From: Marinobacter sp. LQ44
GTDB taxonomy: Bacteria; Pseudomonadota; Gammaproteobacteria; Pseudomonadales; Oleiphilaceae
Assembly: GCF_001447155.2 (NCBI RefSeq)
Contig: NZ_CP014754.1
Coordinates: forward strand, 1,550,001-1,614,000
Direction of reading: 5' to 3'
DNA length: 64,000 bases
Part shown: positions 1 to 64,000 of the stretch, piece after piece
How the letters are laid out: the number at the start of each line of letters is the position of its first letter
Position numbering within the stretch: the stretch's first letter is position 1
Notes under the pieces: model-generated
Databases searched by the model: none
What the model was told of the DNA's origin: nothing
Seen by the model: only the letters and a program-made list of their open reading frames with translations
Translations under genes and position numbers: made by a program

Positions 1-126
1 CAGCTTGTCGACTTTCGGAAAGTGGCTGACAGAACGGGGAACGTCTGCCAGAAGATCGAAAACATCATCATAGCCTGCCGGAATCTCCAGGTCCCGGTTC
101 AGCTCAATCGATACGGTAATGGCCAC
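1..126 (-). CDS. SRPBCC-like protein, N-terminal part (cut by window edge)
   Basis: Reading the minus strand from a GTG at 126 gives 42 codons in frame to the window edge, beginning MAITVSIELNRDLEIP and continuing YDDVFDLLADVPRSVSHFPKV. A good ribosome binding site (AAGGAG) sits about 6 bases upstream of the GTG, which decides the start. The phrase 'DVFDLLADVPRSVSHFP' is what one expects at the start of a START/SRPBCC (polyketide cyclase-like) domain, where a helix is followed by a strand facing the ligand cavity. Too little is present to say more about function. It diverges from asmA, so the 190 bases between them must hold promoters for both. Confidence 0.55.
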   Translation of the reverse strand, partial: MAITVSIELNRDLEIPAGYDDVFDLLADVPRSVSHFPKVDKL

Positions 127-319
127 AGCCGACTCCTTCTTGTGCTTATTTATGTGCCGGGCGTTCGCGCCGGCCTCGGAAAAGAGGGTATTTTGAACCA
201 AGACTAACGCATTGTCATATTCCTGCACTGTTAATTTACTAACCCTGCGTTATCCTTTGGGTTATTCATCCGTAATAGTCAGGTACCACACCCTGCCGGG
301 AAGAAAAGGAACTCGTACC

Positions 320-2494
320 ATGAAAGTTATTCGCTATGCGCTTTATGCCGTGATCGCCCTGATTGTGCTGGCGGTCGCCGCTGTTGCCATTGCCGTTGCC
401 GTGATCAATCCGAATGATTACAAACCCCAGATTGAGGCTGCGGTTGAGAAACACACCAACCTGGATCTAATTCTGGAAGGCGACATTGGCTGGTCTTTCA
501 TTCCTCTGGGCCTTGAGCTGAACGATGTCGAAGCAACTCTGGAAGGCGAGCGCCTGGTTGCGCTGGAGCGGCTGGTTGCCCAGATTGATTTCTGGTCACT
601 GATTGCGATGGCGCCGCGGGTGAACACCTTCCTGCTGGATGGCCTGGATGCGCGGCTGGTGGTGAATGAACAAGGCGAAGGTAACTGGACGCGCATCATG
701 CCCGAAGGTGAACCCGCCGAGGCGCCTGAACAGGCGGCAGCGGAGCCAGACACAGCATCCGAGGAAGCCGCAGGCGGCGAGATGCTCGACTTCAACGTTG
801 AGAACATCGAAATCACCAACGCCCGGGTTCACTACAACGACCTGAGCACCGGCCAGTCCGTGACCCTGGAAGATTTCACGGTTTCCGCCAGCAACATCAC
901 CCTGGGCTCGGAATTCCCCCTGGATATTCGCTTCAAGGTGGAAACCGCCCAACCGCAGTTTGCCGCTGATGGCAGCATCAGTGCCCGCGTGAACGCTAAT
1001 CAGGCCCTGAACGAATTTGCGGTATCCGGCCTCAAGGCAGTCTTTGACATGAACGGCGAACCGTTCGGCGGCAAATCCGTTAAGGCCGAAGTAGCCGGCT
1101 CGCTGCAGGCCAACCTGGAGCAGGAAACCGCCTCTCTGAACGACTTCACCGCCAGCCTGGCTAACCTGAAGCTGAGCACCAACCTGAATGTTCAAGGCTT
1201 TGGCGATCAGCCGGCACTGGATGGCCGCCTGGAGATTGCCAGCTTCTCGCTCAAGCAACTCCTGAGCAATCTGGGCCAGCCGGCGATAGAAACCGACGAT
1301 CCGGATGTGCTCAAAGCCATTGCACTGTCCACCAACCTTGGCGGCCAGCCGGGCACCGTTGCCCTGAGCGACCTGAAAATCACCCTGGATGACACCACCT
1401 TCAACGGCGGCGGCAGCTACAACCTGACCAACGGTGGGCTGACCTTCAACCTGCAGGGCGACAAGATCAACGCCGACCGTTACCTGCCGCCAGCCTCCGA
1501 TGAAGAAGAAGCTGCTCCACAGCAAGCCGCCGAAGCGGGCCCGGAAGGCGATCTGCTGCCACTGGAAACCCTTCGCGACCTGTTGCTGGATATCGATTTT
1601 GGCCTGGGCGAGCTGATCATCAGCAACCTGACTATCAACGAGATCAAGGCCAGCACCACCGCCAAAGACGGCCTGCTGCAAGTGGATGAGTTCAGCGGCA
1701 AACTCTATGACGGCAGCTTCGGCGCCAACGTCACCATCGATGCCCGCACAGACAACCCGAAATGGCGGGTTCGCTCTGATGTGACCAATGTAAAAACCTT
1801 GCCGTTGCTTACCGACCTTGCCGAAGTAGACATGCTATCTGGCGCGGCCAACCTGAAAGTGGCTGTCGACACCAACGGCAACCGCGTCTCTACCCTGCGC
1901 AGCAATGCCAAAGGCGAGATCAGCTTCAACTTGGCCGAGGGCATGCTGCGCAACATGAACCTGACACACATGGCCTGCCAGGGCATTGCGCTGGCCAACC
2001 AGGAAACCCTGGGCACCACCGACTGGGGCACCCACACACCCTTCAATGATATGCGCGGCACCCTGAAAATTGATGGCAACACCCTGAACAACACTGACCT
2101 GGTTGCCGCACTCGCCGGTATGCGGCTGGAAGGCGACGGCACGGTAGACATGGAACAGAGCCAGCTGGATTACGAACTGGGCCTCAGAATTGTGGGCGAG
2201 ATTCACCGTGACAATGCCTGCCGGGTAACCGAATACGTACAGAACGTGGTGATTCCGGTGGAATGCCGCGGCAATTTCGTTGAGAACCCCGCAGGCCTGT
2301 GCTCATTCGACGGTTCACGTTTCCGTGACACCCTCAAAGACATCGCCGCCAATGCGGCCCGAGCAAAGGTTCGGGAAGAGACAGATCGCGCCAAGCAGCG
2401 GGCCGAAGAGAAGGCTCGCGAGGAAATCGACAAGCGCCTGGGCGAAGATGGCGAGCGTGTGCGGGATGCCGTTCGGGGGCTGTTCAACCGATGA
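320..2494 (+). CDS. asmA: AsmA family inner-membrane protein
   Basis: A 724-residue protein with one N-terminal membrane segment (residues about 5-27, very rich in Ala/Val/Ile) and a large periplasmic part. AsmA-family proteins are anchored in the inner membrane and are implicated in outer-membrane assembly or lipid transport between the membranes. The C-terminal AsmA domain is visible by the 'HMACQGIALANQ' stretch. Two acidic Ala/Pro/Glu-rich linkers (around residues 131-150 and 395-415) separate repeated beta-rich blocks, and the C-terminus is a charged Arg/Glu helix. The start is placed at the ATG at 320, which directly precedes the membrane segment, rather than at an upstream in-frame start at 212. 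The stop overlaps mutY by four bases (ATGA), so the two are probably translationally coupled. Confidence 0.85.
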   Translation: MKVIRYALYAVIALIVLAVAAVAIAVAVINPNDYKPQIEAAVEKHTNLDLILEGDIGWSFIPLGLELNDVEATLEGERLVALERLVAQIDFWSLIAMAPRVNTFLLDGLDARLVVNEQGEGNWTRIMPEGEPAEAPEQAAAEPDTASEEAAGGEMLDFNVENIEITNARVHYNDLSTGQSVTLEDFTVSASNITLGSEFPLDIRFKVETAQPQFAADGSISARVNANQALNEFAVSGLKAVFDMNGEPFGGKSVKAEVAGSLQANLEQETASLNDFTASLANLKLSTNLNVQGFGDQPALDGRLEIASFSLKQLLSNLGQPAIETDDPDVLKAIALSTNLGGQPGTVALSDLKITLDDTTFNGGGSYNLTNGGLTFNLQGDKINADRYLPPASDEEEAAPQQAAEAGPEGDLLPLETLRDLLLDIDFGLGELIISNLTINEIKASTTAKDGLLQVDEFSGKLYDGSFGANVTIDARTDNPKWRVRSDVTNVKTLPLLTDLAEVDMLSGAANLKVAVDTNGNRVSTLRSNAKGEISFNLAEGMLRNMNLTHMACQGIALANQETLGTTDWGTHTPFNDMRGTLKIDGNTLNNTDLVAALAGMRLEGDGTVDMEQSQLDYELGLRIVGEIHRDNACRVTEYVQNVVIPVECRGNFVENPAGLCSFDGSRFRDTLKDIAANAARAKVREETDRAKQRAEEKAREEIDKRLGEDGERVRDAVRGLFNR

Positions 2495-3555
2495 GCGACC
2501 GGTTCGCCGACCAGCTACTGGCGTGGTACGACCAACACGGCAGGCACAACCTGCCGTGGCACCATAACCGCAACGCATACCGGGTGTGGGTCTCTGAGAT
2601 CATGCTTCAGCAGACCCAGGTCACCACGGTGATTCCCTACTTCAAAGCCTTCATGGCGAGTTTTCCAGATGTGCATGCCCTGGCCGCCGCACCGGAAGAC
2701 GATGTCCTCAGCCACTGGTCTGGCCTGGGCTACTATGCCCGCGCCCGCAACCTGCACAAAGCCGCCAAACAGGTGGTTGAGGAATTCGGGGGCGAGTTCC
2801 CCTGCGACCAGGAGCAACTCGAATCCCTCACCGGCATTGGCCGCTCAACCGCCGCCGCCATCATTGCACAGGCCTTCGGAAAACGGGCCACCATTCTGGA
2901 TGGCAACGTAAAACGGGTTCTCGCCCGCTATCACGCCATACCCGGGTGGCCGGGGCAAACCCAGGTGCTCAACACACTCTGGGAACACGCCGAAACGCAT
3001 ACGCCCGATGACCGGGCCAGAGACTACACCCAGGCCATCATGGACCTGGGCGCCATGGTGTGCACCCGCAGCAAACCCGCCTGCGACACCTGCCCCATCA
3101 GCGATGGCTGTGCAGCCAGGGCGCGCAATGAGGTAAAGCTTTACCCAGGCTCAAAGCCGAAAAAAGCCAAACCGGAAAAAACCACCTGGATGCTGATCCT
3201 GGAAGACGGCGAAGGCCGCATCCTGCTGGAGCGCCGGCCACCCAGCGGCATCTGGGGCGGCCTGTGGAGCCTGCCGGAACTGGACCCGGCCTACGGCTCG
3301 GAGGAACTGCAGGAAGCCTGTGAGAAAGAACTGGGTATCACCTGCCAGGATCCGGACCTGATCAGCGGTTTCCGGCACACCTTCAGCCATTACCACCTGC
3401 ACATCCAACCCGCGCGACTGCCAGTCATAGACGTATCCGGCATTGCCGATTCCGACAGGCACCGCTGGCTGCATCGTGATGAAGCATTGTCTCTGGGCCT
3501 GCCGGCCCCCATTCGCACCCTGCTGACAGAACCAGAGCAAGCCGCCCTGCTCTGA
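2491..3555 (+). CDS. mutY: A/G-specific adenine DNA glycosylase MutY
   Basis: A 354-residue base-excision repair enzyme that removes adenine mispaired with 8-oxoguanine or guanine. All hallmark elements are visible: the catalytic glutamate in [10 protein letters not shown] (E36), the helix-hairpin-helix [12 protein letters not shown] (residues 113-124), the essential aspartate in [10 protein letters not shown] (D137), and a 4Fe-4S cluster loop with cysteines 191, 198, 201 and 207 in the C-x6-C-x2-C-x5-C spacing. The C-terminal part (from about 225) is the NUDIX-like domain that reads 8-oxoG. Length matches the family. The ATG overlaps the asmA stop and there is no strong ribosome binding site of its own. 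asmA-mutY-yggX is a common order in related gammaproteobacteria, and yggX is also an oxidative-stress gene. Confidence 0.97.
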
Positions 3556-3638
3556 CCCCAGCAATTGCCGATGCTCAAGTCACACCCGGAATTGATCTGT
3601 TATCATTCGCCAAACTGAACATCAACACAGGAGCCGCC

Positions 3639-3911
3639 ATGAGCCGCACCGTATTCTGCCGCAAATACCAGAAAGAAATGGAAGGCCTGGCCATGCCCCC
3701 CATGCCCGGCCCCAAAGGCCAGGAGATCTATGACAACGTCTCCAAACAGGCCTGGGAAGAATGGCAGAACCAGCAGACCATGCTGATCAATGAAAAGCAC
3801 CTGAGCATGATGGACCCGAACAACCGGAAATACCTTCAGGCCCAGATGGAACGCTTCTTCAACAACGAGCCATTCGACAAGGCCGAGGGCTACGTTCCAC
3901 CGGAAAAATAG
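3639..3911 (+). CDS. yggX: Fe(2+)-trafficking protein YggX
   Basis: A 90-residue protein of the YggX family, which helps protect iron-sulfur proteins from oxidative damage and is thought to move or buffer ferrous iron in the cytoplasm. The family signature is clear: [10 protein letters not shown] with the conserved Cys7 near the N-terminus, then the [20 protein letters not shown] stretch and the acidic C-terminal [12 protein letters not shown]. Length is exactly typical. An AGGAG ribosome binding site lies 6 bases before the ATG. It follows mutY after an 83-base gap on the same strand; co-transcription is plausible but not shown. Confidence 0.95.
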
Positions 3912-3970
3912 CCAAACTGATCAAGGCCTGAACAACCGGAAAAGATTCTGAAATTTTTTGCCGGGCGGCC

Positions 3971-3999
3971 TTGACTACCCAACCCTAAACCGGTTTAAT
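3971..3999 (+). promoter_or_regulatory. Sigma70 promoter of tRNA-Phe
   Basis: TTGACT (3971-3976) and TTTAAT (3994-3999) are separated by exactly 17 bases, and a GC-rich discriminator (GCGCCCCG) follows, as is usual for stable-RNA promoters under stringent control. The tRNA starts 30 bases after the -10 box. Confidence 0.7.
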
Positions 4000-4029
4000 A
4001 GCGCCCCGTTGCAGCACATAGCTCAACAC

Positions 4030-4105
4030 GCCCGGATAGCTCAGTTGGTAGAGCAGGGGATTGAAAATCCCCGTGTCGGTGGTTCGATTCCGCCTCCGGG
4101 CACCA
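4030..4105 (+). tRNA. pheT: tRNA-Phe (anticodon GAA)
   Basis: A 76-base cloverleaf can be folded by hand: acceptor GCCCGGA/TCCGGGC, D arm GCTC-AGTTGGTA-GAGC, anticodon stem GGGGA/TCCCC around loop TTGAAAA (anticodon GAA at 4063-4065), variable loop GTGTC, T arm GGTGG-TTCGATT-CCGCC, and an encoded 3' ACCA. Its own promoter and terminator flank it. The stretch immediately downstream is accessory, and tRNA-Phe genes are frequent integration sites, but no second copy of the tRNA 3' end was seen at the far side. The symbol is the usual one for tRNA-Phe genes and is not otherwise supported. Confidence 0.98.
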
Positions 4106-4120
4106 TTAAGAATTCTGACG

Positions 4121-4148
4121 AAACCCGCCTTGTGCGGGTTTTGTTGTT
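4121..4148 (+). terminator. Rho-independent terminator after tRNA-Phe
   Basis: Stem AACCCGC (4122-4128) pairs with GCGGGTT (4134-4140) around the loop CTTGT and is followed by TTGTTGTTT. Confidence 0.85.
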
Positions 4149-4166
4149 TAAGGTGTCCACCCCTTT

Positions 4167-4712
4167 CTAGAACTCTCCTCTCTCATGCCGTTCCGCGATA
4201 TCTTTGAAGACATCCAGCAAGCCTTGCTCAAACAACCACGGATCGCCCATTTTGAACATCTGGCACCAGTTGTCATCGGGACCAAACGATGTGTGCTCGA
4301 AACGGTTCAGATTGTCCAGCGAGTACCCCGCTATCCCTTTTAGCAGGCTACCGTATTGAGCTCCTCGGGTTACACCCAGCATTTCACCGTCAACTTCTTC
4401 CTCGATAGTAATAGCACCTCGGGGAACAGCATTCGGGTGATCCGGTTCGAGAAAAAAGCGCTTAAGCGTCTCTACAAACCATCTAGCAGCGCCCATCGGG
4501 AATTCATACTGCGCGGTTGCGAATTCGCCCGGGTCATCATCACCTAGTTTAACCCACACTTTCTGGCCAAATATTAGATGACGTTCCACAGCAAAAACAT
4601 GCCAGGGCGCTGTGTCGTCCTCCGGATTCATGACCTTGGCGACACGATAATACCCTTCGGGAGGGTTTTCAGGGTCAATAATCGGCCACTCGGGCAGTTT
4701 CGGGTATGCCAT
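4167..4712 (-). CDS. Putative immunity protein to the adjacent toxin
   Basis: A 181-residue, acidic, soluble protein with no signal peptide or membrane segment. I do not recognise its family. Visible features are a Pro/Glu-rich start (PEWPIIDPENPPEGYYRV) and a late aromatic-rich block (DDNWCQMFKMGDPWLFEQGLLDVF). It begins two bases after the stop of the large toxin-like gene and is transcribed with it. A small acidic gene directly behind a polymorphic toxin usually encodes the cognate immunity protein, and this is the only basis for the call. Nothing follows it on the same strand before the tRNA-Phe gene. Confidence 0.5.
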   Translation of the reverse strand: MAYPKLPEWPIIDPENPPEGYYRVAKVMNPEDDTAPWHVFAVERHLIFGQKVWVKLGDDDPGEFATAQYEFPMGAARWFVETLKRFFLEPDHPNAVPRGAITIEEEVDGEMLGVTRGAQYGSLLKGIAGYSLDNLNRFEHTSFGPDDNWCQMFKMGDPWLFEQGLLDVFKDIAERHERGEF

Positions 4713-4714
4713 TC

Positions 4715-6964
4715 TTAAGCTCCAAAATTAATCGGTTCAAGGTCCACCAGCTCCACCCACTGCGTGCCGCCTTCCATTCCCGTCATCTGCCGGAAGGTTT
4801 TGGGGTTCTTATGTAAACTGAATGCTTCCACAACGCCATACACCGGCTGTTCCGTGGTCGAGTTGGTCGTTTTGGTCAGGCCATTACCAGTAAAGTGCTC
4901 ATTAGCGCCTGTACTGTTCTGAATACTTATTCGAGTATTAAATTTCTTTATCCCGTCCTGGCCAAGCCCCGCCTTTCTCAAATACGCCTTACGTATTTGC
5001 GGGTTGGCCCAAGCGGGTGGAGGCATGTTACTGATTAACGATTCATACTCCCCCGCATAGTCAGGCGTCATAACCTCCTTCGTCAAAGCAGGATTTTCGA
5101 CCTTGCCCGGCAACTTATCGTCAACAAACTTCGTGAGATTTCCGTATGTGGGAACAATCGTCTCAGCATCCGCATACCTAACTGCGTCCGCCTGATCGAT
5201 GATGGCCAGCTTGTACTTGGCATCTGGCTTGTAATTCACACCCATCGCTTCAGTGATCAATTTAGGGTCCGTATCCAGGTGCGCTATTTGATCAAAACTC
5301 GTTGACCAGACCTGCACACCGGCCGGACCTTCCTTACCCAATGTTCCGTTGTGGGGGCCATTTCGATGCACATGGGGCTCTTCTACCAAGCGGACAATGA
5401 ACTTCTCGTCTGCAAAACCCTCTTGAGCGATGCGGTGCAGCTGTGCCTGGGTGTACTTGGGCGAAGGGGCCTTGCCATTGGCGATGATGGAATTCCGAGC
5501 ATCTCCTAAAAGCTTCTTTGCCTCGTCAAAGGACCTGGGCAGCACTTTCCCTGGCCTCGTGCTTAGCTGGACGGGGTCGGGATCCACGCCCTTTGGACGC
5601 GGCGATGCTTCAGCCTCAAAACGATTTTTCCTGTTCAGGTCGAAATCGCGCCATATCTTGCGCAACCCTTGAAGCTTTAGCGCCTCGGCAAATCGCCCGA
5701 ATGCCGGCCCGAGCCCCGCCAGAATCCGAGCATGTCGGATACGGCTGGACGCCTGCGCCGCATTACCCGCTCCCAATGTGGTTGCCGCCAGCAAACCGGC
5801 CAAAACCAGCTCAAACGCTATCGCTCCGAAAATGTAGGCATAATCGGTATGGTGCTGAATGGCGGCATAATCGGTTACAAAGTCTTTCAGAGCAGCGCTG
5901 AGCTGAGCATCCGTCATAACCAGACTGGCCAACTCATATGCTTTTGCAATGTCCTCCCGACTGATGTCAGAGGGAGAGAACCCAATCGCTCGCACCCATC
6001 GCTCCCGGCGCGTGTCGTCATAGAGATTGTAGAAGGTCTCGTACCAGCTGCTGGCTCCGTTATCCTGGTTTGCAGACCATGCTGATTTAAGCCCGTCCAT
6101 CAATGTTTTGGTTGGATTAGCCAAATCACTGACGCCAACCACAAAATCAAACAGGCCGATCCCCGCGTCATAAGCGCCCTGAAACACCGCTCCGGTGCTC
6201 ACCAGAGCCTTTTCGTGGCGAGGCATCTGCTGGTAGACCGTTTCCCGGGCCTCGTAGTCCTTCCTTTCCTGCTCCAGCAGGCGCTGGAGGCCCGCTATGA
6301 TTGTCTTGCGTTCTTGCCGGACCACATCGTCTGTGGCGCTTGAGCCCAGTCTGACGGTGGCAAACCGGCCATGCAGGCCCTCCACCGAAGCGGCACCCTG
6401 ATGGTCCAGAACTCCGGTGACGCTTTCAAAATCCGTTCCTACCTCAAACGGCAGGTTCGCTACACCAGTGCCATCCGGCCAGCGATACTCAATGATCAGG
6501 CTATAGGGGCCTTTACCTGGTACGGGCTCCGCAACCGGCTCTGGTGCAAGCTGATAGTTTTGGGCGGCAGGCGCATGTAAGGAGTCTGATCGAACTCCTG
6601 GCCCGGCACTACCGCCGGTGGGCCAACGGTCTCGCAAACGGCTTGCCAGAGACGCCGGCAAATCAGAGCGGAGGTGTTCCGGACTGGCTGTGCGTTTGGT
6701 GAAGATACCAAAGGCTGCGCTATCCAGGCGGCCCAGAACCAGTTGGCCGCTTTGCAAGGCATCCAGTATTGCCTGGCGCTCACTGCTGGATGATTGCTCA
6801 AGGGCGCGATAGCCCCCATCCGGAGGTGGCTCTATGTGAGCACCCTGGTAACCGCGTGAAAAATAATCCTGTGCGATGGACACCGCGTCGGAAGGGTGTA
6901 GTAACGACGGCAAAATCCTCTCGGTGAAGCCGTAGCCACCAGCAACGTATAACTGATAGGACAC
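4715..6964 (-). CDS. Large polymorphic-toxin-like protein
   Basis: A 749-residue multidomain protein starting from GTG, with AAGGA upstream. There is no signal peptide. From N to C: a 150-residue head with no recognised PAAR or Rhs motif; a Ser/Gly/Ala-rich hinge around residues 105-140; a beta-sandwich-like stretch (LIIEYRWPDGTGVANLPFEV, about 160-215) of the kind found in effector 'pre-toxin' regions; a helical part with a hydrophobic segment (YIFGAIAFELVLAGLLAATTL, about 370-400); and a C-terminal 250 residues rich in His/Asn/Lys that would be the toxic domain. That last part has HRNGPHNGTLGKEGPAGVQV and ends in VELVDLEPINFGA; I cannot name its activity. The modular build and the directly following small acidic gene point to a secreted toxin, perhaps type VI. 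A non-toxic large accessory protein cannot be excluded. Confidence 0.55.
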   Translation of the reverse strand: MSYQLYVAGGYGFTERILPSLLHPSDAVSIAQDYFSRGYQGAHIEPPPDGGYRALEQSSSSERQAILDALQSGQLVLGRLDSAAFGIFTKRTASPEHLRSDLPASLASRLRDRWPTGGSAGPGVRSDSLHAPAAQNYQLAPEPVAEPVPGKGPYSLIIEYRWPDGTGVANLPFEVGTDFESVTGVLDHQGAASVEGLHGRFATVRLGSSATDDVVRQERKTIIAGLQRLLEQERKDYEARETVYQQMPRHEKALVSTGAVFQGAYDAGIGLFDFVVGVSDLANPTKTLMDGLKSAWSANQDNGASSWYETFYNLYDDTRRERWVRAIGFSPSDISREDIAKAYELASLVMTDAQLSAALKDFVTDYAAIQHHTDYAYIFGAIAFELVLAGLLAATTLGAGNAAQASSRIRHARILAGLGPAFGRFAEALKLQGLRKIWRDFDLNRKNRFEAEASPRPKGVDPDPVQLSTRPGKVLPRSFDEAKKLLGDARNSIIANGKAPSPKYTQAQLHRIAQEGFADEKFIVRLVEEPHVHRNGPHNGTLGKEGPAGVQVWSTSFDQIAHLDTDPKLITEAMGVNYKPDAKYKLAIIDQADAVRYADAETIVPTYGNLTKFVDDKLPGKVENPALTKEVMTPDYAGEYESLISNMPPPAWANPQIRKAYLRKAGLGQDGIKKFNTRISIQNSTGANEHFTGNGLTKTTNSTTEQPVYGVVEAFSLHKNPKTFRQMTGMEGGTQWVELVDLEPINFGA

Positions 6965-7212
6965 TGTTCCGTTTCCTTGTCCGTTGATCTATCCCTACGC
7001 TCTCCTGAGCGATATGGAACATACCTCTTGCGCCTCAAGAAATGCAAGCACCATGCGTGATCAACCACACAAACCTTCTGTAACCTAACGATATGGGCTA
7101 ACCTAAAGCCACAAAACCACGCAAAACCAGATGGTTGCAATCAAGAAGTAACGGCGGCGAGCGAGACCCGCCGCCATCTGGCCGCAGCTATTGTTGAACA
7201 AGGACTTTCAGC

Positions 7213-7914
7213 ATGACTACCGAATACAACGTGTACTGTGACGAATCCTGCCATCTGGAGAACGACGGCCAGAAAGCAATGGTGTTGGGGGCGGTCTGGT
7301 GCCCCAAAGATAAACGGCTGGAAATTGCCGAGCGAATTCGAGAAATCAAACAGAAACACGGCCTCGAACGGGGTTTTGAAATCAAATGGACCAAGGTGAG
7401 CCCATCAAAGTTTGCCTTCTATCAGGACATCATTGATTACTTTTTCGACGATGACGACCTGCATTTCCGTGGCCTGGTCGTTCCGGACAAAAGTGTGCTG
7501 GACCATGAAAGGCATCGACAGGACCACGACGAGTGGTACTACAAGATGTATTTCACAATGCTGAAAACCGTCTTTGACCCGGATTCACGCTACTACGTCT
7601 ACATCGACATTAAAGACACCCTGGGTCATGAGAAGGTCGAAAAGCTTCAGGACATTCTGTGCACCAATGTATACGACTTCTCCCGCAAAATGATTGCAGA
7701 CGTTAAACGGGTTCACTCCCATGAAGTCGAGCACCTGCAGATAGCGGACTTGCTGATAGGTGCCCTGTCCTATCTGCACCGCGAATTATCCGGAAATAGC
7801 GCCAAAGAAGCTCTCATCGCCAGAATCCGGCAGCGTAGCGGCTATCGGCTAACACTGAATACAATGATGCGCGAGCTGAAGTTTAATCTTTTGATTTGGA
7901 GCAGCAGGATTTGA
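7213..7914 (+). CDS. DUF3800 domain protein
   Basis: A 233-residue protein with the DUF3800 pattern: an N-terminal YNVYCDESCHLENDG strand with the conserved acidic pair, a central YYVYIDIKDT strand, and a C-terminal VEHLQIADLLIGALSYLH helix. DUF3800 proteins have an RNase H-like fold with acidic residues suited to metal binding; they are frequent in phages, mobile elements and near restriction or defence genes, but their biochemical role is not settled. AAGGA lies 8 bases upstream of the ATG. The gene stands alone between the divergent toxin and the next, interrupted ORF, which begins two bases after its stop. Confidence 0.8.
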   Translation: MTTEYNVYCDESCHLENDGQKAMVLGAVWCPKDKRLEIAERIREIKQKHGLERGFEIKWTKVSPSKFAFYQDIIDYFFDDDDLHFRGLVVPDKSVLDHERHRQDHDEWYYKMYFTMLKTVFDPDSRYYVYIDIKDTLGHEKVEKLQDILCTNVYDFSRKMIADVKRVHSHEVEHLQIADLLIGALSYLHRELSGNSAKEALIARIRQRSGYRLTLNTMMRELKFNLLIWSSRI

Positions 7915-7916
7915 CC

Positions 7917-8405
7917 ATGGATGGAACACCCGAGTAGCTACCCGAACTGGAGCTGTTTTCTGACTATGGCGGTGACTGGGAGCAGTACCTTGATGCGATT
8001 TACCAAATCTTTTGCCGGGATTTCGTGGACTCCAAGCCACTCTTCCGGGGACAGCGTCTGGCGTTAAAACGGCACCCGGTCATAGACGGGAAGGAGGCAA
8101 CCTTCTGGCACATGACCAGCGAAGGCAGCGCGGAATCAGAAAGAACACCGGATTTCAGGCGATGTGAACGAATCCGCTGGCCGCGTCCTGTCATCGAAAA
8201 CGAGAATGACCCGGCCTTGAAAGTGTGGTCAGAGAAACGAGGCAACGAAAACCGGATTCATCTGTGGTTTGAGGCGGAAGGCTATCTCGTCGTTTTAGCT
8301 GAGCGCGCAACCTACACACTCCCCTGGACGGCCTTCTACATCGAACGCCAACACCAACGGTACAAGTACACAAAACGCTGGAAACGAAACACAGGCAGGA
8401 AATAA
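7917..8405 (+). pseudogene. Conserved small protein with in-frame TAG at codon 7
   Basis: Starting at the ATG at 7917, two bases after the DUF3800 stop, the frame reads MDGTPE, a TAG at 7935-7937, then LPELELFSDYGGDWEQYLD and on without interruption to the stop at 8405. The open part after the TAG is about 155 residues and contains RTPDFRRCERIRWPRPVIEN and ATYTLPWTAFYIE, which look like a well-conserved soluble protein under selection. I recall similar proteins of unknown function starting with the same LPELELFSDYGGDW motif, but could not check. Only a GTG at 8025 would give a conventional restart, and that would discard the acidic N-terminal block. Either the gene is inactivated by a nonsense mutation, or an unusual start (CTG at 7947) is used. 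Co-transcription with DUF3800 is likely. Confidence 0.6.
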
Positions 8406-8435
8406 GGCTGGCCGCGCCCTCGAAGAGGACGGGGC

Positions 8436-8609
8436 CGTAACTCCTTCCACACTTACGCCCGAGGGCTGGTAGATGAGCTGTTCCGAACTATAGTGCTACC
8501 TCAGGCTAATTTCAATGACCTTTCGGCCACTTCGTATACAAAGGCGTTGGAATACACGCTGAGTAAAGCAAGAAAACATTTTGACGGAAAGGCATCATGG
8601 ACCATCTGA
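8436..8609 (+). pseudogene. Possible IS66-like transposase remnant
   Basis: An open frame without a plausible start reads TYARGLVDELFRTIVLPQ and later SATSYTKALEYTLSKAR before a TGA at 8607-8609. The '+ELF ... KALEYTLS' pattern resembles the C-terminal part of IS66 TnpC proteins, just before the DNxxER motif, which is missing here. No terminal repeats were seen. The call rests on a short pattern and could be wrong; the stretch may belong to another decayed gene. Confidence 0.35.
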
Positions 8610-8795
8610 TAATCGTCAAAACTCCGGAGGAGCACGAGGCGGCTCTGGAGCGCCTTATGGCACTGATGGAGGCTGATCCAGAAGAGGACTCCCGGGAAGC
8701 TGAAGAACAAAGATCTCGTTCCCTTTATCGGCTCGGCTTCCAAGGTGAGTGAAGTGCTTAATGGTGGCCGCGCCTGTCGAAAACGCAGGCAATAA
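8597..8795 (+). pseudogene. HigA-type antitoxin remnant (deletion and frameshift)
   Basis: From the ATG at 8597 the frame reads MDHLIIVKTPEEHEAALERL and MALMEADPEEDSREAEE, the usual N-terminus of a HigA-type (COG5499) antitoxin. It then leaves frame and stops at 8752. In the next frame, from about 8703 to 8795, the sequence reads KDLVPFIGSASKVSEVLNGG, the recognition helix of the same family, followed by a short unrelated tail and a stop. Roughly 40-50 residues between the two parts are missing. So this is a decayed antitoxin with an internal deletion, not an active gene. No matching HigB toxin is visible upstream. Confidence 0.75.
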
Positions 8796-8891
8796 AAAAC
8801 CCCGCAGCGGCTTCACTGCAGAGCAGATCAACCGATTGGGGCCGTGTTGAGACGAATAATAGACAAGCGTCGAAAATCACTCAAGTGTGGT

Positions 8892-9503
8892 TTACCCCAA
8901 AAGCGACAACTCCGCCGCTATGTAATGGCCAATCATACTCGCCAGTCCGTCCGCCATTTCATCGAAACTGACCATCGGGTCCGGGTCAGACAAATGACGG
9001 ATAACGGCGAATATGCCGCCATTAATTCCGATGTAGGTGATCGCTGGAATGCGGCTAACCCGAAGGGTTTCCGGGTGCTCCATCAGGTAGCGCATGATGA
9101 CGTTATTGAGCACCTTGTAGAGCGGGTCCAGGTGGAGCTCAAAGTCCACCGCCATGGCGTATCGCACACACTTGAGGTACCGGCCATCGTCCTGCTCAAG
9201 AAAACTCCGGAACTGGTTCAGCAATGTGCGAATGGCCTCATCAATGGGCATCTGTACCAGGGTTGGCGTTAAGGGCTTGATCATCGCCGCTGTGTCGGAG
9301 ATGAAGCGTTGGCTCATGGCGTTGAAGATCGACTGTTTGTTCTCGAAGTATTCATAAAGCGAACCTACCCCCACACCTGCTATTTCAGCGATGTGTCGTG
9401 TTGTTGTGTCAGCCGGCCCGCGCTGACTCAGGGCAATAAATCCGGCTTCTACGATCGCGTCCACCGTGGCGCGCGAGCGATCCTGTTTTGGTTTTCTGGG
9501 CAT
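8892..9503 (-). CDS. TetR/AcrR family transcriptional regulator
   Basis: A 203-residue one-component repressor. The N-terminal helix-turn-helix is visible at residues about 17-60: AIVEAGFIALSQRGPADTTT, RHIAEIAGVGVGSLYEYFEN, then KQSIFNAM. The rest is the ligand-binding helical domain. It is divergent from the SDR gene with 166 bases between, and a near-perfect inverted repeat (9522-9535) lies just upstream of its own ATG, so autoregulation and control of the oxidoreductase cluster are likely. The inducer is unknown; given the targets, a ketone, fatty acid or hydrocarbon-derived compound is a reasonable guess. Confidence 0.88.
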   Translation of the reverse strand: MPRKPKQDRSRATVDAIVEAGFIALSQRGPADTTTRHIAEIAGVGVGSLYEYFENKQSIFNAMSQRFISDTAAMIKPLTPTLVQMPIDEAIRTLLNQFRSFLEQDDGRYLKCVRYAMAVDFELHLDPLYKVLNNVIMRYLMEHPETLRVSRIPAITYIGINGGIFAVIRHLSDPDPMVSFDEMADGLASMIGHYIAAELSLLG

Positions 9504-9521
9504 AATTTTCCGAATTGAATC

Positions 9522-9535
9522 CGAACAAGCGTTCG
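9522..9535. promoter_or_regulatory. Candidate TetR operator
   Basis: CGAAC-AAGC-GTTCG is a perfect 5-bp inverted repeat with a 4-base centre, in the tetR/SDR divergent promoter region and 19 bases from the tetR start codon. The GAACxxxxGTTC form is common for TetR-family operators. Confidence 0.5.
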
Positions 9536-9669
9536 CTCTAATCTGCAGTCAGCAGGGCGCAAACACAAGCAGGGCAAGGCTTTCAGGCCTATTCGGCACA
9601 GGTTTTGTCCCTTTCGGGCGGCACAAGCCCTGGCAGCGTCACACTTACATCAAAACTGCGGAAATCTTC

Positions 9670-10500
9670 ATGTTCAATAAATCTCTGACTAAAAATGCTC
9701 GTGCAGTCATCACTGGCGCTGGCAGCGGCATCGGCAAAGCGCTGGCACTGGAGCTCGCCCGGCGCGGGGGCCTTGTGGTGTGCTCTGACATCAACCTGGA
9801 CGCCGCGGAACAAACCGCCAGCGAAGTCCGCCGCCTCGGTGGCCAGGCATGGGCGGTCGCCTGTGATGTCAGCAAGCTGGAACAGGTACAGGCGCTGGCT
9901 GATAAAGCCGACGAGTTGCTGCCGGAACCGGTCAACCTGGTGATTAACAACGCGGGCGTTGGTGTGGGCGGTAAAACCATTGGCGAAACGTCTATCGAAG
10001 ACTGGGAGTGGACGGTCAACATCAACCTGTGGGGCGTGGTCTATGGCTGCCATGTGTTCGCGCCCCTGCTGCGCCTGCAGGAGCAGGCCGGCATTATCAA
10101 TGTGGCCTCAACCGCCAGCTTCTCCGCGGCTCCGCTTATGGGCCCCTATAACGCCACCAAGGCGGCTGCGCTGGCGATATCAGAAACCCTGGCGGCAGAA
10201 CTCTCCGGCACCGGCGTCAGCGTCACCGCGCTGTGCCCTACCCTCGTGAAAACCAACATCTCGGCCAACGGCCGCATACAGGGCGAATCCAATGACCTGT
10301 TTAACCGGCTGATGGACCGCATCGGCATGTCCGCCGACAAGGTTGCTCGCATGGCTCTGGATGGCCTGGATAACAAACAGCTGTACGTCATGCCACAGGT
10401 CGATGCCCGCATGATCTGGCGAATCAAACGTCTGCTGCCGAATTCCTATGCAGCGATCACGGGGCTTATTAATCGCCGGATGACGTCCAAGTTCGTCTGA
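9670..10500 (+). CDS. Short-chain dehydrogenase/reductase
   Basis: A 276-residue classical SDR. The NAD(P)-binding TGAGSGIG is at residues 15-22, the NNAG motif at 93-96, the catalytic serine in STASF (about 147), and the YxxxK pair in YNATK (Y160, K164). The acidic residue at the end of strand 2 (CSDINLD, D40) favours NAD over NADP. The start at 9670 places the Rossmann motif at the usual distance; an upstream in-frame start at 9466 would lie inside tetR and its promoter. The C-terminal extension MIWRIKRLLPNSYAAITGL is basic and hydrophobic, as in SDRs that associate with membranes. First gene of a cluster with the diiron protein and a Baeyer-Villiger monooxygenase, suggesting oxidation of an alcohol to a ketone for the monooxygenase. 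Confidence 0.9.
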   Translation: MFNKSLTKNARAVITGAGSGIGKALALELARRGGLVVCSDINLDAAEQTASEVRRLGGQAWAVACDVSKLEQVQALADKADELLPEPVNLVINNAGVGVGGKTIGETSIEDWEWTVNINLWGVVYGCHVFAPLLRLQEQAGIINVASTASFSAAPLMGPYNATKAAALAISETLAAELSGTGVSVTALCPTLVKTNISANGRIQGESNDLFNRLMDRIGMSADKVARMALDGLDNKQLYVMPQVDARMIWRIKRLLPNSYAAITGLINRRMTSKFV

Positions 10501-10539
10501 TGACAGGCCTTAACCCTCCCCACAAGCCAGGAGACTGAC

Positions 10540-11466
10540 ATGGCAAAGATTGATCTCGATAACATGCTGGAAAAGATCAAAAACACTCAGTGGAGCCTGT
10601 CGGATGTCGACTGGGATGCTCCGGGCGCTGAGCTGATTACCCCTGAACAGTGGCCAAAACTGAAAGCCTTCATGGCAGACCTTATGTGGATCGAGCACGT
10701 GGGTGCCAGGGCCTTTGCGGCGATGGCCAAGAAGGCCCCGGACGACACCCTGCGCCAGATTTACACCTATTTCCACGCCGAAGAACAGCGCCACGCCAAC
10801 GCCGAAATGGCCTTAATGAAACGCTGGGGCATGCTGGAAGATGGCGAATTGCCGGAGCCAAACAATAACCTGAGGCTGGTCATTGAGTGGCTGGACAGGT
10901 TTGCCGATGATCAGCCGGTCTATGTGCTGGGCACCGTGGTACCCATGCTGGAAATCGCGCTCGACGGCGCACTGTGCAAGTTCCTCCTCGATACGGTAGA
11001 CGACCCGGTGTGCCACCAAGCCTTCGAACTGATCAATGGTGACGAGGCCCGCCACCTTGGCGTGGGTTTCACCGTGATGGAAATGCAGGGCCATGGCAAA
11101 ACCTACATCGAGCTTATTCGGATGACCGCGCAGCTGATGGACCCGAGACTGATTCTGGGCATTGCCTCTTACTTTCCGCTGCTTAACAAGATGCGGGACA
11201 ACATTGTCGAGATGGGCTTGCCTGAGGAGAAGCTGTACGAGGCCATGCGGAAGTTCGAGAAGATCGGCGGGCGTACTGTCGATGGTCGAAGGAACCCCTG
11301 GTTCCAGATCATCAAGCACCACGGCCGGTTCGTGGTCGACCGCAAAAAACGCTTCTACCACGCGCCCATTGATGCCCTGGTGAAGGTGGCTGACGTCATC
11401 CCAAGGAAGGCGTTTCCGGCCGTACCCAGCTGGGTCAAAGAGATCACCTATCACCCGACCGCCTGA
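10540..11466 (+). CDS. Ferritin-like diiron protein (putative oxygenase)
   Basis: A 308-residue helical protein with two carboxylate/histidine metal motifs in the order expected of a diiron four-helix bundle: IEH at residues 51-53, EEQRH at 81-85, an intervening glutamate in MLEIALD (about E138), and DEARH at 168-172. This spacing is that of ferritin-like oxidases and of AurF-type N-oxygenases; which branch it belongs to cannot be settled by eye. The last 80 residues (HHGRFVVDRKKRFYHAPIDA) are basic and outside the bundle. AGGAG precedes the ATG. It sits 39 bases after the SDR and 22 bases before the broken monooxygenase, so the three were probably one operon under the divergent TetR. Confidence 0.75.
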   Translation: MAKIDLDNMLEKIKNTQWSLSDVDWDAPGAELITPEQWPKLKAFMADLMWIEHVGARAFAAMAKKAPDDTLRQIYTYFHAEEQRHANAEMALMKRWGMLEDGELPEPNNNLRLVIEWLDRFADDQPVYVLGTVVPMLEIALDGALCKFLLDTVDDPVCHQAFELINGDEARHLGVGFTVMEMQGHGKTYIELIRMTAQLMDPRLILGIASYFPLLNKMRDNIVEMGLPEEKLYEAMRKFEKIGGRTVDGRRNPWFQIIKHHGRFVVDRKKRFYHAPIDALVKVADVIPRKAFPAVPSWVKEITYHPTA

Positions 11467-11488
11467 CCACCGTTTACGAGATTGCCTG

Positions 11489-12615
11489 ATGAAGAACAAC
11501 CAACCGCTTGCTCAACAGCAGCCGCCCGCCGACGCATTGATTATCGGCGCCGGCTTTGCCGGCCTGGGCACCGCCATTCGCCTGCAACAGCAGGGCATTC
11601 GCAACATAACCATTCTGGAGCGATCAGACGATGTTGGAGGCACCTGGCGAGACAATCAGTATCCGGGGGCTGCCTGCGACATCCCCTCCAATCTCTATTC
11701 TTTCTCGTTCGCCCAGAACCCGAACTGGTCCCGAAGTTTCTCGGGAAGCCGGGAAATTCTGGAATACATCCATCACCTGGTGAATCACTTCAACCTTCGG
11801 CAATACATCCGGTTCCACCAGAATGTCAGCAACCTGGCCTGGGACCAGAACAAAGGCCTCTGGCAGGCAACGACCACGGATGGCGATGTGTTTTCAGGGC
11901 GCACCGCAGTGATGGCCCAGGGGCCGCTTTCCAACCCCGGTTGGCCCGGTATCGCCGGCCTGGACGAGTTTGAGGGCAAGAAGATACACAGCGCCGCCTG
12001 GGATCATGATTACGACCTCAAGGGCAAACGCATCGCGGTGATCGGCACGGGTGCCAGCGCCATACCACCTGGCCGATAGACCGGATCAGCCAACACGGAA
12101 TCCGCACAGTAGAGGGCATCGAGCACCAGTTCGACTGCATTGTGTTTGCCACCGGCTTTGAGGTGAGTAACGCCGGTACACCGTTCCCGATTACCGGCAT
12201 CGGCGGTCGCTCACTGAACGAGGAATGGAAGCGAGGCGCCCAGGCGTACAAGAGCATCAACGTGTCGGGCTATCCCAATCTGTTTTTCACCTTTGGGCCA
12301 AACTCCGGGCCAGGCCACAATTCTGCGCTCGTCTACATGGAATCCCAGATGGATTACATCGTCCGGAGCATTCGCACCATCAAGAGCCTCAAGCTCAAAG
12401 CCCTGGATGTTCGGCAATCAGCCCAGGACGACCACAACCGAAGCATCCAGAGCCGGCTGGCCAAAACCAACTGGAATTCCGGATGCCAAAGCTGGTACCT
12501 CACCGAGGATGGATTCAACGCGACGATGTACCCCGGCTTCGCAACACAATACGCAAAGCAGATGGCCGATCTGGAGCTAAAGGATTACCGCCTGCTGGCG
12601 AGCGAGACCGTTTAA
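11489..12615 (+). pseudogene. Baeyer-Villiger monooxygenase, disrupted by internal deletion
   Basis: The 5' part encodes a FAD-binding GAGFAG (residues 20-25), the GGTWRDNQYPGAACDIPS block, and the type I Baeyer-Villiger fingerprint FEGKKIHSAAWD (FxGxxxHxxxW), then runs into the NADP-binding motif VIGTGASAI and stops at 12079. In another frame the 3' part resumes with TTWPIDRISQHGIRTVEGIE, the second signature FATGF, and continues to a normal C-terminus at 12615. The join is near 12062. About 110-170 residues that normally lie between the NADP motif and 'TWPI' are missing and the frame is shifted, so no full enzyme can be made. The rest is well preserved, so the loss is probably recent. The stop overlaps the convergent symporter gene. 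Confidence 0.85.
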
Positions 12616-14012
12616 GGCCGCCCGACAGCCTCCTGAGCCCGGGTACCCGGATACAACCAGGCTATCAGCAAACTGACCAGGCTCGATGCCAGCAAGGCGC
12701 CAAGGAATGGCGCCAGCGTCGGGATGCTGTCCGGAAAGCTCGCCGCCAGAGCTCCTGCGGTGAAGCTCCCCTGGCTCACCCAGCCGGGAAGCACGGCACC
12801 GAGCAACCCGGCCAGACCACCAGCCACTGCAGCCAGCGGTGACATACGGCGCCACAATCCCAGCAGCACCGGCACCACAATCGCCGCACACAGCAAGTCT
12901 GCAATCAGGAACAGCCGAAGCACAGAGAAGCCCTGAAGCGCCACCCAGACCACCGGCACCATCAGTATCACTGTCGCCCAGCGGGCAGCACGTACTGACA
13001 GGCCGCGCCTTCCCGAACTGGCCACCGCCATGGATGCAATGGCGTTCTGCAAAGTATCGACACTGGAGGCCACCAGCGTCACCGCCAGAACCAGCGCCGG
13101 CAAAGCAAGCCAGGCGGGCGCGGCGGAGAGCAACGCGAAGAATGGAATGGGAGGCTCGCCCAGCGGTAATGCATGCACGGCCGCCAGCATCCCCAGGCCA
13201 CCAATGGCCATCACCACCATGAACGTGCTGATGCCGCCCAACACCGCGCCGCGCCCAAGGGCACGGTCCGTTTCAGCTGCCCACACTCGCTGCCAATAGC
13301 CCTGATGAAACAGGTTGGCGGCAGTCACCGCAATCACCAGAGTGAGCGCCACAGACAGCGCACTGCCAACCGGCACGGAAGGCATGACTGCCTCTGTTGG
13401 CATGGAGGGCAGCCAGTACCAGGCCACACCACCCACCAGCAGCAACAGGGCCAACAACAACCTGGCCTGCCAACGGTCAGTGGCCAGGCTCGCCCTCAAT
13501 CCACCGACAGAGGTATAAATGAGGGTGACCAGTGCCACACCGAGAATCACCAACGCGGGCGGCACATCGGAAAGCAGCGCGGCAATGGCGCCGATAGCGG
13601 TGAGTTCCGCCGCCAGGAAACAGGCCATGTAGGCGACCGAAACCATCGACACCCAGCGCCTGACACCGGCACCGTAGCAAGCCTCGGCAAACTCGCCGAT
13701 ACTCCGGCCTGCCGGTAGCCGCTTACGGATGGCAGGGCCATAGAATCCCAGCACCAGAAACGGCAACGCGGAGCCGACCGCATAACCCGCCAGCGCCACA
13801 GGCCCCACAAACGCACCAATCTCCGGTGGCGCGAAAAGAATCCACGCCCCCATGCCCGAGGCCAGGAACGATAGCCCGATGGCCTGTGCGCTCTGAGAGT
13901 TTCGGGCGGTGACATAGTCATCCAGCAGACCGTCCGCCCGTCTTGCGCGCAGACCAAGAACCGCAAAACCAAGGAGTGCCGCGCTGAGCACGGCAACCGT
14001 TAGATAGAACAA
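12612..14012 (-). CDS. Sodium:solute symporter family permease
   Basis: A 466-residue, very hydrophobic inner-membrane protein with about 13 predicted membrane helices. The SSS-type features are SFLASGMGAWILFAPPEIGA (helices 1-2), the IYTSVGGLRASLATDRWQ loop that in this family precedes the sodium-binding helix, and TLVASSVDTLQNAIASMAV. It starts with TTG; the Shine-Dalgarno GGAGG lies about 9 bases upstream and is part of a TPP-riboswitch-like sequence. That suggests control by thiamine pyrophosphate and therefore a role in importing thiamine or a precursor. That is inference from the leader, since SSS proteins transport many solutes. It is convergent with the broken monooxygenase and downstream of the FMN reductase. 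Confidence 0.8.
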   Translation of the reverse strand: MFYLTVAVLSAALLGFAVLGLRARRADGLLDDYVTARNSQSAQAIGLSFLASGMGAWILFAPPEIGAFVGPVALAGYAVGSALPFLVLGFYGPAIRKRLPAGRSIGEFAEACYGAGVRRWVSMVSVAYMACFLAAELTAIGAIAALLSDVPPALVILGVALVTLIYTSVGGLRASLATDRWQARLLLALLLLVGGVAWYWLPSMPTEAVMPSVPVGSALSVALTLVIAVTAANLFHQGYWQRVWAAETDRALGRGAVLGGISTFMVVMAIGGLGMLAAVHALPLGEPPIPFFALLSAAPAWLALPALVLAVTLVASSVDTLQNAIASMAVASSGRRGLSVRAARWATVILMVPVVWVALQGFSVLRLFLIADLLCAAIVVPVLLGLWRRMSPLAAVAGGLAGLLGAVLPGWVSQGSFTAGALAASFPDSIPTLAPFLGALLASSLVSLLIAWLYPGTRAQEAVGRP

Positions 14013-14115
14013 GTCGCACTTCCTCCGCCGGTATTAACCGGATCAGGTTCCGGGGTCGGCACTTGGCCCACTCACTGGCGCATGGCTTTGAGCGCATCCG
14101 CCCACTTGGCCAGCT
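14013..14115 (-). promoter_or_regulatory. TPP riboswitch-like leader (3' half clear)
   Basis: On the minus strand, directly before the symporter, the sequence reads GGAACCTGATCCGG, TTAATACCGGC, then GGAGGAAG. This matches the 3' half of the thiamine pyrophosphate riboswitch (CCTGATCTGGATAATGCCAGC-type core, with P5 here as CCGG/CCGG). Further upstream TGAG is present where the motif has CTGAGA, after a possible P3 hairpin (GGCG.AUG...CAU.CGCC). The 5' GGGGTGC strand is not seen, and that part would overlap the last 40-odd bases of the FMN reductase gene. The Shine-Dalgarno sequence of the symporter is in the P1 3' strand, which fits control of translation. Either a divergent element or a riboswitch that has lost its 5' half. 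Confidence 0.55.
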
Positions 14116-14638
14116 CGGCCAGCATACTGCCCCCCGAACTGGTGTGGTGGTCTGCCGGCTGGAATCTGCGATTATCATCCAGCAGTTCCCAGGGCATCTG
14201 CACCATCACGCTCTCAACCATGGGCATCATCTTCACCGTCGTAACCAGTTGTTTGGCCATCTGCGCGGAACGCAGGCCGCCGGAAACACCTCCATAACTG
14301 ACAAAGGCACAGGGCTTGTAATTCCACTCGTTGTACACATAGTTGATCGCGTTCATGAAGGAGGGTGGCGGGCAGAAGTTGTATTCGGGAATCACGAACA
14401 CGTAGGCATCTGCCTTGGCGACGCTCTCAGACCAGGCCTTGGTGTGGTCGTGCTGGTACTTCTGCTGGCGGGGGTGGTTAGGTTCGTCATAAACCGGGAG
14501 GTTAAACTCCGCCAGGTCTACCAGCTCGCTGGAAAAGCTGCCCTGCTCGTTGGCAAAACCGTTAAACCATTCGGCGATGGATGGGCCAACACGGCCAGGG
14601 CGGGTGCTGCAGATGATCGTTTGTAGCTTGAGAGGCAT
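14072..14638 (-). CDS. NADPH-dependent FMN reductase family protein
   Basis: A 188-residue flavodoxin-like oxidoreductase. The FMN phosphate-binding loop is STRPGRVGPSIAEWF (about residues 11-25), and the conserved VFVIPEYNFCPPPSFMNAIN block (about 80-100) is the family's flavin/NADPH contact region, followed by YGGVSGGLRSAQMAKQL. These enzymes reduce free or bound flavins with NADPH in the cytoplasm and some reduce quinones or azo compounds. AAGGA sits upstream of the ATG. It lies between the esterase and the symporter on the same strand; the riboswitch-like sequence overlaps its 3' end. Confidence 0.9.
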   Translation of the reverse strand: MPLKLQTIICSTRPGRVGPSIAEWFNGFANEQGSFSSELVDLAEFNLPVYDEPNHPRQQKYQHDHTKAWSESVAKADAYVFVIPEYNFCPPPSFMNAINYVYNEWNYKPCAFVSYGGVSGGLRSAQMAKQLVTTVKMMPMVESVMVQMPWELLDDNRRFQPADHHTSSGGSMLAELAKWADALKAMRQ

Positions 14639-14657
14639 ACCGGATTTCCTTCTTCAG

Positions 14658-15329
14658 TCATTGTTCAGTTTTGCTGATAAGCCGGGACAAAAACTTGTCC
14701 AAATCCCTCACCTCCTCCAGACAAAGGCTATGTTCCATACCATAGCAGTAATACTCCGGCTCATACCCAAGTTCCTGCAGCTTTTGCTGCGCCGCAAGGC
14801 CCAGATGCTCCGCTACAATCGGATCAAATCGGCCGTGCCCTATAAAGATCGGCAGCTTGCGATTGGCCTCACTTAACTGAATGGAGTCAGCCGTAGCGAA
14901 GTAGGTAGACAGCGCAAACAGGCCACCCAGCCGCTCCGGGTAACTCAGCGCCAGCTCATAGGCCACAGCGCCACCCTGGGAGAAACCACCCAGAATAACG
15001 TTCTCGCTGGCAATACCCCGTTCCCGTTCCTGCTGAATAAGCTCGGCCACCATGCCGGCAGAAGCACGTAGTTGCTCAGTATCTACCTTACGGTCCACAT
15101 CCATGGCCAGGATGTCGTACCAGGCAGGCATGACCATTCCGCCGTTGATGGTCACCGGCAGCTCGGGGGCGTGGGGGAAGATAAAGCGGACCGGCTGCTC
15201 TTGGGAGAAGCGGAATTCCGGAACCACGGGTTCGAAATCATGGCCGCTGGCGCCCAGGCCATGTAGCCAGATAATGGTGATTTGGGGGTTGTCGCCGGTA
15301 TCGATTTGCAGGGTGTTCAGGGCTGTCAT
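14658..15329 (-). CDS. Alpha/beta hydrolase, carboxylesterase type
   Basis: A 223-residue cytoplasmic esterase of the phospholipase/carboxylesterase (EstB, acyl-protein thioesterase-like) family. The oxyanion region is WLHGLGASGHDF (21-32), the nucleophile elbow GFSQGG has Ser117, and the remaining triad members are Asp169 in GHGRFDP and His200 in GMEHSLC. The VRFIFPHAPELPVTINGG stretch is typical of the family. GGAGG lies 5 bases before the ATG. The natural substrate is unknown; enzymes of this family cleave short acyl esters. It lies 19 bases upstream of the FMN reductase and is probably co-transcribed with it. Confidence 0.92.
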   Translation of the reverse strand: MTALNTLQIDTGDNPQITIIWLHGLGASGHDFEPVVPEFRFSQEQPVRFIFPHAPELPVTINGGMVMPAWYDILAMDVDRKVDTEQLRASAGMVAELIQQERERGIASENVILGGFSQGGAVAYELALSYPERLGGLFALSTYFATADSIQLSEANRKLPIFIGHGRFDPIVAEHLGLAAQQKLQELGYEPEYYCYGMEHSLCLEEVRDLDKFLSRLISKTEQ

Positions 15330-15379
15330 CGGGCCTCCGGAAGGTCAGGTAATGACCGGCGACTTTAACATTTTCTGAG

Positions 15380-16129
15380 TCAGCGAGCCCAAAGATCCTT
15401 GCGGATGCTCACCCACAGCTTACGAAACTCGACGGCGGCCGGGCTATTTGGCGCCAGCAGTTCAAGCGGCTGTCCTTCCTCTCCCATGCGTTCAACCGCA
15501 CTGGCATAGGGCACCGCCGCTGGAACTTGGTGCCCGAACAACTCACTCCCTTGGGCCAGTATCTCCCTGTGCAAATTCTTGCGCCGGTCCACCATCGAAA
15601 AAAACGGCCGCAGCTTCTTGTTCCCCAGCTTCTTGTCTTTCACAAACTCCCGTAACTGGTTCCAGCTGTTTAGTGAAAGCCAGGTTGGCACCAAAGGCAC
15701 GTAGACCTTGTCCGCCACCTCCAGTACCTGTTCGGTCAGCCGGGAAAGCGTTGGCGGGCAGTCCAGGATAACCAGACTGGTATCCTCTGAAAGCGGTGCC
15801 AGCAGATCCTTCAGGGCGTTGTGCCCTTCTTCCTGCTCCAGCTTGATATCGAAGTTACGAAAGCTGCTGTGGGCGGGAATGAAATCCAGGTTGGGGTAGA
15901 CGTTTTCGTGGATGAAGCGGGCGATGGGGGATTTGCCTTCCAGCAGTTTGGACAGCTTGCGGCCCTTGACCATCTCGGCGCCGGCCAGGTAGAAGCTGGC
16001 AGCTCCTTGCGGGTCCAGATCCCAAAGCAGGGTGCTGATATTCTCGCGGCTGGCAAGGTAGGCCATGTTGACGGCAGCGGCAGTTTTACCCACGCCACCT
16101 TTGGGGCTATAGAAGGCAATTATTCTCAT
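15380..16129 (-). CDS. ParA family ATPase
   Basis: A 249-residue MinD/ParA-type ATPase with the deviant Walker A motif KGGVGKT at residues 10-16, Walker A' LLWDLDPQGAAS, and Walker B SLVILDCPPT. No helix-turn-helix precedes the ATPase domain. No parB follows, so this is not the main chromosomal segregation locus; orphan ParA proteins position other cargo such as chemotaxis arrays or carboxysomes. The start is set at the ATG at 16129, with AGGAG 9 bases upstream, rather than an in-frame start 11 codons earlier that lacks one. Confidence 0.88.
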   Translation of the reverse strand: MRIIAFYSPKGGVGKTAAAVNMAYLASRENISTLLWDLDPQGAASFYLAGAEMVKGRKLSKLLEGKSPIARFIHENVYPNLDFIPAHSSFRNFDIKLEQEEGHNALKDLLAPLSEDTSLVILDCPPTLSRLTEQVLEVADKVYVPLVPTWLSLNSWNQLREFVKDKKLGNKKLRPFFSMVDRRKNLHREILAQGSELFGHQVPAAVPYASAVERMGEEGQPLELLAPNSPAAVEFRKLWVSIRKDLWAR

Positions 16130-16269
16130 GACGGAGGCTCCTGCCGTGTCTGGTGTTAACAAACACTACAGGATAACAGCCACCCGCGAGGCTTCTATGA
16201 AGCTTTTATGACAGAGTAATCGCTGGACCGGGTGTGTCGCGGGTAAGAAGAGCTTTCGTAAAACCACGC

Positions 16270-16425
16270 TCACGCGGCTTTGCGGAAGCCCTCCATCCGC
16301 ACGGCCTTGTCCCGGTTGCGCTTGTATTTGGTTTTGTCTTCAACCACCCGCATCTGGTACTTTGGTGTTCTCAGTTCCCGTTGCACAGCGCTGTGCTGTG
16401 TGGCTTTCGCCTTTTTTCTGGCCAT
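16270..16425 (-). CDS. Small basic protein, possibly ArfA-like
   Basis: A 51-residue, strongly basic protein beginning MARKKAKATQHSAVQ. The middle, LRTPKYQMRVVEDKTKYKRN, resembles the core of alternative ribosome-rescue factor ArfA, where a 'P-[LY]-x-x-R-V' run is followed by Lys/Arg-rich residues that enter the empty mRNA channel. AAGGAG lies 8 bases before the ATG at 16425. ArfA genes often carry a hairpin near the 3' end that makes a truncated mRNA; here GGCTT-CCGCA-AAGCC overlaps the last codons, a weak 5-bp candidate. Without a search, a ribosome-associated or DNA-binding small protein remains possible. Confidence 0.5.
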   Translation of the reverse strand: MARKKAKATQHSAVQRELRTPKYQMRVVEDKTKYKRNRDKAVRMEGFRKAA

Positions 16426-16500
16426 CTCGGTTTCTCCTTTGTTGGCCTGCATTCAATCTTGACTATTATATCACGTCCCCAAATTCCAAGAGCGTAAGCA

Positions 16501-16587
16501 ATGACACTCACGGTGTGGCTCACATTTCTCGTCGCAGCGGCCCTGACAGCGCCAGGCGTCCTGGAAAGACCTTTTGCTCATAGGTAG
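16501..16587 (+). pseudogene. Possible N-terminal fragment of a LysE-type exporter
   Basis: A 28-codon frame reads MTLTVWLTFLVAAALTAPG and then an unrelated tail to TAG. The first 19 residues look like the first membrane helix of LysE/RhtB amino-acid exporters, which normally continue into a 'SPGPG' motif. It could equally be a chance hydrophobic ORF. Confidence 0.25.
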
Positions 16588-16655
16588 TTCTGTGTAATTG
16601 TGCGGCCACCGCGATTGCCGTCAAATACTCCGACATTAACCAGGGAGCCACTAAC

Positions 16656-17621
16656 GTGCTGATTGCTTCTCTCGCCATTCTTGCCGGTCTCGCCCTTCTG
16701 GTCTGGAGCGCGGATCGTTTTGTGGAAGGCTCGGCTGCAACAGCCGGCCATTTTGGCATGCCGCCATTGCTGATCGGCATGGTCGTGATTGGCTTTGGCA
16801 CGTCTGCACCGGAAATGGTGGTTTCAGCGCTGGCTGCAAGCCAGGGAAATCCGGGTCTGGCGTTGGGTAACGCTTATGGCTCCAACATCACCAACATCGC
16901 CCTGATTCTGGGGATTACTGCAGTGCTTGCGCCTATCGCCGTGCACTCTCAGGTCATGCGCAAGGAATTGCCGATTCTGGCACTGGTCACCCTGGCGGCC
17001 GCCTGGCTTCTGTTTGATGGCGAGCTGAGTCGGCTCGATGCTGCCGGCTTGCTGGTGCTCTTTGCCCTCCTGCTTGGCTGGAGTATCTGGTCTGGCATGA
17101 GGAAGACCGATGACCCGTTCGCCAACGAGGTGGACGCCGAACTCACCGCCCATGCCATGCCCATTCGTAAGGCCGTATTCTGGCTGTTGGCAGGGCTTGT
17201 CCTGCTGATAATCAGCTCCCGCATCCTGGTCTGGGGAGCCATCGACCTGGCCACCCGTTTCGGCGTCAGTGATCTGGTCATCGGTCTGACCATTGTTGCA
17301 GTCGGCACGTCACTGCCGGAGTTGGCGTCCTCGATCATTGCGGCCCGCAAAGGAGAGCACGACCTGGCACTGGGTAATATTCTGGGCTCCAACCTGTTCA
17401 ACACTCTGGCGGTGGTGGGCATTGCCGGTACCATTGCACCCATGGCCGTGGCGGACGAGGTATTGATGCGTGACATTCCCGTGATGGTAGGTCTAACCCT
17501 TGCCCTGTTTGTACTTGGTTACGGTTTTCGAGGCCCCGGGCGTATCAACCGGCTGGAAGGCGCCGGATTGCTGGCCGTTTTTATTGGTTACACGGCCTAT
17601 CTGTTAACCACCGCCTTTTAA
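16656..17621 (+). CDS. Calcium/sodium antiporter, CaCA family (YrbG-like)
   Basis: A 321-residue inner-membrane cation exchanger with about ten helices in two inverted repeats. The two alpha-repeats are clear: GFGTSAPEMVVSALAA with GNAYGSNITNIALILG in the first half, and AVGTSLPELASSIIAARKGE with GNILGSNLFNTLAVVG in the second. The acidic residues in GTSAPE and GTSLPE bind the cation. A central hydrophilic loop (GMRKTDDPFANEVDAEL) separates the halves. Start is GTG at 16656 after a CAGGGAG ribosome binding site. It exports calcium in exchange for sodium or protons. Its stop overlaps the convergent Nmad3 gene by four bases. Confidence 0.92.
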   Translation: MLIASLAILAGLALLVWSADRFVEGSAATAGHFGMPPLLIGMVVIGFGTSAPEMVVSALAASQGNPGLALGNAYGSNITNIALILGITAVLAPIAVHSQVMRKELPILALVTLAAAWLLFDGELSRLDAAGLLVLFALLLGWSIWSGMRKTDDPFANEVDAELTAHAMPIRKAVFWLLAGLVLLIISSRILVWGAIDLATRFGVSDLVIGLTIVAVGTSLPELASSIIAARKGEHDLALGNILGSNLFNTLAVVGIAGTIAPMAVADEVLMRDIPVMVGLTLALFVLGYGFRGPGRINRLEGAGLLAVFIGYTAYLLTTAF

Positions 17622-18472
17622 GACAGCAACCCGGGGGTCAGCAACCATTTACTGACTCCCGGATACTGCGTAAGATCCAGCACAAACTCCTGCCCCCGTG
17701 CCGCACTTTTCAGGCGACAGTACTCCGGGGAGTCGTCCGGGCGCCAGCGCTCCGGGTTGTGATGGTAGCTCAGGGGCACACTATCGGCTACTGGCATAAA
17801 AGCCGCCGGCAACCGCCAGTCGGTTACGTTTGCCGCTCCTGCCGCCGTCAATCGGTGCCGCTCGTCCAGGCCTGACACCACCCCAGCAGCGGGCAACTCC
17901 CCGCTCAGGCCGGGAATCTGCAGTCTGTCACCACTGACATAAAGGCAGTTGTGGGCGGATCGTGTGCCGTGCAGATGCGGGTGGTAGGCCGCCCATTCCG
18001 GCACGGGCGCCGCCTCGTAAACTGGCCAGACTTGCCCCACCTGCAACCAGCCCCAAATGGCGTGAAACGGCCGGCTTTGCGGCACAAAGCGCCAGCGCCG
18101 GCGATACCGCTCCACCGGCCGGAACAAAGCAAAGAACAGAAACAGATCGCCGGGCCCCACACCATGGTTGGCGAGGTGCGCCTGGGCCGAGCCGTGCTGA
18201 CCAAGCAACGGGCGCCAGCCTGGCAGCCGGGGATAGGCACCCTCAATCAGATCCGGGTCAAGGTGGGCACCCATTCGGGAGAAGCCGGAACGGCCGGTTA
18301 GCTGGGAGACCAGGGGGCCAATACTTTGGCCATTGTAGTGAATCTGGCTATACCGGATGGGTGACTGATTATCCGGAATCGGAAGCGCCAGAGCATGTCC
18401 GTCCGGAAACACAGGATTGGGGCAACCACCGGCAGAACTGTCAAAGCCCTTGCGGCTCAGGATAAGTTTCAT
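17618..18472 (-). CDS. Nmad3-like protein (putative nucleotide modification domain)
   Basis: A 284-residue protein whose N-terminus, MKLILSRKGFDSSAGGCPNP followed by VFPDGHALALPIPD, is characteristic of the nucleotide modification associated domain 3 family (Nmad3). That family was proposed from comparative genomics to act on modified nucleotides or DNA and is often found in mobile contexts, but no activity has been shown as far as I know. Other visible blocks are AHLDPDLIEGAYPRLPGW and a GDLFLFFALFRPVE strand. No membrane segment. It stands alone here between two transporter genes, with no methylase or hydroxylase partner nearby, so this copy may have a housekeeping role. No clear ribosome binding site. 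Confidence 0.75.
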   Translation of the reverse strand: MKLILSRKGFDSSAGGCPNPVFPDGHALALPIPDNQSPIRYSQIHYNGQSIGPLVSQLTGRSGFSRMGAHLDPDLIEGAYPRLPGWRPLLGQHGSAQAHLANHGVGPGDLFLFFALFRPVERYRRRWRFVPQSRPFHAIWGWLQVGQVWPVYEAAPVPEWAAYHPHLHGTRSAHNCLYVSGDRLQIPGLSGELPAAGVVSGLDERHRLTAAGAANVTDWRLPAAFMPVADSVPLSYHHNPERWRPDDSPEYCRLKSAARGQEFVLDLTQYPGVSKWLLTPGLLS

Positions 18473-18544
18473 AACCCAACATTATCTACGAAAGCATGGT
18501 CGCCCGACCATGCTGTCAGCAAAGATAGTCTCAGGAGCTGACCG

Positions 18545-19744
18545 TCAGGCTGACTGTTCTGCAGCCTTTTCCCGGGCTACCGCTGCCGGCGCTCCCAAAC
18601 ACAACAAAACGGCCCCCACCGAACAGGCCAACATACTCAGGGTAATAGGCAGCAGAGCCTCGCCACCATACGCCGATGACAAGGCACTGATCGCACCGGC
18701 CAGAGTGAACTGGGACGCACCCAGCATGGCTGCGGCCGTCCCTCCCATGTGAGGGAAAAATTCAAGGGCGTTGGCCATATTGTTCGGCACAATCCCACCC
18801 TGGCAACCTACCGCCGCGATGATAAATCCGGCTACCGCCCACAAGGGCCCATCCAGCAACACCACCGACACCAGACCGACCAGCATCACGAACTGGATGA
18901 TCACCTGCACCCTCAACAGCACCACGGAAGAAAAGGTGCGCAGCAACGGCCGGTTAATCAGATTAAGCACCGCCATCACCCCGATATTGGCGGCAAACAG
19001 AACGGAGAAGGTGCTGTTCGACAGCCCGAACCACTCCTGATAGATAAATGAAGAATGGGTGATAAACAGCATCATGCTGCTGAAACACATCACCTGGATA
19101 CCGACAAAACGCATGGTCGTGCGATGCTTGAGCACCAGCACATAGTTGGTCACCAGTGTTTTGACCGGCGTGGTTGCCCGTGGCCGGGGTTTGAGCCGGG
19201 GAAACAAAGCCAGCTGCAGAACAACAGCCAGGAAGAACGCGTAGGCCGCCAGGAGGACATAAATCCAGTGCCAGTCACCCAGCGCCAGCATAAGGGCGCC
19301 AAGAGACGGAGCCGCCGCAGGAGCAATAAACATGATCAGCCCGATCAATCCGAACAGTCTGGCTGCCTCCTGGCCACCCACCTGATCTCTCACAATAGCG
19401 GGTACCGACACCGCACAGAATGCGCCGCCAATACCCTGGACCACCCGCCAGGCAATCATGCTGGACAGGTTATCCGCCAGTGCGATCATCAGGCTGGCCA
19501 GCGCAAACACTGCCAGCCCGATAAACAAAATGTTGCGGCGGCCATAACGGTCAGATAACGGCCCGCCCACCAGTTGGGCCATGCCCAGAGTTGCCACATA
19601 GGCGCTCAGCGTTAGGCCTACATCGGCATGGGGAATAGCAAAATCTCGGGCTATGGCAGGGAACGCGGGCAGGTAGGCATCCAGGGCGAGGGGCCCAAGT
19701 GCGACGGTCATACCAAGCAGAAGTGCAAGCTGAAAATGCGACAA
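18545..19744 (-). CDS. Bcr/CflA family multidrug efflux MFS transporter
   Basis: A 399-residue major facilitator with 12 predicted helices. The Bcr/CflA subgroup is shown by LGPLALDAYLPAFPAIARDF near the N-terminus and motif A GGPLSDRYGRRNI (about residues 61-73), with motif C-like FIAPAAAPSLGALML in helix 5. Such proteins export drugs or metabolites such as bicyclomycin or sulfonamides using the proton gradient. Start is TTG: an ideal GGAGG lies 6 bases upstream and no ATG fits better. Monocistronic, between Nmad3 and the DUF4124 gene. Confidence 0.9.
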   Translation of the reverse strand: MSHFQLALLLGMTVALGPLALDAYLPAFPAIARDFAIPHADVGLTLSAYVATLGMAQLVGGPLSDRYGRRNILFIGLAVFALASLMIALADNLSSMIAWRVVQGIGGAFCAVSVPAIVRDQVGGQEAARLFGLIGLIMFIAPAAAPSLGALMLALGDWHWIYVLLAAYAFFLAVVLQLALFPRLKPRPRATTPVKTLVTNYVLVLKHRTTMRFVGIQVMCFSSMMLFITHSSFIYQEWFGLSNSTFSVLFAANIGVMAVLNLINRPLLRTFSSVVLLRVQVIIQFVMLVGLVSVVLLDGPLWAVAGFIIAAVGCQGGIVPNNMANALEFFPHMGGTAAAMLGASQFTLAGAISALSSAYGGEALLPITLSMLACSVGAVLLCLGAPAAVAREKAAEQSA

Positions 19745-19820
19745 GATCTACCTCCAGAGACAAGGTAGATAGCTAACAATGTTTATGACCGCCTGGCAAT
19801 CAGCGCTTTCCGAAAGCCGC

Positions 19821-20258
19821 TTAATTCAGCACACACTCATGGCTGTAGGTCTGGCTCAGTTCCCGGCGCCGCTGCCGCAGACTGTTGCCCCGATCGTTGC
19901 CGTAACCGGCGCGAAGTCTCGCTTGCAAACGGTCCAGTTGCTTGCGGTACTGCTGGCACTGCCGGGTACGGGCTTCCTCCGCCTGCTGAGATTTGGCGTA
20001 ACGATTCTTGCTGTTAGGCGAGAGCAGCTGGTCCAGCTCTTTGCGGTTGCGGGTTACCCGGTCAGACTGCCGGATATTCTCCGCCATCGGCATGGTGATA
20101 GGCGGACGGACCTGCACCCGACGGTGCTCGTCCAGCATCGGTGGTGTATCGGAAAAATGGATAGAGCCGTTGGCATCGGTCCAACGATAGATTTCTGCCT
20201 GGGCTGGCAAAGAAATGAAAAGACATAGGCAAAACGGCAGGGCCTTGATCCTTGGCAT
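19821..20258 (-). CDS. DUF4124 domain periplasmic protein
   Basis: A 145-residue exported protein. The signal peptide is MPRIKALPFCLCLFISLPAQ with cleavage likely after QA, followed at once by the DUF4124 signature EIYRWTDANGSIHFSDTPP. The remainder is an Arg/Gln/Glu-rich coiled coil (about residues 75-135). DUF4124 proteins are common in gammaproteobacteria and their function is unknown. The start at 20258 is chosen because it directly precedes the signal peptide and has AGGA upstream. It is 108 bases downstream of glcF on the same strand. Confidence 0.85.
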   Translation of the reverse strand: MPRIKALPFCLCLFISLPAQAEIYRWTDANGSIHFSDTPPMLDEHRRVQVRPPITMPMAENIRQSDRVTRNRKELDQLLSPNSKNRYAKSQQAEEARTRQCQQYRKQLDRLQARLRAGYGNDRGNSLRQRRRELSQTYSHECVLN

Positions 20259-20366
20259 GGGTTCACATCCTGTGAAGTTGTTGGTGTTCGAATGTACCGG
20301 CGCCAGGCAGAAACCTGGCACCGGGTCAGACTATAACCGATGACGAACGGCTTTGCAGGAACCGTG

Positions 20367-21575
20367 TCACCGGTCCAGCAGCTCAATCCAATGCTGAACG
20401 GGCACCTCTGAGCGGGACTCCAGATGCAGCTGGCAACCGATATTGGCGGTCACAATCCGCACCGGATCATCAATGGTCAACGCTTCCAGCTTGTTCCTCA
20501 GCAGCTTCTGGCTCATCTCCGGCTGGGTGATCGAATAGGTTCCCGCCGAGCCACAGCACAGGTGCTTGTCTTTGGTGGCGGCCAGGTCAATGCCGGCACG
20601 GGTCAGCACCCGCTCCACCACGCCGTTCTGTTTCATGGCGTGCTGCAGGGTACACGGGCAATGGAAGGCCACTTTACCCGCCTGGGCACTGGCTTTCAGG
20701 GGCTCCAGATCCTCCTTCAGCATAAAGGCGCCCAGATCGGTGCACAGTTCGCTCACTTTCCGGGCCTTGTTGGCATAGACCGGGTCGTGCCTCAGCAGAT
20801 GGCCGTAATCCTGCACCATGGCACCGCAGCCGGAGGCCGTCATCACGATGGCTTCCGCGCCCGCCTCAATGGCCGGCCACCAGGCATCGATATTCCGGCG
20901 CATCTGCTCCAGGCCGCGCTCGTGCTCGGAGAGGTGATAATTGACCGCGCCACAACAGCCAGCCTGGGGCGCTTCCACCAGGGTAATGCCCAGTTTATCC
21001 AGTACCCGGGCTGTCGCCGCGTTGGTGTTGGGGGCGGCCGAGGGCTGCACACATCCGGCGAGCCCCAGCACAATGCGGTTATGGCTTGAAGCTGGCCAGG
21101 GGCTGGCCTGCCGGCGCGGCGGCACCTTGGTGCGGAGCTTTTCCGGCAGCATCGGCCGGAATGCCTGCCCGGCCCGCAGCAGCAAGCCGAATAGCCGGCG
21201 ATGGGGTAACACTCGGGTGAGTGCCCAGCGCAGCCACTTTTCTTTCGGCTTGCGGGGCAGCTCCTCTTCCAGCAAGCCACGGCTGATATCCACCAGGCGA
21301 CCATACTGAACACCGGAGGGGCACGTCGTCTCACAACTGCGGCAGGTCAGGCAGCGGTCCAGGTGCTCCCGGGTCTTCTCTGTCACTTCCCCGCCTTCCA
21401 GAAACATCTTCATCAGATAGATGCGGCCCCGGGGACCGTCTCGCTCGTCGTTCAATTCCTGATAGGTGGGGCAGGTTGCGGTGCAGAAACCGCAGTGCAC
21501 ACAGGCCCGGAGGATCTCTTCCGCCTCCTGGCCTTCGGATGTATTGGCAAATTGCTGAACCAGATTCGTTTGCAT
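20367..21575 (-). CDS. glcF: Glycolate oxidase iron-sulfur subunit GlcF
   Basis: A 402-residue electron-transfer subunit of glycolate oxidase. Two 4Fe-4S motifs lie near the N-terminus: CVHCGFCTATCPTY and CLTCRSCETTCPSGV. The C-terminal half has two cysteine-rich CCG domains, ending in QAGCCGAVNYH and HLCCGSAGTYS, which bind further cofactors or contact the quinone site. It passes electrons from GlcDE to the membrane quinone pool. The ATG at 21575 lies two bases after the glcE stop, so the genes are tightly coupled. Last gene of the glcGDEF operon. Confidence 0.96.
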   Translation of the reverse strand: MQTNLVQQFANTSEGQEAEEILRACVHCGFCTATCPTYQELNDERDGPRGRIYLMKMFLEGGEVTEKTREHLDRCLTCRSCETTCPSGVQYGRLVDISRGLLEEELPRKPKEKWLRWALTRVLPHRRLFGLLLRAGQAFRPMLPEKLRTKVPPRRQASPWPASSHNRIVLGLAGCVQPSAAPNTNAATARVLDKLGITLVEAPQAGCCGAVNYHLSEHERGLEQMRRNIDAWWPAIEAGAEAIVMTASGCGAMVQDYGHLLRHDPVYANKARKVSELCTDLGAFMLKEDLEPLKASAQAGKVAFHCPCTLQHAMKQNGVVERVLTRAGIDLAATKDKHLCCGSAGTYSITQPEMSQKLLRNKLEALTIDDPVRIVTANIGCQLHLESRSEVPVQHWIELLDR

Positions 21576-21577
21576 GA

Positions 21578-22645
21578 TTACAACCAACTATAAAGGCGAC
21601 CGGGATTAAACAGGCCGTCGGGGTCAAACGAGTTTTTTACACGGCGCTGGATGGTTTTCAGTGCTTCTGGTGGCGATTGCATCACCTCGCCCTGGCGGTC
21701 GCCGCCGCGGAACAGGCTGACCTGGCCACCCGCTGACCGCGCCAGTTTTTCCATGTCGGCAAGCGGGGCGTCACCACGATACCAGCGCTGGCCGCCCACC
21801 CAGTCCATCAGCCAGGGGCCCGGCAGATCCTCGGTGGGCGAGGTTGATCCCACTGAAAAGCGCCAGAGGGGCGTCTCAGCATCGGAGAAAAACCCATGCT
21901 GCATATCCCGGATCTGCTGCCAGAAGCGGTCGCCGTCGTCGAATACATCGCCAGACCATTTGTCGGCGGTGGCCTCTACAGCCGAACGTGCGCCAGACAA
22001 ACGCAGGTACACCTTGCCATCTACCCAGCAAGCGCCGGTGATGGGTTTGGGCTCACCAGCCCGGCGGTTCATGTAGTCGATCACCTCATCCATGGCCATA
22101 TCCTGAACCAGGGTGACGGAAGCCGCCGGTTTCGGCATCACTTTCAGGCTGACCTCGGTGATCACGCCCAGGGTACCCATGGCGCCGGCCTGCAACCGGG
22201 ACACATCGTAACCGGCCACGTTCTTCATCACCTGACCACCAAAACGGAGGTGTTCACCCTTGCCGTTCAGCAGCCGAATGCCCAGTACCTGATCCCGCAC
22301 CGACCCTGTCCACGGGCGGGCGGGGCCAGACAGGTTGCAGGCCAGCGTGCCGCCAATGGTGGAGGCGTCACTGAAACGAGGCGGTTCGAAGTGCAGGCAT
22401 TGGCCTTCTGCCGCCAGCGTTTCTTCAATGTCTTTCAAAGGCGTACCAGCCCGCACCGTGAGCACCAGCTCAACCGGGTGATACTCCACAATGCCGGTGT
22501 GGCCGGCCAGGTTCAGGGTCTCGGCCTCTGCGCTGGGCTCACGGCCCATAAACGCCTTGCTGCCGCCGCCAACAATATTCAGCTTGTTGCCGTACTGCCG
22601 GGCCTGACGCACCTGCTCCTGCAGTTGTTGAATCTGATCAGCCAT
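21578..22645 (-). CDS. glcE: Glycolate oxidase FAD-binding subunit GlcE
   Basis: A 355-residue FAD-linked oxidase of the vanillyl-alcohol oxidase fold. The FAD-binding PP-loop is NKLNIVGGGSKAF (about residues 19-31), with the family's TIGGTLACNLSGPARPWTGS and MKNVAGYDVSRLQAGAMGTLG blocks. The C-terminus FDPDGLFNPGRLYSWL is typical. The start at 22645 overlaps the glcD stop by eight bases, which fits the tight packing of the operon; an in-frame ATG 14 codons earlier lies inside glcD and would add a low-complexity Asn/Thr tail. Works with GlcD and GlcF in oxidising glycolate to glyoxylate. Confidence 0.94.
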   Translation of the reverse strand: MADQIQQLQEQVRQARQYGNKLNIVGGGSKAFMGREPSAEAETLNLAGHTGIVEYHPVELVLTVRAGTPLKDIEETLAAEGQCLHFEPPRFSDASTIGGTLACNLSGPARPWTGSVRDQVLGIRLLNGKGEHLRFGGQVMKNVAGYDVSRLQAGAMGTLGVITEVSLKVMPKPAASVTLVQDMAMDEVIDYMNRRAGEPKPITGACWVDGKVYLRLSGARSAVEATADKWSGDVFDDGDRFWQQIRDMQHGFFSDAETPLWRFSVGSTSPTEDLPGPWLMDWVGGQRWYRGDAPLADMEKLARSAGGQVSLFRGGDRQGEVMQSPPEALKTIQRRVKNSFDPDGLFNPGRLYSWL

Positions 22646-24125
22646 GGCTGGCACCCGCCTGTTCGTGTTTGTGTTGCTTGTGTTCAATAGAGCGATATTC
22701 CTGGCAGAACCGGAGCGTCGGCACCCCCTTGCCCGGATTCAGGATGCCAGTGGGGTCAAAGGCGGCTTTCACATCGTGGAACTGCTGCAATTCTTCATCA
22801 TTGAACTGCACGGCCATCTGGCGGATTTTCTCCACACCCACGCCGTGTTCGCCGGTTATGCAGCCACCCACTTCCACACACAGAGACAGAATGGCACTAC
22901 CGAACGCCTCGGCACTCTCGAACTCACCGGGCACATTGGCATCAAACAGAATCAACGGGTGCAAGTTGCCGTCGCCAGCGTGGAACACATTGGCTACCCG
23001 AAGACCAAACCGCTCGGACATGGCCTCCATTTCCAGAAGCACCTTGGCCAGGTGTCGGCGCGGAATCGTGCCGTCCATGCAGTAGTAGTCAGGCGAGATT
23101 CGACCAACCGCCGGGAATGCTGATTTACGGCCCTTCCACAACAGCGCACGCTCCGCCTCGCTGGAGGACGTACGGATGGACGTGGCGCCCAGTTTCCGGA
23201 ACACCGCTTCTGCCTCGGCAATGTGTTCGTGCACTTCTTCTTCGGTGCCATCCACTTCGCACAACAGCAGAGCTTTGGCATCTCTCGGGTAGCCCGCCTG
23301 GCAAAAGTCATCGGCGGCAATAATGGCGTGACCATCCATCATTTCCAGGCCACCGGGAATGATGCCATGGGCGATAACACCACCGACCGCATCGCCGGCT
23401 TTCTCAACACTGTCGAAACCGGCCATGATCACCTGCGCCACTTCCGGCTTGGGCAACAGTTTGACCTTCACCTCCGTGACCACACCCAGAAGCCCTTCGG
23501 AGCCGGTCAGCAGTGCCAGCAAGTCCATACCACAGCTGTCGAGCCCGTCGCTGCCCACTGTTACCCGGTCACCTTCTGCGGTGACGATTTCGACACTCAG
23601 CAGGTTATGGACGGTCAGCCCGTACTTCAGGCAGTGCACGCCGCCAGAGTTCTCCGCCACATTACCGCCAATGGTGCAGGCAATCTGGGATGACGGGTCC
23701 GGCCCGTAATACAGGCCGAACTGGGCGGCCTCTTCGCTGATGGCCAGGTTCCGCACGCCCGGCTGCAGCCGGGCCGTCCGGGCCAGCGGGTCAACTTCCA
23801 GAATCCGGTTGAACTTGGCCAGCGACAGCACCACGCCTTCTTTATGGGGCATGGCCCCTGCGCACAAACCTGTACCGGCGCCGCGGGCCACCACGGGCAC
23901 GCCGTGTTCGTGGCAGATTCGCATGACCCGCTGCACCTGTTCTACGGTCTCGGGCAGCACCACCAGCATGGGCATTTCCCGGTACATGGCCAGGCCATCG
24001 CACTCATAGGGTTTGAGGGTTTCGTCATCGGTAATGACAAACTCCGGGTCGATAAAGGCCCGGAGCTGTTCAGCCAATTCCGTTTTAGCTAACCCCGGTT
24101 TGCTGGCATGTGATGTGGTTGTCAT
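22638..24125 (-). CDS. glcD: Glycolate oxidase catalytic subunit GlcD
   Basis: A 495-residue flavoprotein and catalytic subunit of the glycolate (D-2-hydroxyacid) oxidase. The FAD-binding domain includes VPVVARGAGTGLCAGAMP (about residues 75-92), DPSSQIACTIGGNVAENSGG and LTGSEGLLGVVTEVKVKLLP. The substrate-binding half carries HAGDGNLHPLILFD and ITGEHGVG, whose histidines and glutamate bind the acid and flavin in this family. Length is normal. It is 15 bases downstream of glcG and overlaps glcE. Oxidises glycolate, for example from algal exudates in seawater, to glyoxylate. Confidence 0.96.
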   Translation of the reverse strand: MTTTSHASKPGLAKTELAEQLRAFIDPEFVITDDETLKPYECDGLAMYREMPMLVVLPETVEQVQRVMRICHEHGVPVVARGAGTGLCAGAMPHKEGVVLSLAKFNRILEVDPLARTARLQPGVRNLAISEEAAQFGLYYGPDPSSQIACTIGGNVAENSGGVHCLKYGLTVHNLLSVEIVTAEGDRVTVGSDGLDSCGMDLLALLTGSEGLLGVVTEVKVKLLPKPEVAQVIMAGFDSVEKAGDAVGGVIAHGIIPGGLEMMDGHAIIAADDFCQAGYPRDAKALLLCEVDGTEEEVHEHIAEAEAVFRKLGATSIRTSSSEAERALLWKGRKSAFPAVGRISPDYYCMDGTIPRRHLAKVLLEMEAMSERFGLRVANVFHAGDGNLHPLILFDANVPGEFESAEAFGSAILSLCVEVGGCITGEHGVGVEKIRQMAVQFNDEELQQFHDVKAAFDPTGILNPGKGVPTLRFCQEYRSIEHKQHKHEQAGASHG

Positions 24126-24140
24126 AACGTTCTCTGATTG

Positions 24141-24566
24141 TTATTGGCGCTGTTGTTCAAAGTAGTCGATACCCGCCTGGGCACAATCCATGTCCTGTTG
24201 CGGGGTGCCTGAACTCAGACCAATCCCGCCAACCACCTCGCCATTCACCAGCACTGGCAAGCCCCCGCCCACCGTGCTTAAACGGCCACCCACTTCGGTA
24301 TGAATACCGAAGGCCAGATTGCCCGGCACGTTGGCCGCGTTGTATTCGTGGGTGGCTTTGCGCGCGGCGGCGGCCGTAAAGGCTTTGTCCTGGGCGATAA
24401 TGACACTGGTGGTTTTGCCGCCATCCATGCGTTCAAACGCCACCAGGTTGCCGGATTCATCGACTACCGCAATGCACATGGGAACACCGATGTCGCGGGC
24501 CTTTTCGCTGGCGCCTTTGATCAGGAGCCGGGCATCTTCAAGATCCAGGCGATGGATGGTTAACAT
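24141..24566 (-). CDS. glcG: GlcG/HbpS family (DUF336) protein
   Basis: A 141-residue GlcG/HbpS-type protein. The family core is visible as IAVVDESGNLVAFERMDGG, followed by AFTAAAARKATHEY and GGRLSTVGGGLPVLVNGEVVGG. Members bind haem or cobalamin in some cases, and GlcG is usually encoded in glycolate operons with an undefined accessory role. The start at 24566 is preceded by GAGG; an in-frame start eight codons earlier lacks a ribosome binding site. First gene of glcGDEF, divergent from glcC, with two FadR-type operators between. Confidence 0.88.
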   Translation of the reverse strand: MLTIHRLDLEDARLLIKGASEKARDIGVPMCIAVVDESGNLVAFERMDGGKTTSVIIAQDKAFTAAAARKATHEYNAANVPGNLAFGIHTEVGGRLSTVGGGLPVLVNGEVVGGIGLSSGTPQQDMDCAQAGIDYFEQQRQ

Positions 24567-24652
24567 GGCTTCAACCTCGCTGACGTACAATTTCAGGTTC
24601 TACAAACCTCAGAATACTCGCCATCAGCCCAGAGATCGTCTATCGTTTTAGT

Positions 24653-24669
24653 AACTGGTCCTACCAGTT
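24653..24669. promoter_or_regulatory. GlcC/FadR-type operator, site 1
   Basis: AACTGGT-CCT-ACCAGTT is a perfect 7-bp inverted repeat with a 3-base centre, containing TGGT-N3-ACCA, the usual form for FadR-subfamily GntR regulators. It lies 87 bases upstream of the glcG start and probably overlaps its promoter. Confidence 0.75.
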
Positions 24670-24769
24670 TGTTAAATCCCGAAACATGGAATAATTCGTA
24701 ACCTCCCGCCATTCATGAAGTTTGGCGGTACAGGCAGTCTCAGCAAAACCGGATCCGTATAACCCGAAA

Positions 24770-24782
24770 CTGGTCAGACCAG
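24770..24782. promoter_or_regulatory. GlcC/FadR-type operator, site 2
   Basis: CTGGTC-A-GACCAG is a perfect inverted repeat, again with TGGT-N3-ACCA. It ends 10 bases before the glcC start codon, so GlcC bound here would block its own translation start region or promoter (autoregulation). Confidence 0.75.
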
Positions 24783-24792
24783 CAATAAGATC

Positions 24793-25554
24793 ATGGGCAT
24801 ATCCAAAGAAATTTCCTATAAGCTTGAGCACCTAATTCTGGAAGGCGGCCTGGCGCCAGGGCAGAAGATCCCCTCGGAACGGCAGCTATCAACCAAACTC
24901 GGGGTATCCCGGTCGGTGGTGCGTGAGGCTCTGCATGAATTGCAGGCCCGGGGCGTCATTGAAACCCGCCACGGCAAGGGCTCGTTTGTTGCCAGCATCG
25001 TGCCGGAATCCGATGTGCAGGGCGCCAATAGTCCGTTAATGTATCTCTATCAGGGCCACACCCGTACCCTGTATGACCTGCTGGAAGTGCGCGAGCAACT
25101 GGAAGGCCAGGCCGCTTTTCTGGCCGCGCAGCGAGCCACCAACCTGGACCGGCATCGCCTCACCCGGGCATTCCGCGCGCTGGAAAGCACAGACCCGTTG
25201 AGCAACGCCCGCCCTGACCACGGCTTTCACCACGCCATCGTGGAAGCATCCCACAATCCGATTCTGGTGCACATTCTGAGCGGCTTGAAAAACATGATGC
25301 TGCTGACCGTTCAGGCCTCGGTCTCCAACCTGAACCCGAAAGAAGACATGCGCCGGAAAATCATGGGCCAGCACCGGCAGCTGTACGAGGCCATCATGGC
25401 CGGCAAACCTGACCAGGCACGCAAGGTGGCCACCGCTCACGTTCGTTTCGTGCGGCAAACCATGAAAGAAATGGAGAAAGAAGGCGATGAATTGCTGCGC
25501 ATCCCCGCCCCGGAAGATCTCGCCGATCTGCTGAACGATTCAGGCTCACCGTAA
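24793..25554 (+). CDS. glcC: GntR/FadR-type regulator GlcC
   Basis: A 253-residue GntR-family regulator of the FadR subfamily. The winged helix is at residues about 5-75: LAPGQKIPSERQLSTKLGVS, RSVVREALHELQARGVIETR, HGKGSFV. The C-terminal FCD domain binds the effector; candidate metal histidines are in DHGFHHAIVEASHNP and in GQHRQLYEAI and TAHVRFVR. GlcC-type regulators respond to glycolate and activate or derepress the glc genes. Divergence from glcGDEF and the two matching operators support the assignment over other FadR-type regulators such as LldR or PdhR. Confidence 0.88.
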   Translation: MGISKEISYKLEHLILEGGLAPGQKIPSERQLSTKLGVSRSVVREALHELQARGVIETRHGKGSFVASIVPESDVQGANSPLMYLYQGHTRTLYDLLEVREQLEGQAAFLAAQRATNLDRHRLTRAFRALESTDPLSNARPDHGFHHAIVEASHNPILVHILSGLKNMMLLTVQASVSNLNPKEDMRRKIMGQHRQLYEAIMAGKPDQARKVATAHVRFVRQTMKEMEKEGDELLRIPAPEDLADLLNDSGSP

Positions 25555-25709
25555 GGTGTAAAATTGTTTGCATTGATCATTGATTAGGCCAGAATGACCA
25601 ACAGGCAAGTGCTTCGATTTTCACCAAAATCCTACAAAGCGGTATTGATTTCCACGGCTACAGTCCGTAAAACATGCGCCTTTGAATGACAGCCCCCAGG
25701 AGTCACCCC

Positions 25710-26480
25710 ATGGCGGAACCCGCGCCTCTGATTTGCAGGGACATCCACAAGACCTTTGACAAACTCGAAGTCCTCAAGGGCGTTTCTCTGGAAACCCGCA
25801 AAGGCGACGTGGTCTCGCTGATCGGCAGCTCAGGCTCTGGCAAGAGTACCTTCCTGCGCTGCATCAACCTGCTCGAAACGCCTACCTCTGGCGACATTAT
25901 CGTGCACGGTGATCCAATCCGGTTCAAAAACAACCGCAAGGGTGAGCGCATTCCGGCCGATAATCGCCAGGTGGAACTGATCCGCGCGCGGCTGTCCATG
26001 GTTTTCCAAAGCTTCAACCTGTGGTCCCACATGACGGTGCTGGAGAACATCATTGAAGCACCGGTAAATGTTCTCAAGATCCCCAAGAAAGAAGCCATTG
26101 AGCGGGCCGAGGCCTACCTTAACAAGGTGGGCATCTACGAACGCAAAGATTACTACCCGGCCCAGATGTCCGGCGGCCAGCAGCAGCGCGCAGCCATCGC
26201 CCGTGCCTTGGCCATGGAGCCGGAAGTGATGCTGTTTGATGAACCCACCTCAGCGCTGGACCCGGAGCTGGTAGGTGAGGTTTTGAAGGTTATGCAGAGT
26301 CTGGCCGAGGAAGGCCGCACCATGATTGTGGTCACCCACGAGATGGCGTTTGCAAGGGATGTGTCCACTCAGGTCCTGTTCTTGCATCAGGGCGTGATTG
26401 AGGAGCAGGGTTCACCGGACAAGGTCTTTGACCATCCGGAATCCGAACGCATGAAGCAATTTCTTGCTCCCAAGTTCTGA
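25710..26480 (+). CDS. Basic amino-acid ABC transporter ATPase (HisP/AotP-like)
   Basis: A 256-residue ABC ATPase. Walker A is GSSGSGKST (39-47), the Q-loop is in [10 protein letters not shown], the signature is [15 protein letters not shown], Walker B is [12 protein letters not shown] and the switch histidine is in VVTHEM. The insertion of about 20 residues after strand 4 ([20 protein letters not shown]) is characteristic of the HisP/ArtP polar-amino-acid group. It powers import by the two permeases encoded downstream. AGGAG precedes the ATG at 25710. First of four transporter genes that continue into astE, which points to arginine or ornithine as substrate. Confidence 0.93.
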
Positions 26481-26567
26481 ACTCCGGTGCTATCTTGAAA
26501 CCGGAAACGGAATAGAAACTTCCATAAAGAATAAAGCCATAACGGCAACTTACTGGAGAAGTGACAC

Positions 26568-27320
26568 ATGAAAAAACTGATTGTTGCAGCAAGCTGTGCC
26601 CTGGCCATGATCGCCGGCACCGCTCAGGCTCAGGACCGGAACCTGCGCATCGCATTCGATATCCCCTACGAGCCGTTCGAATACCGCGACGAGAACGGCG
26701 AGCTGACCGGTTTCGAAGTGGAACTGGCTACCGCCATGTGTGAAGAACTGAACGCCAACTGTGAGTTCGTCATCCAGGCGTGGGACGGCATGATCCCGGG
26801 CCTGCTGGCTCGCAAGTTCGACCTGATCATGTCATCCATGTCAATCACCCCTGAGCGTGCCGAGCGTGTGCTGTTCTCCGAGCCGTACTACATCACTCCG
26901 GGCGGCTGGTTCGGCCCTGAATCGTTCAACACCGACGTAACCGACATGGACGCCATGAAGGGCAAGACCGTGGGCGTTCAGCGCGGCACCACCATGGACA
27001 CCTACGTAACCGAAAACATGGGCGGCGTGGTTTCCATCAAGCGTTACACCACCGCTGAAGATATGGTCCTGGACCTGGAAGGCCAGCGTCTGGACGCGGT
27101 CTTTGTTGACTACCCGGTGGGCGAGCAGACCATCCTGAACCGCGAAGGCTACAAGGAAGTCGGCGAGTCCGTGAAGCTCGGTGAAGGTGTAGGCGTTGCC
27201 ATGCGCAAGCGTGACACCCAGTTGGCCGAAGACATCAACGCTGCACTCAAGAAGCTGAAAGAAGATGGTACTTATGATGCCATCATGGAAAAGTACTTCA
27301 GCTACGACATCAAGATTTAA
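26568..27320 (+). CDS. Periplasmic basic amino-acid binding protein
   Basis: A 250-residue binding protein with signal peptide MKKLIVAASCALAMIAGTAQ, cleaved after AQA. The mature part starts QDRNLRIAFDIPYEPFEY, with the family motif GELTGFEVELATAMCEEL and a WDGMIPGLLARKFDLIMSSM block that carries the ligand-binding residues of the lysine/arginine/ornithine/histidine group; the later VGVQRGTTMDTYV block is the second-lobe binding loop. GGAGAAG precedes the ATG. A strong hairpin right after the stop probably protects its mRNA. Confidence 0.93.
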   Translation: MKKLIVAASCALAMIAGTAQAQDRNLRIAFDIPYEPFEYRDENGELTGFEVELATAMCEELNANCEFVIQAWDGMIPGLLARKFDLIMSSMSITPERAERVLFSEPYYITPGGWFGPESFNTDVTDMDAMKGKTVGVQRGTTMDTYVTENMGGVVSIKRYTTAEDMVLDLEGQRLDAVFVDYPVGEQTILNREGYKEVGESVKLGEGVGVAMRKRDTQLAEDINAALKKLKEDGTYDAIMEKYFSYDIKI

Positions 27321-27328
27321 CCTGACCC

Positions 27329-27352
27329 GGGAGCAGCCTGTTGGCTGCTCCC
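27329..27352 (+). promoter_or_regulatory. Intercistronic stem-loop after the binding-protein gene
   Basis: GGGAGCAGCC (27329-27338) pairs perfectly with GGCTGCTCCC (27343-27352) around TGTT. There is no T-run after it, so it is unlikely to be a full terminator. Such hairpins behind binding-protein genes block 3' exonucleases and allow more binding protein than permease to be made. Confidence 0.7.
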
Positions 27353-27370
27353 CGCTTTCCGGAACTTCCC

Positions 27371-28075
27371 ATGCTTGATCTGAAAGGCTACGGCCCGGCC
27401 CTCGCCGAGGGGGCGTTGGTCACCATTGAGCTGGCCTTCCTCTCGCTCGCTCTCGCAGTCACTCTGGGGTTGCTTGGCGCCTCGGCCAAACTCTCTGGCA
27501 ACCGGGTACTGACCGGCGTGGCAACCGCTTACACCACCCTGATTCGCGGCGTGCCCGATCTGGTGATGATGCTGTTGTTCTACTATGGCGGCCAGGTGGC
27601 GGTGAACGCGCTATCCGATTATTTATGGGAAACCCGGCAAATCGACTTTTTCTTCCAGTTCGATCCGTTCATCTCTGGCGTGGTGACCATCGGGCTGATC
27701 TTTGGCGCCTATATGACGGAAACCTTCCGGGGCGCTTTTCTGGCGGTAGACACCGGCCAGATCGAGGCCGCCAAGGCCTACGGCTTTTCCCGCTGGCACA
27801 CCTTCCGGCGGGTGATGATTCCGCAGATGCTGCGCCATGCCCTGCCTGGTATCGGCAATAACTGGCAGGTGCTGTTGAAGACCACCGCTCTGGTGTCGAT
27901 CATCGGCCTGACCGATATGGTGCGGGTGGCGGAAGAAGCCGCCAAGGCCGAGCGCATGCCGTTCCACTTCTTTATTCCGGTGGCGGCGGTTTATCTGGCG
28001 CTAACGGCAGGCTCTGAGTTGTTCATCAAGTGGCTCGACAAGCGGGCCAATGTCGGCGTGGTTCGGGGGAATTGA
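27371..28075 (+). CDS. Basic amino-acid ABC permease (HisQ/AotQ-like)
   Basis: A 234-residue inner-membrane permease with about five helices. The conserved EAA loop that docks the ATPase is seen as DTGQIEAAKAYGFSRWHTFR, and TLIRGVPDLVMMLLFYYGGQ is the polar-amino-acid permease (HEQRO) motif. The start at 27371 gives the usual length; GGAA is the only nearby ribosome binding site, and the preceding stem-loop may further limit translation. It pairs with the next gene to form the membrane channel. Confidence 0.92.
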   Translation: MLDLKGYGPALAEGALVTIELAFLSLALAVTLGLLGASAKLSGNRVLTGVATAYTTLIRGVPDLVMMLLFYYGGQVAVNALSDYLWETRQIDFFFQFDPFISGVVTIGLIFGAYMTETFRGAFLAVDTGQIEAAKAYGFSRWHTFRRVMIPQMLRHALPGIGNNWQVLLKTTALVSIIGLTDMVRVAEEAAKAERMPFHFFIPVAAVYLALTAGSELFIKWLDKRANVGVVRGN

Positions 28076-28077
28076 GG

Positions 28078-28800
28078 ATGCCTGATTTCATTGCCGAATG
28101 GTTGAACACGAACGATATCTTCAATGCCATGACCATGATGGAATACTGGGATGGCATGGTGACCACTGTGCAGCTGGTGTTTCTGTCGCTGGTGATTGGC
28201 CTGGTGGTTGCAGTTCCCCTGGCGATTCTGCGTACGGTGCGCAATCCGTTTGTGTCTGGCCCAATCTGGCTGTACACCTATTTGTTCCGGGGCACGCCGC
28301 TGCTGATTCAGCTATACATTATCTATTACGGTGTGGCGCAGATTCCGGGCATCCATGAGACTTTCTGGTGGACTATTTTCCGGGAGCCTTTCTACCCGGC
28401 CCTGTTGGCGTTTACGTTGAATACGGCGGCTTATACCACGGAGATTATCCGGGGGGCGATTGTGGCGACGCCCAATGGCGAGATTGAGGCGGCCAAGGCC
28501 TATGGCATGAACTGGCTGTTGCGAATGCGGCGGATTATTCTGCCCAATGCGGCGCGGCGGGCGGTGCAGGCGTACTCAAATGAGGTGATTTTTATGCTTC
28601 ATGCGAGTGCGATTGCCAGTGTGGTGACCATTGTGGATTTGACGGGGGCGGCGCGGAACATTTATTCGCGGTTTTATGCTCCTTTTGAGGCGTTTATTTT
28701 TGTGGCGCTTTGCTACATGGCTTTGACGTTTATGCTGGTGTTTGCTTTCCGCAAACTGGAAAACCATCTTTTGCGGCATCAGAGGCCTATAAACTCCTGA
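28078..28800 (+). CDS. Basic amino-acid ABC permease (HisM/AotM-like)
   Basis: A 240-residue permease partner of the previous gene. It begins two bases after that stop, with AGG just before the ATG. The HEQRO-type motif YLFRGTPLLIQLYIIYYG and the EAA loop GEIEAAKAYGMNWLLRMRRI are clear, with about five membrane helices. Codon usage becomes noticeably richer in G-ending codons (gcg, ggg) towards the end of the gene and into astE. Confidence 0.92.
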   Translation: MPDFIAEWLNTNDIFNAMTMMEYWDGMVTTVQLVFLSLVIGLVVAVPLAILRTVRNPFVSGPIWLYTYLFRGTPLLIQLYIIYYGVAQIPGIHETFWWTIFREPFYPALLAFTLNTAAYTTEIIRGAIVATPNGEIEAAKAYGMNWLLRMRRIILPNAARRAVQAYSNEVIFMLHASAIASVVTIVDLTGAARNIYSRFYAPFEAFIFVALCYMALTFMLVFAFRKLENHLLRHQRPINS

Positions 28801-28860
28801 GTTGTGGCTTTTGGTGCCTGGCCTGCTGGCAGGGCTGGCTTTCGGTTTTGGTGCATGGCC

Positions 28861-28966
28861 AGCCGGCGGAGCAGGCTTTCCGGGAAACGCTACAAGCACG
28901 TCCGTGTGCGCTTCGTTCCGGCCATCCATGGCCTCCAAGATTCCCGGAAAGCCTGCTCCGCCGTCT
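28861..28966 (+). repeat. Structured inverted-repeat element, copy 1
   Basis: Arms 28861-28886 and 28941-28966 are complementary at 25 of 26 positions and enclose a 54-base core with two further hairpins: GCACGT-CC-GTGTGC (paired through two G.U wobbles in the + strand RNA) and GGCCAT-CC-ATGGCC. The core (28889-28941) matches copy 2 at 40115-40167 with 10 differences in 53 bases and no gap, whereas the outer arms differ in sequence but remain self-complementary. It lies between hisM and astE in the sense orientation. No protein is encoded. Confidence 0.85.
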
Positions 28967-29014
28967 GACCCCAAACTCATTCAGGGGATTCACGCCTTTC
29001 CTTGCGGGGAGTCT

Positions 29015-30067
29015 ATGAGCGCTTCAAATCATCTTTTTGACTTCCACCCCGACTGGCTGGCCCATACTCTGGCCAGCGCGTCTTCCGATCTACCCGAAAC
29101 CAAACACCAACTCCCAGATGGCACGCAGGTTTCCCGTAAGGCCAATGGTGTGTTGTGGCTGACACCGCCAGCGGGGCGGGAAAACCCGAACCAGGAGGCG
29201 CTGATTGTCTCGGCCGGGGTGCATGGTAACGAGACAGCGCCGATTGAGGTGTTGAACGGTTTGGTGTCGGAGTTGATGGCCGGGCAGTGGCAGTTGGCTT
29301 GTCCGGCGTTGTTGATATTGGGGAATCCGGTGGCGATGGTGGCCGGGGAGCGGTTTGTGGATGTGAACATGAACCGGCTGTTTAACGGGGCCCACAGCAG
29401 GCCGGAGTACAAAGGCCTGCCGGAGGCGGCTCGGGCTCGGTTTCTGGAGGAGATGTGTCGGCAGTTTGCGATGGCGCATCAGGGGCTGGCGTTGAGTCAT
29501 TATGATTTGCACACGGCGATCCGGCCGTCGAAGCGGGAGCGGTTTGCGCTGTATCCGTTTGTGGAAGGTCGGTCGGTTCCGGTGGCGCAGTGTGAGTTTC
29601 TGCTGGAGGCGGAGGTGGAGACGCTGTTGTTGCAGCACCGGGAGTCGACGGTGTTTTCGTCGTTCACAGCAACGCTGCTGGAGGCGGAGAGTTTTACCGT
29701 TGAACTGGGCAAGGTGGAGCCGTTTGGCAAGAATGATTTGCGGCGGTTCAGGGGGATTGATCGGGCGCTTCGGCGGCGGTTTTGTGGCCAGCCGGCGCCT
29801 GCGGTTCAGGCGCCGTTTGATCATCTGACGGTGTTTGAGGTGGTGCACGAGATCCTGAATACGGGGCCGGCGTTCCGGTTTCATGTACCGGATGATGTGG
29901 CGAATTTTACCGAATACCAGCCGGGCACGGTGATCTGGGAAGACGACGAAACCCGTTATCAGGTGGGCACGGCGCCGGAAGCCATTGTGTTTCCGAATCC
30001 GGCGGTGCCGGTTGGCCAGCGGGTGGGTTTGATGATCCGGGCCAAGGGCAGTTTCGGGGCCGGGTAG
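29015..30067 (+). CDS. astE: Succinylglutamate desuccinylase AstE
   Basis: A 350-residue zinc carboxypeptidase-like hydrolase that releases glutamate and succinate from N-succinylglutamate, the last step of the arginine succinyltransferase pathway. The zinc ligands are in SAGVHGNETAP (H70, E73) and YDLHTAIRPS (H166), the substrate-binding motif is VDVNMNRLFN, and the catalytic glutamate is probably E230 in FTVELGKVEPFG. The start at 29015 has GGGGAG upstream; the frame is open further back, but that part is the repeat element. Here astE follows the amino-acid importer rather than the rest of the ast genes. Confidence 0.95.
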   Translation: MSASNHLFDFHPDWLAHTLASASSDLPETKHQLPDGTQVSRKANGVLWLTPPAGRENPNQEALIVSAGVHGNETAPIEVLNGLVSELMAGQWQLACPALLILGNPVAMVAGERFVDVNMNRLFNGAHSRPEYKGLPEAARARFLEEMCRQFAMAHQGLALSHYDLHTAIRPSKRERFALYPFVEGRSVPVAQCEFLLEAEVETLLLQHRESTVFSSFTATLLEAESFTVELGKVEPFGKNDLRRFRGIDRALRRRFCGQPAPAVQAPFDHLTVFEVVHEILNTGPAFRFHVPDDVANFTEYQPGTVIWEDDETRYQVGTAPEAIVFPNPAVPVGQRVGLMIRAKGSFGAG

Positions 30068-30091
30068 TTCGCCACCCAGCCCCGGTCAGGC

Positions 30092-33000
30092 TCAGGCCGG
30101 GGCGTTTTCCGGTTCGGCCACTGGCAGTTTGATCAGCTTGGTGCACACCGAGGGGATCACCAACAGAGTCAGTACCGTTGAGGCCAGCAGGCCGGAAATG
30201 ATGGCCCAGGCCATGGGTGGCCACAGGGTGGAGCTGGAGAATGCCAGGGGCAGCAATCCGGCAACCGTGGTAGCCGTGGTTAACAGGATCGGCCGGGTTC
30301 GGCGCTCCACGGCGGTACGAACCGCATCGCGGATGGCCCTGCCCCGCTCCAGTTCCCGGTCCATCACATCCAGCAGCACGATGGCGTTGTTCACCACAAT
30401 CCCTACCAGTGCTATCACGCCCAGCAGCGACTGGAACCCGAACGGCGAGCCGGACAACACAAGCCCGGGGAATATGCCCACGGTCGCCAGCGGCACGGTC
30501 AGCAGAATCACCCCCACCCGCCGGAACGAGTTGAACTGCAGCAGCAGGAAGAACAACAGCAACAACATGCCGATGGGCGCGGCTTTCAACAGTGCTGTGT
30601 TGGCGTCGTTGGAGCCTTCGGCATCGCCCCCCATTTCCAGCCGCGTGCCGGCGGGCAACGGCTGATTCTCAAGAGCTGTATTCAAGCCATCCAGGGCCTG
30701 GCTAAAGCTGTAGCCGTCTTCCAGGTTAGCCGTCACGGTGTTCACCCGAACACCATTGCGCAGGTATCTGGCAGCCGGCTCCCAGGTGGTTTCCACCGTA
30801 GCGACAGCGGATAACGGCACGGCATCGCCCCGGTCGTTGTAGGTGTTGACAGACAACAGACGGGAGAGCGACAGGGAGGTCCCCTCGCGGGAACGCAGGA
30901 TCATGGGAATCGGGTCGTCTTCCTGGCGATAACGCTCGGCCACCGCACCGAAGCTCTGGCCGTAGAGGCTCTGGGCGACATCCGCCCGGCTCAGGCCATA
31001 ACGGGCGGCAGTGGCGTCGTCAACGTTGATGGCAATGCTGGGCACACCGATATCCAGGTCGTTACGCACGTCCACGGTACCTTCAATACGCCTCAGCGCG
31101 GAGAACACCTGCTCCGTCGCCCGGGTGCGGGTGGCGTCGTCGGCATGGTAAACCCGGACTTCCACCGGTGCTGTCCGGGGTGGCCCCTGGCCCAGAATGC
31201 CGGCCGAGATATCCACTTCCGGCATGGTTGTCGCCGCTTCATCTCGCACCCAGTGAATAAGCCCGGTGGTGTCGGCCAGTGTCGGCGTGCGGATAACCAG
31301 CCTGGCCCGGTTGGGCGACTGGGGCGAGCGCTGAAGGTTGTAATAGAACGCCGGGCCTGTGAAGCCAACGAACCGGTGCACCTCCAGTGCTTCCGGCTGG
31401 GTGCGGATGGCCCGTTCCAGGCGTTCGGCAATTTCCGCCGTGCGGGCCTGGTCGGTGCCCTCCGGCATGTACAGCTCCACGATCACCCGGGGCCGGTCCG
31501 CATTGGGGAAGAACTGTTGCGCCATGAACGGGGTCATGGAAAGACTGATGGTCACCAGCCCTGCGCCGAGAACAATCAGGCGACCGGGATACCGGAACAC
31601 CAGCCCGCCCAGAAAGCGGGCGAGCCCGATCAGTCGATCACCCTGCACGTTTTTGCGGGGCTTGAGGAAACGGGCCGCCAGCAGGGGCACCGCCGAAATG
31701 GCCAAAAGGTAACTGACCGACAGGGTGAGCATGATCATCACCGGCACACCCCGGGTGAAATCCGCCGCGCCACCCTTGGCCATCAGCAGGGGTGCAAAGG
31801 CTGCCAGTGTGGTGCCAGTGGACGCACCGAGCGGGCCGGCCAGCTCGCCAACCGCTTGTTTCAGGGCATCAAGGCGACGCATGCCTTCGTCCAGGTGCCC
31901 CTGAATGTTTTCGACAATAACAATCGCGTTGTCGATCAGGATGCCCAGGGAAATCACCATACCGATCACCGCAATCTGGTGCAGCACTCCGCCGCCCAGG
32001 TCGTACAGGCCCACGCTGATCAGCGCCACCATCGGCAGTATCGAGGCCACCAGCAGGCCCATGCGAATGCCCATACCGGTGAACACCACGGCAACGATAA
32101 TCAAAACCGACAACACCAGGCTCCAGGCCAGGTTCACCAGGCGTTCGGCAACCTTGTCTGGTTGGAAGAACATCTCCCGGATTTCATAGGGTTCGAAATC
32201 GCCCCGAACCTGCTCTACCCTCTCGCGGATACGCTCGCCAAAGCGAATCGCGTCGGTACTGCCCTCCTCCATGATGATGGACAACAGCACCACTCGCTCA
32301 CCATCAAACCAGGTTTCCGGTTGACGGGGCTCCGCCGGGCCTCGCCACACTTCGGCAGCCGCGGCCAGAGGCACCTGGGAGCCGTCCGGCAGTTCGATGG
32401 GGGTAGCGCGAATATCATCTATGTCAGCGAATTCGGTGTTGGGCAATACAGACAGCCGTTTGCCATCCACCACCACAAAGCCACCGGGAATGGTCTGGTT
32501 GCGCTGGGCCAGGGTGTCGAGCACCCGTTTTGGGGAAATGCCCAGGCGGAACAGCGCGGCGTCGTCCAGGGCCAGGGTGATCTGTTCGTCGGCATCCCCC
32601 TCAAGCTCGATGCGGGAAATGCCGGGAATATCCGACAGGTTCTGTTTCAGGCGTTCGGCCACTTTCGAAAGTTCGGTTACCGAGGGCGAGCCACCCACGG
32701 CAATCACCACGGCGGGAATATCAATCAGCCGATCATCCAGGGTCATCTGGCCAACATCGTCCGGAAAGTCCTGCCGGGCCCGCTCCATGGCCTGTCGCAC
32801 ACGGTCCCAGGCGGGGTCGGTATCGTAGATATGGTCCCGGAGTTTGAGGCGGGAAAGCGCCACGCCGGTGCGAGCGGTACCGAAGCTGAAATCCAGCTCT
32901 TCCACCTGGCGCAGTTCATCGGTCAATGGCCGCAATACCAGGCGCTCAACCGCCTCGGCACTGGCACCGGGGTAGCTGACCGTAATCATGCCGGCACGAT

Positions 33001-33118
33001 AGGGAAACGAGGGGTCTTCCTGCCGGGGCATGGTGCTGTAGGCCGCGATGCCCAGCAGGCACAGCATGGTCACCACCATGCCCAACAGGCGTTGATAGTT
33101 CAGCAGTTGGCGGGCCAT
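30092..33118 (-). CDS. RND efflux pump permease subunit
   Basis: A 1,008-residue inner-membrane RND transporter (AcrB/HAE1 superfamily) with 12 expected helices and two large periplasmic loops. The N-terminus has the usual SYPGASAEAVERLVLRPL pattern, and helix 4 carries the proton-relay motif in GILIDNAIVIVENIQGHLDE; the second half has GIVVNNAIVLLDVMDRELER. It exports hydrophobic or amphiphilic compounds with the adaptor encoded upstream, whose stop overlaps its ATG (TGATG). No outer-membrane TolC-type gene is present in the window, so it must borrow one. The substrate cannot be predicted. Confidence 0.93.
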   Translation of the reverse strand: MARQLLNYQRLLGMVVTMLCLLGIAAYSTMPRQEDPSFPYRAGMITVSYPGASAEAVERLVLRPLTDELRQVEELDFSFGTARTGVALSRLKLRDHIYDTDPAWDRVRQAMERARQDFPDDVGQMTLDDRLIDIPAVVIAVGGSPSVTELSKVAERLKQNLSDIPGISRIELEGDADEQITLALDDAALFRLGISPKRVLDTLAQRNQTIPGGFVVVDGKRLSVLPNTEFADIDDIRATPIELPDGSQVPLAAAAEVWRGPAEPRQPETWFDGERVVLLSIIMEEGSTDAIRFGERIRERVEQVRGDFEPYEIREMFFQPDKVAERLVNLAWSLVLSVLIIVAVVFTGMGIRMGLLVASILPMVALISVGLYDLGGGVLHQIAVIGMVISLGILIDNAIVIVENIQGHLDEGMRRLDALKQAVGELAGPLGASTGTTLAAFAPLLMAKGGAADFTRGVPVMIMLTLSVSYLLAISAVPLLAARFLKPRKNVQGDRLIGLARFLGGLVFRYPGRLIVLGAGLVTISLSMTPFMAQQFFPNADRPRVIVELYMPEGTDQARTAEIAERLERAIRTQPEALEVHRFVGFTGPAFYYNLQRSPQSPNRARLVIRTPTLADTTGLIHWVRDEAATTMPEVDISAGILGQGPPRTAPVEVRVYHADDATRTRATEQVFSALRRIEGTVDVRNDLDIGVPSIAINVDDATAARYGLSRADVAQSLYGQSFGAVAERYRQEDDPIPMILRSREGTSLSLSRLLSVNTYNDRGDAVPLSAVATVETTWEPAARYLRNGVRVNTVTANLEDGYSFSQALDGLNTALENQPLPAGTRLEMGGDAEGSNDANTALLKAAPIGMLLLLFFLLLQFNSFRRVGVILLTVPLATVGIFPGLVLSGSPFGFQSLLGVIALVGIVVNNAIVLLDVMDRELERGRAIRDAVRTAVERRTRPILLTTATTVAGLLPLAFSSSTLWPPMAWAIISGLLASTVLTLLVIPSVCTKLIKLPVAEPENAPA

Positions 33119-34200
33119 CAGCGGATCTCCACCCGGTCACCGTCTACCAGCCGGGTGGTGCCGGCGTAAACTACCTGGTCACCCGCCTGCAATTCGCCCG
33201 GGTGCACCATCACCCGTTCACCAATCACTCGGTCGATTTTAACCGGCACCTGCCGCGCAGTGGCGTCATCCACCCGAAACACGCTGGTGCCCGAGTCGTT
33301 TCTCACCACGGCCAGCAAAGGCACGGTCATGGCAGAGGCCCGCACCGGTGTGATACCCACCTCGACCGGTTCACCAGAACCCAGGGACTGGGGCGGCAGG
33401 CTCACCAAAACCGGGTGCAGCTCACCCCGGATGGAACTGCCCTGGGCGATCTCAATCACGGTGCCGGTTTCCGCGTCCCGGTTGCGATCCTGCACGGACC
33501 AGACCGGCAACTCCTGCCCCACGCGTACGTGGCTGAGCAGATGGGCAGGCACACGCACCTCCACTTCCCGCCCCAGCGGCGACGACAATCGAATCACCGG
33601 CTGGCCGGCAGACACAAATTCATCACGCTCCACCAGCAAGGCTTCCACCTGACCGGCAAACGGCGCTTTCAATACGCTTTCTTCCAGCAAGCGGGTGGCT
33701 TCCGCCAGTGAGGCTTCCGCTGTGGCCATACTGGCTCTCAGGGAATCCCGACGGGCGGCGATCTGTTCCAGGTTCTGTTCCGACACCACACCACGCTGGT
33801 GCAGCCGGCTGGAACGCTCCCATTCCCGCTGGGCCTGATCAAACTGGGTTTTCAGCTCTTCCAACCGTGCAGCGGCAGAATCACGGGCCGGTTCCAGGGC
33901 GGGATTGTAGAGGCGTGCCAGCACATCCCCCGGCTTCACATTCTGCCCCAGCTCTACCGGGCGCTCCCGGAGGGTGCCGCTAAGCTGGAACGTGAGGGTG
34001 GCCCGCTGGGCAGCCCGGACAATGCCGGAGAACCGTAAGGGGATTTCTTCCACCTGTCCGCCGGTCACCTCCGCCACACGCACAGGCACGGCAGCCTCCG
34101 AGGGGGCATCGGCAGTGCCACCACGGCAACCAGAGAGAACCAGAACCACCAGCGCCAGGCTGGCAAAGGAGAATGGCGCACCGCGCTTGATGAGAGACAT
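33118..34200 (-). CDS. RND efflux periplasmic adaptor (membrane fusion protein)
   Basis: A 360-residue lipoprotein adaptor. The signal is SFASLALVVLVLSGC with lipobox LSGC, so Cys25 should be acylated and the protein anchored in the inner membrane. The order is lipoyl-like half (QLSGTLRERPVELGQNVKPG), a coiled-coil hairpin (about residues 108-165, Glu/Arg/Ala-rich), the second lipoyl half (VLKAPFAGQVEALLVERDEF), then beta-barrel domains. It links the RND pump to an outer-membrane channel. First gene of the pump operon, divergent from a TetR regulator. Confidence 0.92.
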   Translation of the reverse strand: MSLIKRGAPFSFASLALVVLVLSGCRGGTADAPSEAAVPVRVAEVTGGQVEEIPLRFSGIVRAAQRATLTFQLSGTLRERPVELGQNVKPGDVLARLYNPALEPARDSAAARLEELKTQFDQAQREWERSSRLHQRGVVSEQNLEQIAARRDSLRASMATAEASLAEATRLLEESVLKAPFAGQVEALLVERDEFVSAGQPVIRLSSPLGREVEVRVPAHLLSHVRVGQELPVWSVQDRNRDAETGTVIEIAQGSSIRGELHPVLVSLPPQSLGSGEPVEVGITPVRASAMTVPLLAVVRNDSGTSVFRVDDATARQVPVKIDRVIGERVMVHPGELQAGDQVVYAGTTRLVDGDRVEIR

Positions 34201-34272
34201 GATATTCAGCCCCTTTCCCTGAAAAGATTGATTGTTGGCCTCCGTTCCTTCGGGAACCGCCGATTATTTTCC

Positions 34273-34303
34273 GACATCATGTCATTCTTTGACAAATTGT
34301 CAA
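34273..34303. promoter_or_regulatory. Two palindromes, candidate TetR operators
   Basis: GACAT-C-ATGTC (34273-34283) and TTGACA-AAT-TGTCAA (34289-34303) are perfect inverted repeats placed side by side between the divergent pump operon and tetR. Both share the half-site TGAC/GTCA. The spacing suggests two repressor dimers, or one operator that overlaps a -35 box (TTGACA). Confidence 0.6.
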
Positions 34304-34364
34304 TAATCGGTTTCCATTCACTTTCAGGTATCATGCAGCCATCGCACAGGAAGCCGGGAACACC

Positions 34365-35000
34365 ATGAACGAACCCCTGAAGTCACGACGGGAACGGGAA
34401 AAACAGGCAAGGTACGACGCCATTCTGAATGCTGCTGAGCTGGTGTTCTCCGAGAAGGGTTATGAGCGCACTTCCATGGACGACATCGCACGCACGGCAA
34501 GTCTGAGCCGGGCGCTTCTGTACGTCTATTTCAAGGACAAAGCGGCCATTCAGCGCGGGATCATGCTGCGGGCAGGCCAAAGCCTGGTAACGCGTTTCGA
34601 AAACGCGCTTGGTTCGGCGGAGACAGGTCTGGCGCAGATCCGCGCCATGGGGGAGGCCTACTATCGCTTTTACCTGGAAGAACCGGATTATTTCTCGGCG
34701 CTCACCAAGGCGTCTACCGCCATCGCCGATGCCGACGAAGAGCAGACCCGGGAAATGCTCTGCTCCAAGAACGAGCTGATGCAGTTGATGACCGCCGCTA
34801 TACACACCGGCCTGGAAGACGGCACCATGAGCCGGGAGCGCATCAGCTCACCGGCACAAACGGCCCTGTACCTGCGGGGCGCCCTGCACGGCGTGATCAT
34901 GCTTTGCCAATCAGAAGCCACTCAGGCCGGCAGCTTTCCCGCCGACGCCCTCATTCGCCACACCATGGATATGCTGACCCGCTCCATCGCCAGCCAGTAG
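34365..35000 (+). CDS. TetR/AcrR family regulator of the RND pump
   Basis: A 211-residue TetR-type repressor. The helix-turn-helix is at residues about 15-60: AILNAAELVFSEKGYERTSM, DDIARTASLSRALLYVYFKD, then KAAIQRGIM. The C-terminal helical domain binds the unknown inducer. Divergent position and the palindromes in the shared promoter make it the likely repressor of the adaptor-pump operon and of itself. AGGAAG lies upstream of the ATG. Confidence 0.9.
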   Translation: MNEPLKSRREREKQARYDAILNAAELVFSEKGYERTSMDDIARTASLSRALLYVYFKDKAAIQRGIMLRAGQSLVTRFENALGSAETGLAQIRAMGEAYYRFYLEEPDYFSALTKASTAIADADEEQTREMLCSKNELMQLMTAAIHTGLEDGTMSRERISSPAQTALYLRGALHGVIMLCQSEATQAGSFPADALIRHTMDMLTRSIASQ

Positions 35001-35009
35001 CGCCGCTCG

Positions 35010-36350
35010 CTACAACTGGAAATCGTAAATGGAACCCAGCCCCAGAATACCGGTGAGCTCGTCCAGGGCCTTGCGGACCTCCTCCAGCAGCATCGGGTCT
35101 GCCAGATCCTGTTGGTCGAGCTCACTCCGGTAATGGGCGTTCACCCAGGTTACCAGGCGGTCGTAGAGTGCATCGGTCAGGATCACGCCCCGATTGATGG
35201 CATGCAGCTCCTCATCGTTGAGCACCACCCGCAAACGCAGGCAGGCGGGCCCGCCTCCGTTTCTCATGGACTGTTTCACATCAAACACTTCCGCGCTGGT
35301 GATGGGGCCATCGCCTTTGACCAGCTGATCCAGGTAACGGCTTACCGATGGCACTTCCCGGCACTCACCGGGCACCGCCAGCAGCATGCCGTCCGGGGTA
35401 TTCAGCAGCTGGCTGTTGAACAGGTACGAGGCCACGGCATCTTCGATGGGCACCTCATTGGCAGACACCCGAACGGCCTCAAGCGCAGCCCCGGTCAGCC
35501 GGTCGCTCAGTTCCGCCAGCACCCGGTCTTCCTCCAGAAACGCCAGTTCGTGGTAGAACAGGCAGTTGCCGTTGCCCACCGCAATCACATCGTTGTGGAA
35601 CACGCCGGCATCAATGGCGGCTGGGTTCTGCTGTGCAAACACCGCGTGGCGGTCACTCAGCCCATGTAGCCGGGCAATAGCCCTGGAGGCTTCCAGGGTT
35701 TGTCTCGCCGGGTATTTGACCGGCGCCGGGGCCTGCTCGTTGAAGGCTATCTGGCCATACACAAACAATTCCACACCGGGTTCACCATAACGGCTGCACA
35801 ACCGGGTATGGTTGGCCGCCCCCTCATCCCCGAAGTGGCTGACCGAGGGCAAGGCCGGGTGGTGGGCAAAGTAGCTTTCGTCCGTAAAAATGGCTTTCAG
35901 GGCGCGGCCGGTCACCCGGTGCTCGATGGACCGGTGAAACTTGGCGCTCAGGTTAGCCGGGGTGAAATGTACCCGATGGTCTTTGGTATCGGCACTGGGG
36001 GACACCGTCGCCGCATTGGCGGTCCACATGGCAGACGCCGACGACACCGCAGCCAGAATGGAGGGGTCTGTACTCGCGGCCTGCTCCAGCACCTGCCGGT
36101 CATTACCGGTAAACCCGAGGGCGCGCAGTGTCGGCAGGTGTGGCCGCTCATGGGGCGGCAACACGCCCTGAACGTAGCCCCGATCGGCCAACTGCTTCAT
36201 CTTGGCCAACCCTTGCAAGGCAGCTTCTCTGGGATTGGCCACCGAGTTCACGTTGGATTTCGAGGCCACATTCCCCCAGGACAACCCTGCGTAGTTATGG
36301 GTGGGACCCACCAGCCCGTCAAAATTCGCTTCAACCGCGTGTTTCACCAT
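35010..36350 (-). CDS. astB: N-succinylarginine dihydrolase AstB
   Basis: A 446-residue enzyme converting N2-succinylarginine to N2-succinylornithine, CO2 and two ammonia in the AST pathway. The N-terminus [20 protein letters not shown] is diagnostic, and [15 protein letters not shown] carries the catalytic cysteine; [11 protein letters not shown] contains the active-site histidine of this amidinotransferase-like fold. The start at 36350 has AGGAAG upstream, and the upstream TTG overlaps astD. It begins 13 bases after the astD stop and is the last gene of the aruC-F-G-D-B operon. Confidence 0.96.
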
Positions 36351-36363
36351 AGCAGGCTTCCTG

Positions 36364-37845
<1,482 letters not shown>

Positions 37846-37882
37846 TCACCTCCAATTAGGGAATTTGTCAGCGGCTTCGGCG

Positions 37883-39016
37883 CTAATCCTGACCATGCCG
37901 GTTACGATAATGGCGCACCCGGTCGAGAATTTTCTCGTCCTCACTTTCCTGGCCCTTCAGTGTATGAATGGGTGACAAAGCGCTTTCCTTCAAGGGCGCA
38001 AGGCGAACCGGATCTCCGGACTCGATCAGCAGGGCATCCGCCACCTCGCGGGGAATACTCACGGTATCCGGCCCGATGCAGTCCATGGGCAGGGTGGTTA
38101 CCCTGAAGTCCCGGAACGACCGGTTTGAAATCATCACGCGCTGTTCCGGTGGCACGTCCAGGTTCATGGGTTTATTGACCACCATGGCGTGGCGATTGAT
38201 GGATTCCCGCACGGTTCGGATGTTGTTCACGAACGCCTCCACCGCCGGCCCGCCATCAAAAATATCCACCATGCCGTTAAAGTTGAAACCTTCTGCCTGC
38301 AACATTTTCAATGCCGGCCGGGTATTATCATGCACCATGCCAATCACCGCCCGCGCCTCTTCCGGCAGCATCGGCAGGTAGATCGGGTACTTGGGCATCA
38401 GCTCGGCAATAAAGGACTTGTTGCCAAGGCCAGAGAGCATGTCCGCCTGGCTGAATTCCATGTCAAAGAACTTGCTGCCAAGGGCATCCCAAAGCGGGCT
38501 GCGACCGTCTTTATCAGACACGCCACGCATCTCGGCAAAGACTTTTTCCGAGAAGTGCTTGCGGAAGTCATCGAGGAACATGAACCGGCAGCGGGATAAC
38601 AACAAGCCATTGCCTCCTCCCTGATAACCTCCGGCCAACAACAGCGAACAGATTTCGGTGGTGTCCGTCATATCGTTGGACAGGTGCAAGGTGGGTGTAC
38701 GCACATGCACGCCCAGTTCCCGCGAGGCATTCACCGTAACGCTCAGCCGGTAATTGTAGAACACCTCTTCCAGGCCCACGCGGGCTTCAATGCCGCTGAT
38801 GCCAACGGTTTTTCCGCTTTGGGTCTCTTCCAGGGCAAACAGGTACAGCCCGGCCTCCGGGGCACAGCGCTGGTTGAAGGATTCCCGGGTACGCTCGATC
38901 TTGCGTTGCAGCAGTTCCCGGTCTGCCGGCAGGGTGGTCAGCCCTTTGCCGGCGTTCTGGGCCATGCCATAAAGATCATCAAGATCGTTTTCCTGCAACG
39001 GGCGAATCAAAAGCAT
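37883..39016 (-). CDS. aruG: Arginine N-succinyltransferase, beta-subunit type (AruG)
   Basis: A 377-residue AstA-type acyltransferase. Diagnostic blocks are MLLIRPLQENDLDDL, LGVHVRTPTLHLSNDMTDTT, SLLLAGGYQGGGNGLLLSR and NGMVDIFDGGPAVEAF. It transfers succinyl from succinyl-CoA to the alpha-amino group of arginine and probably works as a heteromer with AruF, as in Pseudomonas. Compared with the usual 340 residues, it has about 35 extra charged C-terminal residues (SEDEKILDRVRHYRN). GGGAGG precedes the ATG. Confidence 0.93.
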   Translation of the reverse strand: MLLIRPLQENDLDDLYGMAQNAGKGLTTLPADRELLQRKIERTRESFNQRCAPEAGLYLFALEETQSGKTVGISGIEARVGLEEVFYNYRLSVTVNASRELGVHVRTPTLHLSNDMTDTTEICSLLLAGGYQGGGNGLLLSRCRFMFLDDFRKHFSEKVFAEMRGVSDKDGRSPLWDALGSKFFDMEFSQADMLSGLGNKSFIAELMPKYPIYLPMLPEEARAVIGMVHDNTRPALKMLQAEGFNFNGMVDIFDGGPAVEAFVNNIRTVRESINRHAMVVNKPMNLDVPPEQRVMISNRSFRDFRVTTLPMDCIGPDTVSIPREVADALLIESGDPVRLAPLKESALSPIHTLKGQESEDEKILDRVRHYRNRHGQD

Positions 39017-39043
39017 GTTACGCCCTCCCCTGAGCTGGATTGA

Positions 39044-40054
39044 TCATAATGGCGAGATCCTTACCCGGTCGCCGGCGCTCCGGCCCAATGCATGCCAGGT
39101 GCTGACCGGTACCTTTACGTCGTCCGCCAGTGTCTCAGACACCGGAGTCAGCAGGCAGCGGAAGTCTTGCCCTTCTCCGGCTGACATCAGGTAGGTTTCC
39201 CCATCGAGACCCTCGCTACCGTGAAGCGTTTTCGGTTGGCTGGTCACAACGGTTTTCAGCGTGTCGGTTCGGGCTTCCAGCACCGGGCCGCCATCAAAGA
39301 TATCCACGTAGCAACCGGGCAGGAAACCTTCCCTTTGCAGCAGGTCGTAATTGGGTTTGGTCAGCGGGTGAGGTTCGCCCAGTGCTTGTTGAGCCGCCTC
39401 ACTCAGCAGCGTGACATAGATGGGGTTCGGGGGCATGAGTTCGGCAATGAAGGTTTTGCTGAGCTGTCCGGAGTGCTGGTCGGCGGTTTCGAAATCCATG
39501 TTAAAGAAGTGGCGGCCAAGGCTGTCCCAGAAGGGCACTTCGCCGCTCTCATGCTGTATGCCCTGGATTTCCACCACGGTGCGATTGGTGAACCATTCCC
39601 GGTGGCTGGCGATGAACATCATGCGGGCGCGGGAGAGCAGTTCAAAGGCCGGGGTGTTTCGCAGGTCCGGTTTGAGGGTGAAGGCGCACAGCAGGGTGAG
39701 GTCGGTGAGGGCGTGGCTGGGGTACAGCACTTCTACGCGCCGGGAGACGTTGAGTTCGTGGGAGGCGTGGATAAGGTAATCGCGGCGGTAGTTGTAGAAC
39801 GGTTGGCCGTTGCCTGCCCGGGTGTCTATGCCGGCGGTGCCGGCGAGTTGTCCGGTGTCTGTGTCTTCCAGTACGAAGAGGAGTCGGCGTGGGGTGTCGG
39901 TTTCGTTGGCGAAGCTGGCCTGGGACTGTTCGAGTTTTTTGGTCAGGGCGGCTTGGGTATTGGGCAGGGTGGACGACAGCCGGCCGCTCTGGGCGTTGGT
40001 CAGGTCCAGAATCTGTTGCAGGTCATCCAGTTTGGCTGGTCTTACTTGCCACAT
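39044..40054 (-). CDS. aruF: Arginine/ornithine N-succinyltransferase alpha subunit (AruF)
   Basis: A 336-residue paralogue of the next gene. It has the same architecture (MWQVRPAKLDDLQQILDL, YNYRRDYLIHASHELNVSRR, PGCYVDIFDGGPVLEARTD) but lacks the glycine-rich GGYQGGGNGLLL run; the corresponding place reads LLCAFTLKPDLRNTPAFELL. This is what distinguishes AruF from AruG. GGAG lies upstream. It is 27 bases before aruG. Between it and aruC lies copy 2 of the structured repeat. Confidence 0.92.
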   Translation of the reverse strand: MWQVRPAKLDDLQQILDLTNAQSGRLSSTLPNTQAALTKKLEQSQASFANETDTPRRLLFVLEDTDTGQLAGTAGIDTRAGNGQPFYNYRRDYLIHASHELNVSRRVEVLYPSHALTDLTLLCAFTLKPDLRNTPAFELLSRARMMFIASHREWFTNRTVVEIQGIQHESGEVPFWDSLGRHFFNMDFETADQHSGQLSKTFIAELMPPNPIYVTLLSEAAQQALGEPHPLTKPNYDLLQREGFLPGCYVDIFDGGPVLEARTDTLKTVVTSQPKTLHGSEGLDGETYLMSAGEGQDFRCLLTPVSETLADDVKVPVSTWHALGRSAGDRVRISPL

Positions 40055-40091
40055 GCTTTACTCCTGCTGGCGTTCGGCGACCGGCACTGCA

Positions 40092-40187
40092 CCGGGAACC
40101 CTTTTCCGGAAACCGCTACGAGCACATCCATGTGCGCTTCTCTCAGGCCATCCTTGGCCTTCGAAATTTCCGGAAAAGGGTTCCCGG
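40092..40187 (+). repeat. Structured inverted-repeat element, copy 2
   Basis: Arms 40092-40112 and 40167-40187 are perfectly complementary over 21 bases. The core (40115-40167) folds into GCACAT-CC-ATGTGC and AGGCCA-TCCT-TGGCCT hairpins and matches copy 1 in 43 of 53 positions. Here the element is antisense to the surrounding aruC-aruF transcript. The outer arms are unlike those of copy 1 apart from a shared TTCCGG-type inner end. Confidence 0.85.
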
Positions 40188-40225
40188 CCCAGCGCCTACT
40201 CTTGTGGCAGCCGTCAAAAAACTTC

Positions 40226-41449
<1,224 letters not shown>

Positions 41450-41499
41450 TCAGTGACTCATTGCTAAGTGACAGGGTGAATGCCCCCATAATACGCCAC

Positions 41500-41697
41500 T
41501 CACGGCATAAGAACAGCCGGTTGCGTCAAAGGTGGTAGTTCGATGATTCGATACGGCTTTTTGTCACGGCCCAGCAGGGCTTGCCATTCCCCCACCACGT
41601 CACCGGCCCGCCAGAACCGGATACCAATCTCGGTAATCCTGTCCCGCTGCGGATTGCCGCCGGTGGTTTCGATATCAAGGAAAGCAAATGTAGACAT
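41500..41697 (-). pseudogene. DEDD-type 3'-5' exonuclease, N-terminal fragment
   Basis: A 65-residue frame begins MSTFAFLDIETTGGNPQRDR followed by ITEIGIRFW. This is the exonuclease I motif (DxE) region of the DnaQ/epsilon superfamily. After WQALL the sequence departs from the family and ends 22 residues later (KKPYRIIELPPLTQPAVLMP). The remaining two exonuclease motifs are absent, so only the first 40 residues or so of the original gene survive. No transposon end was recognised at the break. Confidence 0.7.
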
Positions 41698-41813
41698 TCG
41701 TCTAAATAACCACCAATTATGTTTGAATTGTCACAGATTCGTAACTACCTTGTTTTTGGGTCCAACAACAATAAACGTGTGGAGACAACAACGAGCAAAG
41801 CAATAAGTTAAGA

Positions 41814-42920
41814 ATGGCAATCCGTGCAACGGCGGCAGTGGCTGTGTTTGGCGTAGCTGGCCAGGCGAGCGCCCTGAATCTAAGCGTAGGTGATGATGTA
41901 GAAGCCAGCCTCTACGGCTACGCAAGGCTTAACATGAGCTACGATTTCAACGACAACCGAGCAGTTTCAACCCGCGCAGGCTCATTTTCTCCTGCCGATG
42001 AAGATATCGAAGGGCACTTCGGTGCAGATGCACAGCAGAGCAGACTGGGTGTCAGAGTTAAGCATTCCTCCGGTGTAGCAATTACCGTTGAAGGCGACTT
42101 CCGCGGCGCTGGAGACGCTGCAGGTAGCCTCAGATTGCGTAATGCTTTCGGTGAATATAACGGCCTCATGGCTGGTCGGAACTGGTCAAACTTCACCAGC
42201 TTCGTCGGTAACACGCCAGTGCTGGATTTCGACGGTTTGGCGGGCACTGCCGGCAGCCAAGACCGCACAGAGCAAGTCCGTTACACCACGGGTAATCTTT
42301 CCTTCTCAATAGAAGATCCGAGCTCTCAAGAAATAGTGGATGGTGACACTCGAACCTCAGCGCCAGCGCTAACCGCAAGGATTGAAGACTCTGCTGGTGG
42401 CCTATCATACTCTGCAGCGGGCTTGATAAGCCAAGTGACGGCTGATGACGGAACGAATGATGACAGCGCTATCGGCTTTGCGGTGTTTGGGGCCGCCAAA
42501 TTTGCACTGAGCGACATGATTACCGTGCAAGGCGCTATCAATTACACTGACGGTGCCAATGGTTACCTCTGGCGTTCAGGTAGCAACTACTTCGGTAACA
42601 GTGCCTACATGGACGGCAACTCCATTGAGACTATTAAAGGCTATGGCGGCTCTGTAGGCGTGAGCCTGGCACTTGGAGGCGGGCGTAGCATCAACCTTGG
42701 CTACGGCATGACGACCCTGGACCTAGACGACGCTGTGGCCAACTCAAGCCTTACAGCTGCAGCTGCAGAGACAAACCAGAACGTTATGCTCAACTACATG
42801 TGGACTCCCGTACAAAACGTGATGATGGGCATTGAGTATGCGTATCTGGATCAAGAGACAGTAGGTGGCGATAGCTCTGATGCCAACAGACTGTTGTTCG
42901 CTGCTCAGTACAACTTCTAA
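41814..42920 (+). CDS. DcaP-like outer-membrane porin
   Basis: A 368-residue outer-membrane protein. A short signal peptide (ATAAVAVFGVAGQASA) is followed by a first strand VEASLYGYARLNMSYDF, a series of alternating beta strands, and the C-terminal phenylalanine (FAAQYNF) required for barrel assembly. The RLGVRVKHSSGVAITVEGDF block is typical of DcaP/OprP-like trimeric porins. The signal lacks the usual basic MKK-type start; the ATG at 41814 has no ribosome binding site, while a good GGAG (41781-41784) sits 6 bases before an ACG at 41791 in another frame. The true start may have been altered. A UUCG-loop terminator follows. Confidence 0.82.
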   Translation: MAIRATAAVAVFGVAGQASALNLSVGDDVEASLYGYARLNMSYDFNDNRAVSTRAGSFSPADEDIEGHFGADAQQSRLGVRVKHSSGVAITVEGDFRGAGDAAGSLRLRNAFGEYNGLMAGRNWSNFTSFVGNTPVLDFDGLAGTAGSQDRTEQVRYTTGNLSFSIEDPSSQEIVDGDTRTSAPALTARIEDSAGGLSYSAAGLISQVTADDGTNDDSAIGFAVFGAAKFALSDMITVQGAINYTDGANGYLWRSGSNYFGNSAYMDGNSIETIKGYGGSVGVSLALGGGRSINLGYGMTTLDLDDAVANSSLTAAAAETNQNVMLNYMWTPVQNVMMGIEYAYLDQETVGGDSSDANRLLFAAQYNF

Positions 42921-42945
42921 CCCTTCCTGTTAGAAGTTAACTCAG

Positions 42946-42973
42946 AAAAACCCCGGCTTCGGCCGGGGTTTTT
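42946..42973 (+). terminator. Strong terminator after the porin
   Basis: CCCCGGC (42951-42957) and GCCGGGG (42962-42968) pair around TTCG, flanked by AAAAA and TTTTT, so it can act in both directions. Confidence 0.92.
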
Positions 42974-43171
42974 CGTTCCAGGTTGGTGCAGTTTGCACCG
43001 CCATGCATCACTACGCTCACTCGCCCCGAATTGCGCTTCACACCACCCCTGAAAACTCAACAAGTTAGCCGTTTCCGCACCTTTGGCACGACTGATGCAA
43101 TGTTCTGATTGCAAAGCCGGCCTCCGCAACGCTGCCCGGCCTCTACTGTCGCAACCCCATGAGGTGACACC

Positions 43172-43282
43172 ATGAAAATAGCCCAAGACCAGTCTGTTCT
43201 GTTCGAGCTTACCCAGCCTTCTGAAGCCATTGCCATGCAGGATCTGCACGACTATTTCGATTGGATGTTCTTTGCTAATTGA
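43172..43282 (+). CDS. Possible 36-residue small protein
   Basis: An ATG with a good ribosome binding site (GAGGTG, spacing about 6) opens a frame for 36 residues: MKIAQDQSVLFELTQPSEAI, AMQDLHDYFDWMFFAN. It is acidic and ends in an aromatic stretch. A 10-bp stem-loop follows at once (43289-43327). I do not recognise it. It could be a real small protein or a leader peptide, but there is no plus-strand gene after it for 1.5 kb. Confidence 0.45.
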   Translation: MKIAQDQSVLFELTQPSEAIAMQDLHDYFDWMFFAN

Positions 43283-43288
43283 TCAAAC

Positions 43289-43327
43289 CAGCAGCAGGCC
43301 AGCGGCCAAGGCCCTGACCTGCTGCTG
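43289..43327 (+). terminator. Stem-loop behind the small ORF
   Basis: CAGCAGCAGG (43289-43298) pairs with CCTGCTGCTG (43318-43327); the 19-base loop contains a further GGCC..GGCC element. No T-run follows, so it may be a factor-dependent terminator or an mRNA-protecting hairpin rather than a classical terminator. Confidence 0.45.
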
Positions 43328-43444
43328 AGGAACTCTATTAGCCAGTTTGCCGGGTTCATGGGAGCCTCATGTCATTGTTCTCAATGTTCATGGGGCTGAT
43401 AGTGGATGGCTGGCATCGGTTCGGCATTGGCCGAGGCGACAGGC

Positions 43445-44626
43445 TCAGAAGAAAGCCTGAATCCCTGTCTGAGCCCGGCCAAGAATCAACGCGTGGACAT
43501 CGTGGGTGCCCTCGTAGGTGTTCACCACTTCCAGGTTCACCAGGTGGCACGCAACACCGAATTCGTCACTGATGCCATTGCCACCGAGCATGTCGCGGGC
43601 CAGGCGAGCTACCTCGAGTGCCTTGCCGCAGGAGTTGCGCTTCATGATGGAGGTTATCTCCACCGCCGCCGTGCCTTCGTCTTTCATCCGGCCCAGGCGC
43701 AGGCTGCCCTGCAGGGCCAGGGTGATTTCCGTTTGCATGTCGGCCAGCTTTTTCTGGATCAGCTGATTCGCCGCCAGGGGCCGGCCGAACTGTTGGCGGT
43801 CCAGCACATACTGCCGGGCGGTATGCCAGCAGTCTTCCGCCGCACCCAGGGCACCCCAGGCGATGCCATAGCGGGCGGAATCCAGGCAGGTGAACGGGCC
43901 CTTCAGGCCGCGCACATCGGGGAAGGCGTTTTCTTCCGGCACGAAGACGTTATCCATCGCGATTTCACCGGTGATCGACGCCCGCAGGCCCACCTTGCCG
44001 TGAATGACCGGGGCGCTCAGGCCCTGCCAGCCCTTCTCCAGCACAAAGCCCCGAATCTTGTCGTCATCGTCCTTGGCCCAGACCACAAACACATCCGCGA
44101 TCGGGCTGTTGGTGATCCACATCTTGCTGCCGGTCAGGCGGTAGCCGCCGTCTACTTTGCGGGCACGGGTAATCATGGCGCCGGGATCTGAACCGTAGTC
44201 TGGCTCGGTCAGGCCGAAGCAGCCAATCCATTCACCGGAGGCCAGCCTGGGCAGGTATTTCTGTCGGGTTTCTTCGTTACCGAATTCGTAGATGGGCACC
44301 ATCACCAGTGAGGACTGCACACTCATCATGGAGCGATAGCCGGAATCCACACGCTCGATCTCACGGGCGATCAGCCCATAGCTCACATAGTTGAGACCAC
44401 TGCCGCCATACTGCTCCGGCAGAGTAGCCCCCAGCAGGCCGCTCTCGCCCATTTCGCGGAAGATAGCAGGATCGGTGTGTTCGTTACGGAAGGCCTCCAC
44501 CACACGGGGGCGGAGTTTCTTGTCAGCAAACTGCCGGGCGCTGTCGCGCACCATGCGTTCGTCTTCGGAGAGCTGCTGATCCAGCAGCAGGGGGTCTTCC
44601 CAATTGAAGCTTGGTTTGTTGGCCAT
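43445..44626 (-). CDS. gcdH: Glutaryl-CoA dehydrogenase
   Basis: A 393-residue acyl-CoA dehydrogenase. The flavin-binding [16 protein letters not shown] block and [20 protein letters not shown] are clear, and the catalytic base is the glutamate of [16 protein letters not shown] (E372), the position used by glutaryl-CoA dehydrogenases. It converts glutaryl-CoA to crotonyl-CoA and CO2 in lysine and tryptophan breakdown. The usual neighbours (LysR-type gcdR, CoA transferase) are not beside it. No strong ribosome binding site is seen. Confidence 0.93.
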
Positions 44627-44824
44627 GGTTTTGTCACTTTAACGGTATTGTTACGCCCACTATCGCTTTAGCCCGGCCCGGTTTCAAGCTGCCGGAAGGC
44701 CCGCAATACATCACAAATTCCGGAACCGGCAGGCGCAGCAATGTGACATCACCATCCGGGGAATATAAAATTCCGGAGCATTGAAGCAAGAAGCTTCTCT
44801 CATCCATTGATAAGGAATGTCACC

Positions 44825-47800
44825 ATGAGCAATCTGGCCCATAGCCGCCTTTCAGACGGCCCTCCCTGCACCTTCTGTGATTTCATCGTTGCGGTGCTTG
44901 GCAGCAAGCACAGCCAGGAGCAGCGCCCGGTGGTTTTTCAGACGGCAGAAGCCCCGTTCCCCGGGGTTGCACGGCGCCTGCCGGATGGTATCCAGAAAAG
45001 TTATCTGCGCGAGGTCAGCAACGCGGAATCCGCCCTGCACATCTGGCCCTGGCGTAACCAGCCCGCCAGCCGGGCGGTGCTGGAGGTGGATGCAGAATCC
45101 GGCGCGCCGATTCACCTTCCGCTCACGGATGCTCCGGCGCCCGAAAGCATCCAGTCCGAAACCACCGCCAATATCCTGATGCCAACCGTGCCCATGGCCT
45201 GGGTACGGGGAATGAATCACGAAGGCAAACACCTGACCTGGCCCGCCCTCGCCCGCCCCGGTTTTCTGTATCTGTTCCGCAGCGGCATGCTCTGGCGAGA
45301 GCTGCAAATCGCCTGGGAAGGCAACCGGCCGCAATTCCGCGACGTGAGGTTGGCGGACCACCGCACCGAAGACGGCCAATTTACCGAAGACCGTCGCCCC
45401 GCCGTGGGCAAACCGCTGACGGATGTGTGGATACCCGTTCGCCTCGACGGCCAGGACCAGTCCCTTGAAGCCGCCTTCAGCGAATCTCCCCTCTCTGCAG
45501 CGCGGCTGAATTGCCTGCAGAGCGATTCCGGGCTTCGCCACTACCGGTGCAGCCAGTTCCGGGACCTGTACCCGGCGGACCAACCCCAGATGGGCTTCGC
45601 CCGCTGGCCGGATGCCGCCAAGCGAACGGTGTTCCGATTAGATAAAGTCGAAGCACAGAGACCCAGGGCGCCGGCCAAAGAATGGCAGTTTGAGCGGCCC
45701 TGGGAGTACCTGGCCGATACTACCGGAACCTACGCCGGCAAAGCACTGGACATGGCGGCCAGCCTTTATGAAGAGTGGAATGCCGGAGAGCGCACCGAGC
45801 CCCTGGCCCCCTTCGAACACCCCGAACCGGCCGCGCTTGGCATTGCGATTCAAAAAGACCTGGACCGGTCCAGTGAAACCCCACCGGAACGGCCATTCAG
45901 CTACGATGAATGGCGAACCAGCGATTGCCAGACAGACGCCCTTGGCGATTTGAGAAACCGGGGCGTTTGCGGTCTGCGCATTGAAGATCATTTTTACGAG
46001 CTGCGGCACCAGCAAGCACGCATCAACACGGCGCGCCATCTGCTGGAACTGTGTGCCGAAAAAGCCCGTAAGAATCCGCAACTGGAAAACGCCCTCCTGG
46101 TAAACCAGATCATCCTGCCGGGCCGGATCGGTCGCCAGAAGAACCCGCTGTTCAAATACAGCCTGGCATTGCCTTCCAGTGGTCACCAGAAAATTCGCCG
46201 GGTACTGATGACCGAAGAGCGAACCCTGGGCCAACACTACCTGACCCTGGCCCAGGCCGAACTGCTGCAATGCCTGAAACGCCAGCCCTATCAACAAGCC
46301 CTGGCGGACCTGTTCAGCACCGAAGGTTTCGACTATGCCGGCGCTTTCCGTTGCGCCGGGCATTTTATCAGCGACACCCTGGAACCCGCCTGCAAGCAAG
46401 ACCCACTGGACCCGGAACACAGCCAGCCCAGCCCGGACAGCGACGGCAAAATCTGGGTAAGATCACTTTGTACCGAACAGGCAGCCGCCAGTGCCTCGCG
46501 AGAGGAGGTCTCTCTCGCCCGCATGTTATGGCCGCAAACCACACCAGACAGCCAAACCGAACCCTACCAGCCCCCGGAAACGCCTGAACCCAACGATGGC
46601 ACGGGTGTATTCCGGGGTGCCGCCCTCGCTGCCCTGGAAAAGCTGGATTTGCCGGAGGATGTCAGCGAAATACTGACCGTGGAAGGCCTTAGGTTGGCAG
46701 AGGATATCCAAAGCGGTGCCTCAAACACCCTGATGCTGGCAGGAATGCGATCAGGAATGAGAACACTGGACAGCGCTCATAGAGAACTGCACCAGTCCAT
46801 CCGTTCCGCCATGGCCGCGCTGGAGAACAACGACCGACAACTCCAGAACCTGAACGACGAACACACCCGCCTGGCCCAGCGCCGCGCAGCCCTGAAAGCC
46901 GAACACGACGCGGCCAGCCAGGAATGGATGAAGCGCAACAGCGATGAAGCATTCAGGAAAGAACAGGCCGCCGCCAAAGCCCTCAAAGACTTTGACCAAG
47001 CCAGCGCACGCCTGGAACAGCAACACGCCCAAACCCGGCAGGCCATCCAGCATCGCCTGATGGCCCAGCGCATTGCTGCCATGGCAAACCCCATGGAAGG
47101 CATACGCCGGGCCATGCCTGAAATGCTGCCGGATTTGCAGCAAATGACATTGAGCGACGCCATTGCCCAAGGCAAATACGTGCTTGGCCTGGAAGATCTG
47201 GGGCCAGACGGCGCACGCTATAACCCGGAAACGCCCGCCGCAGGCAAGGCACTGGTTTGGGTACTGAGCCGGGACAAGCCCACCACCCAGGCTATCCAGG
47301 CACTGACCCGGGCCGAGAATCAGCTGACCCTGGCACGCCGGGCCCTGGCCGAGGCTAATGGCAACCATGAAGAACTCAAGGCGAAGTTGCAGGCGGCCCA
47401 GAGCCGGTACAATCAGGTGGTCGACGAACTGAAGCAGACCGGCGGCCGGATTCGGGATATCAACGCGGAGATTCGCAAGCTGGAGGGCGAAGCCAAAGCC
47501 CACCGGGTGGACCTCAACGCTGCCGAGCGAAGCCGGTTGCACCGGGTGCTGAATACACCGGCGTTGCCGTTGGTGGTGTTGGCTATTGAGGCGGTTAATG
47601 TGGCGAATGCGTTTGGTTCTCTAAAGAGAACATCCCGTGAACGCAGCGGTTATCGAGCTATTTCTGGACTATTGTCTTCTGGGTACGGCGGAGCCTTAGC
47701 GGCAATTCTTTTGTCTGAGCGCTTTGCTAACGAGGCAACCAGAAACAGGATCGCCTCCGCACTCCAGTATCAATTCAGAGGCGAGGGCGCCAAATTCATC

Positions 47801-48754
47801 GCAAGAATCTTCAGGGCAGAAGCTCTCACGGTCAAAATGCTGCTTGGCGGCATAGGAGGATTAGCGCTTACTGGTGTTAGCCTTTCTGACACAATCTATG
47901 CAATAAACACTGGCGATCAGGCTGCTCTCGGTCATGGTATCGTTACTGTCGGTGGTGTCGTGACAACCCTTTCTGCATTGGTGCCAGCCCAACTCACTCT
48001 ACTGGGCATGGGTCCTCTGGGCTGGGCCGGCCTCTGCCTGATCCTCGGGGGTGCGGCACTTGTTGCCCTCTACGAAGACGAACCGATAGAGAACTGGCTG
48101 AAGAACGGTCCTTTTGGCGAACACGACGGACTGCCGCATCTGCAAGGCGACAACAACGCACTGGAAGCCTGGTACCGGCTGGTGTACTTGCTCTCTCAGG
48201 TGCGAGTAACCCTATCCCCGATTCCGGAAATTACCCGCGTAGCGCTAAAACGCCAGGGGTTGGACAATCATGATCTTGCCCAGGCAACACACCTCATCCG
48301 CCTGGAAACCAATTTACCGGGCTTGACCGGCTTCACGGAACAACAAATGACGTTCAAGCTTCAACTACTCAGCCACCGAGTTAAACAGGATAGCAACCAC
48401 TCGGTTCCATTGGCCTCTCAGCCGGTTCCAGACACCGAAATGCACAGATACATTCTCCGGGAGGGCGCCACGCCGGATGGTTACGAATACATCGTCAGAA
48501 CACCCTCTCCCCATACGGAAACGACCAAGTTTCTTCGCATACCGCTCAGCACTCACAATGTGAGCTACTCCTGGCAGCCAAAAGCCCAAGTTCGCCTGGA
48601 AACCGGCATCCGGGGACTCGCTTTTCCGGCACCGCCACCCAAGGATTCAACCCTTTTCGACGCCAAAGATAATGAGCATACGGAGCCGGACTTCAGTGAC
48701 AAAAAGCAGCTTTTCTGGATCAATAACTTCAGCAACCCGGGAGCCACGGGATGA
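44825..48754 (+). CDS. Type VI secretion effector, VasX/BTH_I2691-like
   Basis: A 1,309-residue protein without a signal peptide. The N-terminal third has CTFCDFIVAVLG and the LARPGFLYLFRSGMLWRELQ stretch typical of the VasX-type N-terminal region. Two long coiled coils (about 645-760 and 840-905) come next, then a hydrophobic block with four or five potential membrane helices (about 908-1085: LPLVVLAIEAVNVANAFG, YGGALAAILLS, LLGGIGGLALTGVSLSD, VPAQLTLLGMGPLGWAGLCL) and the motif EDEPIENWLKNGPFG that closes the membrane part in these pore-forming effectors. Expected to insert into the inner membrane of a competitor cell. AAGGA lies 8 bases before the ATG at 44825. The stop overlaps the first of four DUF6708-like genes (ATGA). 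No vgrG or adaptor gene adjoins it. Confidence 0.8.
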   Translation: MSNLAHSRLSDGPPCTFCDFIVAVLGSKHSQEQRPVVFQTAEAPFPGVARRLPDGIQKSYLREVSNAESALHIWPWRNQPASRAVLEVDAESGAPIHLPLTDAPAPESIQSETTANILMPTVPMAWVRGMNHEGKHLTWPALARPGFLYLFRSGMLWRELQIAWEGNRPQFRDVRLADHRTEDGQFTEDRRPAVGKPLTDVWIPVRLDGQDQSLEAAFSESPLSAARLNCLQSDSGLRHYRCSQFRDLYPADQPQMGFARWPDAAKRTVFRLDKVEAQRPRAPAKEWQFERPWEYLADTTGTYAGKALDMAASLYEEWNAGERTEPLAPFEHPEPAALGIAIQKDLDRSSETPPERPFSYDEWRTSDCQTDALGDLRNRGVCGLRIEDHFYELRHQQARINTARHLLELCAEKARKNPQLENALLVNQIILPGRIGRQKNPLFKYSLALPSSGHQKIRRVLMTEERTLGQHYLTLAQAELLQCLKRQPYQQALADLFSTEGFDYAGAFRCAGHFISDTLEPACKQDPLDPEHSQPSPDSDGKIWVRSLCTEQAAASASREEVSLARMLWPQTTPDSQTEPYQPPETPEPNDGTGVFRGAALAALEKLDLPEDVSEILTVEGLRLAEDIQSGASNTLMLAGMRSGMRTLDSAHRELHQSIRSAMAALENNDRQLQNLNDEHTRLAQRRAALKAEHDAASQEWMKRNSDEAFRKEQAAAKALKDFDQASARLEQQHAQTRQAIQHRLMAQRIAAMANPMEGIRRAMPEMLPDLQQMTLSDAIAQGKYVLGLEDLGPDGARYNPETPAAGKALVWVLSRDKPTTQAIQALTRAENQLTLARRALAEANGNHEELKAKLQAAQSRYNQVVDELKQTGGRIRDINAEIRKLEGEAKAHRVDLNAAERSRLHRVLNTPALPLVVLAIEAVNVANAFGSLKRTSRERSGYRAISGLLSSGYGGALAAILLSERFANEATRNRIASALQYQFRGEGAKFIARIFRAEALTVKMLLGGIGGLALTGVSLSDTIYAINTGDQAALGHGIVTVGGVVTTLSALVPAQLTLLGMGPLGWAGLCLILGGAALVALYEDEPIENWLKNGPFGEHDGLPHLQGDNNALEAWYRLVYLLSQVRVTLSPIPEITRVALKRQGLDNHDLAQATHLIRLETNLPGLTGFTEQQMTFKLQLLSHRVKQDSNHSVPLASQPVPDTEMHRYILREGATPDGYEYIVRTPSPHTETTKFLRIPLSTHNVSYSWQPKAQVRLETGIRGLAFPAPPPKDSTLFDAKDNEHTEPDFSDKKQLFWINNFSNPGATG

Positions 48755-49848
48755 CAACGGATAAACCTGCATCGGGATACTACGGCCCGAAGGCCTATGA
48801 TTCCGGACATCTCCCCCAGCAAAAACGCCCGGCACCTGGTGCTAATCCGGCACAGCCCTGGTTTAACCGAAAAGCCGATCGGAAGCTGCCCTGGGGGCAC
48901 ACAGAGGATGTGGCCCCCCAGTCTTATCGGACGGATTATTCTCCAGCGACGCTCAGGGGTTTCGAGAGAGAACCGAATAATTTCGCTAACATTGATTTCC
49001 ACCAGCGTATTGACCATGAGCGCTATCGCCATGCTACGGCGGCACTGAGAACCCGTATTCTTCTGTTTTTCAATGCATTCGGTAATCCTGTCGTCATCGC
49101 CTTTATGATGTTCCCAATCGCCTTAGGGTTCGCAGGCCATCTCCATATTCGGCCAAAGAGTGAGCCGTTCGGGACGACACTTCTTGCATTTCTCCCAATA
49201 CTAGCAACGTTCTTAGGTCCCTTAATCGCCTGCAACCTCATCCCCACTGCCCTGTTCAAACTCTTCCCCCGGCAGCTCATCAAGCCCGACAAGGGCCCGC
49301 TGTGGGAACTCAATCGCCGCACCGGCCTGGTAACGGTGTTTCATTACGATAGAAAAGGAGTCTGGGGCAAAACCGGCCATCCGGAGGAAGAAACCGCTCC
49401 GTTTTACGAATTCGATGCCTACACCTCCAACGAACTGATCCACGGCGGCGGGGTGGTGCATACCCTGTACCTGGCCCACCGGTACCGCAACATCCTGATC
49501 TCCATCGGCACCCTGATCGGCAAAACCAACCCCGAAGAATGCTACGCCCTGTGGGACATGTTCCAGAACTTCATGGACACCAGCCGGCCGCTACCGGACA
49601 TTCCCCTGTGGGAAGAACATCGCGCCAATGACCCGGTCACCGCCGAACACGACCGACGAACCAACCGGCCGCTTCGTTACTGGAGGGATATGGATAACGA
49701 TACCTGGAAGCAAAAGAATGAGGAGATGGGACTTCAGGTACTGCGGCTGAACACCCCGGGGCGGCTGGATATCATGAGGAATAGTTGGGCGTACTCACCA
49801 AGACCTCGGCGACAGCGGCCCGTCACCTCAAGGCAGGCCACTGAGTGA
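48751..49848 (+). CDS. DUF6708-like membrane protein, copy 1 (putative immunity)
   Basis: A 365-residue protein with two central membrane segments (about residues 105-125 and 145-170) between a charged N-terminal part and a long C-terminal domain with LIHGGGVVHTLYLAHRYRNI and NPEECYALWDMFQNFMDTSR. The C-terminal part matches what is annotated as DUF6708, often found beside T6SS effectors; a role as immunity protein is inferred from position. Its ATG overlaps the effector stop, so it should be made whenever the effector is. Membrane segment: FMMFPIALGFAGHLHIRP. It shares an almost identical first 115 codons with copy 2. Confidence 0.75.
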   Translation: MTTDKPASGYYGPKAYDSGHLPQQKRPAPGANPAQPWFNRKADRKLPWGHTEDVAPQSYRTDYSPATLRGFEREPNNFANIDFHQRIDHERYRHATAALRTRILLFFNAFGNPVVIAFMMFPIALGFAGHLHIRPKSEPFGTTLLAFLPILATFLGPLIACNLIPTALFKLFPRQLIKPDKGPLWELNRRTGLVTVFHYDRKGVWGKTGHPEEETAPFYEFDAYTSNELIHGGGVVHTLYLAHRYRNILISIGTLIGKTNPEECYALWDMFQNFMDTSRPLPDIPLWEEHRANDPVTAEHDRRTNRPLRYWRDMDNDTWKQKNEEMGLQVLRLNTPGRLDIMRNSWAYSPRPRRQRPVTSRQATE

Positions 49849-49867
49849 AGAGTATGGAAGCCACAGG

Positions 49868-50965
49868 ATGACAACGGATAAACCGTCACCGGGATATTAC
49901 AGCCCGAAGGCCTACAATTCTGAACACCTCCCCCAGCAAAAGCGCCCGGCACCTGGCGCCAATCCGGCACAGCCCTGGTTTAATCGAAAAGCCGACCGAA
50001 AACTGCCCTGGGGGCACACAGAGGATGTGGCCCCCCAGTCTTATCGGACGGATTATTCTCCAGCGACGCTCAGGGGTTTCGAGAGAGAACCGAATAATTT
50101 CGCTAACATTGATTTCCACCAGCGTATTGACCATGAGCGCTATCGCCATGCTACGGCGGCACTGAGAACCCGTATTCTTCTGTTTTTCAATGCATTCGGT
50201 AATCCTGTCGTCATCGCCTTTATGATGCTGCCGGTAACAATTGGCTTTTTCTCCCACTGGAGACTCAGCCCACCAGATGAAACCTTTGGCCAGATGCTGA
50301 TCGCCTTTATCCCAATTCTGGCCATTTTTGTAGGTCCCCTTATCGCCTGCAACCTCGTCCCCACTGCCCTGTTCAAACTCTTCCCCCGGCAGCTCATCAA
50401 GCCCGACAAAGGCCCGCTGTGGGAGCTCAATCGCCGCACAGGCCTGGTAACGGTGTTTCATTACGACAAGAAAGGCGCCTGGGGTAAAACCGGCCAGCCG
50501 GAGGAAGAAACCGCGCCGTTTTACGAATTCGATGCCTACACCTCCAACGAACTGATCCACGGCGGCGGGGTGGTGCATACCTTGTACCTGGCCCACCGGT
50601 ACCGCAACATCCTGATCCCCATCGGCACCCTGATCGGCAAAACCAGCCCCGAGGAGTGCTACGCCCTGTGGGACATGTTCCAGAACTTCATGGACACCAG
50701 CCGGCCACTGCCGGACATTCCCCTGTGGGAAGAACATCGCGCCAATGACCCGGTCACCGCCGAACACGACCAGCGAACCAATCGGCCGCCCCGTTACTGG
50801 CGAGATATGGATAACGATACCTGGAAACAGAAAAACGACGAGATGGCGCTTCAGGTGCTGCGGCTGAACACGCCAGGGCGGCTGGATATCATGCGGAATA
50901 GTTGGGCGTACTCACCAAGGCCTCGGCGACAGCGGCCCGTCGCCTCACGGCAGGCCACAGAGTGA
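49868..50965 (+). CDS. DUF6708-like membrane protein, copy 2 (putative immunity)
   Basis: A 365-residue paralogue, 19 bases after copy 1. The N-terminal half is nearly that of copy 1 (YRTDYSPATLRGFEREPNNF), but the membrane segments differ (FMMLPVTIGFFSHWRLSP, then FGQMLIAFIPILAIFVG) and are identical to those of copy 4. By eye 50153-50771 equals 52387-53005 without a difference. The short spacer with GGAAGCCACAGG before the ATG is the same in front of copies 2, 3 and 4. So this gene is a mosaic of copy 1-like and copy 4-like parts. Confidence 0.75.
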   Translation: MTTDKPSPGYYSPKAYNSEHLPQQKRPAPGANPAQPWFNRKADRKLPWGHTEDVAPQSYRTDYSPATLRGFEREPNNFANIDFHQRIDHERYRHATAALRTRILLFFNAFGNPVVIAFMMLPVTIGFFSHWRLSPPDETFGQMLIAFIPILAIFVGPLIACNLVPTALFKLFPRQLIKPDKGPLWELNRRTGLVTVFHYDKKGAWGKTGQPEEETAPFYEFDAYTSNELIHGGGVVHTLYLAHRYRNILIPIGTLIGKTSPEECYALWDMFQNFMDTSRPLPDIPLWEEHRANDPVTAEHDQRTNRPPRYWRDMDNDTWKQKNDEMALQVLRLNTPGRLDIMRNSWAYSPRPRRQRPVASRQATE

Positions 50966-50984
50966 AGAGTATGGAAGCCACAGG

Positions 50985-52082
50985 ATGACAACCGATAAAC
51001 CGTCACCGGGATACTACGGTCCGAAGGCCTATGATTCCGAACAGCTTCCTCTGCAAAAGCGCCCGGCACCGGGCGCCAACCCAGCCTTGCCCTGGTTTAA
51101 CCGAAAAGCCGACCGGAAGCTACCTTGGGGCCACACAGAGGATGTGGCCCCCCAGTCTTATCGCACGGATTATTCCCCAGCAACGCTCAGACGCTTCGAG
51201 AAGGAGCCGAACAATTTCGCCAACGTTGATTTCCACCAGCGTATTGACCACGAGCGCTATCGCCATGCGACGGCGTCACTAAGAACCCGTATCCTTCTAT
51301 TTTTCAGCGCTTTTGGTCACCCTATACTCATCGGTATTGTTTCAATTCCGATGCTCATTGCCGTCGCAATTGCCTATTACCACAAACCCAGCAGCACGGA
51401 TCACGTTGACTATTTCATAGAGATCCTATGGGCGCTTTCCTGGGTATTTGTTCCCCTTTTCGCCTGCAATCTCATCCCCACCGCCCTGTTCAAACTCTTC
51501 CCCCGGCAGCTCATCAAGCCGGACAAGGGCCCGCTGTGGGAACTCAATCGCCGCACCGGCCTGGTGACGGTGTTTCACTACGATAAAAAAGGAGTCTGGG
51601 GCAAAACCGGTCAGCCAGAAGAAGAGTCAGCACCGTTTTACGAGTTCGATGCCTACACCTCCAACGAACTCATTCACGGCGGCGGGGTGGTGCATACCTT
51701 GTACCTGGCCCATCGGTACCGCAACATCCTGATCCCCATCGGCTCCCTGATCGGCAAAACCAACCCCGAGGAGTGCTACGCCCTGTGGGACATGTTCCAG
51801 AACTTCATGGACACCAGCCGGCCACTGCCGGACATTCCCCTGTGGGAAGAGCATCGCGCCAATGACCCGGTTACCGCCGAACACGACCGACGAATCAATC
51901 GCCCGCCCCGTTACTGGCGAGATATGGATAACGATACCTGGAAACAGAAAAACGACGAGATGGCGCTTCAGGTGCTCCGGCTGAGCACCCCGGGGCGGCT
52001 GGATATCATGCGGAATAGTTGGGTGTCCTCACCAAGACCTCGGCGACAGCGGCCCGTCACCTCAAGGCAGGCCACTGAGTGA
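50985..52082 (+). CDS. DUF6708-like membrane protein, copy 3 (putative immunity)
   Basis: A 365-residue paralogue with the most divergent membrane part of the four: FGHPILIGIVSIPMLIAVAI, AYYHKPSSTDHVDYFIEI, LWALSWVFVPLFACN. The N-terminal block is copy 1/2-like with changes (LRRFEKEPNNFANVDFHQ), and the C-terminal 190 residues are nearly the same as in the others (PEEESAPFYEFDAYTSNELI). If the membrane region is what recognises a pore-forming effector, this copy should have a different specificity. It is 19 bases after copy 2. Confidence 0.75.
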   Translation: MTTDKPSPGYYGPKAYDSEQLPLQKRPAPGANPALPWFNRKADRKLPWGHTEDVAPQSYRTDYSPATLRRFEKEPNNFANVDFHQRIDHERYRHATASLRTRILLFFSAFGHPILIGIVSIPMLIAVAIAYYHKPSSTDHVDYFIEILWALSWVFVPLFACNLIPTALFKLFPRQLIKPDKGPLWELNRRTGLVTVFHYDKKGVWGKTGQPEEESAPFYEFDAYTSNELIHGGGVVHTLYLAHRYRNILIPIGSLIGKTNPEECYALWDMFQNFMDTSRPLPDIPLWEEHRANDPVTAEHDRRINRPPRYWRDMDNDTWKQKNDEMALQVLRLSTPGRLDIMRNSWVSSPRPRRQRPVTSRQATE

Positions 52083-52101
52083 AGAGTATGGAAGCCACAG
52101 G

Positions 52102-53187
52102 ATGACAACGGATAAACCTGCATCGAGATACTACGGCCCGAAGGCCTATGATTCCGAACAGCTTCCTCTGCAAAAGCGCCCGGCTCCGGGCGCCAACCCG
52201 GCACAGCCCTGGTTCAACCGAAAAGCCGACCGGAAACTGCCCTGGGGCCACACAGAGGATGTCGCACCACAGATCATTCGACGGCGAAATCGCCCCGAAA
52301 TACTCCGAAAGTTCGAGAAGAACCCATTGCCGTTCGGGGACCTTCAGACCCATCAGCGCATTGATCATGAATGCTATCGCCATGCGACGGCGGCACTGAG
52401 AACCCGTATTCTTCTGTTTTTCAATGCATTCGGTAATCCTGTCGTCATCGCCTTTATGATGCTGCCGGTAACAATTGGCTTTTTCTCCCACTGGAGACTC
52501 AGCCCACCAGATGAAACCTTTGGCCAGATGCTGATCGCCTTTATCCCAATTCTGGCCATTTTTGTAGGTCCCCTTATCGCCTGCAACCTCGTCCCCACTG
52601 CCCTGTTCAAACTCTTCCCCCGGCAGCTCATCAAGCCCGACAAAGGCCCGCTGTGGGAGCTCAATCGCCGCACAGGCCTGGTAACGGTGTTTCATTACGA
52701 CAAGAAAGGCGCCTGGGGTAAAACCGGCCAGCCGGAGGAAGAAACCGCGCCGTTTTACGAATTCGATGCCTACACCTCCAACGAACTGATCCACGGCGGC
52801 GGGGTGGTGCATACCTTGTACCTGGCCCACCGGTACCGCAACATCCTGATCCCCATCGGCACCCTGATCGGCAAAACCAGCCCCGAGGAGTGCTACGCCC
52901 TGTGGGACATGTTCCAGAACTTCATGGACACCAGCCGGCCACTGCCGGACATTCCCCTGTGGGAAGAACATCGCGCCAATGACCCGGTCACCGCCGAACA
53001 CGACCGACGAACCAAACGCCCGCCCCGTTACTGGCGGGACATGGATAACGATACCTGGAAACAGAAAAACGACGAGATGGCGCTTCAGGTGCTCCGGCTG
53101 AACACCCCAGGGCGGCTGGATATCATGAGGAATAGTTGGGCACACTCACCAAGGCGACGCCGGCAACATATGGCTTCAGCAGAGTAG
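52102..53187 (+). CDS. DUF6708-like membrane protein, copy 4 (putative immunity)
   Basis: A 361-residue paralogue and the last of the array. Residues about 52-95 are unique (IIRRRNRPEILRKFEKNPLP, then FGDLQTHQRIDHECYRH), while the membrane part and most of the C-terminal domain are identical to copy 2. The C-terminus ends SPRRRRQHMASAE instead of the shared RPRRQRPVTSRQATE, and the repeated spacer is lost after it, marking the end of the tandem unit. Expression probably depends on transcription from the effector gene. Confidence 0.75.
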   Translation: MTTDKPASRYYGPKAYDSEQLPLQKRPAPGANPAQPWFNRKADRKLPWGHTEDVAPQIIRRRNRPEILRKFEKNPLPFGDLQTHQRIDHECYRHATAALRTRILLFFNAFGNPVVIAFMMLPVTIGFFSHWRLSPPDETFGQMLIAFIPILAIFVGPLIACNLVPTALFKLFPRQLIKPDKGPLWELNRRTGLVTVFHYDKKGAWGKTGQPEEETAPFYEFDAYTSNELIHGGGVVHTLYLAHRYRNILIPIGTLIGKTSPEECYALWDMFQNFMDTSRPLPDIPLWEEHRANDPVTAEHDRRTKRPPRYWRDMDNDTWKQKNDEMALQVLRLNTPGRLDIMRNSWAHSPRRRRQHMASAE

Positions 53188-53320
53188 ATACCTTACGCCA
53201 GCCATAAACGGCGACCCGACAGGGCAATCCGTCGGAGGCCGAAAGCCAGAACGAGCCTGATGACTGCGTTAGGGCTGGTGATGCATAGTTGCACGAAATA
53301 TCCACACATAGAGGTGCTTC

Positions 53321-53566
53321 ATGGACACAATCAGTGTAAACAAGTTTAGAGATAACTTGGAAAATGTTGTTGAGCAGGTAATTAGTCAGCATGAACCGGT
53401 CAAGGTTACACGCCGAGCCGGAGAAGCTTTCGTGGTGATGAGTGCTGAGGACTGGGAGCGAGAGCAGGAAACCCTTCTCGCTCTCCAAAGTAAGAGCCTG
53501 ATGCAGCAAATTGGTAGAGATTTGGCCAGGCTCAATGCAAAGACGAGAAAGCCGCCCCGCCACTAA
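53321..53566 (+). CDS. Phd/YefM family antitoxin (no toxin partner)
   Basis: An 81-residue protein with the Phd/YefM pattern: MDTISVNKFRDNLENVVEQV, then HEPVKVTRRAGEAFVVMSAE and DWEREQETLLAL. Family members are antitoxins that bind their own promoter through the N-terminal part and neutralise a RelE-, YoeB- or Doc-type toxin through the C-terminal helix. GAGGTG precedes the ATG. The next gene is convergent aceF, 29 bases away, so there is no toxin gene downstream, and none upstream. Either an orphan or a remnant of a lost module. Confidence 0.85.
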   Translation: MDTISVNKFRDNLENVVEQVISQHEPVKVTRRAGEAFVVMSAEDWEREQETLLALQSKSLMQQIGRDLARLNAKTRKPPRH

Positions 53567-53595
53567 GAAGCTACGGAGCGGCCCTCAATTCAGGA

Positions 53596-55245
53596 CTACA
53601 GCAGCAGTGTACGAATATCCCCCAACAGCTGCGTCAGCAGGTTGGTAAACCGGGCTGCATCCGCCCCGTTCACCGCCCGGTGGTCGTAAGACAACGACAG
53701 CGGCAGCATCAGCCGTGGCTGGAATGCCTTGCCGTCCCACACCGGCTTCATGGATGCCTTGGAGACCCCCAGGATGGCCACTTCCGGTGTGTTCACGATG
53801 GGCGTGAACGCGGTGCCGCCAATGCCACCCAGGCTGGTGATGGTAAAGCAGGCGCCCTGCATTTCTGCTGGCTTCAGCTGCTTGTCTCTCGCCTTCTGGG
53901 CCAGTTCGGCGCTCTCGGCGGCCAGTTCCCACAGGCCTTTCTGATCAACGTCCCGGATCACCGGCACCATCAGGCCATGGGGTGTGTCCACCGCAATACC
54001 GATGTGGATGTACTTCTTGCGCACCACCTCTTTGCGTTCCATGTCCAGAGACACGTTGAACTGAGGCAGTTCCGCCAACGCGGCGGCGCAGGCCTTGAGC
54101 AGGAACGGCAGCGGGGTCATTTTCACGCCACGCTTTTCGCCGGCCGCTTTCTGGGCCTTGCGGAAGTCTTCCATTTCGGTGATGTCGGCATCGTCAAACT
54201 GGGTAACGTGGGGTACGTTCAACCAGCTGCGCTGCATGTTGGTGGCGGTAGCCGCCATCATGCGGGACATGCCTTCGCGCTCCACTTCACCAAACTGGCT
54301 GAAGTCCGGCAGCTTCACGCCCGGAATGCCGGAACCTGTCGCCACACCCGTGCCCTGCTGGGCCTGTTGCAGCTGGCTCTTCACATAGGCGTGCACGTCG
54401 TCTTTCAGGATGCGGCTTTTCGGGCCGGAACCCTTCACCCGTGTGAGGTCTGCACCCAGTTCCCGGGCCAGCTTGCGCACGGCTGGGCCGGCATGCACCT
54501 TGGTGCCCGGCGCCGGTGGCTCGTAGGTGGAACCCTGGGGCTGGGGCGCGACTTCCTGCTTGTCGGCTTTTGCTTCGGGCTTGCCGCCCTGACTGTCAGC
54601 CTTGGTGCTTTCACCGGAATCTGGCGCCTCTTCCTCGTCGCCACCACCCTCTTGGATGGTCATCTCCAGCAGGTCCACGCCTTCAGAAAGCTTGTCGCCT
54701 TCCTTCACCAGGATCTTGCCGATCTTGCCGGCGTAGGGTGACGGAATTTCCATGGTGGCCTTATCGGATTCCACGGTGACCAGTGGATCATCCTCGCCAA
54801 CGGTGTCGCCTTCTGCCACGTTGATTTCAATCACCGGCACGTCGTCAAAGCCATCCAATGACGGAACCTTCACCACTTCGGTGCGGGAGCCGCCGGATTC
54901 TTTCTTCGGCGTCGGTTTGCTGTCTTCGGGTTTCGCCTCGGGTTTACTTTCTGCTTTCGGTTCGGGCTCGTCGGCCTTGTCGTCGCCCGCATCACCAGAG
55001 CCTCCGGCACCACCTTCCATGATGCCGATCACATCGCCTTCCTTGACCTTGTCACCCACCTTCACGGTGATTTTGGTGATCTTACCGGCGGCGGGCGCCG
55101 GCAGCTCCACGGAGGCTTTGTCGGATTCTACGGTCAGAATCGGATCTTCTTCTTCAACGGAGTCCCCTGCACTGACGATGATTTCGATGACCTCGACTTC
55201 ATCAGCACCGCCGAGATCGGGAACCTTGATTTCCTGTTCACTCAT
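53596..55245 (-). CDS. aceF: Dihydrolipoamide acetyltransferase, pyruvate dehydrogenase E2
   Basis: A 549-residue E2 subunit with two lipoyl domains (lipoylated lysines K43 in ESDKASVELP and K162 in ESDKATMEIP), flexible acidic/Pro/Ala/Lys linkers, the peripheral subunit-binding domain (HAGPAVRKLARELGADLTRV, about 251-285) and the C-terminal catalytic acyltransferase domain with DHRAVNGADAARF. It transfers acetyl groups to CoA at the core of the complex. AAGGAG lies before the ATG. It starts 10 bases after aceE. The lpd (E3) gene is not in the window. Confidence 0.97.
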   Translation of the reverse strand: MSEQEIKVPDLGGADEVEVIEIIVSAGDSVEEEDPILTVESDKASVELPAPAAGKITKITVKVGDKVKEGDVIGIMEGGAGGSGDAGDDKADEPEPKAESKPEAKPEDSKPTPKKESGGSRTEVVKVPSLDGFDDVPVIEINVAEGDTVGEDDPLVTVESDKATMEIPSPYAGKIGKILVKEGDKLSEGVDLLEMTIQEGGGDEEEAPDSGESTKADSQGGKPEAKADKQEVAPQPQGSTYEPPAPGTKVHAGPAVRKLARELGADLTRVKGSGPKSRILKDDVHAYVKSQLQQAQQGTGVATGSGIPGVKLPDFSQFGEVEREGMSRMMAATATNMQRSWLNVPHVTQFDDADITEMEDFRKAQKAAGEKRGVKMTPLPFLLKACAAALAELPQFNVSLDMERKEVVRKKYIHIGIAVDTPHGLMVPVIRDVDQKGLWELAAESAELAQKARDKQLKPAEMQGACFTITSLGGIGGTAFTPIVNTPEVAILGVSKASMKPVWDGKAFQPRLMLPLSLSYDHRAVNGADAARFTNLLTQLLGDIRTLLL

Positions 55246-55255
55246 GGCGGTCTCC

Positions 55256-57919
55256 TTAGCTCAGCACCGGGTTCGTTTTGTTGCGATCGATTCCGTACTT
55301 GCGCATGGCTTCGAGAACCTGGTCAAGCTTGATCTCACCATCTTTGGCCAGGGCAGACAGGGCGGTGACGGTGATGTAGTAGCGGTCCACCTCAAAGAAG
55401 CTGCGCAGCTTCTCGCGGGTGTCGCTGCGGCCGAAACCGTCTGTGCCCAGGGTCATAAAGGTTTTCGGGATAAAGGCCCGCAACTGCTCGGAGTGCAGTT
55501 TGATGTAGTCGGTGGCAGACACGACCGGCCCCTGGGCTTTCTCCAGGCACTGGGTAACATAGGCCTGGCGCGGCTTGTCGTCCGGGTGCAGGTGGTTCCA
55601 GCGCTCTACGTGCTGACCGTCGCGGGCGAGTTCGTTAAAGCTGGTCACGCTCCACACGTCGGAGGCTACGCCCCAGTCGTCCTTCAGCATCTGGGCGGCT
55701 TCGCGCACTTCGTTCATGATCGCGCCGGCACCCAGCAACTGAACCCTCGGGCTCTTCTTGCGGCCCTTGGTTTCCACCGATTCATACTTGTACATGCCCT
55801 TGATGATGCCGTCTTCGCAGTCTTTCGGCATGGCAGGCTGTTCGTAGTTTTCGTTTTCGATGGTCAGGTAGTAGAAGACGTTTTTGTTGTCTTCGAACAT
55901 TTCTTTCATACCGTGGCGAATCACCACGGCCATTTCGTAACCGTAGGCCGGGTCGTAGGCCTTGCAGTTCGGAATGGTGTTGGCCAGCACATGGCTGTGG
56001 CCATCCTGATGCTGCAGGCCTTCACCGTTCAGGGTGGTACGGCCGGCGGTACCGCCAATAAGGAAGCCGCGAGCCTGCATGTCGCCGGAGGCCCAGGCCA
56101 GGTCGCCCACACGTTGGAAGCCGAACATGGAATAGAACACATAGAACGGAATCAGCGGGTAGCTGTTGGTGCTGTAGGACGTGGCAGCCGCCATCCAGGT
56201 GGCCATGGCACCGGCTTCGTTAATGCCCTCCTGCATGATCTGGCCTTTCTTGTCTTCCCGGTAGTACATGATCTGGTCACGATCCTGGGGCACATACTTC
56301 TGGCCTTCGGAGGTGTAGATACCGAGTTGACGGAACATCCCTTCCATACCAAAGGTGCGAGCTTCGTCCGGAACAATAGGCACCACACGCTTGCCGATGC
56401 GCTTGTCTTTCACCAAGGCGCTCAGGATGCGCACAAACGCCATGGTGGTTGAGATAGCACGGCCGTCAGAGCCTTCCAATACTTGCTTGAAGATATCCAG
56501 CTCCGGAATCTGCAGCGGCTGGCAGTCCTTGTTGCGCTTCGGATAGAAGCCGCCGAGATCCTGCCGGCGCTTTTTCATGTACACCAGTTCCGGGCTGTCT
56601 GGCGCCGGGCGGTAGTAAGGCACCTCTTCCAGCTCGTCGTCTTTCAGGGGCACACCGAAACGGTCCCGGAATTCCTTCAGGGTGTCGATATCCAGCTTCT
56701 TCAGGGAGTGGGCGGTGTTCTGGGCTTCGCCCGCCGCGCCAAAACCGTAGCCTTTGATGGTGTGAGCCAGAATGACCGTCGGCTTGCCGTTGGCCTGGTT
56801 CACCGCCTTGTGGTAGGCGGCATAGACTTTGTAGGGATCATGACCGCCGCGGTTGAGCTTGCTGATCTCCTCATCCGACATGTCCTCAACCAGCTTCGCC
56901 AGTTCCGGGTAACGACCGAAGAATTCCTTGCGGGTGTATGCCGGGCCCTTGAAGCTGAAGTTCTGCAAGTCACCGTCGCAGATTTCATCCATGGCACGCT
57001 GCATGGCGCCATTTTCGTCTTTGGCGTAGAGCGGGTCCCAATGGCGACCCCATACGACTTTGATCACGTTCCAGCCAGCACCACGGAACACGCCTTCGAG
57101 TTCCTGGATGATTTTGCCGTTACCCCGCACCGGCCCGTCCAGCCGCTGCAGGTTGCAGTTAACCACGAAGATCAGGTTATCCAGGTTCTCGCGCCCAGCC
57201 TTGGAAATGGAGCCGAGGGTTTCCGGCTCGTCGCACTCGCCGTCACCGATGAACGCCCACACCTTGCGGTTGTCCATATCGGTCAGCTCACGGCTGTGCA
57301 GGTACTTCATCACGTGGGCCTGGTAGATGGCCTGAATCGGCCCCAGACCCATGGAAACGGTAGGGAACTGCCAGTAATCCGGCATCAGCCAGGGGTGCGG
57401 GTAGGAGGACAGGCCTTCACCGTCCACCTCTTCCCGATACTTGTCGAGTTGTTCCTCGCTAAAGCGGCCTTCCAGGAAGGAGCGCGCATAGATACCCGGC
57501 GCGGCGTGGCCCTGGAAGTACACCAGGTCAGATTCCCGCTTGTCGTCGCCACCGTGGAAGAAATAGTTGAAGCCCACGTCATACAATGTGGCGGCAGAAG
57601 AGAAGGTGGAAATATGGCCGCCCAGGTCGCCCGGGCGCTTGTTGGCCCGCACCACCATGGCCATGGCGTTCCAGCGGATCAGCGAGCGAATGCGCCGCTC
57701 CATGAACAGGTCGCCCGGCATCTGCGCCTGCTTGGCAACCGGAATGCTGTTGCGGAATGGCGTGGTGATGGAATACGGCAGCGCGGTGCCATCGCGGCTG
57801 GCGCGCTCAGACAGGCGCTCCAGAATGTATTTGGCCCGATCAACGCCTTCGTTCTCGATCAGAGATTCCAGCGCATCAAGCCATTCACTGGTTTCAATGG
57901 GATCATCATCCTGGTACAT
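55256..57919 (-). CDS. aceE: Pyruvate dehydrogenase E1 component, homodimeric
   Basis: An 887-residue E1 enzyme, the same length as E. coli AceE. The thiamine diphosphate motif runs from AFIGDGECDEPETLGSISKA to FVVNCNLQRLDG, the active-site histidines are in VYFQGHAAPGIYARAFLEG-like and GEGLQHQDGHSHVLANTIPN stretches, and GTDGFGRSDTREKLRSFFEV is near the C-terminus. It decarboxylates pyruvate and acetylates the lipoyl groups of AceF. The ATG at 57919 is chosen because GGGGAGG lies 6-7 bases upstream. First gene of aceEF, reading away from the IS-containing region. Confidence 0.97.
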   Translation of the reverse strand: MYQDDDPIETSEWLDALESLIENEGVDRAKYILERLSERASRDGTALPYSITTPFRNSIPVAKQAQMPGDLFMERRIRSLIRWNAMAMVVRANKRPGDLGGHISTFSSAATLYDVGFNYFFHGGDDKRESDLVYFQGHAAPGIYARSFLEGRFSEEQLDKYREEVDGEGLSSYPHPWLMPDYWQFPTVSMGLGPIQAIYQAHVMKYLHSRELTDMDNRKVWAFIGDGECDEPETLGSISKAGRENLDNLIFVVNCNLQRLDGPVRGNGKIIQELEGVFRGAGWNVIKVVWGRHWDPLYAKDENGAMQRAMDEICDGDLQNFSFKGPAYTRKEFFGRYPELAKLVEDMSDEEISKLNRGGHDPYKVYAAYHKAVNQANGKPTVILAHTIKGYGFGAAGEAQNTAHSLKKLDIDTLKEFRDRFGVPLKDDELEEVPYYRPAPDSPELVYMKKRRQDLGGFYPKRNKDCQPLQIPELDIFKQVLEGSDGRAISTTMAFVRILSALVKDKRIGKRVVPIVPDEARTFGMEGMFRQLGIYTSEGQKYVPQDRDQIMYYREDKKGQIMQEGINEAGAMATWMAAATSYSTNSYPLIPFYVFYSMFGFQRVGDLAWASGDMQARGFLIGGTAGRTTLNGEGLQHQDGHSHVLANTIPNCKAYDPAYGYEMAVVIRHGMKEMFEDNKNVFYYLTIENENYEQPAMPKDCEDGIIKGMYKYESVETKGRKKSPRVQLLGAGAIMNEVREAAQMLKDDWGVASDVWSVTSFNELARDGQHVERWNHLHPDDKPRQAYVTQCLEKAQGPVVSATDYIKLHSEQLRAFIPKTFMTLGTDGFGRSDTREKLRSFFEVDRYYITVTALSALAKDGEIKLDQVLEAMRKYGIDRNKTNPVLS

Positions 57920-58525
57920 CAAACCCTCCCCTTGGACTCAAAAGGTGCCTCGTGGGCCACGATCAGCAGCCTGTCACGGTGCAAACTTGAAATGCTGCGA
58001 TAACCTGCAGTTTTATTGTGGATACATCAGCTTGCGAGAAATGCTTAATAACGCGTTTGACCTCTCTCAAGCATAGAACAGCTTTCACATTTTTCCTGCC
58101 GCGCGGGCCGGCTGCGGGCGGAGCTTTTGGCCCCGAACTTCCCGACACCGGCTGTACTGGGCGCACCGCACGCCAAAACTTTCGTACTTTTACTACAAAA
58201 TTAGCCAGAAAAACAAACAAACAGCCGTTTGAAATGCCGAAACAGCAACTTTATTTAGATTAGTTACGCAATAATGTCCGGTTTCGATGACTTTCACAAC
58301 CAGGCATCAGACCAATGTATGAGCGCATTGGTACTTACGAATTGCATCGCCATACTAAACACCTTAACCCCAAACAAATCTGCGATTTTCGCGCCATTTC
58401 GCTTTAAATTAGCGACATTCGGCGAGCTTTGGAGATTAACTCAGCCGCCAAACACTGAATTATTAATTAGACCTGAAAATGAATTTCGATTTATGTATAC
58501 TTGCCTGCCCGTTTTTTAACCAGTG
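57920..58525. other. Gene-free stretch between aceE and the terminator at 58526
   Basis: About 600 bases without a convincing gene. The aceE-proximal half should hold the aceEF promoter. The distal half (58265-58525) is distinctly AT-rich, with a fair plus-strand promoter (CTGAAA, 17 bases, TATACT at 58496-58501) and an orphan plus-strand terminator right after it. Before the IS arrived, this stretch was probably the upstream region of the KamA-like gene. ORFs here are short and look random. Confidence 0.5.
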
Positions 58526-58551
58526 AAGGAGGTTGCTAACCCTCCTTTTAT
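58526..58551 (+). terminator. Orphan plus-strand terminator before the IS
   Basis: AAGGAGG (58526-58532) pairs with CCTCCTT (58541-58547) around TTGCTAAC, followed by TTTATCTTT. On the other strand no T-run follows, so it works for plus-strand transcription only. No plus-strand gene precedes it within 4.9 kb. Confidence 0.75.
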
Positions 58552-58560
58552 CTTTGGCAC

Positions 58561-60127
58561 CTAACCCGGATTTCTCACGAGGGGATAAAAGAAAGCGGCT
58601 GAAAGCGGTATAATTTCAGGACCTTACACCGTTCACTAAGCACCAACAGCCGCTATCCGAAATGGTACCTGAAAAACTGACCTTCTCGCCACTCTCTCGC
58701 CGCCAAATTGAAGCCGATTTCTCCGGTGGCCACATCACCTCCGATGCCGGATTGCTCCTGCTTCGCGAAGTCGACAAACAACACCAGCTCACTCAGCGCC
58801 TGGCTACGGTGCTGGACGATGCCCGTAATCCCGTGCTGGTTCGCCACAAGCTTCAAACCATGGTCCGGCAGCGGGTCTTTGGCGTGGCTGCCGGGTACGA
58901 AGACCTCAACGATCACGAGGCGCTACGCGCTGATCAGGCACTTCAGACCGCAACCGGTGAAGATGCCATTCTGGCGGGCAAATCGACCTTGTGCCGGATG
59001 GAACAGCGCGTGGACCGGCAGGCGGTGATCAACGCCCACGAACTGCTGTGGCATCACTTCATTGAACAGCACGAGACTCCACCCAAGGAAATTGTGCTGG
59101 ATTTTGATGGCACTGACATTCCAGTGCATGGCGACCAGCCCGGCAAGTTCTTTAACGCCTACTACGATCACCATTGTTACTTCCCGCTGTACGTGTTCTG
59201 CGGCCGTCACCTGTTGGTGAGCTACCTGCGCACCAGCAATCGAAGCGACAGCCGCCACAGCTGGGCCATTCTGGCCCTGCTGGTGAAGTTCATCCGGCAG
59301 TACTGGCCGGATACCCGCATCGTGTTCCGGGGTGACAGCGGCTTCTATCGCCCCCGATTGCTGAGCTGGTGCGACCGGAATAACGTGGATTACCTTGTGG
59401 GCATCAGCAAAAACAGCCGGCTGCTCAAGGAGGTGGACGTGCCCTCGATGCTGGTTCGCAGGGCTCACGGGGAGTTGGGAGAAAAAGTCTCTGCCACCTA
59501 CCGGTTCCAGTACCAGGCCCACACCTGGAAATACCCTCGCTGGGTGGTGGCTCGCCTGGAAGAAGGTGAGTTTGGCTCGAACCCTCGCTTCGTGATCAGT
59601 TCCCGCTATGACGACGGCCTCAAGCTCTACTACGAGCAGTACTGCGCCCGTGGCGATATGGAAAACCGGATCAAGGATCAGCAGTTGTGTCTGTTCGCAG
59701 ATCGCACCTCCAGCACGCGGTGGTGGACCAATCAGTGGCGGTTGCTCCTATCGGGCTTTGCCTACACGTTGTTCGAGCGATTACGGGCCCACTTGAAGAA
59801 GACGCCCTTCGAGAGAATGAGCGCCAGTAACCTGCGGCTGAAACTGATCAAGGTGGGCGCGGTCATCATTCGCAACACTCGGCGCATACGGGTGTTGATG
59901 AGCGATGCCTATCCTTACAAAGACGAACTCTCTGACCTGGTACGTCAACTGGTTCCGGGATAGAAGCCCGGGCTCCCCCGGCCCGATGCAATGGGGGAAA
60001 GGGGGTCGTGTGTCCGGACAACAGAAATTGATCGGTTATTAGTCAATCTCGGCCGCAAATGAGCGGTAATGGCGGTAACCTGCACAGTCTGCGAGACTTG
60101 CCGGGGACCTATGAGAAATCCGGGCTA
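58561..60127 (+). mobile_element. IS1380-family insertion sequence
   Basis: Terminal inverted repeats are visible: left CTAACCCGGATTTCTCA (58561-58577) and, reading inward from the right end, TAGCCCGGATTTCTCA (60127 to 60112). They enclose one transposase gene and give an element of about 1.57 kb, normal for IS1380. A -10 box TATAAT (58609-58614) and a direct repeat GAAAGCGG-CT-GAAAGCGG lie upstream of the transposase. I could not find a target-site duplication at the borders, which suggests rearrangement at one side or that the exact ends are a few bases off. Confidence 0.88.
58662..59963 (+). CDS. IS1380-family transposase
   Basis: A 433-residue transposase beginning MVPEKLTFSPLSRRQIEADF and SGGHITSDAGLLLLREVD, the standard IS1380 start. 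The DDE residues are probably in VLDFDGTDIPVHG (D147/149/152), FRGDSGF (D225) and YYEQYCARGDMENRIKD (E334), the last being the YREK-like signature region. Length and frame are intact, so the element may be active. The ATG has a poor ribosome binding site. Confidence 0.93.
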   Translation: MVPEKLTFSPLSRRQIEADFSGGHITSDAGLLLLREVDKQHQLTQRLATVLDDARNPVLVRHKLQTMVRQRVFGVAAGYEDLNDHEALRADQALQTATGEDAILAGKSTLCRMEQRVDRQAVINAHELLWHHFIEQHETPPKEIVLDFDGTDIPVHGDQPGKFFNAYYDHHCYFPLYVFCGRHLLVSYLRTSNRSDSRHSWAILALLVKFIRQYWPDTRIVFRGDSGFYRPRLLSWCDRNNVDYLVGISKNSRLLKEVDVPSMLVRRAHGELGEKVSATYRFQYQAHTWKYPRWVVARLEEGEFGSNPRFVISSRYDDGLKLYYEQYCARGDMENRIKDQQLCLFADRTSSTRWWTNQWRLLLSGFAYTLFERLRAHLKKTPFERMSASNLRLKLIKVGAVIIRNTRRIRVLMSDAYPYKDELSDLVRQLVPG

Positions 60128-60142
60128 ATCAGAGGGCGATCT

Positions 60143-61507
60143 ATGAACTCCATCGTCACCTTTCCGAACCGCATCCCGGTTCAGGAATTCGAGGAACGCC
60201 GGTTCAAGGTTTTTACCGACCGCCAGCTCGATAAAATTGAGGCGATCCAGAATCTCCCCGAAGAGACCCTGTTCGAAATGAAAGTGGTGGCCAGCGTGCT
60301 GCCATTCCGGGTCAACGAATATGTGATCAACGAACTGATCAACTGGGACAAGGTACCGAACGATCCCATCTATCAGCTCGTATTCCCTCAAAAGGGTATG
60401 CTCAAGGACGAACATTACGAACAGATGGCGAAGCTGCACCGCGAGGGTGCCGACAAGAAGGACATCCAGGCTGCCGCGAAGGTTATCCGGGACGAACTGA
60501 ACCCGCACCCGGCCGGCCAGATGGAAATGAACATGCCGGAACTGGACGGCGAAGTGCTGGACGGCGTGCAGCACAAGTACCGCGAAACCGTGCTGTTCTT
60601 CCCGTCCCAGGGCCAGACCTGCCACAGCTACTGCACCTTCTGCTTCCGCTGGGCGCAGTTTGTGGGCGACAAAGACCTGAAAATGGCCAGCACTGATGCC
60701 GAGAAGCTGCACGGCTACCTGCAGGAGCACACCGAAGTGACCGACCTGCTGGTCACCGGTGGCGACCCGATGGTCATGAAGACCAAGAACCTGGTGCAGT
60801 ACCTGGAACCGCTGCTGCAGCCCGAGTTTGACCACATCCAGACCATCCGCATCGGCACCAAGGCCCTCACCTTCTGGCCGTACCGTTTCGTGACCGACAA
60901 GGACGCCGACGAGCTGATCGAACTGTTCGCCAAACTGGTTGATGGCGGCAAGCACGTGGCCATCATGGCCCACTACAACCACTGGCAGGAAATCACCACC
61001 GGCATCGCGGAAGAAGCCATCCGCCGCATCCGTGCCACCGGTGCCGAGATCCGCGCCCAGGGCCCGCTGATCAAACACGTGAACGACAACGCCGACGACT
61101 GGGCCAAGCTGTGGAAGCGCGAAGTGAAGCTGGGCATCATCCCCTACTACATGTTTGTAGAACGGGACACCGGCGCCAAGAACTACTTCGAGGTGCCCCT
61201 GGCCGAGGCCTACCACATCTACCGTGAAGCCATGAAAAAGGTCAGCGGCCTGGCCCGCACCGCCCGCGGCCCCAGCATGAGCGCCGGCCCCGGCAAGGTG
61301 GAAGTTCAGGGCATTACCGAAATCAAAGGCGAAAAAGTGTTCGTACTGCGCTTCCTGCAGGGCCGCAACCCGGACTGGGTGCAGCGCCCGTTCTTCGCCA
61401 AGTACAGCGAAACGGCGACCTGGCTGCATGAGCTTGAGCCCGCCTTCGGGGAGGAGAAGTTCTTCTTTGAGGATGAGTTTGAGGCGATGAAGCAGGGGAA
61501 GGCGTAG
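60143..61507 (+). CDS. KamA family radical SAM protein (lysine 2,3-aminomutase-like)
   Basis: A 454-residue radical SAM enzyme. The 4Fe-4S/SAM motif CHSYCTFC (C160, C164, C167; CxxxCxxC) is intact, followed by the KamA-type DLLVTGGDPMVMKTKNLVQY and RIGTKALTFWPYRFV. A glycine-rich stretch near the C-terminus (SMSAGPGKVEV) is where lysine aminomutases hold the PLP lysine, so PLP binding is possible. Real lysine 2,3-aminomutases (AblA) make beta-lysine, for example for an osmolyte, but partner ablB is absent, so the substrate is open. The right end of the IS is only 15 bases before the ATG; AGAGGG between them serves as ribosome binding site. An in-frame start at 60059 would lie inside the IS. 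Confidence 0.82.
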   Translation: MNSIVTFPNRIPVQEFEERRFKVFTDRQLDKIEAIQNLPEETLFEMKVVASVLPFRVNEYVINELINWDKVPNDPIYQLVFPQKGMLKDEHYEQMAKLHREGADKKDIQAAAKVIRDELNPHPAGQMEMNMPELDGEVLDGVQHKYRETVLFFPSQGQTCHSYCTFCFRWAQFVGDKDLKMASTDAEKLHGYLQEHTEVTDLLVTGGDPMVMKTKNLVQYLEPLLQPEFDHIQTIRIGTKALTFWPYRFVTDKDADELIELFAKLVDGGKHVAIMAHYNHWQEITTGIAEEAIRRIRATGAEIRAQGPLIKHVNDNADDWAKLWKREVKLGIIPYYMFVERDTGAKNYFEVPLAEAYHIYREAMKKVSGLARTARGPSMSAGPGKVEVQGITEIKGEKVFVLRFLQGRNPDWVQRPFFAKYSETATWLHELEPAFGEEKFFFEDEFEAMKQGKA

Positions 61508-61516
61508 CCCCCTGGT

Positions 61517-61546
61517 AACAGGCCCGCTGCGGCGGGCCTGTTTATC
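61517..61546 (+). terminator. Terminator after the KamA-like gene
   Basis: AACAGGCCCGC (61517-61527) pairs perfectly with GCGGGCCTGTT (61532-61542) around TGCG, then TTATCT. It overlaps the stop codon of the convergent HNH gene. Confidence 0.88.
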
Positions 61547-61862
61547 TCCCCTTCTTGGGCAAAAAACCCGCCGGCTTATCCCGAATCCACCCCACAAACG
61601 TTCTCAACTCTTCAAGTTCCAGCAATCGCTCCCGCGTGTTGTAATACAACCCCAACTCATGTTCCGAACGCGCCCGATGAATCGCGTTATGGCATGGCCG
61701 GCACACCCACAAGGTGCGGGTGATCAGCTCCTCTTTACTGAACAGCTTCTGAAACCGCTTTTTGCGGTGCAGGTGTTTGGGTATAAGGTGGTGGCGGGTG
61801 AGCTTGGGTACGGCGCGTTCGCAGAGTTCACAGTTGTCAGGTTGGGGCGGGAGTTTTAGCAT
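61542..61862 (-). CDS. HNH endonuclease-like protein
   Basis: A 106-residue protein with a zinc-binding HNH pattern: CELCERAVPKLTRHHLIPKH (two cysteines followed by the catalytic HH) and VCRPCHNAIHRARSEHELG (CxxC-H...H). It is a single small domain with no DNA-binding extension. Such stand-alone HNH proteins are widespread in marine gammaproteobacteria and may nick or cut nucleic acid, but a role is not established. It is convergent with the KamA-like gene and divergent from modA, 70 bases away. Confidence 0.8.
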   Translation of the reverse strand: MLKLPPQPDNCELCERAVPKLTRHHLIPKHLHRKKRFQKLFSKEELITRTLWVCRPCHNAIHRARSEHELGLYYNTRERLLELEELRTFVGWIRDKPAGFLPKKGR

Positions 61863-61932
61863 GTCACTTGGTTCGCTGCGGTAAAACGGTTGCGCTGCTC
61901 TAAACCAGAATACGTTGTTTGGGGGATTCGGG

Positions 61933-62697
61933 ATGTATCAATGGTTCAAGCCATGGCGAGTGCTGTCCGTGCTGGCCGCTTTGCTGTTTACGTCCAGCCT
62001 CCAGGCCGGCGAACTGGTGCGCATTGCGGCGGCTTCGGATTTGCGTTACGCCCTGGATGACATCATTGAGCTGTATCGCGAAGCCAACCCGGCCGCCAAT
62101 GTTCAGGTGGTGTATGGTTCCTCCGGCAAAATGACCACGCAGATCATTAACGGTGCGCCCTACGATATTTTCTTTTCGGCCGACATTGCGTTTCCCAAGC
62201 GGCTAGAGCAGGAGGGGCTGACGGCTACCCCGCCAGCGGTCTACGCCATTGGCCGCATTGTGCTCTGGAGCAACACCCTGGACGCCGGCAGCCTGACCCT
62301 CAACGATCTGACTTCGGATTCCATTACCCGCATCGCCATCGCCCAGCCGGCCCACGCACCTTATGGCCTGCGCGCCAGGGAAGCCATGCAGGCGGTCGGC
62401 GTATGGGAGGCCGTGCAACCCAAGCTGGTGTTTGGTGAGAACATTGCCCACGCGGCGCAGATGGCCGCGTCCGGTGCCGCTCAGGTGGGTGTGATTGCAC
62501 TGTCTCTGGCGAAGTTTCCGGAACTGGCCACCCACAACCACTACCTGATCGACGACAACCTGCACAACCCACTGACCCAGGGCTATGTGGTTACCCGGCG
62601 TGGCGGCAATAAGCCAGAGGCCATGCACTTTGCTGATTTCATGGCCACCGAGCAGGCACACTCTATAATGGAGCAATACGGATTTGTGATGCCCTGA
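61933..62697 (+). CDS. modA: Molybdate ABC transporter substrate-binding protein ModA
   Basis: A 254-residue periplasmic protein. The signal peptide ends in LLFTSSLQAGE, and the mature part starts VRIAAASDLRYALDDI, the conserved ModA ligand loop (AASD). VVYGSSGKMTTQI supplies the second set of oxyanion-binding residues, and FSADIAFPKRLEQEGL is typical. GGGGGA precedes the ATG at 61933. Followed by modB after 42 bases. Confidence 0.93.
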   Translation: MYQWFKPWRVLSVLAALLFTSSLQAGELVRIAAASDLRYALDDIIELYREANPAANVQVVYGSSGKMTTQIINGAPYDIFFSADIAFPKRLEQEGLTATPPAVYAIGRIVLWSNTLDAGSLTLNDLTSDSITRIAIAQPAHAPYGLRAREAMQAVGVWEAVQPKLVFGENIAHAAQMAASGAAQVGVIALSLAKFPELATHNHYLIDDNLHNPLTQGYVVTRRGGNKPEAMHFADFMATEQAHSIMEQYGFVMP

Positions 62698-62739
62698 CCG
62701 GCGCACGGCCAACCGGCATCTTCACCTGAAAGGACCCCA

Positions 62740-63426
62740 ATGTTTCAACTCGGCCCCGCAGAGTGGCAGGCCATTGAAGTCACCTTCAAGCTCTGCCTGT
62801 ACACCACCATCATTCTGTTATTGCTGGCCACACCTTTGTCCTGGTGGCTGGCGCAGGGGCGCACTCAATTTCGTACCGTTGTGCAGGCCATTGTGGCGCT
62901 GCCATTGGTGCTGCCGCCCACCGTGCTGGGGTTCTATCTGCTGATCACTCTTGGGCCCCGGGGCGTAGTGGGTCAAACCCTTCAGGACTTGGGTTTTCAG
63001 CACCTGGCGTTTTCGTTTGAGGGGATTCTGATTGCCTCGGTTATCTATTCCATGCCCTTTGCCGTGCAACCGCTGACCGAAGCCTTTCGCAACCTGGGCC
63101 GGCGCCCGGTCGAGGTGGCCAGCAGCCTGGGCGCCGGCGCCTGGGACCGGTTCCGAACGGTGATCTTCCCCCTCAGTCGGGGCGGTTTTGTGGTGGCAGC
63201 CACCCTGACCTTCGCCCACACCCTGGGAGAGTTCGGCGTTATTTTGATGCTCGGCGGCAGCATTCCGGGTGAAACCAAGGTGCTGTCGGTTTTGATCTAC
63301 GATCACGCCGAGGCCATGAACTACGATGCCGCCCACAGCCTGTCGCTGATGTTATTAATCTTCGCCTTTGCCACTTTGTTTGTGGTGTACAGCATTAACC
63401 GCCGGTTCGAGGTCGCCAAGCTATGA
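62740..63426 (+). CDS. modB: Molybdate ABC transporter permease ModB
   Basis: A 228-residue inner-membrane permease with about five helices. The family block PLVLPPTVLGFYLLITLGPR is clear, and the EAA loop for ATPase docking is seen as EVASSLGAGAWDRFRTVIFP. LGEFGVILMLGGSIPGET is the ModB signature. AAAGGA precedes the ATG. Its stop overlaps modC (ATGA). Confidence 0.95.
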   Translation: MFQLGPAEWQAIEVTFKLCLYTTIILLLLATPLSWWLAQGRTQFRTVVQAIVALPLVLPPTVLGFYLLITLGPRGVVGQTLQDLGFQHLAFSFEGILIASVIYSMPFAVQPLTEAFRNLGRRPVEVASSLGAGAWDRFRTVIFPLSRGGFVVAATLTFAHTLGEFGVILMLGGSIPGETKVLSVLIYDHAEAMNYDAAHSLSLMLLIFAFATLFVVYSINRRFEVAKL

Positions 63427-64000
63427 CCCTGTACCTGCAGGGACACCTTCGCCACGGCAAGGACTTTGAGCTCAAGGTTAACCATGAGCTACCGCTGGAG
63501 GGTGTCACCGCGCTGTTTGGCCGCTCCGGTTGTGGCAAAACCACCCTGCTGCGCATTATCGCCGGCCTGGAACGGCCACGGGGTGCGGTGGTGCGCTTTG
63601 GCGGGCAGCACTGGCAACGGGGCCGGCAGTTTCTTCCCCTGCACAAGCGCAGGATTGGCCTGGTGTTTCAGGAACACAGCTTGCTCCCTCACCTGTCCGC
63701 TCGGGAAAACCTGCTTTACGGATACCAACGAACACCGACGGAGCAACGTCGGCTTCACCCGGATGAAGTAACCGCCATGCTGGGAATTGAGCACCTGCTG
63801 GACCGGCGGATTGATCAGCTCTCCGGGGGCCAGCGCCAGCGGTTTTCCCTTGGCCGTGCGTTGTTGATCAGCCCCCAGTTGCTGCTACTGGACGAACCTA
63901 TGGCGGCGCTGGATACCCAGACCAAACGGGAAATCATGCCGTTTCTGTCTCGCATGGCGGCGGAATCCGGGGTGCCGATTATCATGGTCAGCCATTCCCC
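63423..64000 (+). CDS. modC: Molybdate ABC transporter ATPase ModC (cut by window edge)
   Basis: The first 192 codons of an ABC ATPase. Walker A is GRSGCGKTT (about 36-44), Q-loop GLVFQEHSLLPHL, signature LSGGQRQRFSLGRALL, Walker B LLLLDEPMAALD, and the H-loop MVSHS reaches the window edge. The C-terminal molybdate-sensing (TOBE/MOP) domain lies beyond it. Its ATG overlaps the modB stop, so modABC is one operon. Confidence 0.93.
   Translation, partial: MTLYLQGHLRHGKDFELKVNHELPLEGVTALFGRSGCGKTTLLRIIAGLERPRGAVVRFGGQHWQRGRQFLPLHKRRIGLVFQEHSLLPHLSARENLLYGYQRTPTEQRRLHPDEVTAMLGIEHLLDRRIDQLSGGQRQRFSLGRALLISPQLLLLDEPMAALDTQTKREIMPFLSRMAAESGVPIIMVSHS

Follow-up and report, generated by a model that had tools for sequence, protein, structure and literature searches.

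The stretch of DNA analyzed here (the window, 64,000 nucleotides) covers positions 1550001 to 1614000 of a one-contig Marinobacter genome of 4,435,564 bases. On its forward strand, which carries all features described below, an open reading frame of 1,309 codons runs from an ATG at 44825 to a stop at 48752-48754; from the reading frame, profile searches, and a structure model, its product (44825-48754) is predicted to be a pore-forming T6SS-type effector. Four intact, related genes for two-helix membrane proteins span 48751-53187, 3' of the effector. Copy 1 (48751-49848, 365 amino acids), the presumed cognate gene, has its ATG at 48751 in an ATGA overlap with the effector stop, and copies 2 (49868-50965, 365 amino acids), 3 (50985-52082, 365 amino acids), and 4 (52102-53187, 361 amino acids) each follow a 19-base spacer (49849-49867, 50966-50984, and 52083-52101, respectively). 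This gene order, with its overlap and spacers, had been correctly given in an initial annotation of the sequence. The last 12 bases of the first spacer resemble the 3' end of the effector gene at 10 of 12 positions by an eye count. Right after the array lies a Phd/YefM-type antitoxin gene (53321-53566, E 4.5e-16), and the same downstream flank occurs in a related locus, L023.

Two further loci of this kind were seen in the same genome, one at 0.86 Mb with another such effector and three immunity-like genes (L017, 6099-14769) and one at 2.58 Mb with an effector and one immunity-like gene. A profile search of the genome found one TssK, four VgrG, and three DUF4123 matches, none of them near the window locus; therefore, delivery of the effector would need parts encoded elsewhere.

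Pattern matching places a MIX-type motif, ARPGFLYLF, at residues 143 to 151 of the effector (45251-45277). The pattern, given as hRxGhhYhh in PMC12909789, is present in 2 of 2,000 shuffles of the protein, and a slightly looser version occurs within the first 420 residues of 95 of 100 paired effectors. The effector had been called VasX/BTH_I2691-like, and what we find is kinship under the curated cutoffs of both families: the BTH_I2691 model NF041559 reached 51.2 of 150 bits (E 7.5e-14) over residues 821 to 1119, aligned through the C-terminal part of the model, and VasX_N (PF20249) matched weakly, at 18.5 of the 27 bits that Pfam sets (E 0.0023). Public records name the effectors P0121, P0130, P0131, and P0132 "ABC transporter permease," which is apparently a misannotation.

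Hydrophobic segments of the effector lie at about residues 908-934, 945-964, 1000-1021, and 1033-1085. The last 510 residues were modeled from 46 sequences (mean pLDDT 79.3, pTM 0.64). A Foldseek comparison of this model with the PDB gave as top match the Ptx2 toxin of Pseudomonas aeruginosa (9qpv; E 1.8e-3, probability 0.72, TM-score 0.17 by query), a result that is no more than suggestive of the fold of the Tke5/Ptx2 toxic region. From sequence comparison we delimited two patches and placed them on the model. Patch X (residues 934-964; 47624-47716) comprises the tip of the first hydrophobic hairpin and the second membrane helix, and sits on a membrane hairpin in the predicted structure; patch Y (residues 966-997; 47720-47815) comprises the short helices of the linker between membrane helices 2 and 3.

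The model of the immunity-like protein (104 sequences, mean pLDDT 86.9, pTM 0.83) has short helices within residues 57-73, then two long ones (113-133 and 140-171), and ends in a C-terminal domain of mixed beta/alpha structure. The array begins directly 3' of the effector and its proteins have two predicted membrane helices, as in T6SS immunity, with the membrane location itself a prediction. The label DUF6708-like, also from the initial annotation, was dropped because PF20455 (DUF6708) did not match and profile-profile comparison was weak. None of the four copies matched any Pfam family at E up to 1, PF20455 was found in 0 of 104 relatives at E up to 0.1 and was not found at the window locus in the genome profile search, and the best of the comparisons with three DUF6708 subgroups gave a probability of 17.8% (E 0.0014, 94 columns).

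Copies 2, 3, and 4 are 90%, 83%, and 83% identical to copy 1, respectively. Codon comparison agrees with the initial annotation that the C-terminal parts are nearly constant and that the membrane segment comes in three versions (copy 1; copies 2 and 4; copy 3), but a second variable module had been overlooked. The first module, TM (codons 112-158), corresponds to the helices at 113-133 and 140-171 of the predicted structure and is of type a in copy 1 (49084-49224), type b in copy 2 (50201-50341), type c in copy 3 (51318-51458), and again type b in copy 4 (52435-52575), where it is identical to that of copy 2. Between copies 1 and 3 this module holds 37 nonsynonymous and 6 synonymous codon differences; codons 159-345 hold 11 and 31. 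The second module, Nv (codons 57-83), corresponds to the helices at 57-73 and has two main versions, type 1 in copies 1 to 3 (48919-48999, 50036-50116, and 51153-51233) and type 2 in copy 4 (52270-52350), which differs there from each of the other copies by 17 to 18 nonsynonymous and 4 synonymous codon differences. Copies 2 and 4 share an identical block of 619 nucleotides (50153-50771) and copies 1 and 2 one of 225 nucleotides; because of these blocks, sequence exchange between copies looks recent.

The same effector family is present in five close relatives, and the closest named loci are all from Marinobacter: sp. Kmv20 (L021), M. santoriniensis (L022), sp. SS5-14b (L023), M. halodurans (L024), and M. 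koreensis (L025). The window effector diverges most from those of L021 and L022 in patches X and Y. With patch and module types assigned by eye, the effectors of the window, L022, and L021 are A1, A2, and B1 for X/Y, and the adjoining immunity genes are a1, a2, and b1 for TM/Nv. Hence, X type A (window and L022) goes with TM type a of the first gene and X type B (L021) with TM type b, and Y type 1 (window and L021) goes with Nv type 1 and Y type 2 (L022) with Nv type 2. The L023 effector (6641-10004) is broken: its likeness ends at about residue 932, some 230 membrane-region residues are gone, and a different frame encodes the tail. The remnant of X is of type B, and the intact immunity gene is TM type b, Nv type 2. 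Over the window, its relatives, and database proteins, effectors occur as A1, A2, B1, B2, C1, and D2 and immunity proteins as a1, a2, b1, b2, c1, c2, and d2, so that all four combinations of types A/B with 1/2 are present on both sides.

Judged by the downstream flank, L021 and L023 occupy the same genomic site as the window, but their upstream flank matches that of the window over only about 120 to 130 bases. Each holds one immunity-like gene where the window has four, although both are draft assemblies in which a single copy could be a repeat collapse. The 3' end of that single gene resembles the 3' end of copy 4, consistent with an array that grew at its effector end.

To measure covariation, we took from the loci read 100 pairs, each made up of an effector of at least 1,000 amino acids and the gene next to it on the downstream side. 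The data are pairwise segment identities, kept where the effector core was at least 0.65 and the immunity C-domain at least 0.55 identical; immunity modules were regressed on six effector segments, and immunity labels were permuted within groups of related loci. Over the full set of 80 loci (131 pairs in 19 groups), X was a predictor of TM (+0.57; 0 of 1,000 permutations as large) and Y of Nv (+0.60; 0 of 1,000), and the cross terms were small (TM on Y, +0.03, 205 of 1,000; Nv on X, −0.12, 321 of 1,000). Since the patches had been chosen in the window's own group, the regression was rerun without the window and L021 to L025 (127 pairs, 75 loci, 17 groups). The outcome was similar: +0.56 for TM on X (0 of 2,000), +0.05 for TM on Y (620 of 2,000), +0.57 for Nv on Y (5 of 2,000), and −0.07 for Nv on X (357 of 2,000), and TM depended as well on post, the segment that follows Y (+0.39, 34 of 2,000). 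When one group at a time was left out, the X-TM term ranged from 0.53 to 0.62 and the Y-Nv term from 0.50 to 0.60.

Scans of the whole effector were also made without reference to the patches. For TM the maximum fell at residues 931-950 (r 0.64), and a lower peak followed at 1011-1030 (0.48); the 91 scan windows outside 900-1140 had a maximum of 0.37 and a median of 0.04. For Nv the maximum fell at 971-990 (0.63), with a nearly equal value at 1271-1290 (0.62). We conclude that, as far as sequence covariation can tell, the X-TM coupling is well localized. The Y-Nv coupling is weaker and less localized, and may in part be linkage, because Nv also couples with effector residues 1231-1290 (r 0.55 to 0.62).

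Linkage could in principle account for all of this covariation, if the 3' end of the effector gene and the 5' end of the immunity gene recombine as one block. The two genes overlap, Nv covaries with effector residues 1231-1290, and the strongest pair in a first, partial map was effector 1231-1250 with immunity 29-43 (r 0.80), which are neighbors on the DNA, so this coupling speaks for linkage there; recombination of effector-immunity modules has also been published for Vibrio cholerae (PMC5361080). As a full explanation we nevertheless consider linkage unlikely. In the joint regression X predicts TM and not Nv, and Y predicts Nv and not TM, even though on the DNA both Y and Nv are situated between X and TM. 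So are the segments N and link and the effector C terminus. With Y and the effector C terminus already in the model, the X-TM term holds at +0.52 (all loci) after N, Nv, link, and C are added. Moreover, the window and L021 differ at X (identity 0.58) and at TM (0.57), whereas the segments between are alike (post, 0.95; N, 0.95; Nv, 0.89).

Simple counts are less discriminating. In the 75 close pairs (core identity of 0.75 or more; pairs not independent), TM was alike in 7 of 9 pairs with X alike and different in 64 of 66 with X different, and Nv was alike in 10 of 10 pairs with Y alike and in 26 of 65 with Y different. The cross tables show association as well: 6 of 10 pairs with Y alike also had TM alike, and 62 of 65 with Y different had TM different, while Nv was alike in 8 of 9 pairs with X alike and in 28 of 66 with X different. 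The separation of X-TM from Y-Nv therefore comes from the joint regression only. There are also exceptions. L117, whose effector frame is interrupted, matches L113 at X (1.00) and Y (0.95) but reaches just 0.47 at TM; TM is similar within L137/L140 (0.71) and within L111/L117 (0.77), where X is at 0.57 and 0.65, respectively, and the latter pair has Y at 0.49 with Nv at 0.86; and L038/L044 have X at 0.84 with TM at 0.62. In L030, X of the second effector is 0.65 identical both to L032 and to the first effector of L030, unlike TM of its immunity gene, which is closer to L032. Finally, Y is of type 2 in P0129 and Nv of type 1 in P0010, which would be a mismatch if the two are adjacent.

Arrays are common at such loci. 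Two or more immunity-like genes are present at 39 of the 106 loci with a full-length one, a minimum count wherever a contig ends, and a published case has 12 homologues (PMC13340143); the impression that four genes are unusual is thus not supported. The locus in the window is a probable T6SS immunity array of four copies, and TM of copies 2 and 4 is 98% identical to that of the first gene of L021. More broadly, in 14 of 42 later copies TM is at least 75% identical to that of the first gene at a locus from another species; for one of them, in L111, it is also identical to that of its own first gene. For 12 of 51 later genes an effector tail is present in the 500 bases that precede the gene (L064 is counted here, although its "later" gene is a fragment of a disrupted first one), and in 10 the tail ends at most 20 bases from the start. 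Effector C-terminal fragments of about 50 to 70 residues were seen directly before later genes in L024 (8466-8690 and 9717-9980), L111, and L029. Separately, an 8.4-kb contig of Vreelandella songnenensis (L069, 1-8036) shows seven tandem immunity-like frames with no effector in view.

The later copies could have arisen by neutral duplication of the resident immunity gene and raise its dose only, and the 619 identical nucleotides of copies 2 and 4 do indicate that duplication or conversion occurs. We regard this as quite improbable, given that later copies diverge from their own first gene chiefly in the recognition modules (median identity, 0.26 for TM and 0.90 for the C-domain) and that all four frames in the window are intact.

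We know of no protection assay for the subfamily to which the window proteins belong, which counts toward a third possibility, that they act as chaperones in secretion or belong to the toxin itself. The overlap of the effector with the first gene would suit this as well, but it is very improbable: Tke5 is known to have a DUF4123 protein as its adaptor, which binds to the N-terminal MIX domain (PMC12909789), whereas variation here follows the pore region, and PMC13340143 lists as the V3 immunity protein one that is annotated as DUF6708 and encoded at the equivalent position.

The best reading of the sequences is that the first gene is cognate to the resident effector and that the later genes may have been kept from other effector alleles. 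We think it likely that the locus encodes a pore-forming T6SS effector with a membrane immunity array that recognizes the effector in two places and serves as an archive of earlier effector types. Its observed basis is the anatomy of the locus, the covariation, the assortment of patches, the matches of later copies to first genes elsewhere, and the effector tails between genes. Two suggestions of the initial annotation, that the membrane part recognizes the effector pore and that the array covers several effector variants, gain support from the patch-to-module covariation and from the matches to other species' first genes, respectively.

Physical contact, neutralization, and the order of events, which we infer, would be as follows. 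The immunity protein would insert its two-helix hairpin (TM) in the inner membrane, where it would meet the first membrane hairpin of the effector (patch X), while the short N-terminal helical module (Nv) would meet patch Y, in the linker that joins membrane helices 2 and 3. The C-terminal domain, being conserved, would do a job common to all copies, presumably blocking insertion or pore assembly. Recombination would bring in a new effector 3' end together with its matching immunity gene, and the older immunity gene would stay downstream. The array would then be a record of earlier effector types and would shield the cell against relatives still carrying them. We lean, by a narrow measure, toward the more specific proposal of a two-part combinatorial code, in which separately exchangeable modules match X to TM and Y to Nv and the array is a list of resisted types.

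To our knowledge, immunity recognition of membrane-inserting T6SS toxins and the role of orphan arrays have been little tested. The present comparison names candidate contact regions on both partners and predicts which array member stops which effector allele, for which natural effector and immunity alleles of differing types exist. The covariation suggests how protection can stay both specific and stockpiled and, if the code is true, an array could be read as a list of resisted effector types and resistance between strains predicted from sequence. Two-part effector/immunity matching is statistically supported by these alignments, and we met no account of two matched patches in effector/immunity pairs in the part of a largely open-access literature that the search covered.

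The putative immunity array itself is of an already known kind, published for S. rhizophila tsi3 and V. cholerae. In the S. rhizophila tse3-tsi3 region (14 kb), a BTH_I2691-type predicted pore-former is followed by the immunity gene tsi3a and its 12 homologues, much as in the window; Tsi3a is annotated as DUF6708, a model that the window proteins do not match, and patch-to-module matching is not described in the part of PMC13340143 available. Tke5 of P. putida, whose toxic helical region with predicted membrane helices is neutralized by Tki5, and its P. aeruginosa counterpart Ptx2 resemble the window effector in having a MIX motif, a helical region with predicted membrane helices, and a beta-rich C terminus, but Tke5 is encoded with an adaptor, a VgrG, and one immunity gene (PMC12909789), and no match to VgrG or DUF4123 lies near the locus in the window. 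Membrane immunity proteins specific for membrane-inserting toxins are also known for a pore-forming colicin and a CDI ionophore, and CDI toxin/immunity pairs are highly polymorphic; these systems use other carriers, and neither a tandem array nor two-patch matching is described in the parts available of PMC9558359 and PMC11630599. The arrays of V. cholerae, attributed to effector displacement (PMC5361080), are like the window in having orphan immunity genes 3' of an effector that resemble the cognate genes of other strains; the window differs from them in its module-by-module exchange inside genes, its shared C-terminal domain, and its long identical blocks.
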